Assembly: GCF_017876755.1 (NCBI RefSeq)
Contig: NZ_JAGIOO010000001.1
Location: 3,519,786-3,583,785, forward strand
DNA from: Crossiella equi
Lineage (GTDB): Bacteria; Actinomycetota; Actinomycetes; Mycobacteriales; Pseudonocardiaceae
Direction: 5' to 3'
DNA: 64,000 bases
Shown here: positions 1 through 64,000 of the stretch, piece by piece
Numbering within the stretch: position 1 is the first letter of the stretch
Layout of the letters: each line of letters opens with the position of its first letter
Translations under genes and position numbers: made by a program
The notes under the pieces: model-generated
What the model was told of the DNA's origin: nothing
The model's input: the letters and a program-made list of their open reading frames with translations, nothing else
Databases searched by the model: none

Positions 1-90
1 GCCCACTCGCTGCTCTCCGGGAGATCCGGGGCCGAGAGTAAGTAGTTACCCGGATGTTGCCCGGCCGTGCTGACCGGCAGGATTCTCCCC

Positions 91-215
91 AGACGGTGCG
101 CCCGGGCTTCAGGGGGAGGGGCGCCACCAGGGGGAACCGGGCTCTCGGGGGAGGGACTGGTGAGGGGGGTCTCACCAGGTCCGGTTCAGGGGTGGCGAAG
201 CCGGGCGCACCGTCT
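91..215. repeat. 125-nt nested inverted repeat upstream of pyrD
   Basis: Four nested pairs of arms fold this stretch into one long interrupted hairpin: 91-110 with 197-215 (20 nt, one base unpaired), 123-128 with 191-196, 134-140 with 181-187, and 157-163 with 172-178. The unpaired parts of the left half and the tip are G-runs. It ends 23 bp before the pyrD GTG, so it could be a transcribed leader element, the terminator of a gene left of the window, or a small mobile palindrome. The pairing is seen directly; the role is unknown. Confidence 0.6.
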
Positions 216-238
216 ATGGGGGATTAGGCTCGTCACCT

Positions 239-1333
<1,095 letters not shown>

Positions 1334-1381
1334 CCCGGTCAGCGGTTTACAAGGTCGTGACGGTTCTTGAAAATCACCGTC

Positions 1382-2941
1382 ATGGCCCGCTACCTCCGCA
1401 TGCTGCTGAGCCTGCTGCTGGTGGCGCCCCTGCTGGCCTCCGCGCCCGGGGCGGCCACCGCCGCGGCCCTGGCCTGCCCACCGCCCGCCTTCGCCAAGCA
1501 GCAGCTGCGCGGGCTGTGGGTCGCCAGTGTGTCCAACATCAACTGGCCGTCCCGCGCCGGGCTGAGCGTGGCCGCGCAGCAGGCGGAGTACCGGCGGCTG
1601 CTCGACCGCGCCAAGGCGATGCGCTTCAACGCGGTGTTCGTGCAGATCCGGCCCGCCGCGGACGCGTTCTTCCCATCCACCCGTGAGCCCTGGTCGCAGT
1701 ACCTGACCGGTGTGCAGGGCCAGGACCCCGGCTACGACCCGCTCGCCTTCCTGCTCACCGAGGCCAAGGCGCGCGGCCTGGAGTTCCACGGCTGGTTCAA
1801 CCCGTACCGGGTGAGCACCCAGGCCGACCCGAACAAGCTCGTGCCCAGCCACCCCGCGCGGGTCAACCCGGGCTGGCGGGTGGCCTACGGCACGCAGCTG
1901 TACTACAACCCGGGCGTGCCCGCGGTGCGCGCGCACGTGCGCGGGGTGATCAACGACGTGCTGGCCCGCTACGACCTGGACGGCGTGCACTTCGACGACT
2001 ACTTCTACCCGTACCCGGTCGCGGGCAGCGAGTTCCCGGACGAGGCCACCTACCGCCAGTTCGGCGCGGGCTTCGCGGTGAAGGCGGACTGGCGGCGGGA
2101 CAACGTGAACCGGCTCATCCGCGAGGTGGGCGCGGACATCCGGGCGGCCAAGCCGCACGTGGCCTTCGGCGTGAGCCCGTTCGGCGTGTGGCGGGACAAG
2201 CGGCACGACCCGACCGGCTCGGAGACCACCGCCGGGGTGCACAACTACGACGACCTGTACGCCGACACCCGCACCTGGATCCGCAACGCCTGGATCGACT
2301 ACGTGGCGCCGCAGGTCTACTGGAACATCGGCTACCCGCCTGCCGCCTACGACAAGCTGATCCCCTGGTGGGCCAACGAGGTCAGCGGCACCGGGGTGTC
2401 CCTCTACATCGGACAGGGCGCGTACAAGGTGGGTACGGCCAACCCGGCGGCCTGGCTGGACCCCGAGGAGATGCCGAAGCACCTGTCGCTGAACAAGAAC
2501 CACCCCCAGGTCGCGGGCGACATCTACTACAACATCAACAGCGTGTTCGCCAACCCGCTCGGGCTGGCCGACCGGCTCCAGGCCGACCAGCAGCGCTACC
2601 CGGCGCTCATCCCGGTGCGGCCGACCACCGCGGGCGCCGCCCCGGGCACGGTGACCGGGATCCGCGCGCCCGCCGACCCCGCCGGGGGCTACCGCCTGAC
2701 CTGGCAGCCCAGCGCGGGGGCCGCCGCCTACGCCGTCTACCGGCTGCCGGGCCACCAGGTGCCCGGCGAGTGCTCGGTGACCGACCCCGCCGCCCTGCTC
2801 GGCGTGACCCGGAGCCCGACCTTCCACGACCAGGCCGCCCCCGGGGGCACGCTGTTCACCTACCTGGTCACCGCCCTGGACCGCACGCACCGGGAGAGCG
2901 CACCGCGCCCGGTGTGGGTCCCCGAACTCTGGGGGTACTGA
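1382..2941 (+). CDS. Secreted GHL10-type glycoside hydrolase-like protein
   Basis: 519 residues. A signal peptide (ARYLRMLLSLLLVAPLLASA...) is followed by the GHL10/DUF187 barrel: LRGLWVASVSNINWPS, the VQIRPAADAFFPS and WFNPYR blocks and DGVHFDDYFYPYP are family hallmarks (YngK-like proteins). The last ~90 residues look like a fibronectin type III domain. GHL10 proteins are thought to act on cell-wall or exopolysaccharide glycans, but the substrate is unclear. The ATG at 1382 is preferred because it places the basic n-region directly before the hydrophobic core; a TTG at 1367 is the alternative. The next gene starts 3 bp after the stop, so both secreted proteins are probably co-transcribed. 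Confidence 0.88.
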   Translation: MARYLRMLLSLLLVAPLLASAPGAATAAALACPPPAFAKQQLRGLWVASVSNINWPSRAGLSVAAQQAEYRRLLDRAKAMRFNAVFVQIRPAADAFFPSTREPWSQYLTGVQGQDPGYDPLAFLLTEAKARGLEFHGWFNPYRVSTQADPNKLVPSHPARVNPGWRVAYGTQLYYNPGVPAVRAHVRGVINDVLARYDLDGVHFDDYFYPYPVAGSEFPDEATYRQFGAGFAVKADWRRDNVNRLIREVGADIRAAKPHVAFGVSPFGVWRDKRHDPTGSETTAGVHNYDDLYADTRTWIRNAWIDYVAPQVYWNIGYPPAAYDKLIPWWANEVSGTGVSLYIGQGAYKVGTANPAAWLDPEEMPKHLSLNKNHPQVAGDIYYNINSVFANPLGLADRLQADQQRYPALIPVRPTTAGAAPGTVTGIRAPADPAGGYRLTWQPSAGAAAYAVYRLPGHQVPGECSVTDPAALLGVTRSPTFHDQAAPGGTLFTYLVTALDRTHRESAPRPVWVPELWGY

Positions 2942-2944
2942 GGA

Positions 2945-4180
2945 ATGCGCAGAACGCTCGCCGGTGTGGCCGCCGGTCTGATGGTCCTGACCGCGGCCCC
3001 CGCGGCCGCTGACAACGCCGGGAAGTCCACCATGACCGACTTCCACGCCTGGGAGTCCACGAAGGACTTCCAGGCCGGGATCAACGAGGGCACCGCCGCC
3101 ACCTCCACCGGCCTGGCCATGACGCGGGCGGCGGGCACCACCTCCTACACCGACCCGCACACCGGCAGGACCCAGGACTTCGAGTACGCCCGCTGGACCT
3201 CACCGCGCCGCGACCTGCCCTTCGGGGCCACCGAGCTGGTCGCCTCGTGGAACGCGACCACCCCGGCGGACACCTGGCTCCAGGTCGAGGCGCGCGGGCA
3301 GGCCAACTGGTACGTGCTGGGCCGCTGGGCCTCGGCGGACACGCTGGTCAAGCGCACCTCGGTGCCGGGGCAGAGCGATGCCACCGCGTTCGTGGACGTG
3401 GACACGCTCAAGGCCAAGGTCCCGCTGCGCGCCTACCAGCTGCGCGTGACCCTGTACCGGGTGCCGGGCAGCCGGAACAGCCCGAACTTGACCATGGCGG
3501 GCGCGATGGCCTCGGCGATCCCGGACCGGTTCACCGTGCCCACCAGCGGCCCGGGCGGCGCGTGGGGCATCGAGCTGCCGGTGCCGAGGTACTCGCAGAA
3601 CCTGCACCGGGGCAACTTCCCGGAGTACGGCGGGGGCGGCGAGGTGTGGTGCAGCCCGACCTCGACGGAGATGGTGCTGGAGTACTGGGGCCGCAGGCCC
3701 ACCGCCGAACAGATGTCCTGGATCCCGCAGGGCTACGTGGACCCCTCGGTGGCCTACTCGGCGCGGTTCAACTACGACTACGACTACGAGGGCACCGGCA
3801 ACTGGCCGTTCAACACCGCCTACGCGGCCTCCTTCGGCCTGGCCGGGCACATCACGCGCCTGGGCTCGCTGGCCGAGCTGGAGTCCTACGTCAAGCGCGG
3901 CATCCCGGTGATCACCTCGCAGTCCTTCCTGGCCAACGAGCTGGACGGCGCGGGCTACGGCACCTCCGGGCACATCATGGTCGTGGTGGGCTTCACCAAG
4001 ACCGGCGACGTGATCGCCAACGACCCGGCCTCGCCGGACAACCCGGCCGTGCGGCACGTGTACAAGCGGGCGCAGTTCGAGAACATCTGGCAGCGCACCA
4101 AGCGCTACCGGGCCGACGGCACCGTGGCCTCCGGGCCGGGCGGGATCGCCTACATCATCCGGCCGCGCTGGCACCGCTGA
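2945..4180 (+). CDS. Secreted C39-like family peptidase
   Basis: 411 residues with a signal peptide ending near AAPAAA. The C-terminal half holds a papain-like C39_2 fold: GGEVWCSPTSTEMVLEYWG supplies the likely catalytic cysteine, GHIMVVVGF the histidine, and ANDPAS the following Asp/Asn. The N-terminal ~200 residues are a beta-rich accessory region with repeated YARWTSP/WLQVEARG-type strands, common in actinobacterial proteins of this family. The target is unknown; peptidoglycan cross-links or secreted proteins are possible. It lies 3 bp behind the GHL10 gene and is followed by a clear terminator. Confidence 0.85.
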   Translation: MRRTLAGVAAGLMVLTAAPAAADNAGKSTMTDFHAWESTKDFQAGINEGTAATSTGLAMTRAAGTTSYTDPHTGRTQDFEYARWTSPRRDLPFGATELVASWNATTPADTWLQVEARGQANWYVLGRWASADTLVKRTSVPGQSDATAFVDVDTLKAKVPLRAYQLRVTLYRVPGSRNSPNLTMAGAMASAIPDRFTVPTSGPGGAWGIELPVPRYSQNLHRGNFPEYGGGGEVWCSPTSTEMVLEYWGRRPTAEQMSWIPQGYVDPSVAYSARFNYDYDYEGTGNWPFNTAYAASFGLAGHITRLGSLAELESYVKRGIPVITSQSFLANELDGAGYGTSGHIMVVVGFTKTGDVIANDPASPDNPAVRHVYKRAQFENIWQRTKRYRADGTVASGPGGIAYIIRPRWHR

Positions 4181-4190
4181 ACAGTACGAG

Positions 4191-4212
4191 GCCCCGGGCG
4201 ATCGCCCGGGGC
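4191..4212 (+). terminator. Hairpin terminator after the C39-like peptidase gene
   Basis: A 22-nt perfect GC-rich palindrome (gccccgggcgatcgcccggg plus gc), 10 bp after the stop codon. It has no long T-run, which is usual in high-GC actinobacteria. It may also serve the convergent small gene that ends at 4231. Confidence 0.75.
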
Positions 4213-4230
4213 CTTCGTCTTGAGTGCGGG

Positions 4231-4416
4231 TCAGGGGCGGTAGTAGCCGCCGTGCCCGCCGCCGCGGCCGCGGCCGCGGCCGGTGAGCTTGGCCAGCAGG
4301 CGCTGGAGCTTCGCGCGGTTCTTCGGCTTGGCTGCCTGCTGGCGGGCCGCGTGGATCAGACGCTGGCCCTTCGGGCTGCTCGCGAACCGTGCCAGCTTGG
4401 AGAACAGACCGGCCAT
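4231..4416 (-). CDS. Small basic Gly/Arg-tailed conserved protein
   Basis: 61 residues: an amphipathic, lysine/arginine-rich helix (FSKLARFASSPKGQRLIHAA) followed by a second basic helix and a GRGRGRGGGHGGYYRP tail. The ATG is preceded by a good ribosome binding site (TTGAGGAG just upstream on the minus strand). Small proteins of this shape are common in Pseudonocardiales, but I know no assigned function; the charge suggests nucleic-acid or membrane binding. It is divergent from the solute-binding protein gene. Confidence 0.65.
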   Translation of the reverse strand: MAGLFSKLARFASSPKGQRLIHAARQQAAKPKNRAKLQRLLAKLTGRGRGRGGGHGGYYRP

Positions 4417-4556
4417 CTCAACTCCTCAAGTTCAGCGGTCGGGTGCTCACGGGTACCACGCCGTGCCGTGTCCGAATCGTCGGTTCTTCCTGTCCGCCCA
4501 TTGGAACGAACGGACGCCTCCCCCGGTTCCCGGCGGCTCTGGGGGAAGATGCCCGC

Positions 4557-5411
4557 ATGCGCGTTTCGACCCTGGCGGCCACGGCCGCACTGGCACTGGC
4601 CGTCAGCGCCTGTGCACCGGTTGACCAGGCAGGACAGCCCAGCCCGTCCGGGGCGCAGGGCTGCGCCAAGGCCAACCTGAAGACCGTCGCGGGAGGCAAG
4701 TTCACCTTCGGCACCGACCAGCCGGTGTACGAGCCCTGGTTCAGCGGCGACGACCCGGCCAACGGCAAGGGCTTCGAGGGCGCGGTGGCCTACGCCGTGG
4801 CGGGCAGGCTCGGCTTCGCCAAGGACGAGGTGGCCTGGGTGCGCGTGCCGTTCAACGCGGCCATCCAGCCCGGCCCGAAGACCTTCGACGCCGACCTGAA
4901 CGAGTTCTCCATCACCGACGAGCGCCGCAACGCCGTCGACTTCTCCTCGCCGTACTACACGGTCCGGCAGGCCGTGGTGGCGATCAAGGGCTCCGCGGGC
5001 GCGGGTGCGAGGTCGGTGGCCGACCTGGCCAAGCTCAAGCTGGGCGCCCAGGTGGGCACCACGAGCTACGACGCCATCGCCAACCAGGTCAAGCCGTCGC
5101 AGCAGGCCGGGGTCTACAACAACAACGACGACGCCAAGGCCGCGCTGCGCAACAACCAGGTGCAGGCGATCGTGGTCGACCTGCCCACCGCCTTCTACAT
5201 CACCGGCGCGGAGATGCCGGACGCGGTGATCGTCGGCCAGCTGCCCGCGGGCGGCGGCAAGCCCGAGCAGTTCGGCGCGGTGCTGGACAAGGGCAGCCGG
5301 CTCACCCCGTGCTTCTCCCAGGCCGTGGACGCGCTGCGCGCCGACGGCACCCTGGCCAAGCTGGAGCAGGAGTGGCTGGCCTCGGCGGGCAAGGCACCGG
5401 AACTGACGTGA
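4557..5411 (+). CDS. Amino-acid ABC transporter substrate-binding lipoprotein
   Basis: 284 residues with a lipoprotein signal (lipobox LAVSAC, Cys20). Family 3 solute-binding features are visible: FTFGTDQPVYEPWF, GFEGAVAYAVAGRLGF, FNAAIQPGPKTFDADLNEFSITDERRNAVDFSSPYY (in pieces) and a second lobe with KLGAQVGTTSYDAI. It should capture a polar amino acid outside the membrane. The ATG at 4557 is chosen because it opens the lipoprotein signal. Its TGA overlaps the GTG of the permease, so the three importer genes form one operon. Confidence 0.9.
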   Translation: MRVSTLAATAALALAVSACAPVDQAGQPSPSGAQGCAKANLKTVAGGKFTFGTDQPVYEPWFSGDDPANGKGFEGAVAYAVAGRLGFAKDEVAWVRVPFNAAIQPGPKTFDADLNEFSITDERRNAVDFSSPYYTVRQAVVAIKGSAGAGARSVADLAKLKLGAQVGTTSYDAIANQVKPSQQAGVYNNNDDAKAALRNNQVQAIVVDLPTAFYITGAEMPDAVIVGQLPAGGGKPEQFGAVLDKGSRLTPCFSQAVDALRADGTLAKLEQEWLASAGKAPELT

Positions 5412-6250
5412 GCCTGCCCGAACCCAGCGCGGTCGCCCGGGAACGGCTGGCCTACCAGCGTTCCCGGCACCGCCGCTCCACGCTCGTCGCACTCGTCTCC
5501 ACCCTGGTCTTCGCGGCGCTCGCCTACCTCCTGGTGACCGGCGCGCCGGGCTGGCCGAGGGTGCGCGACTCCTTCTTCGACCTCGACAGCGCGGTCAAGG
5601 CGCTGCCCGCGGTGCTGGACGGCCTGTGGCTCAACATCCGCGTGCTCGTGGTGTGCCAGCTGCTGATCCTCGTGCTGGGCCTGGCGATCGCGGCCCTGCG
5701 CACACTGCGCGGCCCGGTGTGGTTCCCGCTGCGCGCGCTGGGCACCGGCTACGTCGACCTGTTCCGGGGCCTGCCGCTGATCATCGTGCTGTTCCTGGTC
5801 GGCTTCGGCCTGCCCGGGCTGCGGCTGTCCGGCATTCCCAACGATCCGGTCATCCTCGGTTCGATCGCGCTGGTGCTGGTCTACTCCGCCTACGTGGCCG
5901 AGGTCTTCCGCGCGGGCATCGACTCGGTGCACCCCTCGCAGCTGGCCTCGGCGCGCTCGATCGGCCTGACCCACGCCCAGACCATGCGGATCGTGGTGCT
6001 GCCGCAGGCGGTGCGGCGCGTGCTGCCACCGCTGCTCAACGACTTCGTGGCGCTGCAGAAGGACTGCGGGCTGATCTCGGTGCTGGGCGCGGTGGACGCG
6101 GTGCGCGCGGCGCAGATCTCCTCGGCCACCTCCTACAACTTCACCCCGTACGTGCTGGCCGGGCTGCTGTTCGTGCTGCTGGCGGTGCCGTCGGGCCGAC
6201 TGGCGGACTGGGTGTCCGCGCGGGCGGCCAGGAAGCAGGGACTGGCATGA
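5408..6250 (+). CDS. Amino-acid ABC transporter permease (HisM/GlnP type)
   Basis: 280 residues. A basic N-terminus leads to one membrane helix (STLVALVSTLVFAALAYLLV), then the usual polar amino-acid permease core with further helices. The EAA-type coupling motif is present (SARSIGLTHAQTMRIVVLPQAVRRVLPP). The GTG start overlaps the stop of the binding-protein gene, and its own TGA overlaps the ATG of the ATPase gene. A single permease gene suggests a homodimeric channel. Confidence 0.92.
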   Translation: MSLPEPSAVARERLAYQRSRHRRSTLVALVSTLVFAALAYLLVTGAPGWPRVRDSFFDLDSAVKALPAVLDGLWLNIRVLVVCQLLILVLGLAIAALRTLRGPVWFPLRALGTGYVDLFRGLPLIIVLFLVGFGLPGLRLSGIPNDPVILGSIALVLVYSAYVAEVFRAGIDSVHPSQLASARSIGLTHAQTMRIVVLPQAVRRVLPPLLNDFVALQKDCGLISVLGAVDAVRAAQISSATSYNFTPYVLAGLLFVLLAVPSGRLADWVSARAARKQGLA

Positions 6251-6996
6251 GCGAACCCGTGCTGCGCGTGCGCAACCTGGTCAAGGCCTACCACGGCACG
6301 CCGGTGCTGCGCGGTGTCGACCTGGACGTGGCCGAGCACGAGGTGGTCGTGCTCATCGGCGCCTCCGGCTCGGGCAAGTCCACGCTGCTGCGGTGCGTGA
6401 ACCTGTTGGAGGCGCTGGACGACGGCCAGGTCTTCCTGGACGGCGAGGACATCTCCGACCCGCGCACCGACCCGGACCTGGCCCGGCGCCGGATGGGCGT
6501 GGTGTTCCAGGCGTTCAACCTGTTCCCGCACCTGTCCGTGCTGGACAACGTGACCCTGGCGCCGAGGGTGGTGCACGGCGTGGACCGCGCGCGGGCCGAG
6601 GAGCAGGCGCTGGCCCTGCTGGAGCGGGTGGGCTTGCGGGACAAGGCGGGCGGCTACCCGGACCGGCTCTCCGGCGGCCAGCAGCAGCGGGTGGCCATCG
6701 CCCGCGCGCTGGCCTACGAACCGCGCCTGCTGCTGCTCGACGAGGTCACCAGCGCGCTGGACCCGGAGCTGGTCGGCGAGGTGCTGTCCCTGGTGCGTGA
6801 GCTGGCGGGCCAGGGCCGCACGCTGGTGATGGCCACGCATGAGATGGGCTTCGCCAAGCAGGTCGCCGACCGGGTGTGCTTCCTGGACGGCGGGGTACTG
6901 CTGGAGGAGGGTCCGCCGGAGCAGGTGCTCGGCGACCCGGTGCACGCCCGCACGCGCCAGTTCCTCAGCCGGATCATCGAGGCGGGGCGGCTGTAG
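6247..6996 (+). CDS. Amino-acid ABC transporter ATPase (GlnQ/HisP type)
   Basis: 249 residues. Walker A GASGSGKST near residue 37, Q-loop VFQAFNLFPH, signature [15 protein letters not shown], Walker B LLLLDEVTSALDPE and switch histidine ATHEMGF are all intact. The length and the VTSALDPELVGEVL block match polar amino-acid importer ATPases. It is the last gene of the binding protein-permease-ATPase operon and overlaps the permease gene by 4 bp. Confidence 0.95.
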   Translation: MSEPVLRVRNLVKAYHGTPVLRGVDLDVAEHEVVVLIGASGSGKSTLLRCVNLLEALDDGQVFLDGEDISDPRTDPDLARRRMGVVFQAFNLFPHLSVLDNVTLAPRVVHGVDRARAEEQALALLERVGLRDKAGGYPDRLSGGQQQRVAIARALAYEPRLLLLDEVTSALDPELVGEVLSLVRELAGQGRTLVMATHEMGFAKQVADRVCFLDGGVLLEEGPPEQVLGDPVHARTRQFLSRIIEAGRL

Positions 6997-7006
6997 CCCG
7001 GCACGG

Positions 7007-7507
7007 CTAGATGCGCCCCAGTGCCTCGCGCAGGCTGCGCGTGAGGCCCTGGGGCGAGAGCTCCCGGGTCAGGTCGTTGAGGCACTGGCACTGCGCGGGC
7101 GGCCGCTGCATGCGCACGCACGCGTAGACACCCAGCACCTGCAACGCCCGCGCGGTGACCAGGCGACCCGCTTCGCCGGACATCCGGCACTCCTTGCGGA
7201 TCCGGTTGGCGATGCGCCGTTCCACCGACCACCGTCCAGGCAGGAACCCGCCCAGCCGCGCGGAGGCGAGCCGGAAGGTGTTGCCGGACAACAACCGCCG
7301 CGCCTGGCGGGCCAGCCTGCGGCAGCTGGCCGGGCGCAGTCCGAACTGGAACGACGTCCACAGCCCGGCACCGGCCAGCTCTATGGTGCGGCGGCGCACC
7401 TCGCGCTTCCACTCCGCGGTGGCGATGGTGTGCACGAGCTGCTCGGCCTGCCGGTCCGACAGCGGGCGCGCGCGATGACGCGCGCGCCTGCCGCCGAGCC
7501 GGATCAT
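7007..7507 (-). CDS. Hypothetical basic protein, 166 aa
   Basis: Very arginine-rich (RRARHRARPLSDRQAEQLV..., REVRRRTIELAGAGLW, RRLARQARRLLSG) with three cysteines near the C-terminus (ECRMSG, ACVRM, CQCLNDL). No signal peptide or membrane helix is evident. The ATG is preceded by only a weak ribosome binding site. It lies convergent to the importer operon and downstream of the M23 gene on the same strand, about 50 bp away. I recognise no family; it could be read through from the M23 gene. Confidence 0.5.
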   Translation of the reverse strand: MIRLGGRRARHRARPLSDRQAEQLVHTIATAEWKREVRRRTIELAGAGLWTSFQFGLRPASCRRLARQARRLLSGNTFRLASARLGGFLPGRWSVERRIANRIRKECRMSGEAGRLVTARALQVLGVYACVRMQRPPAQCQCLNDLTRELSPQGLTRSLREALGRI

Positions 7508-7556
7508 GGTCCGAGACTGCTATGAACACCCTCGGCCTGACCAGCCGCTGTAGGGG

Positions 7557-8330
7557 TTAGAGCTTGATGCCCCGTTCGGCCAACCAGGCGCCGGGGTTCA
7601 CCTTTTTGCCGCCTGCCGCCCACACCTCGAAGTGCAGGTGCGGTCCGGTGGACTGGCCGCGGTTGCCCATGGTGGCGATTTGCTCGCCTGCCTGGACCTT
7701 TTGCCCGGCGCGCACCAGCGAGGTGTTGATGTGGCCGTAGACGGTGATGGTGCCGTCGTTGTGCTGGACGCGCACCCACAGGCCGAAACCGCTGGCGGGG
7801 CCGGACTCCACCACGGTGCCCGCGGCGGCCGACAGGATCGGCGTGCCGATCGAGTTGGCGATGTCCACGCCGTAGTGCATGACACCACCGCGCATGCCGT
7901 AGTTGGAGGTGAACCGGCCCTGGGCCGGACGCACGAACGCACCGGTGGCCTTGGACTTCTCCACCGCGGTCGCGGCGCGCTTGGCGGCCTCGGCAGCGGC
8001 CTTCTCGGCCTCCGCCTTGTCCGCGGCGGCCTTCTCCGCCTCGGCGGTCCTGGCCTTCTCCTCATCGGCGATGCGGATGGCCTTGTCGAGCTTCGCGAGC
8101 TCGACGCCGGGGTCGGCGGTGTCCGCCTTGGGCAGCACCGTCGGGGCCTGTCGGGCGACCGCGGCGAGGTTCGCCTGGAGGTCGACCGGCTCGGGGCTGG
8201 CCGAGGCTGCCTGCGTGCTGAGCATGTAGCCGGGAGTGCCGACCAGGACCGTGGTGGTCAGGGCGGCGGCGGCCGTCATCGTTGATCCGCGCCACTTCGG
8301 GGTGGTGGCGCGGGCTCTATGTCGAGCCAA
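7557..8330 (-). CDS. Secreted M23 (LytM-type) peptidoglycan endopeptidase
   Basis: 257 residues. The start is TTG, 11 nt after a GGAAGGA ribosome binding site. Domains: basic n-region and signal helix, a short linker, an Ala/Lys/Glu-rich coiled coil (about residues 78-120), then the M23 domain from about residue 130. Zinc and catalytic residues are present: H-Y-G-V-D (first His and Asp) and HLHFEV (last His). Such proteins cut peptide cross-links in the cell wall or activate amidases. The preceding leader is long and rich in hairpins, which suggests RNA-level control. Confidence 0.9.
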   Translation of the reverse strand: MARHRARATTPKWRGSTMTAAAALTTTVLVGTPGYMLSTQAASASPEPVDLQANLAAVARQAPTVLPKADTADPGVELAKLDKAIRIADEEKARTAEAEKAAADKAEAEKAAAEAAKRAATAVEKSKATGAFVRPAQGRFTSNYGMRGGVMHYGVDIANSIGTPILSAAAGTVVESGPASGFGLWVRVQHNDGTITVYGHINTSLVRAGQKVQAGEQIATMGNRGQSTGPHLHFEVWAAGGKKVNPGAWLAERGIKL

Positions 8331-8480
8331 GACTCGTTGTGTCCTTCCGTCTCGGGGAGCCCGGTCGAGACACCCGGCGGGGGATCCGGGTCTTCGGTGG
8401 ATTCGGGGTCCACCTCAGGTTGTCTCGCGTGACCGAACCGTGACGTTCGGCGGCGACGGTAACCACCAGTGATAACGGGA
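8331..8480 (-). promoter_or_regulatory. Structured 5' leader of the M23 gene; possible riboswitch
   Basis: On the minus strand this leader forms four successive hairpins: CCGAAC/GGTTCGG near 8436-8453, GGTGGA/TCCACC near 8397-8417, GACCCGG/CCGGGTGTC near 8370-8393 and GTCTCG/CGAGAC near 8350-8372, the last competing partly with its neighbour. In Actinobacteria the ydaO-type c-di-AMP riboswitch often precedes cell-wall hydrolase genes of this kind. I could not match its conserved core with confidence, so the class is only a suggestion. Confidence 0.35.
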
Positions 8481-8544
8481 TGCAAGCCTTGGTGGCTCAA
8501 TTCGTCTTGGTTGGTGACGAGTACCACGCGGTAACCACGGAGGG

Positions 8545-9018
8545 TCAGCGGTTGTGCATTGGCCGCAGCCGACGGTGGGTGAGCTGCGGCAACGCTCCCG
8601 AGACCACCGCGAGCCGCCCCAGCGCGGCCAGCACGGCGGGCCCCTCCTCCGGCCCCAAGATCTTCAGGTACCCCTCCCGCACAGCCGCCCGCGCCCGCCT
8701 CGCCGCGGCCACCGCGCCCCGCCCGCGCCCGGTCAGCTCGACCAGCCTGCTGCGCCGGTCCCGGCCCACCTCCCGCCGGACGTAGCCCAGCCCCTCGAGC
8801 TCGGCGACGATCTTGGACACGCCCTGCGCGGTCATGCCCATCCGCTCGGCCAGCACGGAGATCGGCATCGGGGCCACGAGCAGGTGCTGGAACAGGTACC
8901 CGTGTGAGCGCCGCAGCCCGTGGTAGCCCTCGTCCTCCACCCGCAGCACCACCTCGTCGTCGGCCGCGGCGGACAGCGCGGTGAGCAGCAGGACCGGGTC
9001 CTCACTCGGGTGCAGCAC
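8545..9018 (-). CDS. MarR-family transcriptional regulator
   Basis: 157 residues with the MarR winged helix: PMPISVLAERMGMTAQGVSKIVAELEGLGYV is the helix-turn-helix and RREVGRDRRSRLVELTGRG the wing. The start is GTG with a GGAGGG ribosome binding site four bases upstream. It is divergent from the serine hydrolase gene, and the 55-bp gap between them holds two inverted repeats that probably bind this regulator, so it likely represses both genes and itself. Confidence 0.9.
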   Translation of the reverse strand: MLHPSEDPVLLLTALSAAADDEVVLRVEDEGYHGLRRSHGYLFQHLLVAPMPISVLAERMGMTAQGVSKIVAELEGLGYVRREVGRDRRSRLVELTGRGRGAVAAARRARAAVREGYLKILGPEEGPAVLAALGRLAVVSGALPQLTHRRLRPMHNR

Positions 9019-9036
9019 AGTCCCTCCAGCAGATGC

Positions 9037-9073
9037 TCAACCAGGGTTGCGTAACCGTGGTTGAATAATAACC
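9037..9073. promoter_or_regulatory. Double inverted repeat, candidate MarR operator
   Basis: Positions 9037-9064 form a 28-bp palindrome with arms TCAACCA...TGGTTGA and inner arms GGTT-GCGT-AACC. Overlapping it, 9059-9073 reads GGTTGAATAATAACC, a second palindrome ending at the ATG. It is AT-rich against the surrounding sequence and lies exactly between the divergent MarR and serine-hydrolase starts, as expected for an autoregulatory MarR operator. Confidence 0.65.
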
Positions 9074-10162
9074 ATGCATCTCGACGGTCAGTGCGATCCG
9101 GCGTTCGCCCAGGTCCGCGAGGCCTTCGCGGAAGGGCTGACCAACGGGGAGGACCTCGGGGCCGCGGTGTCGGTGCGCGTGGGCGGTCGGACCGTGGTCG
9201 ACCTGTGGGGCGGCGGCTGGCGGCCGGACACCGTGGTGAACCTGTTCTCGGCGACCAAGGGCGTGCTGGCGGCCTGCGCGCACCGGCTGGTCCGGGCCGG
9301 GCAGCTGGACCCGGAGGCGCCGGTGGCCCGGTACTGGCCGGAGTTCGCCGCCCGGGACAAGGGCGGGACCACGGTGGCGCAGCTGCTCGCGCACCAGGCG
9401 GGCCTGCCCGCGCTGCGGGTGCGGCAGCCGCCGGGCTCGCTGTACGACTGGGCGCACATGACCGCCGTGCTGGCCGCCGAACAGCCCTGGTGGCGCACCA
9501 CGGGGCAGCACGGCTACCACGGCGTGACCTGGGGCTGGCTGGCCGGGGAGCTGCTCCGCCGGGTCTCCGGGCGCACCCCGCGCGAGCTGGTCGCCGCCCT
9601 GGGCCTGGACCTGCACGTCGGGCTGCCCGCCGAGCACCTGCACCGCGTCGTCCGGATCACCTCCGCGCCCGTGGGGCATCCCGCGCCCGGCGAGCCCGGC
9701 CACGAGTTCTTCGCCGCGATGGTCCGGGCCGGGTCGATGACGCACCTGGCCTTCCTCAACCCGCCCGATCTGCTGACCCCCGAGGTGATGAACTCCCCCG
9801 CCTGGCGCGCGGCCGAGATCCCCGCCGCGAACGGGCACGGCAACGCCCGCGCGCTCGCCGAGCTGTACGCCGGGCTGGCGCGGCCCGGCGGGCCCCGGCC
9901 GGTGGCGCGCGCCGACGGGCACGACGAGGTGCTGCTCGGGCACACGCGGTTCGGGGAGGGGTTCATGCTGCCCGGGGAGATCCGGCCGTTCTCACCCAAC
10001 CCGGAGGCGTTCGGGCACCCCGGGGCCGGGGGCGCGCTCGGCTTCGCCGACCCGGCGGCGGAACTGGGCTTCGGGTTCACCCCGGACCGGACGATCGCCA
10101 CCCCGCACGGGCCCGACCCGCGCTGGCGGCGCATCGTGCCCGCCGTGTACGCCTGCCTGTAG
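9074..10162 (+). CDS. Class C beta-lactamase-fold serine hydrolase (EstB type)
   Basis: 362 residues without a signal peptide. The catalytic SxxK is SATK in NLFSATKGVLAACAHRL; the second motif Tyr lies in GYHGVTWGWLAGELLRR. Cytoplasmic members of this family are esterases or peptidases rather than beta-lactamases. The ATG sits directly after the MarR operator with no obvious ribosome binding site, so translation may be leaderless. The substrate is unknown; a MarR-controlled esterase may deal with a small aromatic or lactone compound. Confidence 0.85.
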   Translation: MHLDGQCDPAFAQVREAFAEGLTNGEDLGAAVSVRVGGRTVVDLWGGGWRPDTVVNLFSATKGVLAACAHRLVRAGQLDPEAPVARYWPEFAARDKGGTTVAQLLAHQAGLPALRVRQPPGSLYDWAHMTAVLAAEQPWWRTTGQHGYHGVTWGWLAGELLRRVSGRTPRELVAALGLDLHVGLPAEHLHRVVRITSAPVGHPAPGEPGHEFFAAMVRAGSMTHLAFLNPPDLLTPEVMNSPAWRAAEIPAANGHGNARALAELYAGLARPGGPRPVARADGHDEVLLGHTRFGEGFMLPGEIRPFSPNPEAFGHPGAGGALGFADPAAELGFGFTPDRTIATPHGPDPRWRRIVPAVYACL

Positions 10163-10198
10163 TTGTCGGGTCCGGCCGGTGCTGCCAGGCTGACCGCC

Positions 10199-10909
10199 GT
10201 GGACTGGAACGCCCCACTGGACAACTACTGCGAACGCGTGGCACCGGGCCTGTGGGGCGAGCCGCTCAACGCGGTGAGCAACGGCGGCTTCATCCTGGCC
10301 GCGCTGGCCCTGTGGTGGGTGCTGAGCCGCCGAGGCCCGGGCACCGCGCCCGCCGGGGTGCGGACCCCGGCCAGCCTGCACGCCCTGGCCGCCCTGCTGC
10401 TGCTCATCGGCCTGGGCAGCCTTGCCTTCCACACCTTCGCCAACCGGTGGTCGGTGCTGCTGGACGTCGGCTTCATCGGCCTGTTCATCCACTTCTACGT
10501 GGTGGCGATGCTGCACTGGTTCTGGCGGCTGCCGTGGCGGTGGGCCTGGGTGGGCCTGCCGGTCTACGTGCTGCTCGGCCAGCTGGTGGCCGTCACGCTC
10601 GGGCGGCTGGTGGGTGCGGGCGGCAGCCAGTACGTGCCCGCGCTGGTCACCATGCTCGGCATCGTGGTCGCCGTGAGTGTGTCGAAGGACACGTCACTGC
10701 GCCGCTACCGCAAGTGGTTCGGGGTGACCGCCACGCTGTTCGCGGTGTCGCTGTTCCTGCGCACCGTGGACGGCCCGATCTGCGAGGACATCGTGATCGG
10801 CACCCACTTCCTGTGGCACCTGTGCAACGCGAGTGTGCTCTTCCTGGTGGCCTACGCGATGGTGCTGCGGTGGCGGGAACACAACGAGGCGGCGCCTTCT
10901 TCACCGTGA
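10199..10909 (+). CDS. Ceramidase-family (CREST) integral membrane protein
   Basis: 236 residues, about seven membrane helices. MDWNAPLDNYCERVAPGLWGEPLNA at the start (GTG read as Met) and the motifs GSLAFHTFANRWSVLLD and THFLWHLCNA, with conserved Ser, His and Asp metal-site residues, fit the alkaline ceramidase/CREST hydrolase family. These are intramembrane metal-dependent amidases; the bacterial substrate is not known. I chose GTG 10199 over TTG 10163 because family members begin at this VDW motif. It follows the serine hydrolase gene closely. Confidence 0.8.
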   Translation: MDWNAPLDNYCERVAPGLWGEPLNAVSNGGFILAALALWWVLSRRGPGTAPAGVRTPASLHALAALLLLIGLGSLAFHTFANRWSVLLDVGFIGLFIHFYVVAMLHWFWRLPWRWAWVGLPVYVLLGQLVAVTLGRLVGAGGSQYVPALVTMLGIVVAVSVSKDTSLRRYRKWFGVTATLFAVSLFLRTVDGPICEDIVIGTHFLWHLCNASVLFLVAYAMVLRWREHNEAAPSSP

Positions 10910-10999
10910 TGTGACCGTGGCCGGGAACGTCGCTTTGGTCCCGTTCGTTGGGCCTACGCTGGGCAACTCACTCGTCACAGGGGAAGGTACGGATTTCTG

Positions 11000-12001
11000 G
11001 TGTTCAAGCGGATGCTCCAGGCTTTTGGGGTGGGCGGGCCCACCGTGGACACGGTGCTGCACGACCCGAACTGCCGCCCCGGCGGAGTGCTCTCCGGTGA
11101 GGTCCGCCTCGCGGGCGGCAGCCACGACGTTGACATCGACCACGTGACCCTCTCCCTGGTGACCCGCGTGGAGGTCGAGCACGGGGACCACGAGGGCACG
11201 CGCAACGCCGAGTTCGCCCGGCTCGGGGTGGCCGGTCGCTTCAGCCTGCGCGCGGGCGAGCAGCGCAGCATCCCGTTCCAGTTCCAGGTGCCGTGGGAGA
11301 CCCCGGTGACCATCGTCGGCAACGCGCCGCTGCGCGGCATGTCCGTCGGCGTGCGCACCGAGCTCGCGGTGGCCAAGGCCGTGGACAAGGGCGACCTGGA
11401 CGCGGTGTACGTGCACCCGCTGCCCTCGCAGGAGGCCGTGCTGGAGGCCTTCGGGCGCCTGGGCTTCCAGTTCCGCAGCGCTGACGTCGAGGCCGGGTAC
11501 CTGCACGGCGTGCGGCAGGAGATCGGCTTCTACCAGGAGATCGAGTTCTACCCGCCGCAGCAGTACGCGGGCCGCCTCAACGAGGTCGAGCTGACCTTCG
11601 TGGCCAGTGCGCACGAGCTGGCCATCGTGCTGGAGGCGGACAAGCGCGGCGGCCTGTTCCGCGCCAGCGGCGACGCCTTCGGCCGCTTCCACGTCAGCCA
11701 CCAGGAGGCCGAGCGCACCGACTGGGCCGCGCACATCGACGGCTGGCTCGGCCAGGCCGCCGGGCGCATGGCGCAGCACTACGGCAGCCAGGGCTACGGC
11801 CAGCACGGCGGCTACCCGCAGCAGCACGGCGGCTACGGCCAGCCGGGCCAGTACGGCGGGGGCCACCACGGCGGCCACCGCGGTGGCGGGATGGGCATGG
11901 GCGGCATGGTCGCGGCCGGTGCCGCGGGTGTGGCCGGAGGCTTCATCGCGGCCGAGGTGGCCGACGAGATCGGTGACGCCTTCTTCGGCGACGAGGACTG
12001 A
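11000..12001 (+). CDS. SpoOM-like arrestin-fold protein with Gly/His/Gln-rich tail
   Basis: 333 residues. The first ~245 match sporulation-control protein SpoOM: MFKRMLQAFGVGGPTVDTVL, GVLSGEVRLAGG, PFQFQVPWETPVT, and two arrestin-like beta sandwiches. Residues ~257-300 are a low-complexity Tyr/Gly/Gln/His tail (repeats like QHGGY), then a GMGMGGMVAAGAAGVAGGFIAAE helix and an acidic end. GTG start with GGGGAAGG upstream. In Bacillus SpoOM modulates the phosphorelay; in actinomycetes the role is unproven. A strong terminator follows. Confidence 0.88.
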   Translation: MFKRMLQAFGVGGPTVDTVLHDPNCRPGGVLSGEVRLAGGSHDVDIDHVTLSLVTRVEVEHGDHEGTRNAEFARLGVAGRFSLRAGEQRSIPFQFQVPWETPVTIVGNAPLRGMSVGVRTELAVAKAVDKGDLDAVYVHPLPSQEAVLEAFGRLGFQFRSADVEAGYLHGVRQEIGFYQEIEFYPPQQYAGRLNEVELTFVASAHELAIVLEADKRGGLFRASGDAFGRFHVSHQEAERTDWAAHIDGWLGQAAGRMAQHYGSQGYGQHGGYPQQHGGYGQPGQYGGGHHGGHRGGGMGMGGMVAAGAAGVAGGFIAAEVADEIGDAFFGDED

Positions 12002-12032
12002 ACCGCGGGTACGCGTTGACCCGTGACTGACA

Positions 12033-12062
12033 GGGGGGCGGTCCCGCGCCGGGCCGCCCCCC
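12033..12062. terminator. Bidirectional hairpin terminator
   Basis: A GC-rich hairpin with arms of nine to ten bp (GGGGGGCGG and CCGCCCCCC) between the convergent spoOM-like and thioesterase genes, 31 bp after the first stop and 10 bp from the second. Confidence 0.75.
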
Positions 12063-12072
12063 TCCAGCGTCT

Positions 12073-12828
12073 TCAGGCGACCGGCAGTCCCAGCGCCGTC
12101 ATGTGCCGGGGCAGCGTGCGCCACACCTCGTCGGTGTAGAAGTGCGCGCCCGGCAGCCTCTGCACGGTGAACCCGGCGGCCGCGACCTCGCGCCAGCGGC
12201 TCGCGCCCTCGACGGTGACCGGGTCCTGCTCGCCGATGAGGGCCTGCACCGGCACGTTCACCTTGGTGCTGGGCACGTAGCGGTAGGTGCCGTAGGCGTC
12301 GAGGTCCGCGCGGAACGCGGTGAGCACCAGCTTGGCCAGGTCCGGGTCCTCGAGGATCTCCTCCGGCAGCGTGCCGTACTCCTTGATCCAGGCCACCAGC
12401 TCGGCGTCGGCGTGGTGCGAGACCGGGCCGAGGTCACCGTTGAACTCGATGTGCGGCGGCGCCTGGTGCCCGGAGACGACCAAGGCCTCCGGCACGGGAC
12501 CGCCCGCGGAGTTCTCCAGCCGCACGGTGGCCTCGAACGCGACCAGCGCGCCCATGCTGTGCCCGGCCAGCACGTACGGCAGCCGGGCGGCGGCCTGGAT
12601 CGCGCCGACGGTGTCGGTGACCAGGTCGCGGAACTCGTGCGGCATGGCCTCGCCGAAACGGCGTTCCCGGCCCGGGTAGCAGATCAGCGCCAGCTCGACG
12701 TCCACCGGCAGCGCCTGGGCCCAGGGCCGCAGCGGCGCGGTGCCGCCACCGGCGTAGCTCAGGCCGATCAGCATCCGGGTGGCCTCCGGCCGGGGCAGCG
12801 GCCGGACCACCGAGGGGGGTCCGTTCAC
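12073..12828 (-). CDS. Type II thioesterase (alpha/beta hydrolase)
   Basis: 251 residues. YAGGGTAPLRPWAQALP, YPGRERRFGEAM, the nucleophile elbow AGHSMGALVAFE, and GAHFYTDE with the catalytic histidine are typical of stand-alone thioesterases that clear misprimed or stalled carrier proteins of NRPS/PKS lines. The GTG at 12828 is chosen for its GGAGG ribosome binding site seven bases upstream. The mbtH gene lies 16 bp upstream on the same strand, so both form an operon, yet no NRPS gene is in the window: they must serve an assembly line elsewhere. Confidence 0.9.
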   Translation of the reverse strand: MNGPPSVVRPLPRPEATRMLIGLSYAGGGTAPLRPWAQALPVDVELALICYPGRERRFGEAMPHEFRDLVTDTVGAIQAAARLPYVLAGHSMGALVAFEATVRLENSAGGPVPEALVVSGHQAPPHIEFNGDLGPVSHHADAELVAWIKEYGTLPEEILEDPDLAKLVLTAFRADLDAYGTYRYVPSTKVNVPVQALIGEQDPVTVEGASRWREVAAAGFTVQRLPGAHFYTDEVWRTLPRHMTALGLPVA

Positions 12829-12844
12829 GGACGTCCTCCGCGGG

Positions 12845-13039
12845 TCAGGAGTTGGCGAGTCGCTCCCGCACACTACGCGGGCGGATGTCGGTCCAGACCG
12901 ACTCGATGTGGTCGAGGCACTCCTGCCGGCTGCCGGTGAAACCCTCGCGCTGCCAACCCGCGGGCAGCTCACGGCCCTCCGGCCACACCGAGTGCTGCTC
13001 CTCGTCGTTGCGGACCACCGCGAACTTCAGCTCGGACAC
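12845..13039 (-). CDS. MbtH-like protein
   Basis: 64 residues carrying the MbtH signature NDEEQHSVWPEGRELPAGW...G..GSRQECLDHIESVWTDIRP (in pieces), with the conserved tryptophans. MbtH proteins bind and stabilise adenylation domains of NRPSs. GTG start with GGAGA upstream. It is the first gene of the mbtH-thioesterase operon. Confidence 0.95.
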   Translation of the reverse strand: MSELKFAVVRNDEEQHSVWPEGRELPAGWQREGFTGSRQECLDHIESVWTDIRPRSVRERLANS

Positions 13040-13358
13040 AACGGTCTCCGTTCTCCTGTGTCACTGGCTCGCGGTTCAGATTGCTGGTCACGCGACCGGA
13101 AAACCCACCCGGTTCGAAGAGTTCTACTGAGTATTCGGCAGATTCACCGAGTGCGGTGAGGTACCTAAGGGCAGGGTCGGGGGGCGGGTACGCCCGTAGG
13201 TCGATCCCGCCCGGGCCGGAGTCGTCCGCCAGGCCGATTATCCGCGTTTCGCCTCGCCAGGCGGGTCCGCGGCCGGTACACATTGGGCCAACAGGCCAGG
13301 ACAGCGGCACGCGGGGTACGCCTCGCGGGCCACCATCCCCACAGCGGAGAAAAGAGCG
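13040..13358. other. Divergent intergenic region, mbtH / lipoprotein
   Basis: 319 bp with no convincing gene. It should hold the promoters of both the mbtH operon (minus) and the lipoprotein gene (plus). The left half (13083-13180) is more AT-rich than its surroundings and contains a small palindrome CACCGAGTGCGGTG (13147-13160). No promoter hexamers can be assigned with certainty. Confidence 0.4.
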
Positions 13359-14066
13359 TTGACAGAGATGTTCCCTGCGAAGAGCGTTACCGCCGAGAAG
13401 CAGGCGGCCCCGTCACGTTCCCGCCGCTCGCGCCTGGTCGCCGGAGTGGTGCTCGCCGCCTCGTTCGCCGTGGTCGGGTCCGGCTGCGCCGTGGTCAACA
13501 AGGCGACCGAGTCGGTCGAGAACCAGAGCGACGAGTTCGGCAGCGAGATCAAGGCCATCGACCTGGAGAACCTGGTCGGCGTCATCAACATCACCGGCAC
13601 CAGTGGCAACAAGCTGAGCGTGAAGCGGGCCCTGACCCAGCAGACCACGCGCAAGTCGCACGCCAAGGTGGAGAAGAGCGGCAGCACCCTGCGCCTGGTC
13701 GGCGAGTGCTCCGGCGCGGGCGGCGACTGCAAGGTCGAGTGGGACATCGAGGTGCCCAAGGACGTCGCCATCAAGGTCAGCAACAAGACCGGCGACGTGA
13801 ACCTGAAGAACATCGAGGCCAAGGACATCGACGCGCGCACCAAGCTCGGTGAGATCAGCGTCGACGCGACCGGTTCCTTCGACAAGCTGAACGCGCACTC
13901 CGAGGGCGGCGAGGTCAACGTGACCGTGCCGGGCGGCAAGTCCTACAGCGTGACCGCGAAGGTCAAGGAGCGCCTCGGCAAGACCAACATCGAGGTGCAG
14001 AACGGCTCCGGCCCGACCATCAACGTGAGCTCCGAGCGCGGCGACGTGACGGTGAAGAACGCCTGA
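13359..14066 (+). CDS. DUF4097-type beta-helix lipoprotein
   Basis: 235 residues. A basic N-terminus, a hydrophobic helix and a lipobox VVGSGC near residue 45 indicate a lipoprotein. The rest is a repetitive beta-solenoid (VGVINITGTSGNKLSVKRAL, KVSNKTGDVNLKNIEAKDID, GEISVDATGSFDKLNAHSEG) like DUF4097 'adhesin-like' proteins. The start is TTG at 13359, eight bases after GGAGA; ATG 13368 is the alternative. Function is unknown; many relatives are envelope-stress or anti-sigma-linked. A long perfect terminator follows. Confidence 0.75.
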   Translation: MTEMFPAKSVTAEKQAAPSRSRRSRLVAGVVLAASFAVVGSGCAVVNKATESVENQSDEFGSEIKAIDLENLVGVINITGTSGNKLSVKRALTQQTTRKSHAKVEKSGSTLRLVGECSGAGGDCKVEWDIEVPKDVAIKVSNKTGDVNLKNIEAKDIDARTKLGEISVDATGSFDKLNAHSEGGEVNVTVPGGKSYSVTAKVKERLGKTNIEVQNGSGPTINVSSERGDVTVKNA

Positions 14067-14083
14067 CCGCACTCCCCCAGACC

Positions 14084-14121
14084 CGAGGGCCCGGTGTTGA
14101 CCACTCAACGCCGGGCCCTCG
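14084..14121 (+). terminator. Extended-stem terminator
   Basis: A 38-nt hairpin with two stacked perfect stems, CGAGGGCCCGG/CCGGGCCCTCG and GTTGA/TCAAC, with a 4-nt loop, starting 18 bp after the lipoprotein stop. Confidence 0.85.
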
Positions 14122-14185
14122 GCTCGCGTTCGGTAATCTGCGCGGCACTCAGGGAAATCGCCCCAGCCAGTCGCAGGAGACCCAC

Positions 14186-14752
14186 ATGCGCGCCCGCCGT
14201 CCGTTCGTCATGCTGACGACCGCCGCCCTCGCCCTCGGCCTGCTCGCGGGCTGCGGTGGTTCGCAGGCGGGCCCGGGCTCGGCCGCGGCGGCGGAGTCGA
14301 AGCGGCCGCGCGAGCTGGACTTCACCGACGTCAAGCCGTGCGCGCTGCTGCCGCAGCCCCAGCAGGCCAGCTTCGGCGTGGACCAGCCGACCGAGGACGG
14401 CACCAGCCCGACCTACAACGCGCCCAGCTGCGTCTTCCTGAGCCAGAAGGAGAAGGTCAGCCTCTCGGTCACCCTGGTCGGCGACCGCGGCATCGCGGAC
14501 TTCGCCCCGGGCAAGGCCACCGGCCAGACCGACCCGGTCACCGTCTCCGGCTTCCCGGGCTACCGCACGCGCCCGGACCAGCCCGCCGGGGAGCAGTTCT
14601 GCACCGTGCACCTGGACGCGGCCCCGGACCGCGTGCTGGCGGCCAGCTACAACGAGGAGGGCCGCGAGGCCCCGCTGGCCAAGGACGAGGTCTGCCAGCG
14701 TGCCACCAAGGTCGCCGAGGCCGCGATCACCGCGCTGAGCGGCGCCAAGTAG
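14186..14752 (+). CDS. DUF3558 family lipoprotein
   Basis: 188 residues with lipobox LLAGC (Cys24). The DUF3558 pattern is visible: FTDVKPCALLPQPQQASFGV, a central SCVF pair, FPGYRTRPDQ, EQFCTVHLDAA and a closing CQRATKVAEAAI. This actinobacterial family is exported and anchored to the membrane; its role is unknown. ATG with GGAGA 7-8 bases upstream. Confidence 0.88.
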   Translation: MRARRPFVMLTTAALALGLLAGCGGSQAGPGSAAAAESKRPRELDFTDVKPCALLPQPQQASFGVDQPTEDGTSPTYNAPSCVFLSQKEKVSLSVTLVGDRGIADFAPGKATGQTDPVTVSGFPGYRTRPDQPAGEQFCTVHLDAAPDRVLAASYNEEGREAPLAKDEVCQRATKVAEAAITALSGAK

Positions 14753-14829
14753 GTCGACGTCGCCCGAACGAGTGGAGTCCGCCCGGCCTCGCCGAACCCC
14801 GGGTGGCCACCTCGACGCGCCACTACGAT

Positions 14830-14849
14830 CTGAGACGACCTGATCTCAG
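14830..14849. promoter_or_regulatory. Palindrome upstream of small gene
   Basis: CTGAGA (14830-14835) and TCTCAG (14844-14849) are inverted around an 8-bp spacer, just upstream of the ribosome binding site AGGGGG of the small gene at 14863. It may be an operator or a hairpin in the leader. Confidence 0.35.
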
Positions 14850-14862
14850 GGGGTAGTCGGAC

Positions 14863-15072
14863 ATGACACCGGACGGCAGCGACCCGGCGGAGCGGCCTCG
14901 GATCCCGAGGGAGCGGAGCGGCGCGCACGACGCCTGCGCCGCCTGGGCCGGGCATCGGCTCGACGGCGGCGGCACCCCGGCGGTGCCGGTGGCCCGCACC
15001 GGGGACGACGACGCACTCTTCACCGATGACCGGCTGGTCGGCCCGCCGGTCATCGGGGAGTGCCAGGGGTAG
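14863..15072 (+). CDS. Small acidic hypothetical protein
   Basis: 69 residues, no recognisable family. ATG preceded by AGGGGG at a good distance (nine bases) and by a palindrome, which favours a real gene; the composition (Pro, Asp, Gly-rich) and the lack of any motif weaken the call. It is convergent to fabF, with a terminator hairpin just behind it. Confidence 0.4.
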   Translation: MTPDGSDPAERPRIPRERSGAHDACAAWAGHRLDGGGTPAVPVARTGDDDALFTDDRLVGPPVIGECQG

Positions 15073-15082
15073 CGCACAGCGA

Positions 15083-15131
15083 CCGGCCCCGGCGCCCCTC
15101 CCCAGGAGGAAAGGAGGGATGCCGGGGCCGG
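15083..15131. terminator. Large hairpin terminator at the end of the KAS operon
   Basis: Perfect 11-bp outer arms (CCGGCCCCGGC with GCCGGGGCCGG) plus an inner CCCCTCC/GGAGGG pairing, 34 bp beyond the stop of the minus-strand KAS gene and 10 bp beyond the plus-strand small gene. Confidence 0.8.
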
Positions 15132-15164
15132 AGACCCGTCGTGGTGGTGGAGCAGCGTTGTCGG

Positions 15165-16427
15165 TCAGTCTTCCCAGCGCTTGGCGATCAGCACCGAGTT
15201 GTGGCCGCCGAAGCCGAAGGAGTTGCTCATGGCGATCTTGACATCGCGCTCCTGCGGGGTGTGCGCGACGTAGTTCATCTCCGGGTCGAGCGGCTTGTCG
15301 CAGTTGATCGTGGGCGGGACGACGCCCTTGTTCATCGCGTACACGCACGCGATGAGCTCCACGGCACCCGCGGCGCCGATCATGTGGCCGGTCATCGACT
15401 TGATCGAGCTCATCGGGATCTTGGTGGCGTGGTCGCCCAGCACCTGGCGGATCGCGAAGGTCTCGGTCTTGTCGTTGAGCTGCGTGCTGGTGCCGTGCGC
15501 GTTGACGTAGTCGATGTCCTCCGGGCTGATGCCCGCGTCCTGGATCGCGCGCTCCATGGCCCGGCGGGCGCCGGCGGCCTCGGGGTGCGGGGCGGTCCAG
15601 TGGTAGGCGTCGGAGGTCGACTCGAAGCCGATCAGCTCGGCCAGGATCGGGGCACCGCGGCGGAGGGCGTGCTCCAGCTCCTCGATGACCACAACACCGG
15701 CACCGTTGGCCATGATGAAGCCGTCGCGGTCCTCGTCGAAGGGCCGGCACGCCTTGGTCGGGTCCTCGTTGTACCGGGACAGGGCGCGGGCGTTGGAGCC
15801 GCCCGCGATGTCCAGGCGGGTGACGCAGTCCTCGGCACCGCCGACGATGGCGGCGTCCGCCTCGCCGTACTGGATCCAGCGCATCGCGGTGCCGATCGCG
15901 TCGGTACCGGTGGCGCAGGCCGAGGAGAGCGACCCGGTGCGGCCGGCGGCACCGAAGAGGAGGCTGATCTCACCGGAGGCGCTGTCGTGCGCACCGGTGA
16001 CCGCGGCGAACGCGCTCACCGAACGCGGGCCCTTGTCCTGCAACAGGAACGTGGAGTTGTGGGAGAACTTGGTGGCGCCGTAACCGGAGCCGATGAGCAC
16101 CGCGACCTCGGGGGCGAGGTTCTCGTCGATGGTCAGCTTCGACTGCTCCATGGCCTGCACGGCGGCGGCCATGGCGTACTGCGCGAAGTTGTCCATGCGG
16201 CGGCTCAGCTTGCGAGCCATGAAGTCTTCCGGGTTGAAGCCCCGGACCTGGCCCGCGATCTGGGTCGGCAGGTCGTCGACCTGGAACTCGGTGATGCGGC
16301 TGACACCGCTGCGGCCTTCCATGAACGCCGCCCACGTCTCATCCGACGTGTGACCGACAGGGGTGACCGCCCCGGTACCCGTGACCACAACCCGTCGTCG
16401 AAGCTTCCTCAGGTCGCCCGACACCAT
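15165..16427 (-). CDS. Beta-ketoacyl-ACP synthase II-like condensing enzyme
   Basis: 420 residues. The catalytic triad is intact: Cys in SSACATGTDAIG, His in NAHGTSTQLND and His in KSMTGHMIGAAGA; NSFGFGGHNSVL closes the fold. It condenses malonyl-ACP with an acyl chain. The acyl-pocket segment is unusual: where housekeeping FabF has a Pro-Asn-Met block after the GPR.VSPF strand, this protein reads SAFAAVTGAHDSASGEISLLFG. It is the third gene of a minus-strand operon, 33 bp after the ThDP enzyme gene, with no acp, fabD or fabH beside it, so a pathway-specific role is as likely as primary fatty acid synthesis. Confidence 0.88.
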   Translation of the reverse strand: MVSGDLRKLRRRVVVTGTGAVTPVGHTSDETWAAFMEGRSGVSRITEFQVDDLPTQIAGQVRGFNPEDFMARKLSRRMDNFAQYAMAAAVQAMEQSKLTIDENLAPEVAVLIGSGYGATKFSHNSTFLLQDKGPRSVSAFAAVTGAHDSASGEISLLFGAAGRTGSLSSACATGTDAIGTAMRWIQYGEADAAIVGGAEDCVTRLDIAGGSNARALSRYNEDPTKACRPFDEDRDGFIMANGAGVVVIEELEHALRRGAPILAELIGFESTSDAYHWTAPHPEAAGARRAMERAIQDAGISPEDIDYVNAHGTSTQLNDKTETFAIRQVLGDHATKIPMSSIKSMTGHMIGAAGAVELIACVYAMNKGVVPPTINCDKPLDPEMNYVAHTPQERDVKIAMSNSFGFGGHNSVLIAKRWED

Positions 16428-16460
16428 GTCGTTCTCCGTTTTCTCCGCTGGTGTGGTGCG

Positions 16461-18173
16461 CTAGTGCGCACCCTTGTCGTTGCCCCCAGGGAAGTCGCCC
16501 TCAAGGTCGCTGATGCCGGGAGGGGCGTCAGCCAGGTCGACTGGCACGTGCACCACGGTCACCCGGCCCTGGAGAGAAGCGGTTACTGCCTGCCCAAGCT
16601 TCTCCACGAGCGCCGACTTCTCGGTGAGCACGATCTGATCGATGTGCGGTGGCATCGCGTGCCCGGCGGCGGCGAGTTCGCTGGAGACGAACGGGAACCG
16701 CTCACTGGGCAGGCTGTGCTGGTCCAGCTGCGACTGGAGCCAGCCGTAGCCACCGTTCCGCAGGACCACGTACACGACCCCGATGCCTTCCCTGCCGAGG
16801 GTCTCCAGGTCGCTGCGGAACAGGTTGAACGCGCCGTCGCCGACGAAGGCGATGACGGGACGATCCGGTGCGGCGACCTTGACACCCGCGGCCGCCGCGG
16901 CGCCGAAGCCCAAGGTGGTCTGCTCGGAGGGGACCACCGAACCGCCAAGGGCGCCGCACGAGTAGTAGGGGTAGATGTAGGACCACATGTCCTGCAGTCC
17001 GTTCTCCTGCACCAGGATCCGGGACTCAGGCGCCACCGTGTCGATGGCCGCGAGGACCTCCGCCACGTGGACGTGCGCGTCCTCACCGAACTGCTTGAGC
17101 TTCTCCTGCGCCGCCGCGACGCTGTCGGTGCGGCACTTCGAGATCAGGGCCAGCCAGTCCGCGTCCGGGGTGTGCCCGGACAGGGCGGTCAGCCAGGAGG
17201 ACACCGTGCCCGCGCCGTCGCCGATCACCTTCGGTCCGGCGAACTCCACGGAGAGCCCGCTGGGGTCGATGTTGACCTGGACGACCGGGATGTCGGTGCC
17301 GATCCCGTCCCATCCGAAGGTAGCGGTCTCCTCCAGGCGGGAGCCCAACGTGATCAGAAGATCTGTACCACTCCACAGGTCGGCGGTCTGCTGCGGCGAG
17401 TAGAGACCGGCCAGGCCCATGAACTGCGGGTGGCTCTCGTCCACAGTGGACCGTCCAGAAGCGGTCACGTAGATGCCCGCGCCGATGGCCTCCGCCAGGC
17501 GCTCCACGACCCGCTCCCCGTTGCGGTGGCGCATGCCGCCACCGGCCAGGATCAACGGCTTCTTCGCCGCCTTGACTGCCTCCAGGGCCGCGCCGCCGGT
17601 GTTCACCGCGACGTCGGACCGGGAGATGTCGGCGAGGGTGTTCCACGGCCGGGACCGCGTGATCTCGGCCTTGAGCAGGTGGTCGGGCAGCTCGAGGTAC
17701 ACCGGTCCCGGCGTACCGCTGCTCGCGATCAGCAGGGCCTTCTCCAGGGAGGAGGCCACGCGGTCCGGGTGGTCCACCCGGAAGGCCCACTTGGTCAGCG
17801 GGGCGACGAGCGCGAGCTGGTCCAGCTCCTGGAAGGCGTTGGACCCGCGCTGCTCCACGCTCGTACCGCCCGCCAGCACCACGACCGGGGCGGCCGAGCA
17901 GTGCGCCTCCAGCAAGCCGGTGACCGCGTTCGCGGCCGCCGGGCCCTTGCCGATGACGGCGATGCCGGGCTTGCCGGACTGCAACGCGTAGCCGGTGGCC
18001 ATGAAGATCGCGTTGCGCTGGTCCCGGCACAGGATCATGCGCCGGTCGGTCGGCTGGATGGCGCGCAGGAGACCGAGGTCGTCCCCGGGGAGACCGAAGA
18101 TGGTCTCCACGCCCGCCGCGGTCAGGAAGTCGACCGCAGCGACCCACGCGCCTTCGTAGGTCTGCTCGCTCAT
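16461..18173 (-). CDS. ThDP-dependent acetolactate synthase-like enzyme with altered active site
   Basis: 570 residues with three domains: PYR (1-170), central (190-340), PP (370-540). The cofactor motif is GDG (445-447) ending at Asn473 in RNGGYG. Where nearly all relatives have the Glu that activates ThDP (R-H-E-Q), this protein has R50-D51-Q52-R53, so the Glu is replaced by Gln. The quaternary and central-domain landmarks (FGLPGDD, GKGPAAANAVTG, GPVYLELPDHLL) are otherwise normal. Decarboxylation or acyloin (C-C) ligation of a 2-oxo acid or aldehyde is the likely chemistry. Its ATG overlaps the stop of the upstream fusion gene by 4 bp. Confidence 0.85.
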   Translation of the reverse strand: MSEQTYEGAWVAAVDFLTAAGVETIFGLPGDDLGLLRAIQPTDRRMILCRDQRNAIFMATGYALQSGKPGIAVIGKGPAAANAVTGLLEAHCSAAPVVVLAGGTSVEQRGSNAFQELDQLALVAPLTKWAFRVDHPDRVASSLEKALLIASSGTPGPVYLELPDHLLKAEITRSRPWNTLADISRSDVAVNTGGAALEAVKAAKKPLILAGGGMRHRNGERVVERLAEAIGAGIYVTASGRSTVDESHPQFMGLAGLYSPQQTADLWSGTDLLITLGSRLEETATFGWDGIGTDIPVVQVNIDPSGLSVEFAGPKVIGDGAGTVSSWLTALSGHTPDADWLALISKCRTDSVAAAQEKLKQFGEDAHVHVAEVLAAIDTVAPESRILVQENGLQDMWSYIYPYYSCGALGGSVVPSEQTTLGFGAAAAAGVKVAAPDRPVIAFVGDGAFNLFRSDLETLGREGIGVVYVVLRNGGYGWLQSQLDQHSLPSERFPFVSSELAAAGHAMPPHIDQIVLTEKSALVEKLGQAVTASLQGRVTVVHVPVDLADAPPGISDLEGDFPGGNDKGAH

Positions 18174-20905
18174 GCCGTGGCCATCCTGCTCTGCTGGGCC
18201 GACGGGAGGTGCTCCGCCACGGCCTTGGAGATCAGGATCGGCTCGGCGTGCCGCTGACCCTGGTAGGCGATGTAGTTCGCGGCGACCCCGTGGCCACCGA
18301 ACGGCTTGTTGCCGTTCTCGACCTCGAAGATCGTCATGTTGGCGCAGATGGCGTGCCGCTTGCTGAGCAGGTCGGTCGCCGCCTTGTCCTCGCCGTAGAT
18401 CATCGCGGCCATGGCCCGCTCGTTGACGATCGGCGAGTTGATGAAGGACTTCAGCTGCTGCGAGTTCTCGTACACCACCACGTTGAAGATGGGCGAGAAG
18501 GTCTCCTCGATGGGCATCTTCTTGTTGTACCGGCGCACGAGCACGCTGGGCTCGACGTGGCGGGACCGGAAGTCCACGCGACCGCCCTGGACGATGTGTT
18601 CTCTGTTGATCCGCAGGTAGTCCGCGGCCGCCTCTAGCGCGGTCTCGTAGCAGAGGGAAGAATAGTCCGCTTCGGTGTCGGTGTAGCTGCCGTAGCGGAG
18701 GTCCGCGACCCGCTTGACCAGCAGGTCGGTGAAGCGCTGCGCGTCGGCCGAGTTGACCATGAACACGTCCGGGCCGAAGCAGTCCTGGCCGGAGTTCAGC
18801 ATGCGGATGCGCATGGCGTCGGTGACCGCGAGGTCCACGTCCGCGCCGGGGGCGACGATGAACGGGTTCACGCCCTGGCCGAAGAACAGCAGCATCTGGT
18901 CATCGCGCAGGTAGGAGCGGACCTGCTCGGCGTTCTGGTAGGCGCCGGTGAAGACCAGCACGTTGGCCTCGGCCACCGGCACGTCCACGAACTGGCGCTG
19001 GCTCAGCGTGGTCAGCTCGATGGACTCCAGCTTGTGCACCGGCGCGAGCAGCTCGTGCAGGCGGCGCGTGGTGTCCGCGACCTGGCCGGACGGCCGGAAG
19101 ATGATCTCGTCGGTGTACAGCGACGGGATCAGCATGTACAGCGCGTAGGAGTACATGAGGACGTTGGAGGACATGAACACGGCCATCTTGTCGACCTGGC
19201 CGGGGCGGTAGGTCTGGATCTCCTCGACCGCGCCCTCCAGGGCACCGATGGTCGCCTCGATCTCCTCGATGACGGCCTTGTGGTTGGAGATCTCGGTCAG
19301 CACGTCGACGACCTGCTGGCGCTCGGTGCGCAGGAAGTCCAGCACGGACTGGATCGCCGCGACGCGCTCCGGGTAGTGGATCGCCGACAGGTCCACGGCC
19401 GGCTCGGCGGCGGTGGTCTGGGCCACGCGGTTGCGGGCGGTCGGCAGGGCCTCGATCACGAGCTGCTCCAGCTTCTTGGGGTCCGGCTTGCCATTGGCGT
19501 TGAGCGGGAACTCCGCCACCACGAGCACCTGGTTCGGCTGCTCGTAGGCGGGCAGCTCGGCGCAGATGAGCTCGCGCCAGTGCCGGGCGTCGTGACCCTC
19601 GGGGTCGGCGACGACGAAGACCAGCTGGCTGCCGCGGCGCTCGTCGTCGAGCGCCACCACCTTGATCGGGGCACCCGCGGCCTCGGCCTTGCGGGCCAGT
19701 GCCTCGGGGTAGAGCGTGTGACCCATGCGGTGCACCGCGAACTTGCGGCCCACCACGTAGAGGTTGCCGTCCGCGTCGCGGTAGCCGATGTCGTTGGTGC
19801 GGTAGGTGTCGTCCTCGCGCGGCACGACGCTGCCGTCGGCGGCGAGGTAGCCCTGCATCAGGCCACCGGAGCGCACCAGGATCTCACCGATCTCACCGGG
19901 GGCGGCGGACTGGCCACTCTCGTTGATGACCTGGAGCTCCACGCCGTCCAGCGGCTTGCCGCAGCCGACCGCGTTGCCGGGCACCGCCAGGGCGATGTTG
20001 CCGACCTCGGTGGAGCCGTAGCCGTCCAGCAGGGGCTGGCCGGTGGCCGCGATGAACTTGTCCGCGAGGGCGCGGTCCAGCGGCGCGCCGCCGACGCACC
20101 ACATGCGCACGTTGCGCAGGCCCGCCGAGGACTCCGGCCGGCGCTGCACCAGGTTCAGCAGCGTGTGGTAAGTCGCGGGGGCCGCGTCCACGACGCTGAC
20201 GCCGTACCGGCCCGCCATGTCGACCGCGTGGTCCAGCCGCGTGTACGGCGCCACCACGAACGAGCACTTCGCCACCCACCACAGCAGCACGAGCGAGAGC
20301 CCGTACTGGTGCGAGAAGGGCAGCAGCGGCATCAGCACGTCCGCCTCGGTGTACTTCATGCGCTGCTGGGTGCGCTCGATGTTGCCCAGGAACGACTTGC
20401 CCGACCGCACGATGCCCTTCGGCTCGCCGGTGGTGCCGGAGGACCACGCGATCAGCGCGTCCGACCGGGAGAACCAGTCCACGAAGGACAGGGAGCCGTG
20501 CTGCTCCGGGGCGTTCGCCGCCTCGGCCAGGAGCTCGTCGATGTACAGCGCGCCCGCCGGGCCCACGCCCGCGTCATCGGTCGGCAGCGCCGGCTGGAGC
20601 ACTGCCCAGCGCGCCCGGGCCAGCCCCGCGAACCGGAGGGTCTCCTCCGGCGTCTGCCGGTGGTCCACCAGGACGATCGAGGTGTCCAGGTGCACGAGCG
20701 CCAGCAGCGCCGTCACGTATCCAAAAGAGTTGTCCGCCTTCAGCACGACCCGGTCGCCGGCGGCCACGCCCCGGCCCCGCAGAACCTCGGCCACCCGCAG
20801 GGCGTCCTGCTCGACCTCCCGGACCGGACGCACCGAGTCCGTCGTCACCAACTTCGCTGCTGCCACAGGATCCACCGCCGCTCTCCCGCTCTCCACACTC
20901 ATCAA
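18170..20905 (-). CDS. Acyl-adenylating enzyme / aldehyde dehydrogenase-fold reductase fusion
   Basis: 911 residues. Residues 1-490 are an ANL adenylating enzyme: SSGTTGEPKG (155-164), GYGSTE (295-300), TNDIGYRDADGNLYVVGRK, and the catalytic Lys in NANGK (473). After a helical linker rich in Glu/Val (510-570) comes an aldehyde-dehydrogenase fold: FTGAYQNAEQ for NAD(P) and NSGQDC with the nucleophile Cys709. The usual general-base Glu is replaced by Phe675 (FFGQGVNPF), as in acyl-CoA or acyl-enzyme reductases. No carrier domain is seen. Inferred role: activate a carboxylic acid and reduce it to an aldehyde, supplying the downstream ThDP enzyme. GTG/ATG choice: ATG 20905 is followed by a second ATG. 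Confidence 0.82.
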   Translation of the reverse strand: MMSVESGRAAVDPVAAAKLVTTDSVRPVREVEQDALRVAEVLRGRGVAAGDRVVLKADNSFGYVTALLALVHLDTSIVLVDHRQTPEETLRFAGLARARWAVLQPALPTDDAGVGPAGALYIDELLAEAANAPEQHGSLSFVDWFSRSDALIAWSSGTTGEPKGIVRSGKSFLGNIERTQQRMKYTEADVLMPLLPFSHQYGLSLVLLWWVAKCSFVVAPYTRLDHAVDMAGRYGVSVVDAAPATYHTLLNLVQRRPESSAGLRNVRMWCVGGAPLDRALADKFIAATGQPLLDGYGSTEVGNIALAVPGNAVGCGKPLDGVELQVINESGQSAAPGEIGEILVRSGGLMQGYLAADGSVVPREDDTYRTNDIGYRDADGNLYVVGRKFAVHRMGHTLYPEALARKAEAAGAPIKVVALDDERRGSQLVFVVADPEGHDARHWRELICAELPAYEQPNQVLVVAEFPLNANGKPDPKKLEQLVIEALPTARNRVAQTTAAEPAVDLSAIHYPERVAAIQSVLDFLRTERQQVVDVLTEISNHKAVIEEIEATIGALEGAVEEIQTYRPGQVDKMAVFMSSNVLMYSYALYMLIPSLYTDEIIFRPSGQVADTTRRLHELLAPVHKLESIELTTLSQRQFVDVPVAEANVLVFTGAYQNAEQVRSYLRDDQMLLFFGQGVNPFIVAPGADVDLAVTDAMRIRMLNSGQDCFGPDVFMVNSADAQRFTDLLVKRVADLRYGSYTDTEADYSSLCYETALEAAADYLRINREHIVQGGRVDFRSRHVEPSVLVRRYNKKMPIEETFSPIFNVVVYENSQQLKSFINSPIVNERAMAAMIYGEDKAATDLLSKRHAICANMTIFEVENGNKPFGGHGVAANYIAYQGQRHAEPILISKAVAEHLPSAQQSRMATA

Positions 20906-21521
20906 CCCACTTCGACGTCGCCACCCGTCGGCGGGACCACCAAGGTCCCCTTACTCAACTCACTCATCTGCGCGTGCCCACGCGGTCCGGACTCACCCAA
21001 GTCCTCGTCCACGTGCACGGATGCCGGTGACCTCAGTGCCGCACACCCATGCGGCCGTCTCCGTTTTGTCAGGAACCCGTAAGAACCGGGACACCCTGGA
21101 GACTTCTTCTGATCACCAACTGGCACCCACCCCAGATGGTTCGATTGTCACCCTAACGAGCGATCCGCAAGAGCAGGAGACCACTTCAAAAAGTTGGGGC
21201 GAACGGAGCACGAACCGTGCTCCATCCAGGTCGGAATGGCGCAGCTCGCGGGGCCCCGTATCAAATTTTTTGAACCCATTAACCCTGTGTAACAGGGCCA
21301 ATGCACTGAGCGCAGCCAGGCGAATGTCAGGGAAATGTCAAAACATTCTCAGGCGGACTTGAGGTGGACTTGAGATTGGCGGAGATGCGGCGTTCTTTTG
21401 TTTTTGTACACCCGTACGAAGAAGAAGCGCAAGCCGACTATTGGTGTGACGATTCCACCGCCTGCCCGACGCCTGCGTGACCCCTCGCACACCGGCGTTG
21501 GCAAGATCGGGTTTCGAACGC
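20906..21521. other. Gene-free upstream region of the ANL-ThDP-KAS operon
   Basis: About 600 bp with no credible protein gene. It is less GC-rich than its neighbours and dense in symmetric elements: GGAGCACG-AAC-CGTGCTCC (21205-21223), a TTTTTT-centred AT-rich patch near 21261-21270, CCCTGT-GTA-ACAGGG (about 21282-21297), AATGTCAAAACATT (about 21333-21346) and the direct repeat GGACTTGAG at 21355 and 21367, 12 bp apart. This looks like a regulated promoter region for the minus-strand operon; no specific regulator can be named. Confidence 0.5.
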
Positions 21522-21725
21522 AAAAAACCCCGGCTGAGCTGCGAAGATCGCAGCCCAGCCGGGGTTGGGCAGTTAGGGGCGCGCACCTCGTCCGGACCGC
21601 CCGTCAAGATCGCCTGACGAGCCGTGGGACGTGGTGCGCAGGAGGCGTCCGGGAGGTGGTCCCGACGCTCCCACCAGTGGTGCAGCGGGGCCCGGTATTG
21701 CTGGGGGTCAATACCGGGCGGCCCG
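21522..21725 (-). ncRNA. Candidate structured non-coding RNA
   Basis: Read on the minus strand, this stretch folds into consecutive strong hairpins: 11-bp stem at 21690-21719 with loop ACCCCCAG; 9-bp stem with one bulge at 21645-21668; a multi-part stem at 21581-21639 (GCGCACC/GGTGCGC, CGTCC/GGACG, CGTCA/TGACG); and a terminator hairpin at 21526-21566 followed by six T. No open reading frame looks protein-like, and the next minus-strand gene begins 600 nt further on, so it is not an obvious leader. I found no tmRNA, RNase P, SRP or 6C core sequence. The 5' end is not defined. Confidence 0.55.
21526..21566 (-). terminator. Intrinsic terminator of the candidate RNA
   Basis: Perfect stem AACCCCGGCTG/CAGCCGGGGTT continued by GCTGCG/CGCAGC around a 5-nt loop, followed on the minus strand by TTTTTT. 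This is a canonical rho-independent terminator, unusual in this GC-rich genome. Confidence 0.88.
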
Positions 21726-21833
21726 ACGTGACAAACGCTCTCACGGCCCTGGCGCCGAGTCCAGCGGAAACCGGGCAAATGAGCCTTGAGGCGTACCCCG
21801 GGTGCTACTGAGGTAGGTCTGTCGTCCACTCGG

Positions 21834-21897
21834 GTGACTAGACGAAGTCACCGCAGGTAGAAGGCCCATGCCCCCCTGGACCTAACTTTGTCTAGTC
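21834..21897. promoter_or_regulatory. Long-range inverted repeat before membrane protein gene
   Basis: GACTAGACGAAGT (21834-21846) is inverted, with one mismatch, as ACTTTGTCTAGTC (21885-21897). The centre is 68 bp from the GTG at 21965. A shorter repeat, GTGACTAGACGAAGTCAC, overlaps the left arm. Possible operator or promoter element; no regulator known. Confidence 0.4.
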
Positions 21898-21964
21898 CTG
21901 GCCCTTGCTGTGCTTGAATCGGACACGTAAGCACTTGGACCTATGCGCACGAGGAGATAAGCCC

Positions 21965-22543
21965 GTGCTGTACATCGTGATCCTGGCGTGTGAATTCGCA
22001 TTCTGGGCGGTTCTGTTCACCGGACTCTTCGTGCGTTACGGATTGCAGAAGCCGAAGCTGTCCTCGGTGATCCTGGTCATGACGCCGCTGGTCGACGTGG
22101 TGCTGCTGGTCGTGGCCACGTGGGACCTGCTCAGCGGCGGAAAGGCGAACCTCGCCCATTCTCTGGCGGCCATCTACCTCGGGTACTCGGTCGCCTACGG
22201 CAAGCGGCACATCGGCAAGCTGGACCAGAAGTTCCAGGTCCGGTACGCGCGCAAGCGCGGCGAGCCGATCCCGGTGTTCCACGACCCGGAGAAGCTGCTG
22301 CCCAAGTCCAAGCGCGAGCGGAAGGCCTGGTTCCGGCTGCTGCGCATGTACCTCATCCTGGCCGGGCTCATGGGCGGCGCGATCCTCGCCGCGGGCGACC
22401 CGGCGCGCACCCAGGCACTGCAGACCCCGCTGGTCATCTGGACCTTCATCGTGGTCATCGACGGCATCGTCGCCTTCTCGCGGAAGGACGACCCGGCCGA
22501 GGAAGCACAGCGGAAGGCCGAGCTGGAGCAGGTCGGTCGCTGA
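21965..22543 (+). CDS. Conserved four-helix membrane protein
   Basis: 192 residues. Two helices at the N-terminus, one near residue 65, a basic cytosolic segment (KRHIGKLDQKFQVRYARKRG, PKSKRERKAWFRLLR), then two more helices and a charged tail. GTG start with GAGGAG 7 bases upstream. I know no assigned function for this family in actinomycetes. It stands alone behind a palindrome-rich upstream region. Confidence 0.75.
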   Translation: MLYIVILACEFAFWAVLFTGLFVRYGLQKPKLSSVILVMTPLVDVVLLVVATWDLLSGGKANLAHSLAAIYLGYSVAYGKRHIGKLDQKFQVRYARKRGEPIPVFHDPEKLLPKSKRERKAWFRLLRMYLILAGLMGGAILAAGDPARTQALQTPLVIWTFIVVIDGIVAFSRKDDPAEEAQRKAELEQVGR

Positions 22544-22645
22544 GAGGCGACGTACATGTACGCCTCCCGGCGGTGAGTCGGTACGCATGTCGGTCTTGCT
22601 TACGACGAAGTATCTGCCACGGTTCAGCCAAAGTCGCCTGCCTCA

Positions 22646-22674
22646 GGTATCACTCCCTTTCGGGGAGCGTTACC
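22646..22674. other. Interrupted hairpin in intergenic region
   Basis: GGTA-TCA-CTCCC-TTTCG-GGGAG-CGT-TACC forms a symmetric stem with an internal loop. It lies between the convergent membrane-protein and TPR genes and may be a terminator of the former. Confidence 0.35.
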
Positions 22675-22727
22675 GCTTCGGTATGAGGCCAAACGAGACC
22701 GGTACGACTCAGGGATGACAGTGGTGA

Positions 22728-22756
22728 CGGCGCCGTCGCGCTCAGCGACGGCGCCG
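22728..22756 (-). terminator. Hairpin over the stop of the TPR gene
   Basis: Perfect 12-bp arms CGGCGCCGTCGC/GCGACGGCGCCG with a 5-nt loop. The TPR gene's last codons (Arg-rich) lie inside it, so the terminator overlaps the coding end. Confidence 0.65.
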
Positions 22757-23785
22757 CAGTCGTGCCAGCACCGCGCCGAGCGCGGAGGCGAGGCAGGACA
22801 GCACGAGAAGTTGCAGGTCACCGGGGCTGAACACGGCGATCACGGTCCAGATCAGCAGGCACAGGGCGCCTACTGTGAGCGGCAGCACGGTGACCACCAG
22901 GAATGGGCTCCGGAGCACGATCCGGTGCAGCCCAGGCCGAGCCGCGGCGGGTATCCGACGGATGACCCTCGTCACGTAGAGGCCGGTGAAGGTGAGCAGG
23001 ACCACCCCGAGCCACCCGTGCAGCGGCCCCGGCGAGGGCAGCCCGCCGATGACGAGCGCCAGCGGCCCCAGGGCGAGCACCAGGCTCAGCGTGCGGATCG
23101 CGGGCCAGACCAACGAGAGCACGGAGTCCACAGCGGACGGTGGCGGTTCGGTGACGGGCGGCAGCGGTTGCCCGCCCGGGGCCCTCGGGGGCGGGGTGCC
23201 CGCCTTCTCCCGGACCAGCCTGAGGTTGTCCCTGGCGTGCCGGTTGGCGGGATCCAGCCGCAGCGCGGCCTGGTAGGCCTGCTCGGCGATGTCCCAGCGG
23301 TGGGCGCGCAGCGCGATGTCACCCAGGACCTCGAAACAGCGCGGTTCCCCCGGCGCCAGCTCGACCGCGCGGCGGGCCGCGGCCACCGCCTCGTGCCCGT
23401 CCGGCTGCTGGGCGTCCCGCATGGCCCCGGCATCACCCAGGGCCTCGGCCAGGGTGAGCTGGCAGCGCCAGTCGCCCGGCTCCAGGGCCACGGCCTGGCG
23501 GGCGGCGGCCACCGCCTCCTCGTGCCTGCCCAGCTCGGTCAGCGCGATGCTGCTCAGCCGGTGCGCGGCCTCGGAGTTCGCCAGCTGCCCGGCCCGCCGG
23601 GCGGCTTCCAGGGCGGGCTTGGGCTTGCCATCGCCGAGGTAGGCGGCGGCCAGCTGGCACCAGGCCTCGGGCTCGTGCGGGAATTCCGCGACCACTCCGC
23701 GCAGCACCCCGGCGGCCCGGCCGGGCCTGCCCGCGCGCACCAGTTCCTCGGCCTGCCGGAGTCCCGCCCCGAGCGTTTCGCTCAC
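22742..23785 (-). CDS. TPR-repeat membrane protein
   Basis: 347 residues. About five TPR units run from residue 5 to 190 (AEELVRAGRPGRAAGVLRGV, ALEAARRAGQLANSEAAHRL, AVAAARQAVALEPGDWRCQL, AEQAYQAALRLDPANRHARD), followed by a proline-rich linker and three to four membrane helices (LVLALGPLALVIGGL, WLGVVLLTFTGLYV, VVTVLPLTVGALCLLIW, LLVLSCLASALGAVLARL). The GTG at 23785 has GGAGG nine bases upstream. TPR domains bind protein partners; the function is unknown. Confidence 0.82.
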   Translation of the reverse strand: MSETLGAGLRQAEELVRAGRPGRAAGVLRGVVAEFPHEPEAWCQLAAAYLGDGKPKPALEAARRAGQLANSEAAHRLSSIALTELGRHEEAVAAARQAVALEPGDWRCQLTLAEALGDAGAMRDAQQPDGHEAVAAARRAVELAPGEPRCFEVLGDIALRAHRWDIAEQAYQAALRLDPANRHARDNLRLVREKAGTPPPRAPGGQPLPPVTEPPPSAVDSVLSLVWPAIRTLSLVLALGPLALVIGGLPSPGPLHGWLGVVLLTFTGLYVTRVIRRIPAAARPGLHRIVLRSPFLVVTVLPLTVGALCLLIWTVIAVFSPGDLQLLVLSCLASALGAVLARLRRRR

Positions 23786-23910
23786 GGAATGGATCCTCCC
23801 ACGCGCATAACGTGACATTTTCGCCGGGAGGCCATTTGCGCAATCGGATACGGCCAATTGGTCGTACGCGGCGCGCATTCGATCAAATGCGCGCCGCATT
23901 CGACAGGGGG

Positions 23911-24306
23911 TCAGAGGCCCTTGGCCGCCAGGGCCGCGCTGATGCGCGGGTCCGTGGAGATGACCGGGGACTCCTTCCCCACCCACGGGCTGCCGCCGAA
24001 GTGGGTGGGGAAGGAGTGCTCGGCGGTCCGGGTGGCCACGGCCTGCGTGGTCAGCGTCGGGTTCGGGCCGCCCAGGGCGTTGGCCAGTGCCGAGGTCCCG
24101 TGGGACCGGGAGTAGCAGTCGGGCCCCGGCACCACGAACGTGGTGAGACCGTTGAGGGTGTCGCGGGCCAGCTCGGCGAGCACGGGCCGCAGCAGGTCGA
24201 CGAGGATGGGCAGGGCAGGAGGCAGCAGCACCCCCGCTCCAGTCGCCGCGCCCAGCACGCCGATGCGGGCGAGGAAGGCCCGTCGCGCCGGGGAAACAGG
24301 GGGCAT
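23911..24306 (-). CDS. Tat-exported DUF5987-like protein, probably truncated
   Basis: 131 residues. SPARRAFLARIGVLGAATGAGVLLPP is a twin-arginine-like signal. ARDTLNGLTTFVVPGPDCYSRSHGTS matches a secreted actinobacterial family (I recall DUF5987) whose members are usually over 200 residues; here the match ends soon after and the tail (HSFPTHFGGSPWVGKESP) is encoded by a perfect inverted repeat. ATG with AAGGAC upstream. It may be a shortened or damaged gene. Confidence 0.55.
   Translation of the reverse strand: MPPVSPARRAFLARIGVLGAATGAGVLLPPALPILVDLLRPVLAELARDTLNGLTTFVVPGPDCYSRSHGTSALANALGGPNPTLTTQAVATRTAEHSFPTHFGGSPWVGKESPVISTDPRISAALAAKGL
23971..24016. repeat. Perfect 15-bp inverted repeat inside a coding region
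   Basis: Arms CTCCTTCCCCACCCA (23971-23985) and TGGGTGGGGAAGGAG (24002-24016) with a 16-bp spacer. It lies in the region where the host protein stops resembling its family. Confidence 0.75.
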
Positions 24307-24454
24307 GTCCGCGTCCTTGCGGGGTGTGGTGGGTAGCCGCCCGGAGTTCGGGTAGCGGATTGCCTACTGGTCCCCACCGGAGGCGGCAACGCGAACCCGG
24401 GGGCTCCACCCCTTCGAGTGGCGCCGAAGGTCAGGCGAAGGATCGCCCCGGACC

Positions 24455-25396
24455 TCAGCCCGCGAACACCGGGTAGTGGTCGGAGTAGTCGGTGTAGCTG
24501 TACTCCTTGCCCCAGGAGCTCACCGTCCACTTCGGCGAGGGCACCGCCCGCGTCTGGTTCACCCAGCGCGCGGGCCCGGCGTGCCCCTCGCGCAGCAGCA
24601 CGTAGTCCAGCTGCTGCCGCGCCCCGCCGCCGTCCCGCTCCTTCGCGATGGAGTTCTCCGCCGGGTCATAGGAGTAGGCGTGCCCGGTGTGTTCCGGGGC
24701 CCGCGCACCCAGCGTCCGCAGCATCGGCTCGTGCTCGGCGCCGCCCCGCACGACGTTCATGTCCCCGGCGATGACCACCGGCTCCGCGGCCGGGAACGCC
24801 CGGGCCCGGAGGAAGGCGGCCAGTTCCGCCAGCTGCTGGGCGCGCACGGCCGGGGCGTTGGTGCCGCAGCCGCCGTCGTCGGCCTGGAGGTGGGTGCCGA
24901 GCACGTGCACCGGCCCGGCGGGCGAGCTGACCCGGGCGTAGGCGAAGCCCTTCGCCGAGAAGGCGTCGGTGCCGCACTTGGCCTTGTACACGTGCTGCAC
25001 CCGCTCGGCGATCGGCCAGCGGCTGAGCACCGCGACCCCGCCGTCCTCCGGGTACAGGTCGGTGTAGTCGCCGAGCGTGCTGTCCCAGCCCGCCCGGCTC
25101 CGGCCCACCACCGGCGTGCGGTGCGGGTAGGTGTCGGCCAGGTTGGCGAAGAGCCGGTCCGAGGAGGAGTTGTCGAAGGCCTCCTGGAGCACCACGACGT
25201 CCTGGCCCGCGAGCACGCCCTCGCGGTCGATCAGGTCCGCGCGCTGGTCCTGCCCCCAGTTCGGGTAGACGAGCTTCGAGAACAGGAACACGTTGTAGCT
25301 GGCCACGCGCGGGAAGGCGGGGGCGGCCGAGGCCACCACGCCGGAGGCCAGCAGGGCGGTGACCACCGCGAATGTGAGAATTGCTCGGGTTCGCAT
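24455..25396 (-). CDS. Secreted endonuclease/exonuclease/phosphatase-family phosphodiesterase (sphingomyelinase-like)
   Basis: 313 residues with signal peptide (ILTFAVVTALLASGVVASAAP). The fold's motifs are in order: ASYNVFL, VLQEAFDN (metal Glu), DGGVAVLSRWP, GTHLQADD, IAGDMNV (Asp/Asn), QLDYVLL and YSDHYPVF (catalytic His). The order and length match bacterial sphingomyelinase C-type enzymes, which cut choline-phosphate from sphingomyelin; a phospholipid target is plausible but not shown. Possible link to phosphate or choline scavenging. Confidence 0.85.
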   Translation of the reverse strand: MRTRAILTFAVVTALLASGVVASAAPAFPRVASYNVFLFSKLVYPNWGQDQRADLIDREGVLAGQDVVVLQEAFDNSSSDRLFANLADTYPHRTPVVGRSRAGWDSTLGDYTDLYPEDGGVAVLSRWPIAERVQHVYKAKCGTDAFSAKGFAYARVSSPAGPVHVLGTHLQADDGGCGTNAPAVRAQQLAELAAFLRARAFPAAEPVVIAGDMNVVRGGAEHEPMLRTLGARAPEHTGHAYSYDPAENSIAKERDGGGARQQLDYVLLREGHAGPARWVNQTRAVPSPKWTVSSWGKEYSYTDYSDHYPVFAG

Positions 25397-25564
25397 GGCC
25401 TCACAGGATGGGCGGTCCGGTTCACACTGTCGATACCTCTATCGGTCAAGTGGGCGAACGCCAGGAAAACCCGCGCGAAAGTGCGTAAGAGGAGGCAACC
25501 CGGAACGTCCCGGTTCCGCAGGCACAGCAGGACGGCAAGGCAGCAAGGCTGGAGGTCGGGGGCC

Positions 25565-25771
25565 GTGGTTGTCCGCAAGGAGTGGCAGGTGTGGTGCCGG
25601 GACGTCGCCGGGCGACGCAAGGAGCTGACCGTGTTCGTGAAGCAGGGCAGCGTGGTGATCGTGGCGCCACCAGGCGAGGCGGCGGTGCTCGAACCGCTGG
25701 AGGTGGGACGGCTGCGCGCCGCCCTCCGGGAGGCGGCCATCTACGCGGCGGTGACGACGGACCAGGGATGA
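25565..25771 (+). CDS. Small hypothetical protein, 68 aa
   Basis: KEWQVWCRDVAGRRKELTVFVKQGSVVIVAPPGEAAVLEPLEVGRLRAALREAAIYAAV: a compact beta-beta-alpha-like sequence. The start is GTG with GGAGG eight bases upstream. It ends one base before the GNAT gene, so the two are translationally linked. Short proteins of this pattern are common next to XRE or GNAT genes in Pseudonocardiales; function unknown. Confidence 0.65.
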   Translation: MVVRKEWQVWCRDVAGRRKELTVFVKQGSVVIVAPPGEAAVLEPLEVGRLRAALREAAIYAAVTTDQG

Positions 25772-25772
25772 G

Positions 25773-26294
25773 ATGACCGGGACCAGGGGGAACCTGACCG
25801 TGCGGCGCGGCACGGTCAGTGACGCGGACACCATGCTGGCGCTCTTCGACGACGCGGTGCGCTGGCTGACCGGGCGGGGCCAGCCGGGGCAGTGGGGCAC
25901 CGCCCCGTTCTCGGCGATCCCGCAGCGGGTGGAGCAGGTGCGCGGCTGGGCCGAGGCCGGGCTGCTGCGCGTGGCGGAGGAGCGCGGGTTCACGCTGGCG
26001 ATGAGCGCGGTCGGCCCCGCACCCGGCTACGTGCCGCCCGCCGCCGAGCCCGAGCTGTACGTGGTGGCGCTGGTGGGCAGACGGGCGCCGGAGGCCAGGG
26101 GCGCGGGCGGCGCGCTCCTGGCCGACGCGCGCGCCGAGGCCACCCGGCTGGGTGTCCGGCTGCTGCGCGTGGACTGCTGGGCGGGCGGGGACGGCGCCCT
26201 CGTCCGGTACTACACCAACGCCGGGTTCACGCCGGTGGAAACGGTTCAGGTGGGTGACTGGCAGGGGCGGGTACTGGAGCTCCGGCTGCCCTGA
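25773..26294 (+). CDS. GNAT-family N-acetyltransferase
   Basis: 173 residues. TVSDADTMLALFDDAVRWL at the start and the acetyl-CoA region ...EARGAGGALLADARAEATRLGVRLLRVDCW, then RYYTNAGFTPVETV, are typical GNAT motifs A and B. The motif-A pocket reads RGAGGALL. Substrate unknown. It is coupled to the small gene upstream. Confidence 0.88.
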   Translation: MTGTRGNLTVRRGTVSDADTMLALFDDAVRWLTGRGQPGQWGTAPFSAIPQRVEQVRGWAEAGLLRVAEERGFTLAMSAVGPAPGYVPPAAEPELYVVALVGRRAPEARGAGGALLADARAEATRLGVRLLRVDCWAGGDGALVRYYTNAGFTPVETVQVGDWQGRVLELRLP

Positions 26295-26381
26295 CCCCGA
26301 GTGCGTCCAGAAGACCAATCGAGCCCCAGGACTTCCTACTCGCGGGTAGGTAGTGCCACTATCACCGCCAGGGAGGTGGCG

Positions 26382-28319
26382 GTGAGCACCTACTTCGTGA
26401 CCGGGGCGACGGGGTTCCTCGGCAGCCAGCTGATCGAGCGCCTGCTGCGCCGGGACAGCTGCGAGCAGATCTACGTGCTGGTCAGACCGGGTTCGGCGGC
26501 GAAGCTGGACCGGCTGGCACAGCGGTGGCCCAACCGGGAGCGCGTGCGCGCGGTGTCCGGCGACCTGACCGAGGAGGGCCTCGGGCTCAGCGAGGTCGAC
26601 GGCAGGCGCCTGGCGGCCGGAGTGGACCACGTGCTGCACCTGGGCGCGGTCTACGACCTGACCGCGGGCGAGGAGCACAACACCGCGGTCAACGTGGACG
26701 GCACCCGGCGCGTGCTGGAGCTGGCCGAGCGGATCGGCGCGCGCTGGCTGCACCACGTGTCCTCGATCGCGGTCGCGGGCGAGCACCGGGGTGTGTTCAG
26801 CGAGCAGGACTTCGACCTCGGCCAGCGCTTCGGCTCGCCGTACCACGCGACGAAGTTCGCCGCCGAGCAGCTGGTGCGCGGCCAGCACGCGGTGCCCTGG
26901 CGGATCTACCGCCCGGCGGCCGTGGTCGGCGACTCGCGCACCGGGGAGATCGACAAGATCGACGGCCCCTACTTCTTCTTCCCCACCTTCGCCCGCCTGG
27001 CCCGGCTGCCCCGGCGGCTGCCGCTGGTCGGGGCCGACCTCGGCGCGACGAACGTGGTGCCGGTGGACTACGTGGTGGACGCCATCGACCACCTGGCGCA
27101 CGCGCCGCTGCCGTCCGGGCGGACCTTCCACCTGGTCAGCCCGCGCCCGCAGCCGATCACCGAGGTGTACAACGCCTTCGCCGAGGCGGCCGGGGCGCCC
27201 CCGCTGGCCTTCGAGCTGCCCGAGTCCCTGGCCGCCCCGCTGCGCCGCCTGTCCGACCGCGGCCTGCGCGCGCTCTCGGCCGCCGCGCCCCGGCTACCCG
27301 GCTCGAAGCTGCTCTTCGAGGCCCTGGGCGTGCCCGCCGAGGTGCTGCCGCACCTGAGCCTGCCCACCACCTTCGACTCCACGGCCACCCGCGCGGCCCT
27401 CAAGGGCAGCGGGCTGCACGTGCCGGAGCTGCGCGACTACGCCGACGTGTTGTGGCGCCACTGGTACGAGCACCTGGACCCGGACCGGGCCCGCCGTCCC
27501 CGGTCAGGAGGGCCCCTTGCCGGGCGGACCGTGCTGGTCACGGGCGCGTCCTCGGGCATCGGCCGCGCCACCGCGGTCGCGGTCGCCCGGCACGGGGGCA
27601 TCCCGTTGCTGGTGGCCCGGCGCGCCGAGTCGCTGGCCGAGGTGCGGGCCGAGATCGAGGCGGCGGGTGGCACCGCGTACTGCCACCCGTGCGACCTCAC
27701 CGACGGTGAGTCGGTCAAGGCGCTGCTCAAGGAGGTGCTGGCCCAGCACGAGGCGGTGGACATGCTGGTCAACAACGCGGGCCGGTCCATCCGCCGCTCG
27801 CTGCTGGCCTCCACCGACCGCCTGCACGACTTCGAGCGCACCATGGCGATCAACTACTACGGGCCGGTCCGGCTGGTCCTGGGACTGCTGCCGCACATGA
27901 GCGCACGCCGGTTCGGGCACATCGTGAACATCTCCTCGCAGGGCACGCAGGTCGGCACCCCGCGCTTCGCGGCCTACCTCGCGTCCAAGGCCGCGCTGGA
28001 CGCCTTCACCCGCGTCGCGGGCGGGGAGACGCGCGCGGACGGCGTCACCTTCACCACCGTGCACATGCCGCTGGTGCGCACGCCGATGATCGAGCCGACG
28101 AAGGTCTACCGCCGCCTGCCCGCCGCGACCGCCGAACAGGCCGCGGAGCTGGTGATCAAGGCGCTGACCCGGCGGCCGACCCGGGTGAGCCTGCCGGTGG
28201 GCACGTTCAGCGCGCTGTCCTACGCGGTGGCGCCCAAGGCCGTGGACCTGGCCATGAACACGATCTTCCGCCTGATGCCCGAATCCTTCCACCCGCGACC
28301 GGAGACGCCGAAGGAGTGA
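26382..28319 (+). CDS. Two-domain fatty acyl-CoA reductase (AcrA1/FAR type)
   Basis: 645 residues. Residues 1-370 are an extended SDR: FVTGATGFLGSQL for NAD(P), and SSIAV...YHATKFAAEQL with the YxxxK pair. Residues ~380-645 are a classical SDR: VTGASSGIGRATA, NNAGRS, SSQGTQVGTPRFAAYLASK with the Ser-Tyr-Lys set. This tandem layout is that of mycobacterial AcrA1 and Marinobacter FAR, which reduce fatty acyl-CoA to aldehyde and then alcohol. The GTG at 26382 has GGGAGG upstream. The next gene, an acyl-CoA ligase, is coupled to it, giving a fatty acid to fatty alcohol route (wax esters or ether lipids). Confidence 0.87.
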   Translation: MSTYFVTGATGFLGSQLIERLLRRDSCEQIYVLVRPGSAAKLDRLAQRWPNRERVRAVSGDLTEEGLGLSEVDGRRLAAGVDHVLHLGAVYDLTAGEEHNTAVNVDGTRRVLELAERIGARWLHHVSSIAVAGEHRGVFSEQDFDLGQRFGSPYHATKFAAEQLVRGQHAVPWRIYRPAAVVGDSRTGEIDKIDGPYFFFPTFARLARLPRRLPLVGADLGATNVVPVDYVVDAIDHLAHAPLPSGRTFHLVSPRPQPITEVYNAFAEAAGAPPLAFELPESLAAPLRRLSDRGLRALSAAAPRLPGSKLLFEALGVPAEVLPHLSLPTTFDSTATRAALKGSGLHVPELRDYADVLWRHWYEHLDPDRARRPRSGGPLAGRTVLVTGASSGIGRATAVAVARHGGIPLLVARRAESLAEVRAEIEAAGGTAYCHPCDLTDGESVKALLKEVLAQHEAVDMLVNNAGRSIRRSLLASTDRLHDFERTMAINYYGPVRLVLGLLPHMSARRFGHIVNISSQGTQVGTPRFAAYLASKAALDAFTRVAGGETRADGVTFTTVHMPLVRTPMIEPTKVYRRLPAATAEQAAELVIKALTRRPTRVSLPVGTFSALSYAVAPKAVDLAMNTIFRLMPESFHPRPETPKE

Positions 28320-28321
28320 GC

Positions 28322-29953
28322 GTGAACCTGCTGGCCACCGCCCGCCGAGGGCTCAGCCAAGCCGGAGTCAGCCTGGTCGGACTCCTCGTACTCGCCCGGA
28401 CCGGACTCGTCACGCCCATCCGCCCCGACCGCCTGGTGCACATGGCCTCGGCCCTGCGCCGCTGGTCGCTCACCCTGCCCGGCGGCTACGCCGTCGGCGC
28501 CCAGCGCCACCCGGACCGGCCCGCGATCGTGGACGAGCTGGGTGTGCTGACCTGGGCGCAGGTGCACAGCCGCACCACCCGGCTGGCCAACGGACTGGCC
28601 GGGCTGGGCGTGCGCGGCGGCGACCGGATCGCGGTGCTGTGCCGCAACCACCGCGGCCTGGTGGAGACGATGGTCGCGGCGGGCAAGCTCGGCGCGCACC
28701 TGGTGCTGCTCAACACCGGGGCCAGCCCGGCGCAGGTGGCCGCGGTGCTGCGCCAGGAGGAGATCGCGCTGGTGGTGGCCGACGCGGAGTTCCGGCCGAT
28801 GCTGGCCCAGGCCCCGCGCGGGCTGCGCCGGGTCACCGCGTGGACCGACGCGCGCACCCGCGGCGAGACCGTGGAGTCGCTCATCGAGGGCTCCTCCGGG
28901 CAGGAGCTGACCCCGCCGGAGCAGCACGGCCGCGTGGTGGTGCTGACCTCCGGCACCACCGGGACGCCCAAGGGCGCGCGGCGCCCCGAGGTGCACAGCC
29001 TGGGCTCGGCGGCCACGCTGCTCTCCCGCATCCCGCTGCGCTACGGGAAACCGGTGCTGGTGGCCGCGCCCATGTTCCACACCTGGGGCCTGGCCGCGCT
29101 GCAGATCGGGCTGCTGCTGGGCGCCCCGCTGGTGCTGCGACGACGGTTCGACCCGGAGTCCACTGTGGACGCACTGGTCGAGCACAGGTGCTCGGCGATG
29201 TTCGCGGTCCCGGTGATGCTGCAACGCATCCTGGAGCTGCCCCGCGAGGTGCTCGACCGCTACCACCCGGACGAGCTGGCGGTGGTGGCCTCCAGCGGGT
29301 CCGCGCTGCCCGGCGCGCTCGCGGTGGAGTTCCAGCGGCGGTTCGGGCCGGTGCTCTACAACCTGTACGGCTCCACCGAGGTCTCCTGGGTCAGCGTGGC
29401 CACCCCGGCCGAGCTGGCCGCCGAGCCCGCCACCGCGGGCAAGCCCCCGCTGGGCACCCGGCTGGCCATCCTGGACGAGGCGGGCATCCCGGTGCCGCGC
29501 GGGGCCACCGGCCGGATCTTCGTGGCCAACGGGCTGCTCTTCGACGGCTACACCAACGGCAAGTCCAAGGAAGTCCGCGACGGCATGATGTGCACCGGCG
29601 ACATGGGCTTCGTGGACGGCGCGGGCAGGCTGTTCGTCGCGGGCCGGGACGACGACATGATCGTCTCCGGCGGCGAGAACGTGTACCCGCGCGAGGTGGA
29701 GGACCTGCTGGCCCGCCAGGAGCACGTGCGCGAGGCGGCCGTGCTGGGCGTGCCGGACCACGAGTTCGGGCAGCGCCTGGCCGCCTACGTGGTGCTCGAC
29801 GAGCCGGGCGCGCTGGACGCGGACACGGTGCGTGAGCTGGTGAAGGCGAACCTGGCCCGGCACTGCGTGCCCCGCGACGTGGTGTTCCTCGACGCCTTGC
29901 CGCGCAACGCCACCGGCAAGGTGCTCAAGCGCGAGCTGCCCCGGCCCAGCTGA
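28322..29953 (+). CDS. Long-chain acyl-CoA synthetase (FadD-like)
   Basis: 543 residues. ANL motifs: LTSGTTGTPKGARRP, MFHTWGLAALQ, YNLYGSTEVSWVS, MMCTGDMGFVDGAGRLFVAGRDDDMIVSGGENVYPREVED, and catalytic Lys in PRNATGKVLKREL. It activates a fatty acid as acyl-CoA. AAGGAG six bases upstream favours GTG 28322; GTG 28316, overlapping the reductase stop, is possible but too close to that site. It probably feeds the acyl-CoA reductase encoded just before it. Confidence 0.9.
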   Translation: MNLLATARRGLSQAGVSLVGLLVLARTGLVTPIRPDRLVHMASALRRWSLTLPGGYAVGAQRHPDRPAIVDELGVLTWAQVHSRTTRLANGLAGLGVRGGDRIAVLCRNHRGLVETMVAAGKLGAHLVLLNTGASPAQVAAVLRQEEIALVVADAEFRPMLAQAPRGLRRVTAWTDARTRGETVESLIEGSSGQELTPPEQHGRVVVLTSGTTGTPKGARRPEVHSLGSAATLLSRIPLRYGKPVLVAAPMFHTWGLAALQIGLLLGAPLVLRRRFDPESTVDALVEHRCSAMFAVPVMLQRILELPREVLDRYHPDELAVVASSGSALPGALAVEFQRRFGPVLYNLYGSTEVSWVSVATPAELAAEPATAGKPPLGTRLAILDEAGIPVPRGATGRIFVANGLLFDGYTNGKSKEVRDGMMCTGDMGFVDGAGRLFVAGRDDDMIVSGGENVYPREVEDLLARQEHVREAAVLGVPDHEFGQRLAAYVVLDEPGALDADTVRELVKANLARHCVPRDVVFLDALPRNATGKVLKRELPRPS

Positions 29954-29979
29954 CCCCCGGCGGCGGGTACGCAGAGCTA

Positions 29980-30020
29980 CCGGGCACACTGGAGTTGATC
30001 AAGAACTCCGGTGTGCCCGG
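29980..30020 (+). terminator. Terminator after the reductase-ligase operon
   Basis: CCGGGCAC-A-CTGGAGTT pairs with AACTCCGG-TGTGCCCGG across a 7-nt loop, 26 bp after the ligase stop. Confidence 0.8.
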
Positions 30021-30059
30021 CAAGCCACCGCCCCCCGAGGTTCGGCGGGCCCACCGGTC

Positions 30060-30107
30060 GGCGCGGCAGGGTGATCCCCCTTGTCAGCCAAGCCACCCTG
30101 CCGCGCC
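30060..30107. repeat. Second hairpin, 14-bp perfect arms
   Basis: Arms GGCGCGGCAGGGTG (30060-30073) and CACCCTGCCGCGCC (30094-30107) around a 20-nt loop, only 40 bp after the previous hairpin. It may be a second terminator or a leader structure ahead of the bPH2 genes. Confidence 0.6.
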
Positions 30108-30290
30108 ATTCGATCCCCGATCTCGCCGGTTCCCCTCCGGCCCCGGCTCCCCCCTCGTGCCGGACACCGAGAACTGTGCGCTCCCAGACCACCTCGTGGC
30201 TGCTCTCGAAAGTCGATGACGGCTTCTCCAAAGTCGGTCACCGCGCCGAACGCGTGGCACCGGGTGTCCCGGTGGGGCACAGTTGCCCCT

Positions 30291-30812
30291 GTGAACGTGG
30301 CACCGACTCCGTACCCCGGCCCTCGACTGCAGCTGCGCCTGCGCGAACCCGCCAACCAGGTCAGCCCGAAGGCCAAGACCTGGTGGGCCCTGCAGAGCGT
30401 GATCCTGTGGGTGGTCGCGCTGGTCGCCCTGGTGGTCTCCGTCGTGATCTGGGGCGTCACCACCTGGTGGTCCATCGCGGCCGCCGTCATCGCGGTGTGG
30501 GCGGTGCTCGACCTCGTCTTCGCGCCGCGCCTGCGGTACCGGCTCAGCCGCTGGGAGACCACCGACCAGGCCGTCTACACCCAGTCCGGCTTCCTGACCA
30601 GGGAGTGGCGCATCGCGCCGCTGTCCCGCGTGCAGACCGTGGACATGACGCGCGGCCCGCTGGAGCGCTCACTCGGCCTGGCCACGGTCGTGGTGACCAC
30701 GGCCTCGGCGGCCGGTCCGCTCAAGATCGAGGGCCTGGACCACCCGGTGGCCACCGCCCTGGTCGACCAGCTGACCGCGATCACCGAGGCCACCCCCGGG
30801 GACGCCACGTGA
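30291..30812 (+). CDS. Bacterial PH-domain (bPH2) membrane protein, YdbS-like
   Basis: 173 residues. An N-terminal basic stretch, two adjacent membrane helices (SVILWVVALVALVVSVVIWGV and SIAAAVIAVWAVLDLVF), then one bPH2 domain: RYRLSRWETTDQAVYTQSGFLTREWRIAPLSRVQTVDMTRGPLERSLGLATVVVTT. The GTG at 30291 lacks a strong ribosome binding site. Overlaps the following YdbT-like gene by 4 bp. The pair is widely conserved; in Bacillus it relates to resistance to certain antimicrobials. Confidence 0.85.
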   Translation: MNVAPTPYPGPRLQLRLREPANQVSPKAKTWWALQSVILWVVALVALVVSVVIWGVTTWWSIAAAVIAVWAVLDLVFAPRLRYRLSRWETTDQAVYTQSGFLTREWRIAPLSRVQTVDMTRGPLERSLGLATVVVTTASAAGPLKIEGLDHPVATALVDQLTAITEATPGDAT

Positions 30813-32425
30813 GCCACGAGCCGCCGTACTCCCCGCTGACCGGGTACCCGCCGATGCCGGAGGCTCCCGCCGAGCCGGTGGTCGAGCAGGACTGGCGGCG
30901 CCTGGACACCCGCACCGTGGTGGTCGCGCCGCTGTCGGAGATCTCCGGCCTGGTCGGCGTGGCGTTCGTCCTGCTGGTCATCCGAGGCTTCTCCGGGCTG
31001 CGCTGGTGGGAGATCGGCGGCGGCACCGCGGTCGCGCTCGCGCTCGTGGTCTTCGGCGTGATCCGCTGGTACACCACGCGCTACCGGGTCACCTCCACGC
31101 ACGTCGAGCTGCACACCGGGCTGCTGTTCAAGAAGGAGCGCTCGGTCGCACGCGACCGGCTGCGCACCGTGGACGCCACCTCCGACGTCTTCCACCGCCT
31201 GTTCGGGCTGTCCGTGGTGAAGATCGGCACCGGGCGGCAGGACCAGGGCGAGGACGACGAGCTGACCCTGGACGCCATCGGCAACGCCGAGGCCGAGCGG
31301 CTGCGCGGCCAGCTGCTGCGCCGGGTGCCCGCCCGGCCCGCCGAGGCGCCCGCCACCACCGTCGTCGGCGACTCCGGTGCCGACGCCGTCCCCGGTGGCG
31401 TGGCCGAGGTCCCGGCCGAGGGGCAGCCGGAGGTGGTGCTGTCCGAGCTGGACACCCGCTGGCTGCGCTTCGCCCCGTTCACGCTGTTCGGGATCATCGC
31501 GGTCGGCGCCATCGCCGCCGCCGTCGGCTGGCTCTCGCGCACCTTCGACCTGGACCTGCTGCACAACCCGGCGGTCGGCTGGCTGTTCCACTGGGTGCGC
31601 GACACCCCGGTGCTCATCGTCGTCGCGGTCGCCCTGGGCATCCTGCTCGTGCTCAGCACGGTCGGCTCGCTCGTGGTGTACGTGCTCCAGTACTGGAACT
31701 ACAAGCTGAGCCGCCGCGACGACGGCACCCTGCACGTGGCCTACGGCCTGCTCACGCTCCGCTCGGTGACCATCGAGGAGGCGCGGGTGCGGGGTGTGGA
31801 GGTGCACGAGCAGCTACTGCTGCGCACGGTCAGGGGCGCCACCGCCAAGGCGATCGCCACCGGGCTGGGCACCGGCCAGGACAGCGGCACGCTGCTGCCG
31901 CCCGCGCCGATGGCCGAGGCGCGGTGGGTGACCGCGCAGGTGCTGGGCACCGACGCCTCCCCCACCGCCGAACCGCTGCGCAGGCACCCACGGGCCGCGC
32001 GGCGCAGGCTGCTGCTGTGGAACCTGGTCGGCTTCGCCGTGCCCGCGGTGGCGCTGGGCGTGCTGGCCTGGCAGGACGTGCTGCCGCACTGGCCGTGGCA
32101 GGCCGCGCTGGTGCTGCTGCCCGTCGGGCTGGTGATCGGCTGGGACGAGTACCGCAACCTCGGCCACACACTGACGGAGAAGTACCTGGTCAGCCGGTCC
32201 GGTTCGGTGGTGCGCAACACGGTGGTGCTCCAGCGCACCGGCATCATCGGCTGGCGCATCCGGCAGAGCCTGTTCCAGCGGCGGGCCGGGGTGCTCACCG
32301 TCGGCGCGACCTCGGCCACCGGGACCGGGCTCTACGACGTCAAGTACGTGGGCGTGCACGACGGGCTGGCGCTGGCCGAGGAGACCGTGCCGGAGCTGCT
32401 GACCCCGTTCCTGGAGCGCGGCTAG
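30809..32425 (+). CDS. Multi-bPH2 membrane protein, YdbT-like
   Basis: 538 residues. Three helix-pair plus bPH2 units: RYRVTSTHVELHTGLLFKKERSVARDRLRTVDATSDVFHRLFGL, YKLSRRDDGTLHVAYGLLTLRSVTIEEARVRGVEVHEQ and HTLTEKYLVSRSGSVVRNTVVLQRTGIIGWRIRQSLFQRRAG (in pieces). GTG start coupled to the YdbS-like gene. The last codon overlaps the convergent HerA-like gene through a shared CTAG. Confidence 0.87.
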   Translation: MSHEPPYSPLTGYPPMPEAPAEPVVEQDWRRLDTRTVVVAPLSEISGLVGVAFVLLVIRGFSGLRWWEIGGGTAVALALVVFGVIRWYTTRYRVTSTHVELHTGLLFKKERSVARDRLRTVDATSDVFHRLFGLSVVKIGTGRQDQGEDDELTLDAIGNAEAERLRGQLLRRVPARPAEAPATTVVGDSGADAVPGGVAEVPAEGQPEVVLSELDTRWLRFAPFTLFGIIAVGAIAAAVGWLSRTFDLDLLHNPAVGWLFHWVRDTPVLIVVAVALGILLVLSTVGSLVVYVLQYWNYKLSRRDDGTLHVAYGLLTLRSVTIEEARVRGVEVHEQLLLRTVRGATAKAIATGLGTGQDSGTLLPPAPMAEARWVTAQVLGTDASPTAEPLRRHPRAARRRLLLWNLVGFAVPAVALGVLAWQDVLPHWPWQAALVLLPVGLVIGWDEYRNLGHTLTEKYLVSRSGSVVRNTVVLQRTGIIGWRIRQSLFQRRAGVLTVGATSATGTGLYDVKYVGVHDGLALAEETVPELLTPFLERG

Positions 32426-33954
32426 CGGCGTTTGCGCGCGGTGCCGAAGATGCCCCGGGTGATCTCCCGGCCCAGCGCGCTGGCCGCCGAGCGCAGGAAG
32501 GACTTCACCGCGGAGTTGCCGAGCACCTGCTCGACCAGGCCGGGTTCGGCCTTGGCTGGCGGCTGCTCGGCCCTCGGCTGCTCCTCCTGCGGCTGTTCCG
32601 GCGCCTCGGTGCCGACCACCTTGGCGGTCAGCTTCTCGTAGGCCGACTCCCGGTCCACGGTCTCGGCGTAGCGCCCGTGCAGCTCGCTCCGCCGCGCGGA
32701 CTCGCTGATGGCCTCCGGGCCGATGGTGTCCATGAGCGAGCGCGGCGGGCGCAGGCGCGTCCAGGCCACCGGGGTCGGCGCGCCGCGTTCGGAGAGCACG
32801 GTGACGATGGCCTCGCCGATGCCCAGCGAGGTCAGCGCGGTCTCCAGGTCGTAGTGCGGGGTGCGCGGGTAGGTCTTGACCGTCTGGGCCAAGGCCTTCT
32901 GGTCGTCCGGGGTGAAGGCGCGCAGTGCGTGCTGCACGCGGGCGCCGAGCTGGGAGAGCACCGCGTTGGGCAGGTCGGTGGGCAGCTGGGTGCAGAAGAA
33001 CACGCCGACGCCCTTGGACCGGATGAGCTTCACGGTCTGCGTGATGCGCTCGACGAAGGCCTTGGACGCCCCGGCGAAGAGCAGGTGCGCCTCGTCGAGG
33101 AAGAACACCAGCTTGGGCCGGTCGAGGTCGCCCTCCTCGGGCAGGTGCTCGAACAGCTCGGCCAGCAGCCACATCAGGAACGTGGAGAACAGCGCCGGGC
33201 GGGTCTGCTGGTCGCCGAGCTCCAGCAGGTTGACCACCCCGCGCCCGTCGGCCTGGCGCATCAGGTCGGCCACCTCCAGCTCGGGCTCGCCGAAGAAGGT
33301 GTCCCCGCCCTGGGCCTCCAGGTTGACCAGGGAACGCAGGATGACCCCTGCGGTGGCGCTGGAGACCCCGCCGATGCCCTTGAGGTCCTCCTTGCCCTCG
33401 TCGCTGGTCAGGTGCTGGATGACCGAGCGCAGGTCCTTGAGGTCCAGCAGCGCCAGGCCCCGCCCGTCCGCCCAGTGGAAGATCAGCCCGAGCGTGGACT
33501 CCTGGGTCTCGTTGAGCCCGAGGACCTTGCTGAGCAGGATCGGCCCGAACCCGGTGACCGTCGCCCGCACCGGTACCCCGAGCCCGCCGGTGCCGATGGA
33601 CAGGAACTGCACGGGGCACCCGGTGGCCTGCCACTCGTCGCCGACCTCGGCGGCCCGCTTGGCCACCCGCTCCCCCGCCTCCCCGGCGCGGGCCAGCCCG
33701 GACAGGTCGCCCTTGACGTCGGCCATGAGCACGGGCACCCCGGCGGCGGAGAGCTGCTCGGCCATGAGCTGGAGGGTCTTGGTCTTGCCGGTACCGGTGG
33801 CCCCGGCGATGAGGCCGTGCCGGTTGAGCGTGGCCAGGGGCAGCCGCACCTGCGCCTCCCGGTCGGCGGCGCCGTCGATGACCACGGCCCCGAGCTCCAG
33901 CGCGGCGCCCTCCGAGGCGTACCCGGCCGCGATCTCCTTCGCCTGCTCCGCCAT
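32422..33954 (-). CDS. HerA/DUF853-family ATPase
   Basis: 510 residues. Walker A GATGTGKT near residue 54; the DUF853 pattern follows: VLMADVKGDLSGLA, GFGPILLSKVLGLNETQESTL, LALLDLKDLRSVIQHL, and Walker B LVFFLDEAHLLFAGASKAF. The C-terminal 80 residues are Pro/Glu-rich and poorly conserved. Members are HerA-like hexameric translocase or helicase relatives; the cellular role in actinomycetes is not defined. ATG with GGAGGCC upstream. Confidence 0.9.
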   Translation of the reverse strand: MAEQAKEIAAGYASEGAALELGAVVIDGAADREAQVRLPLATLNRHGLIAGATGTGKTKTLQLMAEQLSAAGVPVLMADVKGDLSGLARAGEAGERVAKRAAEVGDEWQATGCPVQFLSIGTGGLGVPVRATVTGFGPILLSKVLGLNETQESTLGLIFHWADGRGLALLDLKDLRSVIQHLTSDEGKEDLKGIGGVSSATAGVILRSLVNLEAQGGDTFFGEPELEVADLMRQADGRGVVNLLELGDQQTRPALFSTFLMWLLAELFEHLPEEGDLDRPKLVFFLDEAHLLFAGASKAFVERITQTVKLIRSKGVGVFFCTQLPTDLPNAVLSQLGARVQHALRAFTPDDQKALAQTVKTYPRTPHYDLETALTSLGIGEAIVTVLSERGAPTPVAWTRLRPPRSLMDTIGPEAISESARRSELHGRYAETVDRESAYEKLTAKVVGTEAPEQPQEEQPRAEQPPAKAEPGLVEQVLGNSAVKSFLRSAASALGREITRGIFGTARKRR

Positions 33955-34074
33955 GACCGGCCTCCTCCACGCAAGGGCGGGCTACCCGCCGTTCGAGCGT
34001 AAGACGGAAAAAGCCCGCCGACCTGCTGTGCGCCACGGGAGTGTGACGCCCCGTCGCGGGATAGGCTCACCCGG

Positions 34075-34695
34075 GTGACAGATCGTCTAGTGTGGATCGA
34101 CTGCGAGATGACCGGGCTCGACCTGAGCAAGGACGCCCTCATCGAGATCGCCGCTTTGGTCACCGACGCGGACCTGAACATCCTGGGTGACGGAGTGGAC
34201 ATCGTGATCCACGCCGCGGACGAAGCCCTGGACAGCATGCCGGACGTGGTCCGCGACATGCACGCCCGCTCCGGCCTGACCGACGAGGTCAGGGCCTCCA
34301 CGGTGACCCTGGCCGAAGCCGAGCGCCAGGTCCTGGACTACATCAAGCAGTACGTCCCGGAACCACGCACGGCCCCCCTGGCCGGCAACTCGATCGCCAC
34401 CGACCGGGGCTTCATCGCCAGGGACATGCACCTGCTGGACGCCCACCTGCACTACCGCATGGTCGACGTCAGCAGCATCAAGGAACTGGCCCGCCGCTGG
34501 TTCCCGAAGGTCTACTACGGCCAGCCCGCCAAGGGCCTGGCCCACCGGGCCCTGGCGGACATCAAGGAGTCGATCACCGAACTCGCCTACTACCGCCGCA
34601 CGGTCTTCGTCCAGCCCCCGGGCCCGACCACCGAGCAGATCCACGCCGCGACCCGCGCCCTCCAGGCCGAACGCCCCAAGAGGGGTACCGATTAG
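34075..34695 (+). CDS. orn: Oligoribonuclease
   Basis: 206 residues. DEDDh exonuclease motifs: [10 protein letters not shown] (Asp-Glu), [15 protein letters not shown] (Asp), [11 protein letters not shown] (His-Asp). Degrades 2-5-nt RNAs and pGpG to mononucleotides; in actinomycetes it supports growth and c-di-GMP turnover. GTG start. tRNA-His follows 65 bp downstream. Confidence 0.96.
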
Positions 34696-34722
34696 AACCT
34701 TCGGCCCGGGGCACGCTAGTAT
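34693..34722 (+). promoter_or_regulatory. Probable promoter of tRNA-His
   Basis: A -10 box TAGTAT (34717-34722) lies 38 bp before the mature 5' end; a weak -35 (TAGAAC, 34693-34698) is 18 bp further upstream, overlapping the end of orn. Confidence 0.4.
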
Positions 34723-34760
34723 GTTCCCGTACCGCTCACCGGCACCGGTGAGCAGCACAT

Positions 34761-34834
34761 GGTGGGTGTAGCTCAGCTGGTAGAGCACTCGGTTGTGGTC
34801 CGAGATGTCGCGGGTTCAAGTCCCGTCACTCACC
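34761..34834 (+). tRNA. tRNA-His (GTG)
   Basis: Cloverleaf: acceptor GTGGGTG/CACTCAC with an extra G at -1 opposite discriminator C, as in all tRNA-His; D arm GCTCAGCTGGTAGAGC; anticodon arm CTCGG-TTGTGGT-CCGAG with anticodon GTG; T arm GCGGGTTCAAGTCCCGT. No CCA is encoded. Confidence 0.95.
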
Positions 34835-34846
34835 CGCTCTGGGAGA

Positions 34847-34878
34847 CCCCTCTCTTCGCTTTGCGAGAGAGGGGTTTT
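34847..34878 (+). terminator. Terminator of tRNA-His
   Basis: CCCCTCTC pairs with GAGAGGGG across a short loop and is followed by TTTT, 12 bp after the tRNA. Confidence 0.85.
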
Positions 34879-34879
34879 C

Positions 34880-35353
34880 GCGTTTTCGTAACCACACCGG
34901 GGGCCGAGCCCCCGGACCCCCACGGTGCGGGGCGTGCTGATCCAGCTTGGTCGCCTTCAGGTCAAGGACGCCGTGTGAGTTCGGCCATAGTTCTTGGCGC
35001 CTTCGGCGTACACCACTCGGGTTTCTGGGGCTGCGCAGCAGCCGAGAAGACGGGGGTGGAGGGGGTTGCTGGGGGTTCTGGGGACCTGGTCTGGTTGGCT
35101 TCGCCAGGTTCCCAGAACCCCCAGCAATCCCCGACGTTCGCCCAGCCGCAGGACGCCAGACCAGAACCGAGCCGCAGTCAGCTCATCTTCGTTCTTTGCG
35201 AGCCGAACACCTACGCGGCCGTCAGCCGCCCAACACAGAACCAGCCCCGCACAGCAGCTCATCCGCGGCATGTTCATGGCCTGGGGGTCTGCCTGTCCGG
35301 CGAGGACAGTCTTGTGACCTCGTCGCCACGCGACCGAGGCCCGCAATGTGAAA
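34880..35353. other. Gene-free region between tRNA-His and the L,D-transpeptidase
   Basis: About 470 bp without a credible gene. It starts with a GGGGGCC-GAG-CCCCC hairpin near 34900, contains the large palindrome at 35061-35132 and a GGCTGC-GCA-GCAGCC hairpin near 35029-35043. Several short reading frames on both strands encode related peptides only because of the palindrome. It may be a relic or a small non-autonomous repeat. Confidence 0.45.
35061..35132. repeat. 72-bp near-perfect palindrome
   Basis: The left arm (35061-35088) and right arm (35103-35132) pair over about 27 bp with a single G-T-type mismatch and a one-base offset; the core of the left arm is TTGCTGGGGGTTCTGGG and of the right CCCAGAACCCCCAGCAA. 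The loop is 14 nt. Too long and isolated for a simple terminator. Confidence 0.7.
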
Positions 35354-35379
35354 GGACCCCGCACCGAAGCGCGGGGTCC
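35354..35379 (-). terminator. Terminator of the L,D-transpeptidase gene
   Basis: GGACCCCGC pairs with GCGGGGTCC across 8 nt; on the minus strand TTT follows. It lies 20 bp past the stop. Confidence 0.8.
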
Positions 35380-35398
35380 CCAGAGAAGCCGGACAGAG

Positions 35399-36613
35399 CT
35401 ACTTCTTGCCGCCCTTGAGCCATTCCTCCCACGGGACCTGCCAGTCGCCGAAGCCGTCCCAGGGCTGGAGGGTCGGGCCGCCCGTGTTGGTGACTACGAC
35501 GATGTCGCCCTTCTTGGCGTTGTCGTAGAACCACTTGGCGTTGTCCAGGCTCGCGTTGATGCAGCCGTGGCTCACGTTGCGGCGGCCCTGGTCGCGGACC
35601 GACCACGGGGCGCCGTGGACGAAGATGCCGCCGTTGCTGATGCGCGTGGCCCACTTGACCGGGGTCTTGTAGCCGCCCTGGTCCAGGGAGAGGCCGTAGG
35701 TCGTGGAGTCCATCAGCTTGCTGGCGTGGCGTTCGGTGACCACGTGCGTGCCGTTGTTCGAGGGGAATGCCGGGCGCCCCATGGAGATCGGCATCTCCTT
35801 CACCACCTGGCCGTTCACCTTGATGATCATCTGGTGGGACTTGCCGTCCGCCTCGGCGATGAACTCATCGCCCACCGTCACGTTCGCGGAGCGGTCCTCC
35901 ATGCCGAAGGTGTTGCCCCCCAGGCTCTTGCCGTAGATCGCCGCGTTCACATTGATCTTGGTGCCCGGCTTCCAGTAGTGCTGCGGACGCCACCGGACCT
36001 CCTTGTCGGAGAACCAGTAGAAGGCGCCTTCGACCTTCGGCTCGGTGGTGATCTGGATGGCGCGCTCGGCGGCCTTCTTGTCCGGCGGGGCGCTGGAGAA
36101 GCCGAACTGCAGCGGCATGCCGACGCCGACCGTCTCGCCGTTCTTCGGGTTGAACACGTTGATGGCGATCTGCTTGCCCGGCTTCACCGTGCTGAACGCC
36201 GACTTCGCGGTGGCGTCCTTGCCGTCGGCACCCTTGCCGCTGGCCGAGAGCGTGTACTTCTTGTCGTAGCCGAGCGCCTCGGTCGAGGTCCACTTGGTCT
36301 TGTCCGGGCTGTGCTCGCCCTTGACCGCCTTGCCCTCGGCGTTGGTCAGCGTCACCTCGCCGAGCGTGCCGTTCGTGGCCACCACCGTGACCGGCTCGCC
36401 CGGGGCCACGTTGCCCGCCGCGTCGGCCGGGGTCACGGCCAGGCTCACCGGGGGCTTGGGCGCGGACGAGCTCTCGGAGGTCTTCTGCCCTTGCGTCTCG
36501 GCAGGCGCGCTCCCCGTGCAACCAGCAACCAGCGCGGCCGCCAGGCCCAGCGACGCGACGAGCAGCGCGCGAGGCGTGCGGCGGTGAACCGCGGGGCTAC
36601 CGAACACCACCAT
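35399..36613 (-). CDS. L,D-transpeptidase lipoprotein (LdtMt2-like)
   Basis: 404 residues. Lipobox LVAGC near residue 32; two Ig-like domains (SLAVTPADAAGNVAPGEPV..., QIAINVFNPKNGETVGVGMP...), then the YkuD catalytic domain with HGAPWSVRDQGRRNVSHGCINAS carrying the active-site His and Cys, and a Trp-rich C-terminal extension. It forms 3-3 cross-links in peptidoglycan outside the membrane. ATG 36613 is preferred because GGACGGA lies upstream and the lipoprotein signal starts there; GTG 36652 has no ribosome binding site. Confidence 0.92.
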   Translation of the reverse strand: MVVFGSPAVHRRTPRALLVASLGLAAALVAGCTGSAPAETQGQKTSESSSAPKPPVSLAVTPADAAGNVAPGEPVTVVATNGTLGEVTLTNAEGKAVKGEHSPDKTKWTSTEALGYDKKYTLSASGKGADGKDATAKSAFSTVKPGKQIAINVFNPKNGETVGVGMPLQFGFSSAPPDKKAAERAIQITTEPKVEGAFYWFSDKEVRWRPQHYWKPGTKINVNAAIYGKSLGGNTFGMEDRSANVTVGDEFIAEADGKSHQMIIKVNGQVVKEMPISMGRPAFPSNNGTHVVTERHASKLMDSTTYGLSLDQGGYKTPVKWATRISNGGIFVHGAPWSVRDQGRRNVSHGCINASLDNAKWFYDNAKKGDIVVVTNTGGPTLQPWDGFGDWQVPWEEWLKGGKK

Positions 36614-36923
36614 GGTCGATCCGTCCGTTTCGATGTCGTTCTGGAGGAACACAGTGTGCTACATCCACACACCGTGCGTGGCGAAACCGCTAGACCACGG
36701 ACATGCAGGTCCCGATCGGACGGATCACACCTTGTCTACCCCAAAGGACGCCACGACCCGCCACCGGGTTGCCCTGCTCCCAAGATCATCCAAGGATCCC
36801 TCGAACGGACCAACGACAGCTCGCTGACCAGGCGATTCGTTCTGCACGAAACCCCTGTGCTAATGTTCTCCACGTCGGAAGGGCGGCCCCCGGAAGACAG
36901 AAAACAGAACACGAAATACCTAA
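36614..36923. other. Intergenic region, L,D-transpeptidase / tRNA-Lys
   Basis: About 310 bp without a gene. Its right part is the AT-richest in the neighbourhood and holds a -10 like box TAATGT (36861-36866) that may serve tRNA-Lys; the minus-strand promoter of the transpeptidase should lie in the left half. Confidence 0.4.
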
Positions 36924-36999
<76 letters not shown>

Positions 37000-37004
37000 C
37001 ATGC

Positions 37005-37040
37005 AAAAGGCCCCATCTGCATTCGCAGGTGGGGCCTTTT
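37005..37040. terminator. Terminator of tRNA-Lys
   Basis: AAAAGGCCCCA...CTGC-ATTC-GCAG...TGGGGCCTTTT: a nearly perfect hairpin with A and T flanks, working in both directions, six bases after the tRNA. Confidence 0.9.
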
Positions 37041-37321
37041 GCTGTCGGCCCTTTTCCGGACGTGGCTTGCGCTTCCGGTGCGCGCGTTCACCTCGAACCA
37101 GCCACGAGTGCCCCGAAGCCGGTGCTACGGTCGCCGGTGGGGAGAGTCCGCTCGGACCAGGGGGGTCTGATGAGGTCTGGCTGTCGACACATCGCCGTCG
37201 TTGGGGTCATCGCACCGGCGTCCAGGGGCTCGGCCCGATGACCTCCGACGAGGGACGTGTGCCGGCTGGGCCTCCGCGGTCCTGCGCTGAGGCGAACCGC
37301 TCGGATGTCCAGTGGTGGTCG

Positions 37322-37718
37322 ATGAAGGTGGACCGGACAGCCCGGACCGCTCGCAACGGACACCCACCCGTGGTGGTGTGGTTCACCGGACTCTCCGGTG
37401 CGGGCAAGTCCACGATCGCCGATCTTCTGGAGCAGCGTTTGCACCGCGAGGGGCGGCACACCTACGCGCTCGACGGGGACAACCTGCGGCACGGCCTGAA
37501 TCGCGATCTGGGCTTCCGCCCCGAGGACCGTCACGAGAACGTGCGGCGCACGGCGGAGGTCGCCGCGCTCATGGCTGATGCGGGCTTGGTGGTGCTGGTC
37601 TCCCTCATTTCGCCGTTCCGCGCGGAACGCGAACTGGCGCGGGGCGTGGTGGCCCCCGGCGAGTTCTGCGAGATCTTCGTGGACACCCCGCTGGCGATCG
37701 CCGAAGCCAGGGATCCCT
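37322..37718 (+). pseudogene. cysC: Adenylylsulfate kinase, 3'-truncated
   Basis: The first 132 residues match APS kinase: [15 protein letters not shown] (Walker A), [47 protein letters not shown], and [16 protein letters not shown]. Family members continue with the KGLY...ARAG block and another ~60 residues; here the match ends at about 37718 and the frame runs on into antisense lanM sequence to 37915. Without the C-terminal lid the enzyme should be inactive. ATG 37322 is the likely start; ATG 37238 is an alternative with a better ribosome binding site. Confidence 0.82.
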
Positions 37719-38549
37719 CAGTGCCTGGCCGTCCTCGAACTCCAGCTTCGTCACCGAACGGCCATTGCCGTGCGGGTCGCCCAGCCCGGGGCACAACGCG
37801 GAGACCGCGCTGGTCCCGGCGAGCAGACCCGCTGCCCGCAGCGAGGGCAAGTCGGCGGACAGGCGGTCCAGCACCTCGGTGCTGTGGGCGAGCCACTGTC
37901 CCGCGCACCGGATGAGCTCTCTTGCCAACACGGGATGTTCGGCGAGGATGCGTTCGCTCGTCGCCGGTTCGGCCAGGATCCGCTCGTCGTAGTCGGTGTA
38001 GCGGGCCTGCGGGGTGGCTCCGCTGAGAAGCCCGGCCGTGCGGGCCTCGTGCAGGTCGATGATGAGCGTGCGGTGGGCGATCTCGGTCAAACCGGTCGCG
38101 AGGTCGGACAGGGCGGTGACCACCGCGCGCTCGGTGAGGGGCAGCCGCCACCAGGACTCATCGGCCCGGCTCCTCAACCTGGCCCCGTAGGCGGAGAGGA
38201 ACGGCCAGGTGAAGCCGAGGAACGGAACGCGGTCGTAGTCCCGGCCGTACAGGGAAATGATCACGCCGGGAAGTTCGGGGACCGGCTGCTCCGCACTGAG
38301 AACAGCATGCAGTTCCCTCACCCATTCGGCCGATTTCGGCTCCGCCTCGAAATCCCCTCCGGATACCAGGTGTGCAAATTTCGCCGAACCGAGCCGCGCG
38401 GAGGCGGGCCTGTTCCCCAGGGTCTCCTCGTCCAGGTAAGCGGACTCCCGCCATTCCGCTACCGAGTGCGAACCATCCCGGAACTTCCCCACCGGTCGGC
38501 GTTCAGCCAGAAAGGCCGCCTTGTCCACCCAAGCCACGCTCTCCCCCAC
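37713..38549 (-). pseudogene. lanM: Lanthipeptide synthetase LanM, truncated in the dehydratase domain
   Basis: About 276 residues match the DUF4135 dehydratase region of LanM: PELPGVIISLYGRDYDRVPFLGFTWPFL, RTLIIDLHEARTAGLLSG, LAREL...[19 protein letters not shown], and [26 protein letters not shown]. The next expected residues (VYKPR and everything beyond, including the zinc cyclase) are missing; the frame instead reads antisense cysC to 37605. A full LanM has about 900-1050 residues, so this piece cannot dehydrate or cyclise. Start uncertain: ATG 38549 or GTG 38528, the latter with GGGGGAG ahead. It lies 98 bp after the precursor gene on the same strand. Confidence 0.85.
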
Positions 38550-38577
38550 ATCACCTGGTCTTGTTCGCGATATGAGC

Positions 38578-38609
38578 CCGCGGGCGGGGCATCACCACCC
38601 CACCCGCGG
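38578..38609 (-). terminator. Hairpin between precursor gene and lanM
   Basis: CCGCGGG-C-GGGG pairs with CCCC-A-CCCGCGG across 8 nt. Leaky hairpins between lanthipeptide precursor and synthetase genes often keep precursor mRNA in excess. Confidence 0.65.
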
Positions 38610-38647
38610 TACCCAATGACCTCGCAGCGCTCTGCGGCGCTAACGGG

Positions 38648-38794
38648 TCAGCAGTTGCACTCCCAGGTCAGGGTGCAGATGTAGCCGCTGCTGGCCATGA
38701 CCGCGGCGCGGTCCTCAACCAGGTCCTCACGACTGAGCTCGCCGAAGCCGAGGCCCGCCGGGTTCGTCGTCTCGATGCCGGTCTGAGGCTTCAC
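38648..38794 (-). CDS. lanA: Lanthipeptide precursor, actagardine/mersacidin family
   Basis: 48 residues from GTG 38794, with AGGGGG upstream. Leader: NPAGLGFGELSREDLVEDRA, closely resembling the actagardine leader as I recall it (PAGLGFGELTFEDLREDR). Probable core (residues 35-48): SSGYICTLTWECNC. SSGxxCTLTxEC is the actagardine/michiganin ring A-B pattern that binds lipid II, while the end CTLTxECxC matches mersacidin. Expected rings: Ser1/2-Cys6, Thr7-Cys12, Thr9-Cys14. No frame damage is seen in the precursor itself, although lanM next to it is broken. Confidence 0.88.
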   Translation of the reverse strand: MKPQTGIETTNPAGLGFGELSREDLVEDRAAVMASSGYICTLTWECNC

Positions 38795-38986
38795 GAATTT
38801 ACCCCCTACAGTTGATTTTGCTTTTCGATCAGCGCGCCATTGAGCGCACAAAAATCAACTTGTCAGCACTCCGCCGAACTCCAGTGTTCTCCACGTGCAC
38901 ACCCAGTGCGCGGTTCGTATAATCCTCGTATAAACTCCGTACACGACCTGAGTTGACTCTCAGGTTGACCCCGCTACGTTTCCCCC
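38795..38986. promoter_or_regulatory. Divergent promoter region, precursor / ABC transporter
   Basis: AT-rich gap. Near the precursor: imperfect inverted repeat AGTTGATTTTG...CAAAAATCAACT (38810-38861). Near the transporter: direct repeat CGTATAA at 38916 and 38927 (11-bp period) and palindrome CCTGAG-TTGACT-CTCAGG (38947-38964). A plausible promoter TTGACT (38953-38958), 16 bp, TACGTT (38975-38980) would start transcription at about the ATG at 38987, which has no ribosome binding site: a leaderless mRNA. Confidence 0.5.
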
Positions 38987-39745
38987 ATGAACCAGATTGT
39001 CGATCCGGTGCGGCCCCAGTCCCAACCTGCGGTTCGAGCTGTCGACGTGACCAAGGTGTATGGAGAAGCGAACGCAGAAGTTCACGCGCTGCGGGGGGTC
39101 GATGTCGAGTTCGGCGCGGGGGAGTTCACCGCGATCATGGGGCCGTCCGGCTCCGGGAAATCCACACTGCTGCACTGCCTCGCCGGGCTGGACGTGGTCA
39201 CGAGCGGATCGGTGTGGCTGGGCCGGCAGCGGATCACCGGCATGTCCGATGCCGAACTGACGCGGCTGCGGCGCGATCACATCGGGTTCATCTTCCAGGC
39301 GTTCAACCTGTTGCCGACCCTCACCGCACGGGAGAACATCCTGCTGCCGCTCGAGGTGTCCGGGCGCCCGGTGGACCACGGGTTGTTCGACCGCGTGGTG
39401 AGGCGAGTGAAGCTGACCGACCGGCTCGGGCACCGCCCGGGTGAACTGTCCGGCGGGCAGCAGCAGCGGGTGGCGGTGGCCCGTGCCCTGGTGAGCAGGC
39501 CGGAAGTGGTCTTCGCCGACGAGCCGACCGGCAACCTGGACTCCGGCACGGGCACCGATCTCCTGGACTACCTGCGGATCTCGGTGCGCGAGTTCGGTCA
39601 GACCATCGTGATGGTCACCCACGACGCGCACGCGGCCTCCTTCGCCGACCGGGTGGTGTTCGTGCGCGACGGGCAGTTCGTGCACGAACTGCGCAACCCG
39701 ACGGCGGACCTGGTTCTGGACACGATGAAGAAGCTGGAGGGCTGA
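38987..39745 (+). CDS. ABC transporter ATPase, MacB/LolD type
   Basis: 252 residues. Walker [11 protein letters not shown]-loop [11 protein letters not shown], signature [15 protein letters not shown], Walker [14 protein letters not shown], switch His in VTHDAHA. The EPTGNLDS pattern marks the family that powers FtsX-type mechanotransmission or lipid/peptide extrusion. No ribosome binding site; probably leaderless. It is divergent from the lanthipeptide precursor and 4 bp ahead of the permease gene, so export or self-protection is plausible. Confidence 0.92.
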
Positions 39746-39749
39746 GGAC

Positions 39750-42212
39750 ATGCGCAAGCTCATCCTCGCCGGGCTGCGGGCGCACTGGCGGCGCCTGCTG
39801 CTCGCGGCACTGGCCACTCTCCTGGGCACGACCTTCGTCACCGGAACGCTGGTGCTCGGCGACTCACTGGAGACCAACACCGAGCGCACCATCGCGGGCA
39901 ACGCGGCCAAGGCGGATGTGGCCGTGATCGCCGACAACCAGCTGCGCAAGATCAATCAGGACATGGTCGGCCGCGTGTCCGCCCTGGCCGGCGTCGACCA
40001 GGTACAGGGCCTGTTGCAGGGCGATGTCACCGTGCTCGGCGAGAATGGCAGGCCGCAGCGGGACCAGCCAATCGGCTTCTCGGTCACCATGCGCACCTCC
40101 GCCACGCAGGGCCGGCTGCCCGAGCGGGACGACGAGGTGGTGCTCGCCGAACAGACCGCGCGCGCCGTCGGTCGCGGCATCGGGGACACGGTGGTGCTGC
40201 TGGACAAGGGACGTGGCCAGCGGCACGCGGTGCGCGTCACCGGGCTCGTCGACGGCGCCGGACAGGGAGCTCTCGCGCTGCGCGGCGGCATCGGCCTCAC
40301 CGAGCCCGCGGCCAGGCTGATGACCGGTGAACACGCCTACTCCGAGCTGTACGTGCGAGGAGCGGCCCCGGAACGGTTGCGCTCCCGGGTGGCAGAGGCC
40401 ATCGGTGCGGGACCGTACACGGTGCAGACGGGCAGGGAGTTCGCCGAACGACAGGTCGCGGGCAGCGGCGTCGACCCCGTCGTGCTCCGCTCCGCACTGG
40501 TGATGTTCGCACTCGTCGCGATGTTCGTGGCGATGTTCGTCATCCACAACACCTTCGGCATCCTTGTCGCCCAGCGCACCCGTGAGCTCGCATTGGCGCG
40601 CTGCGTCGGCTGCTCCTCAAGGCAGGTTTTCCTCGGTGTGCTCGCCGAGTCCGCGGTCGTGGGCGTGCTCGCTTCGGTCCTGGGCCTCGCCCTGGGCACC
40701 GGCTTGGGCTATGCCGCGCTGTCGGTCATGGCGGCGATCGGCGCCGGACTGGGCCCGTCGGTGTTCACCGTGACGCCCTGGGCGGCGCTGCTGAGCCTGT
40801 TCGCGGGCATCGCGGCCACCACGGCCGCCGCGGCACTGCCCGCCCGGGCCGCCACCCGGGTGCCGCCCATCGCCGCACTGCGCGTGCAGCAGGAGCCGAA
40901 GGAGCCGAAGCTCCGGCGCAGCCGGGTGGTCGCGGCAGCGGCCTGCTGCGCGCTGGGTGTGCTCAGCGCCACAGCCGGGGTGCTGGCCGGCGGCCGGATC
41001 TACCCACTGGCACTGGTCGCGGTCGGCGGGCTGGTGTTCTTCGCCGGCGTGGTGCTCGCCGGGCCCGCACTGGTCCGGGTGCTCGGCGGGATCATCGGCC
41101 TGCCGTTCCGCCGCTTCCTCGGCCTACCGGGCAGGCTCGCGGTGACCAACGCCCTGCGCCACCCCCGCCGGGCCGCCACGACGGTGCTGGCACTGATCAT
41201 CGGCATCACCCTCACCACCGGCGTCTCGGTCATCACACGGTCGCTGGAGTCATCCGTTTCGGCGGGCGTGGACACCGCGATCCCCGCGGACTACGTGGTC
41301 ACCCCGCCGGGCACCGACCCGGATGTGACGCTGCCCCGAAGTGTCGCCGAGGAACTCCTGACGGAGGCCACGGCCCTCACCCAGGTCCGTGAGGCGCCGG
41401 TGACCGTGTCCGGGGAGACCGCCATGTTGTCCACGATGGCCGGTTCGATCGCCCCGTCGGTTCTCCGGGGCTCCCTGGACTCCTTCGGGGCGGGCAAGGT
41501 GGCACTGCGACCTGAGCGGGCCCAGGAACTGGGTATCGACGTCGGTGGCACGCTCGTCATGCGGATCGAGGGCCGGGAGGTGCGCGCCGTGGTGGCCGCG
41601 GTGGTCTCCGGGAAGGTGGTACCGCGCACCTTCGTCTCCCCTACCTGGTTCGACCAGCTGTTCCCCGGCCGTGGCGACACCAGCCTGCTGATCGGTTTCG
41701 CCCCCGACCGGCCGCGGGCGGAAACCCGTGCCCTGGTGGAGCGAGCCACCGATCCCGTGCCCACGGCCCGCATCGTGGCCACCAGCGACGCCAAGGAACG
41801 GCTGGAGAGCACCCTGAACCAGGTCACCTCGTTGGTCACGGGGCTGCTCGCACTGGCCGTGCTGATCTCGCTCATCGGCATCGCCAACACCATGACGCTG
41901 TCGGTGCTCGAGCGGTCCAGGGAGTCCGCACTGCTGCGGGCGCTCGGCCTGGCCCGCGGACAGCTGCGGCTGGTGCTGACCACCGAGGCGCTGCTGTTCG
42001 GTTTGGTGGGCGGCCTGGTCGGGCTGGCGCTCGGCACCGGCTTCGGGCTGGCCGCGGCGCGCGTGATCAACAACGACGTGGTGCTCGCGGTGCCGTACGA
42101 CCGGTTGGCACTGGTGCTCGTCGGTGCCGCCGCCGCGGGAGTGGTCGCCTCACTGGTACCGGTGTGGCGTGTCGGCAAGGTCCCGGTGGTGGCAGCGATG
42201 GCCGAGAACTGA
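39750..42212 (+). CDS. FtsX/MacB-like ABC permease, two-repeat type
   Basis: 820 residues. N-terminal helix (LLLAALATLLGTTFVTGTLVLG), a large extracellular domain, three helices with FtsX motif (about 245-370), another helix pair (about 395-440), a second extracellular domain (about 500-660), and a final three-helix FtsX unit ending near 810 (ISLIGIANTMTLSVLERSRESALLRALGLARGQ). Such permeases with one ATPase often confer resistance to peptide antibiotics or move lipids. ATG with GAGG upstream. Confidence 0.88.
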   Translation: MRKLILAGLRAHWRRLLLAALATLLGTTFVTGTLVLGDSLETNTERTIAGNAAKADVAVIADNQLRKINQDMVGRVSALAGVDQVQGLLQGDVTVLGENGRPQRDQPIGFSVTMRTSATQGRLPERDDEVVLAEQTARAVGRGIGDTVVLLDKGRGQRHAVRVTGLVDGAGQGALALRGGIGLTEPAARLMTGEHAYSELYVRGAAPERLRSRVAEAIGAGPYTVQTGREFAERQVAGSGVDPVVLRSALVMFALVAMFVAMFVIHNTFGILVAQRTRELALARCVGCSSRQVFLGVLAESAVVGVLASVLGLALGTGLGYAALSVMAAIGAGLGPSVFTVTPWAALLSLFAGIAATTAAAALPARAATRVPPIAALRVQQEPKEPKLRRSRVVAAAACCALGVLSATAGVLAGGRIYPLALVAVGGLVFFAGVVLAGPALVRVLGGIIGLPFRRFLGLPGRLAVTNALRHPRRAATTVLALIIGITLTTGVSVITRSLESSVSAGVDTAIPADYVVTPPGTDPDVTLPRSVAEELLTEATALTQVREAPVTVSGETAMLSTMAGSIAPSVLRGSLDSFGAGKVALRPERAQELGIDVGGTLVMRIEGREVRAVVAAVVSGKVVPRTFVSPTWFDQLFPGRGDTSLLIGFAPDRPRAETRALVERATDPVPTARIVATSDAKERLESTLNQVTSLVTGLLALAVLISLIGIANTMTLSVLERSRESALLRALGLARGQLRLVLTTEALLFGLVGGLVGLALGTGFGLAAARVINNDVVLAVPYDRLALVLVGAAAAGVVASLVPVWRVGKVPVVAAMAEN

Positions 42213-42367
42213 ACACTCCCTCACCGAAGTCATTGCAGCGCAACGGTCTAAGCGGCTGCCCGGAGAACGGGATCTCGACACCACAGTGGACAGTGGATGG
42301 CAGCCATCCCTGGAGCACGGGCTTGCGTGTGGCCTTCTGCGCCACGCCGGACACCCAGACGCTGGCC

Positions 42368-42547
42368 GGTGGGCTGGAACGGTTCCTGAACCTCGTGATC
42401 CTCAAGAGCACGAGCGAGGTGTAGGGCATCGGCGGGCTGCGACTGGGCTATGTCCTGTCGGCGGACACCAACTTCATCCGCACGGCCAGGGACGACCAGC
42501 CGATCTGGGACGTCCACGGCCCCGCGGAGGCGTTCCTGCGCCTGCTG
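42368..42547 (+). pseudogene. Remnant of a PLP-dependent aminotransferase (HisC/CobD-like)
   Basis: In one frame the sequence reads GLERFLNLVILKSTSEV, an in-frame TAG (42422-42424), then GIGGLRLGYVLSADTNFIRTARDDQPIWDVHGPAEAFLRLL. The 'NLVILKS.S...GIGGLRLGY' block is the lysine/arginine region of class I/II aminotransferases of the histidinol-phosphate type; the PLP lysine site is altered (STSEV). Both ends are lost: downstream the frame runs into a hydrophobic VSALLAVPLVVAWLRV segment of unknown origin. The gap 42213-42734 has no intact gene. Confidence 0.65.
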
Positions 42548-42734
42548 CTGGTCAGGTGTGGTGTGTCGGCACTTCTGGCCGTGCCCTTGGTTGTGGCGTG
42601 GCTCAGGGTGCGGCGGTCGCGAGCAGCCGTCGCCGAGCTCGTGGCCGTGCGGTCGCCGGGAGGTGCGCACGGCCGGGGAGCAGCGCGGTCGGATCCGCCC
42701 TGACGCGGGCAACACGCCCCGGCGACCGACCGGG

Positions 42735-43460
<726 letters not shown>

Positions 43461-43517
43461 GCCCTTGATCCTGTGCGGACACCGGCCGGGGACCAACACC
43501 GATCGGGTCCGGCCGCG

Positions 43518-43532
43518 ATACCCGGGCGGTAT
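43518..43532. promoter_or_regulatory. LysR-type T-N11-A box
   Basis: ATACCCGGGCGGTAT is a palindrome of the form T-N11-A between the divergent SDR and LysR genes, 25 bp from the LysR GTG. It is the probable binding site of that regulator. Confidence 0.6.
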
Positions 43533-43557
43533 GGATCACGGGCAGTAGGCTGCGCCG

Positions 43558-44427
43558 GTGGAGACGCGGGAGTTGCGGTACTTCGTCGCGGTCGCCGAGG
43601 AGCTGCACTTCGGCCGGGCCGCCGAGCGGCTGGGCATCGCGCAGCCACCGCTGTCCCGGACCATCGCCCAGCTCGAGCACCGGCTCGGCGTCGAGCTGCT
43701 CGAACGCACCAGCCGCAGCGTCGCGCTGACCGAGGCCGGGGCGGTGCTGCTGGCGGAGGGCCGCCGGATCCTCAGCTCGCTCGCCTCCGCCGAACGGCAC
43801 ACCCGGCTGGCCGCGGCCGGACGGCCCTCGCTCGTGCTGGCCGCCAAGACCGGGGCCTCCGGCGAGCTGCTGGCCAAGCTGCTCGACCGCTACTCCGCCG
43901 AGCCCGGCGCGGTCGAGCTGGACCTGCTGCTGTGCGAGTCCCAGCCGCAGCGGGCGCTGCACGACGGCCGCGCGGACGTGGCGCTGCTGCACCAGCCCTT
44001 CGACACCACCGCCGGGCTGGACACCGAGGTGCTGCACACCGAGGGCCAGATCGCCGTCCTGCCCACCTCCCACCCGCTGGCCCGCGCCCCCCGGCTGCGC
44101 ACGGCGGAGGTCAGCTCGCTGCCGGACCTGCCGCTCCCCCGCTGGCCCGGTCCGGACGGCAGCTACCCCGAGGGCCCCGGGATCGAGGTGCACAACCAGA
44201 TGCAGCTGTTCCAGATGATCGCGCTCGGCCGGAGCACCGCGGTCCTGCCCGAGTCCTGCCGCGTCAACCTGACCGAGGGCCTGGCCGCGGTGCCGGTGCT
44301 GGACGCGCCGCCGGTGACGACCGTGCTCGCCTGGCCGCCGCACAGCCGGTCCCGGGCGCTGGCGGAGCTGGTGCGCGTGGCCACCAGCGGACTGTCGGTG
44401 CCGCGCGGAGAATCGTCGGCATGGTGA
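43558..44427 (+). CDS. LysR-family transcriptional regulator
   Basis: 289 residues. N-terminal winged helix METRELRYFVAVAEELHFGRAAERLGIAQPPLSRTIAQLEHRLG, then the two-lobed effector domain. GTG start. Divergent from the SDR gene with a T-N11-A box between them, so it likely controls that gene and itself. Confidence 0.92.
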   Translation: METRELRYFVAVAEELHFGRAAERLGIAQPPLSRTIAQLEHRLGVELLERTSRSVALTEAGAVLLAEGRRILSSLASAERHTRLAAAGRPSLVLAAKTGASGELLAKLLDRYSAEPGAVELDLLLCESQPQRALHDGRADVALLHQPFDTTAGLDTEVLHTEGQIAVLPTSHPLARAPRLRTAEVSSLPDLPLPRWPGPDGSYPEGPGIEVHNQMQLFQMIALGRSTAVLPESCRVNLTEGLAAVPVLDAPPVTTVLAWPPHSRSRALAELVRVATSGLSVPRGESSAW

Positions 44428-44810
44428 TGGACGGGAAGACCCTCCAGGCGGTGGCCTCGGCACGGGCCGAGGAGCTGCCGACCTCGGTCCTGGAGCAGCC
44501 GTTCGGGCCGGACGCGGACGTGTTCAAGGTCCACGGCAAGGTGTTCCTGCTGCTGTGCGAGGTGCGCGGCGAGCCGGTGGTGATCCTCAAGGCCGATCCC
44601 GAGGACGGCGTGGCGCTGCGCGCGAACCACCCGGAGATCAGCCCTGGCTGGCACATGAACAAGCGGCACTGGCTCACCGTCGCGGCCGGGGAGACCGTCG
44701 ACGAGGGGCTGCTCGAGGACCTGGTCACCGAGTCCTACTGCCTGGTCGTGGACACCCTGCCCAAGTACCGCCAGCCGGTGGACCCGCGCACGTTCGGGGC
44801 CGCCCGGTGA
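44421..44810 (+). CDS. MmcQ/YjbR family protein
   Basis: 129 residues. VFKVHGKVFLLLCEVRGEPVVILKADPED, the HPEISPGWHMNKRHWLTV block and SYCLVVDTLPKYRQ are typical of YjbR/CyaY-like MmcQ proteins, a fold proposed to bind DNA. It overlaps the end of the LysR gene by 7 bp and the start of rarA by 4 bp. Confidence 0.88.
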   Translation: MVMDGKTLQAVASARAEELPTSVLEQPFGPDADVFKVHGKVFLLLCEVRGEPVVILKADPEDGVALRANHPEISPGWHMNKRHWLTVAAGETVDEGLLEDLVTESYCLVVDTLPKYRQPVDPRTFGAAR

Positions 44811-46108
44811 GCACGCCCTCGCTGTTCGAGGAACAGGCGCCCCGCCCGCTGGCCGACCGGCTGCGGCCGACGGCCCTGGACGAGGTGGTCGGCCAAGAGC
44901 ACCTGCTCGGGCCGGAGGCGCCGATCGGACGGATGGTCGGGCAGCGGCGGCTGGTGTCCACGGTCCTGTGGGGGCCGCCCGGCTGCGGCAAGACCACGAT
45001 CGCCCGGCTGCTGGCCGAGGGCACCGGGCTGGCCTTCGAGCCGCTGTCCGCGGTGTTCTCCGGGGTGGCCGACCTGCGGAAGGTGTTCCAGGTAGCGCAC
45101 CGCCGACGGGAGGCCGGGCAGGGCACGCTGCTGTTCGTCGACGAGATCCACCGGTTCAACCGCGCGCAGCAGGACAGCTTCCTGCCATACGTGGAGGACG
45201 GCACGGTGGTGCTGGTCGGGGCCACCACCGAGAACCCCAGCTTCGAGCTCAACGGCGCGCTGCTGTCCCGCTGCCAGGTCTTCGTGCTCAAACGGCTCGG
45301 CGACGCGGCCCTGGAAACCCTGCTGTCCCGGGCCGAACAGCTGGCCGGACGGCCGCTGCCGGTGTCCCCGGACGCCCGGCACGCGCTCATCGCCATGGCC
45401 GACGGCGACGGGCGCTACCTGCTCAACCTGGCCGAGCAGCTCCAGGCCCTGCCCGGGGACGTGGCGCCGCTGGCGGTGGCCGCGCTCACCGAGCTGGTGC
45501 AGAAGCGGGCGCCGCTCTACGACAAGGCGCAGGAGGGCCACTACAACCTGATCTCCGCGCTGCACAAGGCGATGCGCGGCTCGGACCCGGACGCCTCGCT
45601 GTACTGGCTGGCCCGCATGCTCGACGGCGGCGAGGACCCGCTGTACGTGGCGCGCAGGCTGGTGCGCTTCGCCACCGAGGACATCGGGATGGCCGACCCC
45701 CAGGCGGTGCGGCAGACCCTGGCCGCCTGGGACGTCTACGAACGGCTCGGCTCCCCGGAGGGCGAGCTGGCCATCGCGCAGGCCGTGGTGTACCTGGCCA
45801 CCGCGCCGAAGTCGGTCGCGGTCTACCGGGGCTTCGGCGAGGCGATGGCCAGTGCCCGCCGCACGGGGTCGCTGATGCCGCCGCCGCACCTGCTCAACGC
45901 GCCCACCCGGCTGATGAAGGACATCGGTTACGGCGAGGGCTACCAGTACGACCCGGACTCGCCCGAGGGCTTCTCCGGAGCCGACTACTTCCCCGAGGAC
46001 ATGCCGCGCGAGACGTTCTACCGGCCCACGCGCAACGGGCACGAGGCCGAGGTGGGGCAACGGCTGGCGCGCTGGGCGGAGCTGCGCGAGGAACGCGGTC
46101 CTAGATAG
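44807..46108 (+). CDS. rarA: Replication-associated recombination protein A (RarA/MgsA)
   Basis: 433 residues. PLADRLRPTALDEVVGQEHLLG, Walker A GPPGCGKTT, Walker B LLFVDEIHRFN, sensor VLVGATTENPSF, then the MgsA C-terminal domain (YDKAQEGHYNLISALHKAMRGSDPDASLYWLARML...). AAA+ clamp-loader-like ATPase acting at stalled forks. GTG start overlaps the YjbR stop. The stop overlaps the convergent MBL gene. Confidence 0.94.
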   Translation: MSTPSLFEEQAPRPLADRLRPTALDEVVGQEHLLGPEAPIGRMVGQRRLVSTVLWGPPGCGKTTIARLLAEGTGLAFEPLSAVFSGVADLRKVFQVAHRRREAGQGTLLFVDEIHRFNRAQQDSFLPYVEDGTVVLVGATTENPSFELNGALLSRCQVFVLKRLGDAALETLLSRAEQLAGRPLPVSPDARHALIAMADGDGRYLLNLAEQLQALPGDVAPLAVAALTELVQKRAPLYDKAQEGHYNLISALHKAMRGSDPDASLYWLARMLDGGEDPLYVARRLVRFATEDIGMADPQAVRQTLAAWDVYERLGSPEGELAIAQAVVYLATAPKSVAVYRGFGEAMASARRTGSLMPPPHLLNAPTRLMKDIGYGEGYQYDPDSPEGFSGADYFPEDMPRETFYRPTRNGHEAEVGQRLARWAELREERGPR

Positions 46109-46973
46109 CCAGTGGGATCCGCCCGCCGACCTCGGTGAGCATCGCCGAGATCACCGCGGGCAGCGACACCGGTTCCCCGCGCAGCTCGGCGGCGGCCACC
46201 ACCAGGTTGGCCACGTGCCGCTCGCCCTCGCTCCAGTGCGCCCACTGCTGTTTGGCGACGCGGTCCGCGCCGGGGCGCTCGGCGTTGTCCAGCAGCCACT
46301 GGAGGTACTCGGCGAGCTGCTCGAGGTGGGTCGAGCCCGCGGGCAGCACCGGCCCGTGGCCGGGCACGAGGTGCTCGTGCGGCAACGCGGCCAGCCACTC
46401 CAGGGCGGCCAGCCAGCCCCGCAGGGAGCCGTGCAGCGCCAGCGGGGTGACCTCGGCGAAAACCAGGTCCCCGGTGAACAGCACGCCCTCCCCCGGCACG
46501 TGCACCACCAGGTCGCCGTCGGTGTGCGCCTTGCCGGGCACCGGCAGGACGTCGGCGTGCAGGCCGCCCAGGTCCAGGCGCAGCGGGGAGGTGACCGTCT
46601 CGGTGATCTCGGCCGGGCTGATGTCGCCCCAGGTGGAGCACTCGAAGGCCATGTCGTAGGTGTGCGGGCCCGCCGCGATGGTCACCGCCGCCGGGGACGT
46701 GGCCAGCACCGCGCCACCGAGCGCGCTGACCTGGTTGGCGCCGTTGGCGTGGTCGCCGTGCGCGTGCGTGATGGCGGCGGTGAGCGGCTTGGCACCGGCG
46801 TCGGCGTGCAGGGCGGCCAGCAGCCGCTGGGTGCGGGCCTCGGTGGCGAGCGTGTCGACCAGGAGGGTGCGCTCGGTCCCGGCCACCCAGCCCGCGTTGT
46901 TGAGGAACCAGCCGCCCGGCTCCTGGATGTAGGCCCGGACCACACCGGTCACGTGCTCGATGTACTCGCCCAT
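46101..46973 (-). CDS. MBL-fold metallohydrolase
   Basis: 290 residues. Metal-site motif THAHGDHANG, later Asp/His residues in GKAHTDGDLVV, FTGDLVFAEVTP and VPGHGPV. Overall pattern resembles glyoxalase II-like or flavin-free beta-lactamase-fold hydrolases. Substrate not predictable. It overlaps the end of rarA on the other strand by 8 bp. Confidence 0.88.
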   Translation of the reverse strand: MGEYIEHVTGVVRAYIQEPGGWFLNNAGWVAGTERTLLVDTLATEARTQRLLAALHADAGAKPLTAAITHAHGDHANGANQVSALGGAVLATSPAAVTIAAGPHTYDMAFECSTWGDISPAEITETVTSPLRLDLGGLHADVLPVPGKAHTDGDLVVHVPGEGVLFTGDLVFAEVTPLALHGSLRGWLAALEWLAALPHEHLVPGHGPVLPAGSTHLEQLAEYLQWLLDNAERPGADRVAKQQWAHWSEGERHVANLVVAAAELRGEPVSLPAVISAMLTEVGGRIPLAI

Positions 46974-47054
46974 GCCCGCGACCGTACCGGCGCCGTTCCC
47001 GCCGGTGCCGGGAACTGCCCGCCCGGGCCATGTGGTTCACACTTGCCTCCACTG

Positions 47055-47097
47055 GACAGGTCTGTCTACTCTCGGTTCCGAACTGAACAGACCTGTC
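47055..47097. promoter_or_regulatory. Two TetR-type operators
   Basis: GACAGGTCTGTC (47055-47066) and AACAGACCTGTC (47086-47097) are two near-identical 12-bp palindromes 31 bp apart, about three helical turns. Each is followed by TAC. They sit directly before the MFS gene, whose operon also encodes a TetR regulator. Confidence 0.7.
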
Positions 47098-47117
47098 TAC
47101 CTAATGGAGGTGTGGGC

Positions 47118-48338
47118 ATGTCCCAGGCCCCGCGCCGACCGGCACGGCTGCCCGATGCCGTCGCGCTGTACCTGCTGGCTTCCGTGGTCGTCACCCTGCT
47201 GGCCGCCTCCAGCGCGCCCACCCCGCTCTACGGCACCTACCAGGCGATGTGGGGCTTCTCCCCCATCACCACCACGGTCGTGTTCGGCGTGTACGCCGTC
47301 TCGGTCCTGGTGTCCCTGCTGGTCCTGGGCAAGCTGTCCGACCACGTCGGCCGCAGGCCCGTGCTGCTGGTGTCCCTGCTGGTCCAGGTGGCCGCGATGG
47401 TCGTGCTGGCCACCGCGACCGGGGTGGGCTCGCTGATCGCCGCGCGCGTGGTGCAGGGCGTGGCCACCGGGGCCGCGATCGGCGCGCTCGGCGCGGGCAT
47501 GCTCGACCTGGACGCGCGGCGCGGGCAGCTGGCCAACGCGGTCGCACCCGGTGTCGGCACCGCGGTCGGCGCGCTGTTCTCCGCGCTGCTGCTGACCTAC
47601 GTGCCCGGTCCGCTGGAGCAGGTCTACGTGGTCTTCATCGCGCTGTTCCTGGCGCAGGGCGTCGGGGTGCTGTTCATGCGCGAGACCGTCTCGCCCGAAC
47701 CGGGCGCGCTGGCCAGCCTCAAGCCGGAGATCACGCTGCCCCGCGCGGTGCGGTCCCGCGTGCTGACCGCGGCGCCGGTGCTGTTCGCGGTGTGGGCGCT
47801 GGCCGGGCTGTACGGCGCGCTCGGTCCGGCCCTGGAGACCAAGCTCAGCGGCGACCCCTCGCCGGTGCTCGGCGGGCTGCTGGTGTTCAGCTTCGCCGCC
47901 ACCGCGGCCGTCGCGGTGTTCGTGCTGCGCAGGCGCCCACCGGAGGCCGTGATGCGCATCGGGGTGAGCACGCTGCTGGTCGGTGTGCTGGTGGCCCTGC
48001 TCGCGCTCAGCGTGCCGTCGCTGACGTTGTTCTTCCTCGGCACCGCGGTCTCCGGCGTGGGCTTCGGCGCCGGGTTCCAGGGCGGCATCCGCACCACGCT
48101 GCCGCTGGCGCAGCCGCACGAGCGGGCCGGGGTGCTGTCCCTGCTGTACGTGGTGTCCTACCTGGGTTTCGGCGTCCCGGCGGTGGGTGCGGGCGCGCTC
48201 GTGGTCTACGGCCCCGGCCTGTTCGGCGCCACCCGGATCTACGGCGCGGTGGTGATCGTGCTGGCGCTGCTGGCCCTGGTCCGGCTGGTCGCGGCGGTGC
48301 GCGATCGGGCGGCCGGTCCCGCGCTGTCCCGGCTGTAA
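47118..48338 (+). CDS. MFS drug-efflux-type transporter
   Basis: 406 residues, 12 membrane helices. Motif A between helices 2 and 3: GKLSDHVGRRPVLL. The helix 5 region GAGMLDLDARRGQLANAVAPGVGTAVGALFSALL resembles drug:H+ antiporters. ATG with GGAGG upstream. Two palindromes upstream and a TetR gene downstream indicate ligand-induced expression. Confidence 0.9.
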   Translation: MSQAPRRPARLPDAVALYLLASVVVTLLAASSAPTPLYGTYQAMWGFSPITTTVVFGVYAVSVLVSLLVLGKLSDHVGRRPVLLVSLLVQVAAMVVLATATGVGSLIAARVVQGVATGAAIGALGAGMLDLDARRGQLANAVAPGVGTAVGALFSALLLTYVPGPLEQVYVVFIALFLAQGVGVLFMRETVSPEPGALASLKPEITLPRAVRSRVLTAAPVLFAVWALAGLYGALGPALETKLSGDPSPVLGGLLVFSFAATAAVAVFVLRRRPPEAVMRIGVSTLLVGVLVALLALSVPSLTLFFLGTAVSGVGFGAGFQGGIRTTLPLAQPHERAGVLSLLYVVSYLGFGVPAVGAGALVVYGPGLFGATRIYGAVVIVLALLALVRLVAAVRDRAAGPALSRL

Positions 48339-48375
48339 CCTGGGTGGACTTGTCCGGTTCGAGGGAGTGGTGACG

Positions 48376-48948
48376 ATGGCGGCGACCTCAACGAGGATGT
48401 CGGCGCGGGAACGCCTGCTCGCCGCGGCTGACGAGCTGTTCTACAACGAGGGCGTGCGCTCGGTCGGCATCGACCGCGTGATCGAGCACGCCGGGGTCGC
48501 CAAGGCCTCGCTGTACAACACCTTCGGCAGCAAGGACGAGCTGATCCACGCCTACCTCAAGGGCAGGCAGGACCGCATGGCCTCGCGGATCCTGGCGGCC
48601 GTGGACGCCGCCGGGACCCCGGCCGAGAAGGTGCTCGCGGTCTTCGACGCGCAGGCCGCCTGCTACGCCGAGTCCGGTTACCAGGGCTGCGCCTTCCACC
48701 GCGCCAGCGCCGAGTCCCGGCCGGGCGACCGGGTCGAGCAGGCCACCCGCGAGTACCGGCAGTGGGTGCGCGGCCTGTTCGCCGAGCTGGCCGAGCGGCT
48801 GGGCGCGGCCGACCCCCGGCTGCTGGCCCACCAGCTGCACCTGGTCTACGACGGCACCGGGCACGCCACCCGCACCGAGCGCGACTCGGCCGCGACCGCC
48901 GTGGCCCGGACCACCGCGAGCACGCTGGTGGCCGCCGCCCTCGCCTAA
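48376..48948 (+). CDS. TetR-family regulator
   Basis: 190 residues. RERLLAAADELFYNEGVRSVGIDRVIEHAGVAKASLYNTFGSKDELI is the helix-turn-helix; the rest is a helical ligand domain with a CAFHRASAESRPGD loop. ATG 48376 is favoured by GAGGGAG eight bases upstream. It lies 37 bp after the MFS gene and probably represses it through the two upstream palindromes. Confidence 0.92.
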   Translation: MAATSTRMSARERLLAAADELFYNEGVRSVGIDRVIEHAGVAKASLYNTFGSKDELIHAYLKGRQDRMASRILAAVDAAGTPAEKVLAVFDAQAACYAESGYQGCAFHRASAESRPGDRVEQATREYRQWVRGLFAELAERLGAADPRLLAHQLHLVYDGTGHATRTERDSAATAVARTTASTLVAAALA

Positions 48949-49538
48949 CGCGCGCGGCGGTAGGTGCACACGTGCACCCCGGCCGGGCTGATCTCGGTCG
49001 AGGCCAGCTCCAGCACCCGCTTGCCCCCGGTCGCCGGGAAGATCGACTTGCCGCCGCCGAGCAGCACCGGCATGACCATCAGACGGAGCTCGTCCACCAG
49101 GTCCTCGGCCAGCAGCGTGCGCGCCAGCGTCGGGCTGCCCATCACCAGCAGGTCGCCGCCCTCGGCGGCCAGGAGCTCCCGGAGCGCCCCGACCACGGCC
49201 GCGCCCGGGATGCGCGTGGTGTTCGCCCAGGTCAGGTCGGCCTCGGTGAGGCTGTCGGTGACCACGTACTTGGCGATGGTGTTCATGCGGTGGGTGAACG
49301 GGTCCTTCTCGTCCCGGGTGGGCCAGGCCGCGGCCATGTTCTGCCAGGTGCGGCGCCCGAACAGCAGCGCGTCGGCCTTACCCAGGGCGTCGGCGAAGGC
49401 GCCGCCCACCACCTCCGGGTCGAAGAACTGGCCGGTCCAGCCGCCGTGCGCGAAGCCGCCGTCGGTGTCCTCCTCCGGACCGCCGGGGGCCTGGACCACA
49501 CCGTCGAGGCTCATGAACTCGCTGATCACGATGCGCAC
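48945..49538 (-). CDS. Dihydrofolate reductase-like (RibD C-terminal) protein
   Basis: 197 residues. RIVISEFMSLDGVVQAPGG, LFGRRTWQNMAAAWP, GGDLLVMGSPTLARTLL, MVMPVLLGGGKSIFP are the RibD_C family marks. NADPH-dependent reductase fold without a known substrate; not a true FolA. Overlaps the TetR gene end by 4 bp. Confidence 0.9.
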   Translation of the reverse strand: MRIVISEFMSLDGVVQAPGGPEEDTDGGFAHGGWTGQFFDPEVVGGAFADALGKADALLFGRRTWQNMAAAWPTRDEKDPFTHRMNTIAKYVVTDSLTEADLTWANTTRIPGAAVVGALRELLAAEGGDLLVMGSPTLARTLLAEDLVDELRLMVMPVLLGGGKSIFPATGGKRVLELASTEISPAGVHVCTYRRAR

Positions 49539-49831
49539 CGGACTCGTCTCCTCTTCTCGCCGTTCGGGTTCTCGTCAGGGCAGACCGGCGGCACGGGGAG
49601 AGCTCATCGCCCCCGGTCCGGTGACCCGCGTCACAGATCATCCGGTGCTAGCCTCGGGGGGACAGCGAGCACACGCGAGACGGGGAGCTCTTCTCTCGAT
49701 GGTGGTTCTGGGCGACGTCCCCGGGTGATACCCGGACGTGCGACGAGCGGTGGCCGGTTCCCGGTGACACCGCTGTTCGTCGTGGCCTCCTCAACCCCCA
49801 CACCCTGTTCCACTCGCAGGAGAGCTTCCGC
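49539..49831 (+). promoter_or_regulatory. Leader of the ABC-F gene with uORF and hairpins
   Basis: A 9-codon frame ATG 49699 to TGA 49728 (MVVLGDVPG) follows a GGGGAG site. Its end overlaps hairpin GTCC.CGGGT-GAT-ACCCGGAC (about 49717-49737). A second, larger hairpin pairs CGACGAGCGGTG with CACCGC..TTCGTCG (about 49741-49785). A -10 like TAGCCT (about 49651) and the repeat GTGACCCGCGTCAC (49620-49633) lie upstream. Resistance-type ABC-F genes are often controlled by ribosome stalling on such uORFs. Confidence 0.5.
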
Positions 49832-51445
49832 ATGTCCAAGAACTCCGTCGTGGTCTCGAACCTGTCGTTCGCGTGGCCGGACGACACCCCCGTCTTCACC
49901 GACCTGAGCTTCGCGGTCGGCCCCGGCCGCACCGGCCTGGTCGCCCCCAACGGCGCGGGCAAGAGCACGCTGCTGCGCCTGATCGCCGGTGACCTCGCCC
50001 CCGCCTCGGGGTCGGTCACCGTGACGGGGGAGCTCGGCTACCTCCCCCAGGACCTGCCCCTGACCGGTGAGCCGACCGTGGCCGAGGTGCTCGGCATCGC
50101 CGAAGTGGTGCGCGCGCTGGCTGCCATCGAGTCCGGGGACACCGCCGAGGAGCACTTCGCCGTGGTCGGCTCGGACTGGGACGTCGAGGAGCGCGCCCGG
50201 GTCGAGCTGGACCGGCTGGGCCTCGGTGACGTCGCGCTGGACCGCGAGCTGGGCACGCTCAGCGGCGGCCAGGTCGTCTCGCTCGGGCTGGCCGCGCAGC
50301 TGTTGAGGCAGCCGGACGTGCTGCTGCTGGACGAGCCCACCAACAACCTCGACCGGGCGGCCCGCGCCCGGCTGCACCGCGTGCTCGGCGAGTGGCGGGG
50401 CTGCCTGCTGCTGGTCAGCCACGACCGGGAGCTGCTGGACCGGATGGAGCGCATCGCCGAGCTGGACCGGGGCGAGGTCCGCTTCCACGGCGGCGACTTC
50501 AGCGACTACGAGGCGGCCCGGCAGGCCGCGCGGGAGGTCGCGGAGAAGAACGTGCGCAGCGCCGAGCAGCAGCTCAAGCGGGAGAAGCGCGAGGCGCAGC
50601 AGGCCAGGGAGCGCTCGGCGCGCAAGGCCAGCACCGGGGCGCGCACGAACACCGACATCCCGCGCATCGCGGCGGGCAACATCAAGCGGTGGGCGCAGGC
50701 CGCGGCGGGCAAGTCCGCCGACGTGCACGCGCAGCGCGTGGACAGCGCGCGGGCCCGGCTGGACGAGGCCGAGCGCGCGGTGCGGGAGGACGCGGCCATG
50801 GCGCTGACGCTGCCCGCGACGAACGTGCCCGCGGGCCGCACGGTGTTCCAGGGCGAGCGGATCCGGGTGCGGGAGCTGTTCTCCGGCGAGGGCGTCTCGC
50901 TGTCCGTGCGCGGGCCGGAGCGGATCGCGCTGACCGGTGGCAACGGCGTGGGCAAGTCGACGCTGCTGCGCGTGGTCGGCGGACAGCTGGCGCCGGAGGG
51001 CGGGCTGATGCACCGGGCGGAGGGCCGCATCGCGTACCTGTCGCAGCGGCTGGACGTGCTCGACCCCTCCCGCACGGTGCTGGAGAGCCTGCGGCACGCC
51101 GCGCCCGAGATGCCGGAGTCGGAGCGCATGCACCTGTTGGCGCGCTTCCTGTTCCGGGGCGACCGGGTGCACCTGCCGGTGGGTGTGCTCTCCGGCGGGG
51201 AGCTGCTGCGGGCCACCCTGGTGTGCGTGCTGTGCGCGGAACCGGCCCCGCAGCTGCTGCTGCTGGACGAGCCGACGAACAACCTGGACCTGGTGAGCGT
51301 GGAGCAGCTGACCAGCGCGCTCAACGCCTACCAGGGCGCGTTCGTGGTGGTCAGCCACGACCACCGGTTCCTGGCCGAGATCGGCGTGACCCGCTGGCTG
51401 CACCTGGCCGACGGCGAGCTGACCGAGACCGGGGAGCGGGCATGA
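49832..51445 (+). CDS. ABC-F family ATPase (ribosome protection type)
   Basis: 537 residues, two ABC domains and no membrane helices. Walker A APNGAGKST and GGNGVGKST; signatures LSGGQVVSLGLAAQL and LSGGELLRATLVCVL; Walker B LLLLDEPTNNLD in both halves. The basic inter-domain linker (about residues 225-320) is long (KREKREAQQARERSARKAST...). ABC-F proteins of this shape release macrolide-, lincosamide- or streptogramin-type drugs from the ribosome, or act in translation. ATG with GGAGAG upstream. Confidence 0.9.
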   Translation: MSKNSVVVSNLSFAWPDDTPVFTDLSFAVGPGRTGLVAPNGAGKSTLLRLIAGDLAPASGSVTVTGELGYLPQDLPLTGEPTVAEVLGIAEVVRALAAIESGDTAEEHFAVVGSDWDVEERARVELDRLGLGDVALDRELGTLSGGQVVSLGLAAQLLRQPDVLLLDEPTNNLDRAARARLHRVLGEWRGCLLLVSHDRELLDRMERIAELDRGEVRFHGGDFSDYEAARQAAREVAEKNVRSAEQQLKREKREAQQARERSARKASTGARTNTDIPRIAAGNIKRWAQAAAGKSADVHAQRVDSARARLDEAERAVREDAAMALTLPATNVPAGRTVFQGERIRVRELFSGEGVSLSVRGPERIALTGGNGVGKSTLLRVVGGQLAPEGGLMHRAEGRIAYLSQRLDVLDPSRTVLESLRHAAPEMPESERMHLLARFLFRGDRVHLPVGVLSGGELLRATLVCVLCAEPAPQLLLLDEPTNNLDLVSVEQLTSALNAYQGAFVVVSHDHRFLAEIGVTRWLHLADGELTETGERA

Positions 51446-52368
51446 GCACTCCCCCGCTGGACCGCGACGTGGCACTGGCCCTGGCCGCCCTGCCCCTGCC
51501 CGGCACGGGCGCCCGTTCCCTGGCCGAGCAGCGTGCCCTGGTGGCCGCGTCGGGCCTGTCGACCGAGGACCTGCGCCGGGGCGGCCGGTTCGAGGTGACC
51601 GAGCACGAGCACGCGGGGGTGCCCCTGCTGGTCTGCCGACCGCCGGGCCGCACCGGCCTGGGCTGCCTGTACTACCTGCACGGGGGCGGCCTGGTGCTGG
51701 GCGACAACCGGACCCCGGACCTGGCCACCGCCCTGGACCTGGCGCAGGAGCTGGACCTCGCGGTGGTGGCCCCGGCCTACCGCCTGGCGCCGGAGCACCA
51801 GTACCCGGCGGCCCTGGACGACTGCTACGCGGGTCTGCTGTGGACGGTCGAACAGTCCTTTGTGGACCCTGACCGGGTGGTGGTGGCGGGCGGCAGCGCG
51901 GGCGGCGGCCTGGCCGCGGCGACGGCCATCCTCGCCCGCGACCGCGGCGGTCCGGCCCTGGCCGGCCAGCTCCTGATGTGCCCGAAGCTGGACGACCGGG
52001 GCGACACCCCGTCGGCCTGGCAGCTGGCCGAGGAGGGCGTGTGGAGCCGTGCGGTGGACCAGGAGGGCTGGCGTGCCTACCTGGGTCCGAGGCAGGGCAC
52101 CGCGGACGTGCCCGCCTACGCCGCCCCGGCCCGGCTGGCGGACGCGACCGGCCTGCCCCCGGCGTTCGTGGACGTCGGGGCGGTGGAGGTCTACCGCGAC
52201 GAGGCGGTGGCCTACGCCTCGCTGCTGTGGCGCGCGGGGGTGTCGGCGGAGCTGCACGTCTGGTCGGGCGCCTGCCACGGGGTGGACGCGCTGGCCCCGG
52301 CCGCGGCGGTGTCCCGCACGGCGGTGTCGGTGCGCGCGCCCTGGCTGCGGCGGGTCCTAATGGTCTAA
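51442..52368 (+). CDS. Hormone-sensitive-lipase-type alpha/beta hydrolase
   Basis: 308 residues. Oxyanion motif YYLHGGGLVLGD, APAYRLAPEHQYPAALDD, nucleophile GGSAGGGLAAA, acid in VGAVEVYRDE and His in GACHGVD. An esterase of the HSL family. Its ATG overlaps the stop of the ABC-F gene, so it shares that gene's control; it might inactivate the same antibiotic. Confidence 0.9.
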   Translation: MSTPPLDRDVALALAALPLPGTGARSLAEQRALVAASGLSTEDLRRGGRFEVTEHEHAGVPLLVCRPPGRTGLGCLYYLHGGGLVLGDNRTPDLATALDLAQELDLAVVAPAYRLAPEHQYPAALDDCYAGLLWTVEQSFVDPDRVVVAGGSAGGGLAAATAILARDRGGPALAGQLLMCPKLDDRGDTPSAWQLAEEGVWSRAVDQEGWRAYLGPRQGTADVPAYAAPARLADATGLPPAFVDVGAVEVYRDEAVAYASLLWRAGVSAELHVWSGACHGVDALAPAAAVSRTAVSVRAPWLRRVLMV

Positions 52369-52481
52369 ACCAAAGTAGGTAGCCCGCGATCTCCTCCGCC
52401 TGCTGTCATGGCCTGGACACACCGACCAACGCGGGTCGTCCTCCCGCCGCCGGGACCCGCCCGCGGGATTGTGGGGTTGGC

Positions 52482-53528
52482 ATGGCTGGCGGTAAAGGAC
52501 GGCTGTTCGGGGCGGTGCTGGCGCTGGTCCTCGGGACCTCGCTGGTGACCGCCCCGGCGGCCGGGGCGGCGGAGACCTGCGCGGTGAAGTCCAAGCCCGC
52601 GGGCAAGGTCCTGCACGGGTACTGGGAGAACTGGGACGGGGCGGTCAACGGCGTGCACCCGCCGTTCGGCTGGACGCCGATCACGGACACCCGCATCCAG
52701 CAGCACGGCTACAACGTGCTCAACGCGGCGTTCCCGGTGATCCGGTCGGACGGGACCGTGCTGTGGGAGGACGGGATGGACGCCACCGTCAAGGTGCCCA
52801 CCCCGGCGGAGATGTGCGCGGCCAAGGCGGCCGGGCAGACGATCCTGCTCTCCATCGGCGGGGCCACCGCGGGGATCGACCTCAGCTCGCAGGCGGTGGC
52901 CGACCAGTTCGTGCGGACGGTGGTGCCGATCCTGAAGAAGTTCAACTTCGACGGGATCGACATCGACATCGAGACCGGCCTGGTGGGCAGCGGGAACATC
53001 AACCAGCTGTCCCCCTCGCAGGCGAACCTGATCCGCATCATCGACGGTGTGCTCGCCCAGATGCCGTCGAACTTCGGGCTGACCATGGCACCGGAGACCG
53101 CGTACGTCACCGGCGGCAGCGTGGTCTACGGCTCGATCTGGGGCGCGTACCTGCCGATCATCAAGAAGTACGCCGACAACGGCCGCCTGTGGTGGCTGAA
53201 CATGCAGTACTACAACGGCAGCATGTACGGCTGCGCCGGTGACTCCTACCAGGCGGGCACCGTGCAGGGCTTCACCAAGCAGACCGACTGCCTGGACAAG
53301 GGCCTGGTCGTGCAGGGCACCACGATCCGGGTGCCGCTGGACAAGCAGGTGCCGGGCCTGCCCGCGCAGCCCGGTGCGGGTGGCGGGCACATGGGCCCGT
53401 CGCTGGTGGCCCAGGCCTGGCGCACCTACGGCACCCGGCTCAAGGGCCTGATGACGTGGTCGGTCAACTGGGACGGCTCGAAGAACTGGACCTTCGGCGA
53501 CAACGTGAAGTCCTTGCAGGGCCGGTGA
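52482..53528 (+). CDS. Secreted GH18 chitinase
   Basis: 348 residues. Signal peptide ending near AAGAAE, then the GH18 barrel: KVLHGYWENWDG, ILLSIGGATAG, and catalytic FDGIDIDIE (DxxDxDxE); LTMAPETAYV, WWLNMQYYN and GLMTWSVNWD complete the barrel. No chitin-binding module. It cuts chitin outside the cell. ATG without a strong ribosome binding site. A terminator follows. Confidence 0.93.
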   Translation: MAGGKGRLFGAVLALVLGTSLVTAPAAGAAETCAVKSKPAGKVLHGYWENWDGAVNGVHPPFGWTPITDTRIQQHGYNVLNAAFPVIRSDGTVLWEDGMDATVKVPTPAEMCAAKAAGQTILLSIGGATAGIDLSSQAVADQFVRTVVPILKKFNFDGIDIDIETGLVGSGNINQLSPSQANLIRIIDGVLAQMPSNFGLTMAPETAYVTGGSVVYGSIWGAYLPIIKKYADNGRLWWLNMQYYNGSMYGCAGDSYQAGTVQGFTKQTDCLDKGLVVQGTTIRVPLDKQVPGLPAQPGAGGGHMGPSLVAQAWRTYGTRLKGLMTWSVNWDGSKNWTFGDNVKSLQGR

Positions 53529-53530
53529 TC

Positions 53531-53560
53531 CCGCGCCGGGGTCCGTGTCACCCGGCGCGG
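53531..53560. terminator. Terminator between chitinase and SDR genes
   Basis: Perfect 10-bp arms CCGCGCCGGG/CCCGGCGCGG with a 10-nt loop between the convergent genes. Confidence 0.85.
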
Positions 53561-53568
53561 GCCCCGGC

Positions 53569-54315
53569 TCAGGCCAGCGCGCCGCCGTCCACGTTGAGCA
53601 CCGCGCCGGTGATGTAGGAAGCGGCCGGGCTGACCAGGAACGCGATGGCCTCGGCCAGGTCCGCCGGTTGGCCGAGGCGGGCCAGGGGCAGGCTCGCCAC
53701 GAACTCCTCGATGGCCGACCGGTCCAGCATGTCCGTGTCGGTCCCGCCCGGCCGCACGATGTTCACCGTCACCCCGCGCGGCCCGAACTCGTGCGCCCAC
53801 GCGCGGCCGTAGGACTCCAGGGCCGCCTTGCTCGCCGAGTAGTCACCGTTGAGGAAACCGCGGTTGGGGCCCGCGGCCCCGGAGCTGACCAGCACGATCC
53901 GCCCGCCCTCCGGCAGGTGCGGGGCCGCGGCGAGGGTGGTGGCCACCGCGCCGTGCACGTTCACCGCGAACTGGCGCAGCATCGCCGCCTGGTCGCGCGC
54001 CGGGTCCAGCAGCGGACCGGTGCGGAACAGCGCCGCGTTGTAGACCAGGACGTCCAGCCGCCCGAACGCGGTCACCACGTCCGCCACCAGCCGCGCCATC
54101 TCCGCCGGGTCGCCCGCGTCCGCGCGCAGCGGCAGCACCCGCACACCGCTCTCGGCGCTCGCCCGCTCGGCCAGCTCCTTGGCCTGGACGTCGGAGCTGA
54201 GGTAGCTGAACGCGACGTGGAGGCCCTGCTGGGCGAGCTTGCGCACCGTGGCCGCGCCGATCCCCCGGGAGCCGCCGACGACCAGGGCGACCCGACCGTG
54301 CTGTGAGGTTGTCAT
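53569..54315 (-). CDS. SDR-family oxidoreductase
   Basis: 248 residues. VVGGSRGIGAATVRKL (a GGSRGIG variant of the NADP loop), DVLVYNAALF, SSGAAGPNRGFLNGDYSASKAAL with Ser-Tyr-Lys, and a C-terminal SYITGAVLNVDGGALA. Similar to FabG-like or glucose-dehydrogenase-like SDRs. Divergent from the XRE gene. Confidence 0.9.
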   Translation of the reverse strand: MTTSQHGRVALVVGGSRGIGAATVRKLAQQGLHVAFSYLSSDVQAKELAERASAESGVRVLPLRADAGDPAEMARLVADVVTAFGRLDVLVYNAALFRTGPLLDPARDQAAMLRQFAVNVHGAVATTLAAAPHLPEGGRIVLVSSGAAGPNRGFLNGDYSASKAALESYGRAWAHEFGPRGVTVNIVRPGGTDTDMLDRSAIEEFVASLPLARLGQPADLAEAIAFLVSPAASYITGAVLNVDGGALA

Positions 54316-54362
54316 GCCGGGCACGCTGCCACCGCTCTGGCCTGCGGCGCGTGCCCCCGCGC

Positions 54363-54372
54363 TGGGTACCCA
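54363..54372. promoter_or_regulatory. Palindrome TGGGTACCCA between divergent genes
   Basis: A perfect 10-bp palindrome 46 bp before the XRE gene and 48 bp before the SDR gene, a candidate regulator site. Confidence 0.4.
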
Positions 54373-54417
54373 CGGCAGGGGATGGCAGCCCCGTGCGGGC
54401 AAGCCGACAATGGCCTC

Positions 54418-55266
54418 ATGGGTGAACAGCTGGGTGAGTTCCTGAGGGCCCGCCGCGCCGCGCTGACCCCGGCGGCCAGCGGCGTGCCGACCTACGGGCA
54501 GCCGCGGCGGGTGCCCGGCCTGCGCCGCGACGAGGTGGCGCAGCTGGCCGGGATCAGCGTGAACTACTACACCCGGCTGGAACAGGGCGAGAGCCACCAG
54601 ATGTCGGACTCGGTGCTGGAGTCGCTGGGCACCGCGCTGCGGCTGAGCCCGGCCGAGCGCGGGCACCTGCTGCGCCTGGCCCGCCCGCAGCAGGTGGTGC
54701 GCCGGGAGTTCGGTCCCGAACAGCTGCGCCCGTCGGTGCTGGCGCTGGTGACGGGCGCGGTGGACCAGGCCGCGGTCATCGTCGGCCGCCACTTCGACCT
54801 GCTCGGCGCGAACCGCCTCGGCTACGCGCTGTTCGGCCACTCCCCGGACCAGCCGGTCAACCTGGTGAAAGTGCTCTTCCTCGATCCGGCCGCGCAGGCG
54901 CTGTACCCGGACTGGGAGCACGAGGCGGTGCAGGCCGCGGCCTACCTGCGCATGGCCACCGGGGACATGCCGGACGACCCGGCGCTGGCCGAGCTGGTCG
55001 GCGAGCTGAGCATCAAGAGCAAGGACTTCGCGCGGATCTGGTCCGCCCAGCCGGTGATGGAGTGCACGCACAAGACCCGCCGGGTCAACCACCCGCTGGT
55101 CGGCCCGATGACGCTGACCGAGGAGAGCCTGCGGCTGCCCGACGACCCCGGCCAGCGCCTGATCTTCCTGAGCGCGGCGGCCGGGACGGACTCGGCGGAC
55201 CGCCTCCGGCTGCTCGACTCGCTCAGCGCCTCCTCGGTCAGTGCCTCCGAACAGGACCTCGGCTAG
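54418..55266 (+). CDS. XRE regulator with MmyB-like ligand domain
   Basis: 282 residues. HTH: LGEFLRARRAALTP...RRVPGLRRDEVAQLAGISVNYYTRLEQGESHQMS; the C-terminal domain (HFDLLGANRLGYALFG, RIWSAQPVMECTHKTRRVNHPLVGPMTL) is the MmyB/MLTR fatty-acid-binding fold. In actinomycetes such regulators usually control a divergent SDR, as here. ATG chosen at 54418. The stop overlaps the next minus-strand gene. Confidence 0.93.
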   Translation: MGEQLGEFLRARRAALTPAASGVPTYGQPRRVPGLRRDEVAQLAGISVNYYTRLEQGESHQMSDSVLESLGTALRLSPAERGHLLRLARPQQVVRREFGPEQLRPSVLALVTGAVDQAAVIVGRHFDLLGANRLGYALFGHSPDQPVNLVKVLFLDPAAQALYPDWEHEAVQAAAYLRMATGDMPDDPALAELVGELSIKSKDFARIWSAQPVMECTHKTRRVNHPLVGPMTLTEESLRLPDDPGQRLIFLSAAAGTDSADRLRLLDSLSASSVSASEQDLG

Positions 55267-56111
55267 AGCAGCTTCGCCAGCTGGCGCCACTCCTCGGGGT
55301 GGTGCCGGGCGCGGGCCGGGTCGTCCGCGCTGACCACCTGGAGCGCCACGTGGTCCGCGCCCGCGGCGTGGAACTCGGCGACCCGGCCGCGCACCTGCTC
55401 CAGGCCGCCGTGCGCGAACAGCGCGTCCACCAGGCGGTCGCTGCCGCCGTCGGCGAAGTCGCCCTCGGTGAACCCGCCGCGCAGCCAGTTGTTCGTGTAG
55501 TTGGGCAGCTGGAGGTACAGGCCCAGCATCTGCCGGGCGGCGGCGCGGGCGCGGGCGGGGTCCTCCTCCAGCACCACGGTCAGCTCCGGCGCGAGCAACG
55601 CGTCCGGGCCGAGGGTGGCGCGGGCCTCGGCGACCTGCGCGGAGGTCACCAGGTACGGGTGCGCGCCGATCGTGCGCTCGGCGGAGAGGGTGAGCATCTT
55701 GGGCCCGAGCGCGGCCAGCACCCGGGGCAGTTCGGGCGCGACCCGGTCGAGCTCGTCCAGGTAGGACACCATCGTCGAGTACGGGCGGGAGTACTCGGCG
55801 GCCAGCTTCGCGTGGCTGGCGCCCAGGCCCAGCACGAACCGCTCCGCGCCCGCGAGCGAGGCCGCGACCTCGGCCGGGGTGTGCTGCCAGATGCTGAGGA
55901 TGCCGCTGGCCACGGTGATCCGGGACGACCCGGCCAGGCTGTGGTGGAGCTGCGCCGGGGTCGGGTTCCCGCCCACCCACACCGCCGGGAAGCCCAGCTC
56001 GTCGAGCAGCGCCACCGCGCCGGTGTTCGCCTCGGCCTGCGCCTCGGTCTCCGCGCGCAGGTTCCCGGTCCAGATGCCGACCCGGCCGAAGCGGGCGCGA
56101 TCAGTGCTCAT
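55263..56111 (-). CDS. LLM-class F420-dependent oxidoreductase
   Basis: 282 residues. FGRVGIWTGNLRAETEAQAEANTGAVALLDELGFPAVWVGGNP, ITVASGILSIWQHTPAEVAASL, FVLGLGASHAKL are marks of luciferase-like, TIGR03620-type F420 enzymes. Reduces or oxidises an unknown substrate with F420. Start ATG; convergent with the XRE gene through a shared CTAG. Confidence 0.9.
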   Translation of the reverse strand: MSTDRARFGRVGIWTGNLRAETEAQAEANTGAVALLDELGFPAVWVGGNPTPAQLHHSLAGSSRITVASGILSIWQHTPAEVAASLAGAERFVLGLGASHAKLAAEYSRPYSTMVSYLDELDRVAPELPRVLAALGPKMLTLSAERTIGAHPYLVTSAQVAEARATLGPDALLAPELTVVLEEDPARARAAARQMLGLYLQLPNYTNNWLRGGFTEGDFADGGSDRLVDALFAHGGLEQVRGRVAEFHAAGADHVALQVVSADDPARARHHPEEWRQLAKLL

Positions 56112-56304
56112 ACGACGGTCCAGCGCGCGGACGGCGCGGCCTATTCCGCCGGGGCGGGAAGACGGCCGCCGCGGTCAGCCCCCTGGGGGTCAGGGCCGAC
56201 CGCGGCGATCCCGCCCGGCCAAGTCCATGGCCTGGCACAAGGTTCGACGAACGAGCGCCGCCTCGGGTACCGGATTCGAAGACTTCGTTGCGGGAATCAA
56301 CTTT

Positions 56305-57609
56305 CTAGCGCAGGCTTGTGCCCTCGGTCTCCGGCAGCAAGAGGGCCAGCAGCGCGGTCACCGCGAGGAAGGCGTTGATGATCAACATGATCGGGGTGAA
56401 CCCGCTGGTCTGGGCGAGCAGCACGCCGATCACCGAGGGCGCGACCGCGCTGGCCAGCAGCTGCACGCCGACCGAGGCGGAGGCGCCGGTACCGCGTGCG
56501 GCGGTCGGGTAGAACTCGCCGTTCCAGGTGTTCCACACGCCCCAGGCGCCGAGGCTGAAGAAGGCCAGGGTGAAGTTGCCGAGGTAGAGCTGGGCGGGCG
56601 AGTCGGCGGCGGCGAAGACGAACCCGCCGACGCAGGCCAGCACGACGTAGGCGAGGAAGACCGGGCGGCGGCCGTGGCGGGCGGTGAGCCAGGAGGCGCT
56701 GAGGTAGCCGGGGATCATCATCACGGCGCTGAGCGCGGCGAAGGCGAGCGAGCCGTCCAGGCTGAGGCCGCGCTGCTGGACCAGGGTGGGCAGCCAGTTC
56801 TGCAGGCCCCAGTAGCCCCAGGCGAAGGTGAAGTTGATCAGCAGCGCGGGCACCGCGACCCGGGCCAGGCCGCCCCGGAACAGGTCCAGCGGGTTGCCGA
56901 CCCGGCCGCCGCCGGTGGTCAGCTCGGCGTCGGCGTCCGGGCTGGCCAGGGTGTGCAGCACCTGCCGCGCCCGCTCGTGCTGCCCGCGCGCGACGAGCCA
57001 GTACGGCGACTCCGGCACCACCGCGCGCAGGACGAACGCCCAGGCCCCCACCGCCGCGGCGGCCACCAGCAGCTGCAGGCTCCAGTCCCGGATCAGCGCG
57101 GAGGCCCCGATCGCGAGCAGCAGCCCGACCGGCCACCCCATGGACAGCACGACCGCGGCGGCACCCCGGTGCTTGGTGGGCATGAGCTCCAGGAAGTACG
57201 GGAAGGTGATCGTGTACACCCCGGCGAAGGCCAGCCCGGCGAGCACGCGCAGCCCCACGAGCACGGTGGCGTCCGGCGCGAACGAGCACAGCGCGGCCAG
57301 CACCGCGTAGGCCAGCATGGACACCGTGCAGGCGCGACCACGCCCGATCCGGTCGGCCACCGGCCCCCACAGGAACGCCCCGGGGATCATGCCGAAGGAC
57401 AGTGCGGACAACACCAGCCCCACCTGGGCGTCGTCCAGCCCGAGCGAGGCCTTGAGGTCCCCCTGCACGTACACCAGGGACACCACCTCCCAGGAGTCCA
57501 GCACGAACGCGCCGAACAGCGCGGCGGCGAGCGCCCAGTGCCTGCGGGTGAACGGCATCCGGTCGAACGCGGCGCCCACCGGGGTGGCGAGCGGTTCGGC
57601 GGTGGACAT
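56305..57609 (-). CDS. MFS transporter (aromatic acid/sugar:H+ type)
   Basis: 434 residues, 12 membrane helices. DSWEVVSLVYVQGDLKASLGLDDAQVGL, motif A GPVADRIGRGRACTVS, FAGVYTITFPYFLELMPTKHRG and ASLVWAS-type C-terminal repeats. The D...D residues in helix 1 and the PTKHRG loop suggest the sugar/aromatic acid porter family. ATG 57609 with GAGGAG seven bases upstream. Substrate unknown. Confidence 0.88.
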   Translation of the reverse strand: MSTAEPLATPVGAAFDRMPFTRRHWALAAALFGAFVLDSWEVVSLVYVQGDLKASLGLDDAQVGLVLSALSFGMIPGAFLWGPVADRIGRGRACTVSMLAYAVLAALCSFAPDATVLVGLRVLAGLAFAGVYTITFPYFLELMPTKHRGAAAVVLSMGWPVGLLLAIGASALIRDWSLQLLVAAAAVGAWAFVLRAVVPESPYWLVARGQHERARQVLHTLASPDADAELTTGGGRVGNPLDLFRGGLARVAVPALLINFTFAWGYWGLQNWLPTLVQQRGLSLDGSLAFAALSAVMMIPGYLSASWLTARHGRRPVFLAYVVLACVGGFVFAAADSPAQLYLGNFTLAFFSLGAWGVWNTWNGEFYPTAARGTGASASVGVQLLASAVAPSVIGVLLAQTSGFTPIMLIINAFLAVTALLALLLPETEGTSLR

Positions 57610-57714
57610 GGGGCTCCTCACGCAGGGTGTCGGCGGGGTCACCGAAGATACGGGGTCCCTTGCCACTCCCCGGTGCCTGGATTACCGTCCAGCGCACGAT
57701 CCTGGGGGGATTCC

Positions 57715-58359
57715 TTGCGCCACATCCTGGCCGTTGTCGGCCTGCTGCTGCTCACCGCCTGCGCCGCACCGCCACCAACGCCGCCGACCACCGCAACGGA
57801 ACCGGTCCCGGCCCGGCTGGACCGCACGATGCTGACCGAGCGGGAGATGGCACCGCTCGGCTACCGGCCTCCCCTCGACGCCCAACCGGCCAGCCCCCGC
57901 GGTTCCCGGGTGCTCCCGCTGCTGCGCACCTGCGCGGACACCCCGTCGGACTCGCGCGTCGACTTCGTCAACAGCCGCCCGTGGTACCCGGCGGAGGCCC
58001 GCGGCAACCCGGTGCACGGCTTCCACCAGGTGGTGACGCACTACGCGGGCGGCAACGCGGCGCAGGCCGTGCGGGACCTCACCGCCCAGACCGGCTGCGA
58101 CCGCTTCGACGACGAGACGGTCACCTACCACCGGGGCGGCAAGCAGGCGGCGCTGGACCGGTTCCCGGAGGTCGAGGCGCAGTTCGAGGCGTGCGGCGAG
58201 GGCAAGGTCGAGGAGTACACCGTGCACGGCTGCGCGGTGGTCCTGGCCAAGGGCGAGATGGCCACCGCCGTCACGCTGCGGGCCTTCTCCGCCGGTGCGG
58301 CCACCGCCGAACTGCGCGCGCTCGTCCCCCACCTGGTGACCGCGCTGAGCCGGGCCTGA
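57715..58359 (+). CDS. Lipoprotein of unknown function
   Basis: 214 residues. TTG start with GGGGGGA upstream; lipobox LLTAC (Cys16). The rest is soluble, with four cysteines (TCADTP, TGCDRFD, EACGEG, HGCAV) that could form two disulfides. The pattern resembles actinobacterial sensor-type lipoproteins, but no family is certain. It is divergent from the MFS gene. Confidence 0.7.
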   Translation: MRHILAVVGLLLLTACAAPPPTPPTTATEPVPARLDRTMLTEREMAPLGYRPPLDAQPASPRGSRVLPLLRTCADTPSDSRVDFVNSRPWYPAEARGNPVHGFHQVVTHYAGGNAAQAVRDLTAQTGCDRFDDETVTYHRGGKQAALDRFPEVEAQFEACGEGKVEEYTVHGCAVVLAKGEMATAVTLRAFSAGAATAELRALVPHLVTALSRA

Positions 58360-58429
58360 TCGGAGGATTGTCCGCATTCGCCCGGCCCGGTGGGATCAGG
58401 GGCCCGCCACCACTGGGAAGGGCGTGTGC

Positions 58430-59671
58430 ATGGGCCTGAGGGCGTGGACGGTCACCGGCATGCTGGTGGTCTTCACCGTGATCAACTGGGCGGACAAGTC
58501 GATCCTGGGGCTGGCCGCCGAGCCCTTGATGGCGGAGCTGCGGATCAGTCCGGCCGAGATGGGGTTCATCGGCAGCTCGTTCTTCTTCCTGTTCAGCGTC
58601 ACCGGGATCCTGGTCGGGTTCCTGGCCGACCGGGTGCGGGCGCAGTGGGTGCTGGTGGCCTTGGCCGCCGCGTGGTCGCTCACCCAGGTGCCGGTGTTGC
58701 TGTCCGCCACCGGGACCACGTTGCTGGTCAGCCGGATCGCCCTCGGGGCGGCGGAGGGTCCGGCCATGTCGATGGCCTTGGCCAGCGCGTACACCTGGTT
58801 CCCGCCCGAGCGGCGGGCGCTGCCCAGTGCCTGGATCACCGCCGGGTCCTCGATCGCGAAGATCGCGGTGGCGCCCGCGCTGACCTTCCTCATCGTGGCC
58901 TTCGGGTGGCGGGCCGCGTTCCTCGCGCTGGTGGCGCTCGGTGTGGTGTGGGGCCTGCTGTGGCTGGTGCTCGGCGGGGACGGGCCGCTGCGCCCCGAGC
59001 GGCGGCGGATCGTGGTGCCGTTCCGGCGGATCGGCCTCACCCGCACGTTCACCGGGGCGGTGCTGGCCACGGCCCCGATGTACGCCCTGGTGTCCACGCT
59101 GCTGACCTGGCTGCCCTCCTACCTCGAGAAGTCGCTGGGCTTCACGCGCGTGCAGGCCGGGGTGATGTTCGGGCTGCCCAGCATCTCCTCGATCGTGGTC
59201 ATGGTCGGCGTCTCCGCGGTCAGTGACCGCCTGCTGCGCCGGGGTGCCAGCAGCCGCACCGCGCGCGGGCGGCTCAGCGCGCTCGGCCTGCTGCTCGGCG
59301 GCGGCCTGCTGGTGCTGGTGCCGTTGCTGGAGCAGCGTTGGCTGGCGCTGGCCGTGGTGGTCCTCGGCTACGGCATCGGCGTGGTGGTCTTCCCGCTGAC
59401 CACGGCCGCGGTCTCCCAGCTCGCGCCCGCCGGTCAGCAGGCCAGCACGGTCGGGGTGTTCACCGGCCTGTACAGCCTGGCGGGCCTGGTCGGGCCGTGG
59501 CTGACCGGCCTCCTGGTCGCCGCCTCGCCCACCGAGGGCTTCGAGCAGGCCTTCCAGCTGTTCGGCCTCGTCGCCGCGCTGGGCGGGCTGGCCGCGTGGT
59601 GGCTGGTCGACCCCGAGCGCGACGCGGTGCGGGAGCGACAGCCGGTGGTCGGCGCGGCCACGGCCGCGTAG
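58430..59671 (+). CDS. MFS transporter, possible exporter of the polyamine cassette
   Basis: 413 residues, 12 membrane helices. FTVINWADKSILGLAAEPLMAELRISPAEMGFIGSSFFF is typical of the ACS/NarK-like anion:cation group; motif A is degenerate (FLADRVRAQWVLVAL). ATG 58430 is favoured because GGGAAGG lies eight bases upstream. It ends 50 bp before the BpsA gene on the same strand, so it may export the cassette product. Confidence 0.88.
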   Translation: MGLRAWTVTGMLVVFTVINWADKSILGLAAEPLMAELRISPAEMGFIGSSFFFLFSVTGILVGFLADRVRAQWVLVALAAAWSLTQVPVLLSATGTTLLVSRIALGAAEGPAMSMALASAYTWFPPERRALPSAWITAGSSIAKIAVAPALTFLIVAFGWRAAFLALVALGVVWGLLWLVLGGDGPLRPERRRIVVPFRRIGLTRTFTGAVLATAPMYALVSTLLTWLPSYLEKSLGFTRVQAGVMFGLPSISSIVVMVGVSAVSDRLLRRGASSRTARGRLSALGLLLGGGLLVLVPLLEQRWLALAVVVLGYGIGVVVFPLTTAAVSQLAPAGQQASTVGVFTGLYSLAGLVGPWLTGLLVAASPTEGFEQAFQLFGLVAALGGLAAWWLVDPERDAVRERQPVVGAATAA

Positions 59672-59677
59672 CGCACC

Positions 59678-59725
59678 TATACTCGACCGATCATGCGGAT
59701 CAGCACGGGTGGCGACCCATCGTGA
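59678..59725 (+). promoter_or_regulatory. Promoter with leaderless uORF before the BpsA gene
   Basis: A -10 box TATACT (59678-59683) would start transcription at about 59690-59693, where ATG 59693 opens an 11-codon frame (MRISTGGDPS, stop TGA 59723-59725). That stop overlaps the GTG start of the next gene in another frame, so translation of the two could be coupled. Sequence seen; function inferred. Confidence 0.45.
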
Positions 59726-60894
59726 GCACGCAGGGCAACGAGGTACTGGCCGAGATCGCCGAGGCGGTGCGGCTCCAGGAGGGCCCCGCCGGGGTGCGCG
59801 CGGTGGTCCGCGCGTTCCGGCAGATCGGCCCCGCCTCCACCAGGGACGTGAGCAGGCACACCGGGTTGCCGGTGCCGATCGTGGCCGCGGTGGGCAACGA
59901 GCTGAGGCGGCACGGGCTGCTCGGCGAGCAGCGGCCGTCCCGGCTCACCGACGCCGGGCTGGACCTGATCGCCGACCTCGGCATGGGCCTGGACCTGGAC
60001 ACCGACTGCTCCCGGTGCGGCGGGCTGGAGATCCCCATCCCGCGCGTGCTCCAGGAGGCCGTTGAGCAGCTGCGGCGCATCTCCGCCGCCGGGCCCGGCG
60101 CCGACCTGGCCCTGGACCAGTCGCACTGCACCGCCGAGACCAAGGTGCGGCGTGTGCTCGCGCTCATCCGCGCGGGTGTGCTGCCCGGGTCCTCGGTGCT
60201 GCTGGTGGGCGATGACGACCAGGTGTCCATCGCGATCGCGGTGGTCGAGCAGGCGCTCGGGGTGCGGCTGGTGTCGCGCCTGGCGGTCGCCGACATCTCC
60301 GACGAGGTGCTCGACTTCATCGCCGACACCGCGTCCACAATGGACTTCCGGGTGGACCTGGCCAAGCACGACCTGCGCGAACCGCTGCCGGAGCGCCTGC
60401 TCGGCCAGTTCGACGCGGCCATGACCGACCCGCCGTACACCCCCGAGGGCGCGCGGCTGTTCCTGTCCCGGGCCGTCGAGGGCCTGCGGCCGGGGCCCGC
60501 GCAGAGCATCTTCTTCTCCTTCGGCGCCAAGGGCCCGGACGAGATGCTGGCCGTGCAGCAGGAGATCCTCGGGCTGAACCTGGTCACGCACAGCCTGATC
60601 CGCAACTTCAACGAGTACCAGGGCAGCGGCATCCTGGGCGGCACCGGCTTCTTCCAGCACCTGCTGACCACCGAGGCCACCGCGTCCTCGGTGCCGGGGC
60701 TGTTCGAGGGCCCGCTGTACACCCGGGAGAAGCGCAGCCGCCTGCGCGAGTACGAGTGCGGCTCCTGCGGCGCGCTGTTCCCGGTCGGCGCGGGCGCGGA
60801 GTGGAACTCGGTGGCCGACCTGCGGGCCAACGGCTGCCCGAAGTGCGGCAAGGGCCCGTTCCGGCCGCGCCAGCTGATCGCGGAGGGATCGTGA
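59722..60894 (+). CDS. bpsA: N4-bis(aminopropyl)spermidine synthase family protein (BpsA/DUF43)
   Basis: 390 residues. A winged-helix-like N-terminus with a CxxC (DCSRCGG), then the BpsA Rossmann domain: SVLLVGDDDQVSIAI (GDDD motif), FDAAMTDPPYTPEGARLFLSRAVEGL (DPPYT motif), and FNEYQGSGILGGTGFFQHLL. A C-terminal zinc ribbon CGSCGALF...CPKCGKG ends the protein. Characterised BpsA (Thermococcus, Thermus) adds aminopropyl groups from decarboxylated AdoMet to spermidine, giving branched polyamines; the actinobacterial substrate is unknown. GTG start; overlaps the GNAT gene by 4 bp. Confidence 0.88.
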   Translation: MSTQGNEVLAEIAEAVRLQEGPAGVRAVVRAFRQIGPASTRDVSRHTGLPVPIVAAVGNELRRHGLLGEQRPSRLTDAGLDLIADLGMGLDLDTDCSRCGGLEIPIPRVLQEAVEQLRRISAAGPGADLALDQSHCTAETKVRRVLALIRAGVLPGSSVLLVGDDDQVSIAIAVVEQALGVRLVSRLAVADISDEVLDFIADTASTMDFRVDLAKHDLREPLPERLLGQFDAAMTDPPYTPEGARLFLSRAVEGLRPGPAQSIFFSFGAKGPDEMLAVQQEILGLNLVTHSLIRNFNEYQGSGILGGTGFFQHLLTTEATASSVPGLFEGPLYTREKRSRLREYECGSCGALFPVGAGAEWNSVADLRANGCPKCGKGPFRPRQLIAEGS

Positions 60895-61355
60895 CCGGGT
60901 TCACCGTGCGCCGGGCGGTCGAGTCCGATCTGCCGCGGCTGGCCGAGTTCGAGGCCGAGATCGCGCGCATCTCCTTCCAGGAGGACGCGATCATCGACCT
61001 GGACGTGCAGGAGCGCAAGATCGGCAAGGCCATGGCCAAGACCCCGGACGGCATGTTCGTGGCCTGCCGGGGCGAGGAGCCCGCGCAGGGCTGGCTGTGG
61101 ATCACGGTCAACACCAACTCGATGAGCGGGCAGCGCTACGCCAACTTCCGCTCGCTCGCGGTCGCGGAGATCCCCGAGCGCACGGCCATCGGCGAGCAGC
61201 TGCTCCAGGCCGGGCTGGACTTCGTCGACGAGCACGGTGTCGAGGAGGTGGTCGGCAAGGTGTTCTCCGGCAACCTGCCCATGCGCGTGCTGTACCGCCA
61301 GTTCGGCTTCGAGGCCGCGCACCTGACCATGAAGCTCGACCGGCGGAAGCGGTAG
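60891..61355 (+). CDS. GNAT-family acetyltransferase
   Basis: 154 residues. TVRRAVESDLPRLAEFEAEIARISFQEDAI, YANFRSLAVAEIPERTAIGEQLLQAG (acyl-CoA binding motif, non-canonical), VGKVFSGNLPMRVLYRQFGFEAAHLTMKL. GTG start overlaps the BpsA stop. It may acylate the amine or work with the ACP. Confidence 0.88.
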   Translation: MTGFTVRRAVESDLPRLAEFEAEIARISFQEDAIIDLDVQERKIGKAMAKTPDGMFVACRGEEPAQGWLWITVNTNSMSGQRYANFRSLAVAEIPERTAIGEQLLQAGLDFVDEHGVEEVVGKVFSGNLPMRVLYRQFGFEAAHLTMKLDRRKR

Positions 61356-62399
61356 ATGCCGGTCAAGTGCGTGGTGTGGGACCTGGACGGCACGCTGTGG
61401 GACGGCGTGGCCGTCGAGCAGGCCGTCGAGGTGCTGCCCTCGCCCAAGCCCGAGGTGCTCGCGGTGATCGACGAGCTGGCCGCGCGCGGTGTGCTGAGCA
61501 GCGTGGCCAGCCGCACCGACCCGTCCATCCTGGCGCTGCTGCTGGCCGACGAGCCCCTGGCTGAGCGGTTCGTGGCCCCGCAGGCGGACTGGCAGGACAA
61601 GAGCGCGGCGCTGCGCAAGATCAGCGAGGAGCTGGGCATCGGTCTGGACGCCCTGGCCTTCGTCGACGACAACCCGTACGAGCGCGCCGAGGTGGCCGCG
61701 ACGCTGCCCGAGGTGCTGGTGCTGGCCCCGGACGAGGCGCCCGGCCTGCTGGCCTCCCCCGAGCTCGACCCGGCCACGCTGACCCCGGAGGCCCGGGGCC
61801 GGGTACGCCGGTACCGCGAGGAGGCCCGGCGCAAGGGCGCGGAGGCCGGGTTCACCGGCTCGCGCCCGGACTTCCTGCGCTGGTGCGACATGCGTCTCAC
61901 ACTGCGGGCGGCCACCGAGGCCGATGTGCCGCGCGTGGTGGAGCTGGCGCGGCGCACGCACCGGATGAACACCACCGGCGACGTGCCGCCCGTGGCGGAC
62001 GTGCTGGCCCGGCTGGCCGACCCCGGCCGGTGGTTCCTGCCGGTGGCCGAGCTCACCGACCGGTTCGGCACCTACGGGCTGATCGGCTCGGCCCTGGTCG
62101 AACGGCTGCCGGACCTGTGGCACGTGCGCTTGCTCGCGCTGTCCTGCCGGGTGGCCGGACGCGGGGTGGCCCCGGCGTTCCTGCGCTGGGTGATGGACCG
62201 GGCGCTGACCGCCGGTGCGCCGGAGCTGCGCGTCCCGGTGCGGCCGACCGGCGCGAACATCGAGCTGCGGGTGCTGTTCCGCCAGTGCGGGCTGCGCGTG
62301 ACCGGGCCGCAGCCCGAGGGCCTGGCGGTGCTGGGCCGCCGCCTGGACGACGGTGCGCTGCCCGCCTACCCCGAGTACCTGACCGTGGAGAAGACATGA
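61356..62399 (+). CDS. FkbH-like HAD / acyltransferase protein
   Basis: 347 residues. N-terminal HAD-IIIC domain: VVWDLDGTLWDG (motif I), SVASRTDPS, WQDKSAALRKI, AFVDDNPYERAEV. The C-terminal ~170 residues are the GNAT-like domain with RTHRMNTTGDV in place of the family's R-T-N-Q-F-N block. FkbH proteins dephosphorylate 1,3-bisphosphoglycerate and load glyceryl onto an ACP. Starts directly after the GNAT stop and overlaps the ACP gene by 4 bp, as in fkbHJ pairs. Confidence 0.87.
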   Translation: MPVKCVVWDLDGTLWDGVAVEQAVEVLPSPKPEVLAVIDELAARGVLSSVASRTDPSILALLLADEPLAERFVAPQADWQDKSAALRKISEELGIGLDALAFVDDNPYERAEVAATLPEVLVLAPDEAPGLLASPELDPATLTPEARGRVRRYREEARRKGAEAGFTGSRPDFLRWCDMRLTLRAATEADVPRVVELARRTHRMNTTGDVPPVADVLARLADPGRWFLPVAELTDRFGTYGLIGSALVERLPDLWHVRLLALSCRVAGRGVAPAFLRWVMDRALTAGAPELRVPVRPTGANIELRVLFRQCGLRVTGPQPEGLAVLGRRLDDGALPAYPEYLTVEKT

Positions 62400-62659
62400 G
62401 CGTCGAGGCCGAGATCCGGGGCCTGCTGGCCGAGGCGGTGGGACAGGACCGCGCGGCGGTCGACGCCCTGCCCGCGAGCACCGAGCTGTTCTCGCCGCAG
62501 GTCGCGCTGAGCTCGCTGGCCGGGCTGAAGCTGCTCAGCGCGATCAAGGACCGGTTCGGCGTGGACGTGGCCGACGAGGACATGAACCTCGACTCGCTGG
62601 AGTCGATCGCCACCCTGGTGGCCTTCGTCCGGGCGCGCGTGTCAGCGGACCGCGCGTAG
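62396..62659 (+). CDS. Acyl carrier protein
   Basis: 87 residues with a four-helix ACP pattern: helix II starts at LSSLAGLKLLSAIKDRFGVDV, then EDMNLDSLESIATLVAFV for helix III-IV. The phosphopantetheine serine should be Ser40; the residue before it is Ser39 instead of the usual Asp (LSSL instead of DSL). The preceding gene is FkbH-like, so the expected load is a C3 unit such as glyceryl. The 3' end overlaps the convergent speD gene by 18 bp. Confidence 0.87.
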   Translation: MSVEAEIRGLLAEAVGQDRAAVDALPASTELFSPQVALSSLAGLKLLSAIKDRFGVDVADEDMNLDSLESIATLVAFVRARVSADRA

Positions 62660-63007
62660 CAGCCTGGACACGTTGATCCGGGCCGTCGGCAGCGCGGTCT
62701 CGATGCGCTCGAGCATGGTCTCGGCGTTGATCCGGCCATAGGCGAGCAGGTCGATGTTGGCCAGGCTGAACTCCGGCCAGGTGTGAATGCTCAGGTGCGA
62801 TTGCGAGAGCACCAGGACAGCCGTCACCGCGCCATTGGGGAAGACGTGCTTGGTCTCACCCAGGACATTCGCGTTTCCGGCCTTCGCCGCGGTACGCAGA
62901 ATGTCCAGCAAGGCGTGCTCATCGGTGAGAATCGCGGGGTCGGTGACCCACACGTCCACCGCATAAGAGCACAGTTCGTCCACCTGGACCTCTGACGGTT
63001 CGGTCAT
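62642..63007 (-). CDS. speD: SpeD homologue with altered active site
   Basis: 121 residues. SHLSIHTWPE with Ser70 and His75 is the pyruvoyl-forming core of prokaryotic AdoMet decarboxylase. Against the Thermotoga enzyme numbering I recall (E62, S63, H68, C83), the residue before Ser is Gln69 rather than Glu, and the catalytic Cys is Tyr90 (LLAYG in place of FTCG). Self-cleavage at Ser70 is plausible; AdoMet decarboxylation is doubtful. Some SpeD homologues are reported to decarboxylate arginine or ornithine instead. Convergent with the ACP gene. Confidence 0.85.
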   Translation of the reverse strand: MTEPSEVQVDELCSYAVDVWVTDPAILTDEHALLDILRTAAKAGNANVLGETKHVFPNGAVTAVLVLSQSHLSIHTWPEFSLANIDLLAYGRINAETMLERIETALPTARINVSRLLRAVR

Positions 63008-63028
63008 CGGCCCAGGCTATAGCTGGGT

Positions 63029-63068
63029 GGACCCACCGGCAGCACGGCGAAGCGCGACCGGTGGGTCC
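63029..63068 (-). terminator. Hairpin between DUF3073 and speD
   Basis: Perfect 11-bp arms GGACCCACCGG/CCGGTGGGTCC with an 18-nt loop, extended by AGCTG/CAGCT. It ends the DUF3073 transcript and lies 22 bp before speD. Confidence 0.75.
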
Positions 63069-63123
63069 CGTACAGCTGCAAGGCTCACCGCCACCCAACG
63101 GGCGTCGGTGAGGGAGGACGGTC

Positions 63124-63303
63124 TCAGTACCTGTCTTGGTAACGATCGTCGCTGTCGTCGAACCTGTCGTCGGTGGCCTGACGGCCTCCGGTCGACGCTC
63201 CGGACAGCTCCCGCTGCAAGGCCTCAAGGTCCGCCGTCGGCGAGCTGTACTTCAGCTCCCGAGCGACTTTCGCCTGCTTGGCCTTAGCTCGGCCGCGCCC
63301 CAT
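63124..63303 (-). CDS. DUF3073 family protein
   Basis: 59 residues. GRGRAKAKQAKVARELKYSSPTADLEALQREL is the DUF3073 signature, followed by an acidic DDSDDRYQDRY tail. A small actinobacterial protein of unknown function, often coded alone. ATG 63303. Confidence 0.9.
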   Translation of the reverse strand: MGRGRAKAKQAKVARELKYSSPTADLEALQRELSGASTGGRQATDDRFDDSDDRYQDRY

Positions 63304-63470
63304 GGCTCGACCCCCTCGTACCGGGGCAGGGCGGTCGGTGTCCCGACAGACCCCGCTCGACTCGTATTTGTCCTGGCCGCAGCATACCTGGTGCGCAGAG
63401 CGGAGCAAGCACGCATACCCCACGATCATGGCGCGGGCCGGGCTGGTACAACGGTCGGCTTCAACCTTCC

Positions 63471-64000
63471 TCAGGCAGGTTGCGCCGACCGGGCGGTGTG
63501 GCGTACCCACGGCCAGGTCATCAGCGACCACGCTCCGGCAAGCAGCGCATAGCCGACAAACAGGTACCAGGGCCAGCCGCCCATCAGGTCAAGAAGTGAC
63601 CCGACCGGGGGCTTTTCGCTGAGGAATCCGTAGTTGGTCCCGGCGAGGGCGTTGAACCCGGACACGACAAGGGCCCACACGGCCGTGACCAGCAGCGTGA
63701 ATCGGTAACTCCGCCAGTCCGGCCGCAGCTTGAGCCCCCAGGTCAGGAATATCGCGGCCCACACCATGAAAATGTGCTGGCCCCAGAACATGAGGAATCC
63801 GAAGCTCGGGAAGTCCTCCCCGCTGAGGGCGGGTGTGAGCAGGGCCTGGGGCGTCAGGACGAGGTTCCAGTAGTAGGTCAGGGCCAGGGCCCACCACCGG
63901 TGCGTCCAGAGGGCCACGACGGCCGAGATCCAGGCCAGGTCGGAGAGCTGGAAGGGCAGCGAGTGCCCGATGCCGAACTCCGAGGGCAGCAGCGTCCACA
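63471..64000 (-). CDS. YwaF-like (TIGR02206) membrane protein, 5' end beyond window
   Basis: The frame is open to the window edge and continues as LLPSEFGIGHSLPFQLSDLAWISAVVALWTHRWW, a block typical of this family, so the start lies outside. About 176 residues are visible: five or six membrane helices, with WGQHIFMVWAAIFLTWGLKLRPDWRSY and GLAGTNYGFLSEKPPVGSLLDLMGGWPWYLF. Function unknown. Confidence 0.88.
   Translation of the reverse strand, partial: WTLLPSEFGIGHSLPFQLSDLAWISAVVALWTHRWWALALTYYWNLVLTPQALLTPALSGEDFPSFGFLMFWGQHIFMVWAAIFLTWGLKLRPDWRSYRFTLLVTAVWALVVSGFNALAGTNYGFLSEKPPVGSLLDLMGGWPWYLFVGYALLAGAWSLMTWPWVRHTARSAQPA

Follow-up and report, generated by a model that had tools for sequence, protein, structure and literature searches.

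Five neighboring genes of the actinomycete Crossiella equi constitute, on well-supported sequence grounds, one evolutionary and probably functional unit. They encode a SpeD homologue, a BpsA-like aminopropyltransferase, a GNAT N-acyltransferase, an FkbH-like protein and an acyl carrier protein (ACP), and it is close to certain that they serve one pathway. The unit may make an amine that is both aminopropylated and N-acylated, the likeliest candidate being an N-glyceroyl polyamine; this scheme, taken as a whole, we hold to have somewhat less than an even chance of being right. The evidence comes from the gene arrangement in the window (the whole 64,000-nucleotide stretch of DNA analyzed), from its recurrence among relatives, and from the motifs of the individual proteins.

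Gene arrangement in Crossiella equi

All six genes that an earlier note had described at this locus are present where it placed them, although the sequence itself calls for slight adjustments of their boundaries (Table 1). The note's description of the BpsA, GNAT, FkbH and ACP genes as translationally coupled is matched by genes that overlap or abut: the BpsA stop and the GNAT start overlap in the four bases GTGA, the ATG of FkbH immediately follows the TAG of GNAT, and the FkbH stop and ACP start overlap in ATGA. The SpeD gene faces the others, also as described, converging on the ACP gene such that the two 3′ ends share 18 bases.

Table 1. Positions of the cassette genes and of a neighboring transporter gene in the window.
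Feature	Position	Strand	Length	Remarks
MFS transporter, optional neighbor	58424..59671	+		MFS_1 match
BpsA-like aminopropyltransferase	59722..60894	+	390 aa	GTG start
GNAT N-acyltransferase	60891..61355	+	154 aa	GTG start
FkbH-like protein	61356..62399	+	347 aa	ATG start
Acyl carrier protein (ACP)	62396..62659	+	87 aa	
SpeD homologue, pyruvoyl-type AdoMet decarboxylase family	62642..63007	−	121 aa	

Conservation of the gene set

Relatives carry these genes together rather than only apart: BpsA, GNAT, FkbH and ACP are found side by side in 19 of 21 fully readable loci. In one further locus the set is split over two contigs, and in the last (genome G749, 96% complete) SpeD and BpsA are present with no match found for GNAT or FkbH, so that the two halves are evidently able to part. 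The order BpsA–GNAT–FkbH–ACP recurs in Crossiella, Allokutzneria, Goodfellowiella, Streptomyces and Stackebrandtia, as well as in two Actinomycetota metagenome-assembled genomes (MAGs) and further genomes of the order and class. Among 297 genomes of the family, a close BpsA (at least 69% identity) and a close SpeD (at least 73%) co-occur in exactly the same nine, including four in which SpeD and BpsA occupy separate places in the genome. On one MAG contig (L093), SpeD was not seen within 1.5 kb before BpsA.

Some members also occur as gene fusions. In 6 of the 16 loci tested for it, BpsA and GNAT form one protein, joined by a Pro/Ala-rich linker, and ACP and SpeD are fused in both loci tested, from Actinokineospora and Stackebrandtia; each fusion runs in a single frame without stops. 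A third fusion, of FkbH to ACP, was considered for genomes G641 and G806 from long open reading frames (ORFs) in a hidden Markov model search, and was ruled out by their different frames.

Phylogenetically, the cassette versions of BpsA (100/100), FkbH (98/93; 17 rows against 16 paralogues) and SpeD (98/92) group in each case into a single clade that excludes the paralogues tested, with long-branch warnings on both the BpsA and SpeD trees. The SpeD tree was built without L158 and without proven ornithine or arginine decarboxylases of the SpeD family, and the cassette BpsA count excludes L096 (32% identity over 155 residues) and paralogues with a GDHD motif. The placement of G749 conflicts between trees, falling with a Tyr-bearing clade for SpeD (96/89) and with G304/G317 for BpsA (81/81). 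Since distantly related actinomycetes show the same gene order and BpsA, FkbH and SpeD have clades of their own, the neighborhood goes beyond chance. Conserved order, co-occurrence and the two kinds of gene fusion rule out chance neighbors and uphold the earlier view that the genes form a set.

Flanking genes

The transporter gene does not share this conservation, and its inclusion in the cassette by the earlier note was not borne out. Its product matches MFS_1 well (175.8 bits, cut-off 33.4, 1.5e-51). Three of five Crossiella genomes have a relative no more than 2 kb from BpsA; it stands directly before BpsA only in the window and about 1.7 kb away, with another gene between, in the other two (G055 and G108). 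No relative was found near the other cassette loci searched. This distribution rules the MFS gene out as a core member. It is at most a putative exporter: the best NCBIfam subfamily is the galactonate-type TIGR00893, far under its cut-off.

A wider conserved cluster was likewise rejected on a comparison of ORFs. Following a comparison of 21 loci with ORFs of at least 80 aa, a broader one took in ORFs of at least 55 aa around 25 loci from 12 lineages, and no family beyond the cassette genes occurred in more than three of these lineages. The families that reach three lineages are one of MFS proteins, a short DUF3073 protein, one family common to Crossiella, Streptomyces actinomycinicus and G749, and another common to Actinokineospora, MAG DX2 and g54. 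Several more are confined to two lineages, for example the Crossiella and Allokutzneria flanks or two MAGs, as would be expected if chromosomal surroundings are held in common.

The polyamine half: SpeD and BpsA

Profile matches over curated cut-offs support the pairing that the earlier note had drawn, of a polyamine half (SpeD, BpsA) with an FkbH–ACP half. The SpeD homologue scores 81.5 bits against Pfam AdoMet_dc (cut-off 25) and falls just under the cut-off of TIGR03330, the NCBIfam equivalog for AdoMet decarboxylase (AdoMetDC), at 73.8 bits against 75.65. Aligned to the Thermotoga maritima AdoMetDC and relatives, the window protein keeps the processing Ser70 (in QSH) and His75, as do class 1b AdoMetDC SpeD and its ornithine and arginine decarboxylase derivatives of the same Pfam family. 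Unlike class 1b SpeD, it has Tyr90 at the position of the catalytic Cys, which we take to be Cys83 of the T. maritima enzyme. Tyr occupies this position in 13 of the 21 cassette-clade rows and Cys in the other 8. The Tyr clade comprises Crossiella, Allokutzneria, Goodfellowiella and Streptomyces, and also replaces the Glu before the processing Ser by Gln or Ala; the other clade, which includes both ACP–SpeD fusions (themselves a departure from class 1b SpeD, in two lineages), retains both Glu-Ser-His and Cys, as in AdoMetDC. Because of these two replacements, AdoMetDC activity is uncertain for the Tyr clade.

The genomic context of SpeD bears on its role. Of the 21 host genomes examined, 11 (Goodfellowiella, three Streptomyces genomes and seven others) have no AdoMet_dc match besides the cassette-type SpeD, which is therefore the only visible source there of decarboxylated S-adenosylmethionine (dcSAM). 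The remaining 10 hosts have a second SpeD, in the window genome as a canonical SpeD–SpeE pair elsewhere, and a spermidine-synthase-family match over the cut-off was found in 11 of 11 genomes searched; dcSAM from the cassette SpeD thus need not serve BpsA alone.

The BpsA-like protein matches BpsA_C (126.8 bits, cut-off 27, 1.1e-36), and its predicted fold (pLDDT 86) has the Thermococcus kodakarensis BpsA 5xnc as best PDB match (E 2.9e-24, TM 0.53). It bears GDDD and TDPPY motifs and a C-terminal, zinc-ribbon-like CxxC…CxxC, the latter present in all 16 cassette rows read for it; Zn_ribbon_8 itself scores 20.2 bits, under the Pfam cut-off of 34.4. GDDD, which according to a passage of PMC12979288 positions dcSAM in BpsA, occurs in 21 of 21 cassette rows, and GDHD in all eight paralogues read. 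By our own count from the alignment, counterparts of Asp225 and Tyr290 of the T. kodakarensis polyamine site are kept, and Glu259 has no clear counterpart. The cassette protein thus shares domain, fold, GDDD and these two residues with BpsA of T. kodakarensis and Thermus thermophilus. It differs from them in its zinc-ribbon-like end, in having a GNAT as gene neighbor or fusion partner, and in coming from actinomycetes such as Streptomyces. A further difference is that the acidic C-terminal cluster, the aminopropyl carrier in T. kodakarensis BpsA, was not found, in alignments to solved BpsA that end before this region; the cassette proteins bear the zinc-ribbon-like pattern in its place, and their aminopropyl carriers may lie in another part of the protein.

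FkbH, ACP and GNAT

The FkbH-like protein exceeds the cut-off of NCBIfam TIGR01686 (213.1 bits against 146.65) and contains the HAD motifs DLDGT, K and VDD followed by a C-terminal part with SCRVAGRG; the HAD and SCR motifs are present in 17 of 17 rows. The adjacent ACP matches Pfam PP-binding (28.1 bits, cut-off 20.8), with Ser40 in ALSSLAG as candidate attachment site and a candidate Ser in all 20 ACP rows. In polyketide and peptide pathways, according to passages of PMC7489565, PMC10099666 and PMC13122637, FkbH works together with an ACP or a carrier domain to load glycerate. The cassette pair shares TIGR01686 and the HAD and SCR motifs with these loaders of tetronate, methoxymalonyl and glyceryl-peptide pathways, and, as in the tetromadurin mad7/mad8 pair described in PMC7489565, its FkbH adjoins a free-standing ACP. 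It differs in that the FkbH belongs to a clade of its own and that its conserved partners, as judged by the ORF comparison of 25 loci, are BpsA, GNAT and SpeD and apparently not polyketide synthases (PKS), nonribosomal peptide synthetases (NRPS) or dehydrogenases.

The GNAT protein, at 29.4 bits, exceeds the cut-off of Acetyltransf_1 (20.7). Motif A of GNAT enzymes carries the CoA pyrophosphate loop [QR]xxGx[GA]. Not one of the 21 cassette rows has this canonical loop at the site of motif A; the pattern appears at other places in four of them, the window protein included. By fold, its top PDB matches are N-acetyltransferases that act on aminoglycosides or polyamines, among them DpA and SSAT, which have amine acceptors. 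The cassette GNAT differs from DpA and SSAT in the missing loop and in being encoded with FkbH and ACP. These fold matches belong to a very large superfamily.

A proposed pathway and its alternatives

From the sequences we infer the substrates and product of the cassette as follows. The SpeD homologue would decarboxylate S-adenosylmethionine to dcSAM, whose aminopropyl group BpsA, judging by its fold and motifs, would move to an amine, for instance putrescine, spermidine or agmatine. In parallel with the family precedent, FkbH would take D-1,3-bisphosphoglycerate, remove the phosphate and charge the ACP phosphopantetheine with glycerate. Finally, the GNAT, devoid of the CoA pyrophosphate loop, would use the ACP instead of CoA as the source of the glyceryl group and join this group as an amide to the amine made by BpsA.

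Two alternatives give SpeD another substrate. FkbH may use an acyl phosphate, such as aspartyl or glutamyl phosphate, to load a different small acyl group, with SpeD decarboxylating the ACP-bound amino acid to beta-alanyl- or GABA-ACP, GNAT passing it to an amine, and BpsA drawing on dcSAM of the canonical SpeD or another donor. Butirosin provides a precedent for the decarboxylation of glutamate on a carrier, and both the single ACP–SpeD proteins and the Tyr in place of the catalytic Cys would suit such a role. Passages of PMC10407285 report that genomes elsewhere with two SpeD genes pointed to homologues with new decarboxylase activity. Yet the clade containing both fusions is the very one that retains the AdoMetDC residues, the FkbH precedents cited above concern glycerate, G749 keeps SpeD and BpsA without GNAT or FkbH, and BpsA would be left without dcSAM in the 11 sole-SpeD hosts; we regard this reading as quite improbable. 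Slightly easier to entertain, if still unlikely, is a SpeD turned ornithine or arginine decarboxylase, supplying putrescine or agmatine for BpsA to extend with canonical-SpeD dcSAM before acylation by GNAT. The same source describes SpeD proteins neofunctionalised in this manner, Actinomycetota included, and the SpeD–SpeE pair of the window genome could furnish the dcSAM, but those 11 hosts show no second AdoMet_dc match.

The remaining alternatives concern the other two enzymes. BpsA could act on an ACP-bound acyl group or another non-polyamine acceptor and yield an aminopropylated small acid instead of a polyamine amide. The GNAT–BpsA and ACP–SpeD fusions speak for this, as does a BpsA in which the acidic cluster was not found and whose zinc-ribbon-like end could bind a partner; the retained counterparts of Asp225 and Tyr290 and the polyamine acetyltransferases among the GNAT fold matches argue the other way and make it a rather poor prospect. 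Alternatively, the GNAT, with its ordinary fold and passing Acetyltransf_1 score, might use acetyl-CoA to produce an acetylated polyamine, leaving FkbH and ACP to a separate product. This is very unlikely, given the absence of the CoA loop at motif A from all 21 rows and the position of GNAT between BpsA and FkbH in 19 of 19 contiguous loci. The N-glyceroyl polyamine scheme remains our preferred reading.

Implications

The cassette would join dcSAM-dependent polyamine building with FkbH–ACP loading of a C3 acid, and no paper linking the two was found in the open PMC literature. The same search yielded no description of the five-gene cassette or its pathway, in keeping with the earlier note's statement that it knew of none. 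It is conceivable, although we advance this only tentatively, that the genes represent a new pathway class, carrier-protein-dependent polyamine acylation, in which a CoA-independent GNAT would pass a glycolytic intermediate, loaded on an ACP, to an amine from a dedicated zinc-ribbon BpsA that draws on a pyruvoyl decarboxylase with Tyr for Cys; Crossiella, Allokutzneria, Streptomyces and other actinomycetes would then make a new family of N-glyceroyl (or other C3-acyl) polyamines. Because the conserved set comes without a PKS, an NRPS or a synthetase, genome miners may overlook it. It also raises two questions of enzymology: what a SpeD without the catalytic Cys does where it is the sole AdoMet_dc match, as in the Goodfellowiella and three Streptomyces genomes searched, and whether a GNAT can use a carrier protein as acyl donor. 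If true, the scheme would provide actinomycetes with a compact route to new acyl-polyamines.

Gene organization and distribution

The six genes named in the earlier note (MFS transporter, BpsA, GNAT, FkbH, ACP and a SpeD homologue) are all found in the window, part of an actinomycete genome of 9.44 Mb. Read from the window sequence, the BpsA stop and GNAT start share a GTGA overlap, the FkbH ATG directly follows the GNAT TAG, and FkbH and ACP overlap at ATGA. The SpeD homologue is convergent with ACP, overlapping it by 18 bases, and 50 bases separate the end of the MFS gene from BpsA.

The cassette type of BpsA is rare. A BpsA protein search of 297 family genomes gave some match in 192: close relatives (at least 69% identity) in nine, a 42% match in family genome G210, and weaker ones in a further 182. 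BpsA, GNAT, FkbH and ACP are consecutive in all nine, and the G210 locus reads BpsA-GNAT-FkbH. In the order sample, 4 of 397 genomes have a cassette-type BpsA at E below 1e-100, and in the phylum sample 4 of 396 do at E of 1e-50 or less. Each count includes the window's own genome, and only four candidates were scored per genome; these samples added G304, G317, G641, G806 and G749. Scanned with just two peptide patterns, the 84,980 species of genome_contigs yielded 17 loci, 16 of them cassette-like, from Crossiella, Allokutzneria, Goodfellowiella coeruleoviolacea, four Streptomyces species, Actinokineospora enzanensis, one Stackebrandtia MAG and five other Actinomycetota MAGs. Locus L096 (32% over 155 residues) was not counted.

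Merging the searches gave 25 cassette-type BpsA loci. Four are cut by contig ends (S. niveiscabiei L095 and MAG contigs L087, L091 and L093), and in 19 of the 21 readable ones BpsA, GNAT, FkbH and ACP stand together. The association of BpsA with FkbH and ACP proposed in the earlier note thus recurs as adjoining genes, not as genes found only apart.

Gene fusions were recognized by a shared frame and the absence of stops. Of 16 loci tested for a BpsA-GNAT fusion, six (Goodfellowiella, S. acidiscabies, S. actinomycinicus, S. aurantiogriseus, G641 and G806) have a single ORF whose two parts are joined by a Pro/Ala-rich linker, and the remaining ten have separate genes. ACP and SpeD are one ORF in both loci tested, Stackebrandtia and Actinokineospora. 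Apparent FkbH-ACP fusions were rejected as frame artefacts.

Actinokineospora carries BpsA-GNAT-FkbH on one contig and the ACP-SpeD fusion on another. In G749, SpeD overlaps BpsA, and profile searches of this 96% complete genome found neither GNAT nor FkbH, beside BpsA or elsewhere. The G749 arrangement suggests that SpeD-BpsA is one half of the cassette and GNAT-FkbH-ACP an added half. As controls, eight family genomes devoid of the cassette gave GNAT profile matches no better than 2e-7, and five of them had FkbH relatives at 1e-88 or better, in keeping with the use of this family in many pathways.

SpeD and cassette phylogeny

SpeD belongs to the cassette. It adjoins other cassette genes, in several orientations, in the window, Allokutzneria, Streptomyces, four of five MAG contigs, Stackebrandtia, G304, G317 and G749; on MAG contig L093, no SpeD was found within 1.5 kb before BpsA. 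The Goodfellowiella SpeD lies ~9 kb downstream of ACP on the same contig, and in the four other Crossiella genomes SpeD is elsewhere, with no other cassette genes within ~10 kb. Close SpeD relatives (at least 73%) occur in exactly the same nine of 297 family genomes as close BpsA, although these nine represent three genera and hence fewer independent events. The next SpeD match is G210 at 38%, followed by weaker matches alone.

Cassette proteins form single clades: FkbH (17 rows) against 16 paralogues (support 98/93) and, in two trees that both carried long-branch warnings, SpeD (21 rows) against canonical SpeD (98/92) and BpsA (21 rows) against eight paralogues (100/100). SpeD itself is of two types, Tyr (13 rows) and Cys (8 rows), and among shared hosts the FkbH tree splits likewise.

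Protein features

The GDDD motif is kept in all 21 cassette BpsA rows; a second BpsA_C paralogue family of ~540 aa has GDHD instead in all eight rows read. By alignment and manual count, in the numbering of the review PMC12979288, Asp159, Asp160, Asp225 and Tyr290 of the T. kodakarensis enzyme (Tk-BpsA) have counterparts in the window BpsA, and Glu259 has no clear one. The alignments stop short of the acidic C-terminal cluster, the carrier of the aminopropyl group in Tk-BpsA. All 16 cassette rows examined have a zinc-ribbon-like CxxC...CxxC in the C-terminal part, which in the window BpsA does not reach the Pfam Zn_ribbon_8 cut-off. The predicted fold (pLDDT 86) best matches solved BpsA at a TM of 0.53 with a high rmsd, so the domain placement either differs from that of solved BpsA or is uncertain.

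SpeD keeps the processing Ser and His. In the Tyr type, Tyr stands in for the catalytic Cys, and the Glu before the processing Ser is Gln or Ala; a Cys near the N-terminus (LCSYAVD), common to the 11 Tyr-type rows aligned and absent from G749, is a lead only. In all 21 GNAT rows, motif A reads Rxx[hydrophobic]x[ED] instead of the [QR]xxGx[GA] loop, a pattern found at other places in four of them; aminoglycoside and polyamine N-acetyltransferases match its fold best. FkbH and ACP both appear intact in sequence.

Neighbouring genes

A short DUF3073 gene (window, L033-L037, L076, L082, L083 and L086) adjoins the cassette in five Crossiella and three Allokutzneria genomes, and adjoins SpeD in Goodfellowiella and S. 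actinomycinicus; it was not found at the other cassette loci searched. It may mark a common site of insertion or be an optional sixth member of the cassette.

A second MFS transporter is present in all five Crossiella genomes, and weakly similar transporters (26-27% identity) lie near the cassette in Stackebrandtia L094 and MAG L091. In two other Crossiella genomes, a membrane-anchored protein, judged by eye to be a putative phosphate-type substrate-binding protein, precedes BpsA where the window has its MFS gene. A TMEM164-related acyltransferase lies near the cassette in the five Crossiella genomes and was not found at the other cassette loci searched. A four-member ORF family occurs near the cassette or the ACP-SpeD fusion in Actinokineospora, MAG DX2 and the G304/G317 genus.

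Coordinates of neighbouring genes and paralogues
Feature	Locus	Position	Strand	Family
DUF3073 protein gene, short	window	63124-63315	-	DUF3073
DUF3073 gene	L076	9095-9217		DUF3073
DUF3073 gene	L086	8796-8897		DUF3073
BpsA_C paralogue ORF	L002 (G000:C1:3785401-3788958)	1078-2721		BpsA_C
Second MFS transporter	window	56305-57666	-	MFS
Putative substrate-binding protein	L033	11496-13046
Putative substrate-binding protein	L036	~7590-9270
Four-member ORF family	L127	4509-5513
Four-member ORF family	L128	11965-12447
Four-member ORF family	L077	6081-7796
Four-member ORF family	L090	4202-5182
TMEM164-related integral membrane acyltransferase	window	63471-63998	-	PF14808, TIGR02206

Proposed function and novelty

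In the simplest scheme that gives each of the five proteins a part, SpeD would make dcSAM, BpsA would aminopropylate an amine, FkbH would load glycerate on ACP, and GNAT would form an amide, a role proposed from GNAT's position in the cassette, its fold and its lack of the CoA loop. An AdoMet_dc search of 21 host genomes found the cassette-type SpeD alone in 11 and two SpeD in ten. In the one-SpeD hosts, the cassette protein is the only visible dcSAM source, an argument for its having kept AdoMet decarboxylation, perhaps with Tyr as the acid in the Tyr type; alternatively, cassette SpeD may act on a substrate other than AdoMet. All 11 host genomes searched have a spermidine-synthase family match over the cut-off of 22.9 bits; the one in Goodfellowiella is weak at 27.6 bits, and those in Stackebrandtia, G304 and the Streptomyces genomes are strong. 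Any dcSAM made by cassette SpeD may therefore go to spermidine synthase in addition to BpsA.

Within the open PMC literature, nothing similar was returned for FkbH with aminopropyl or AdoMetDC or for BpsA with gene clusters, and no paper at all for BpsA with Actinobacteria or for FkbH with spermidine. Nor was anything similar among the matches listed for a Streptomyces aminopropyltransferase with ACP and GNAT, or for glyceroyl with polyamine. We therefore call the cassette a new combination, one that joins two known kinds of system.
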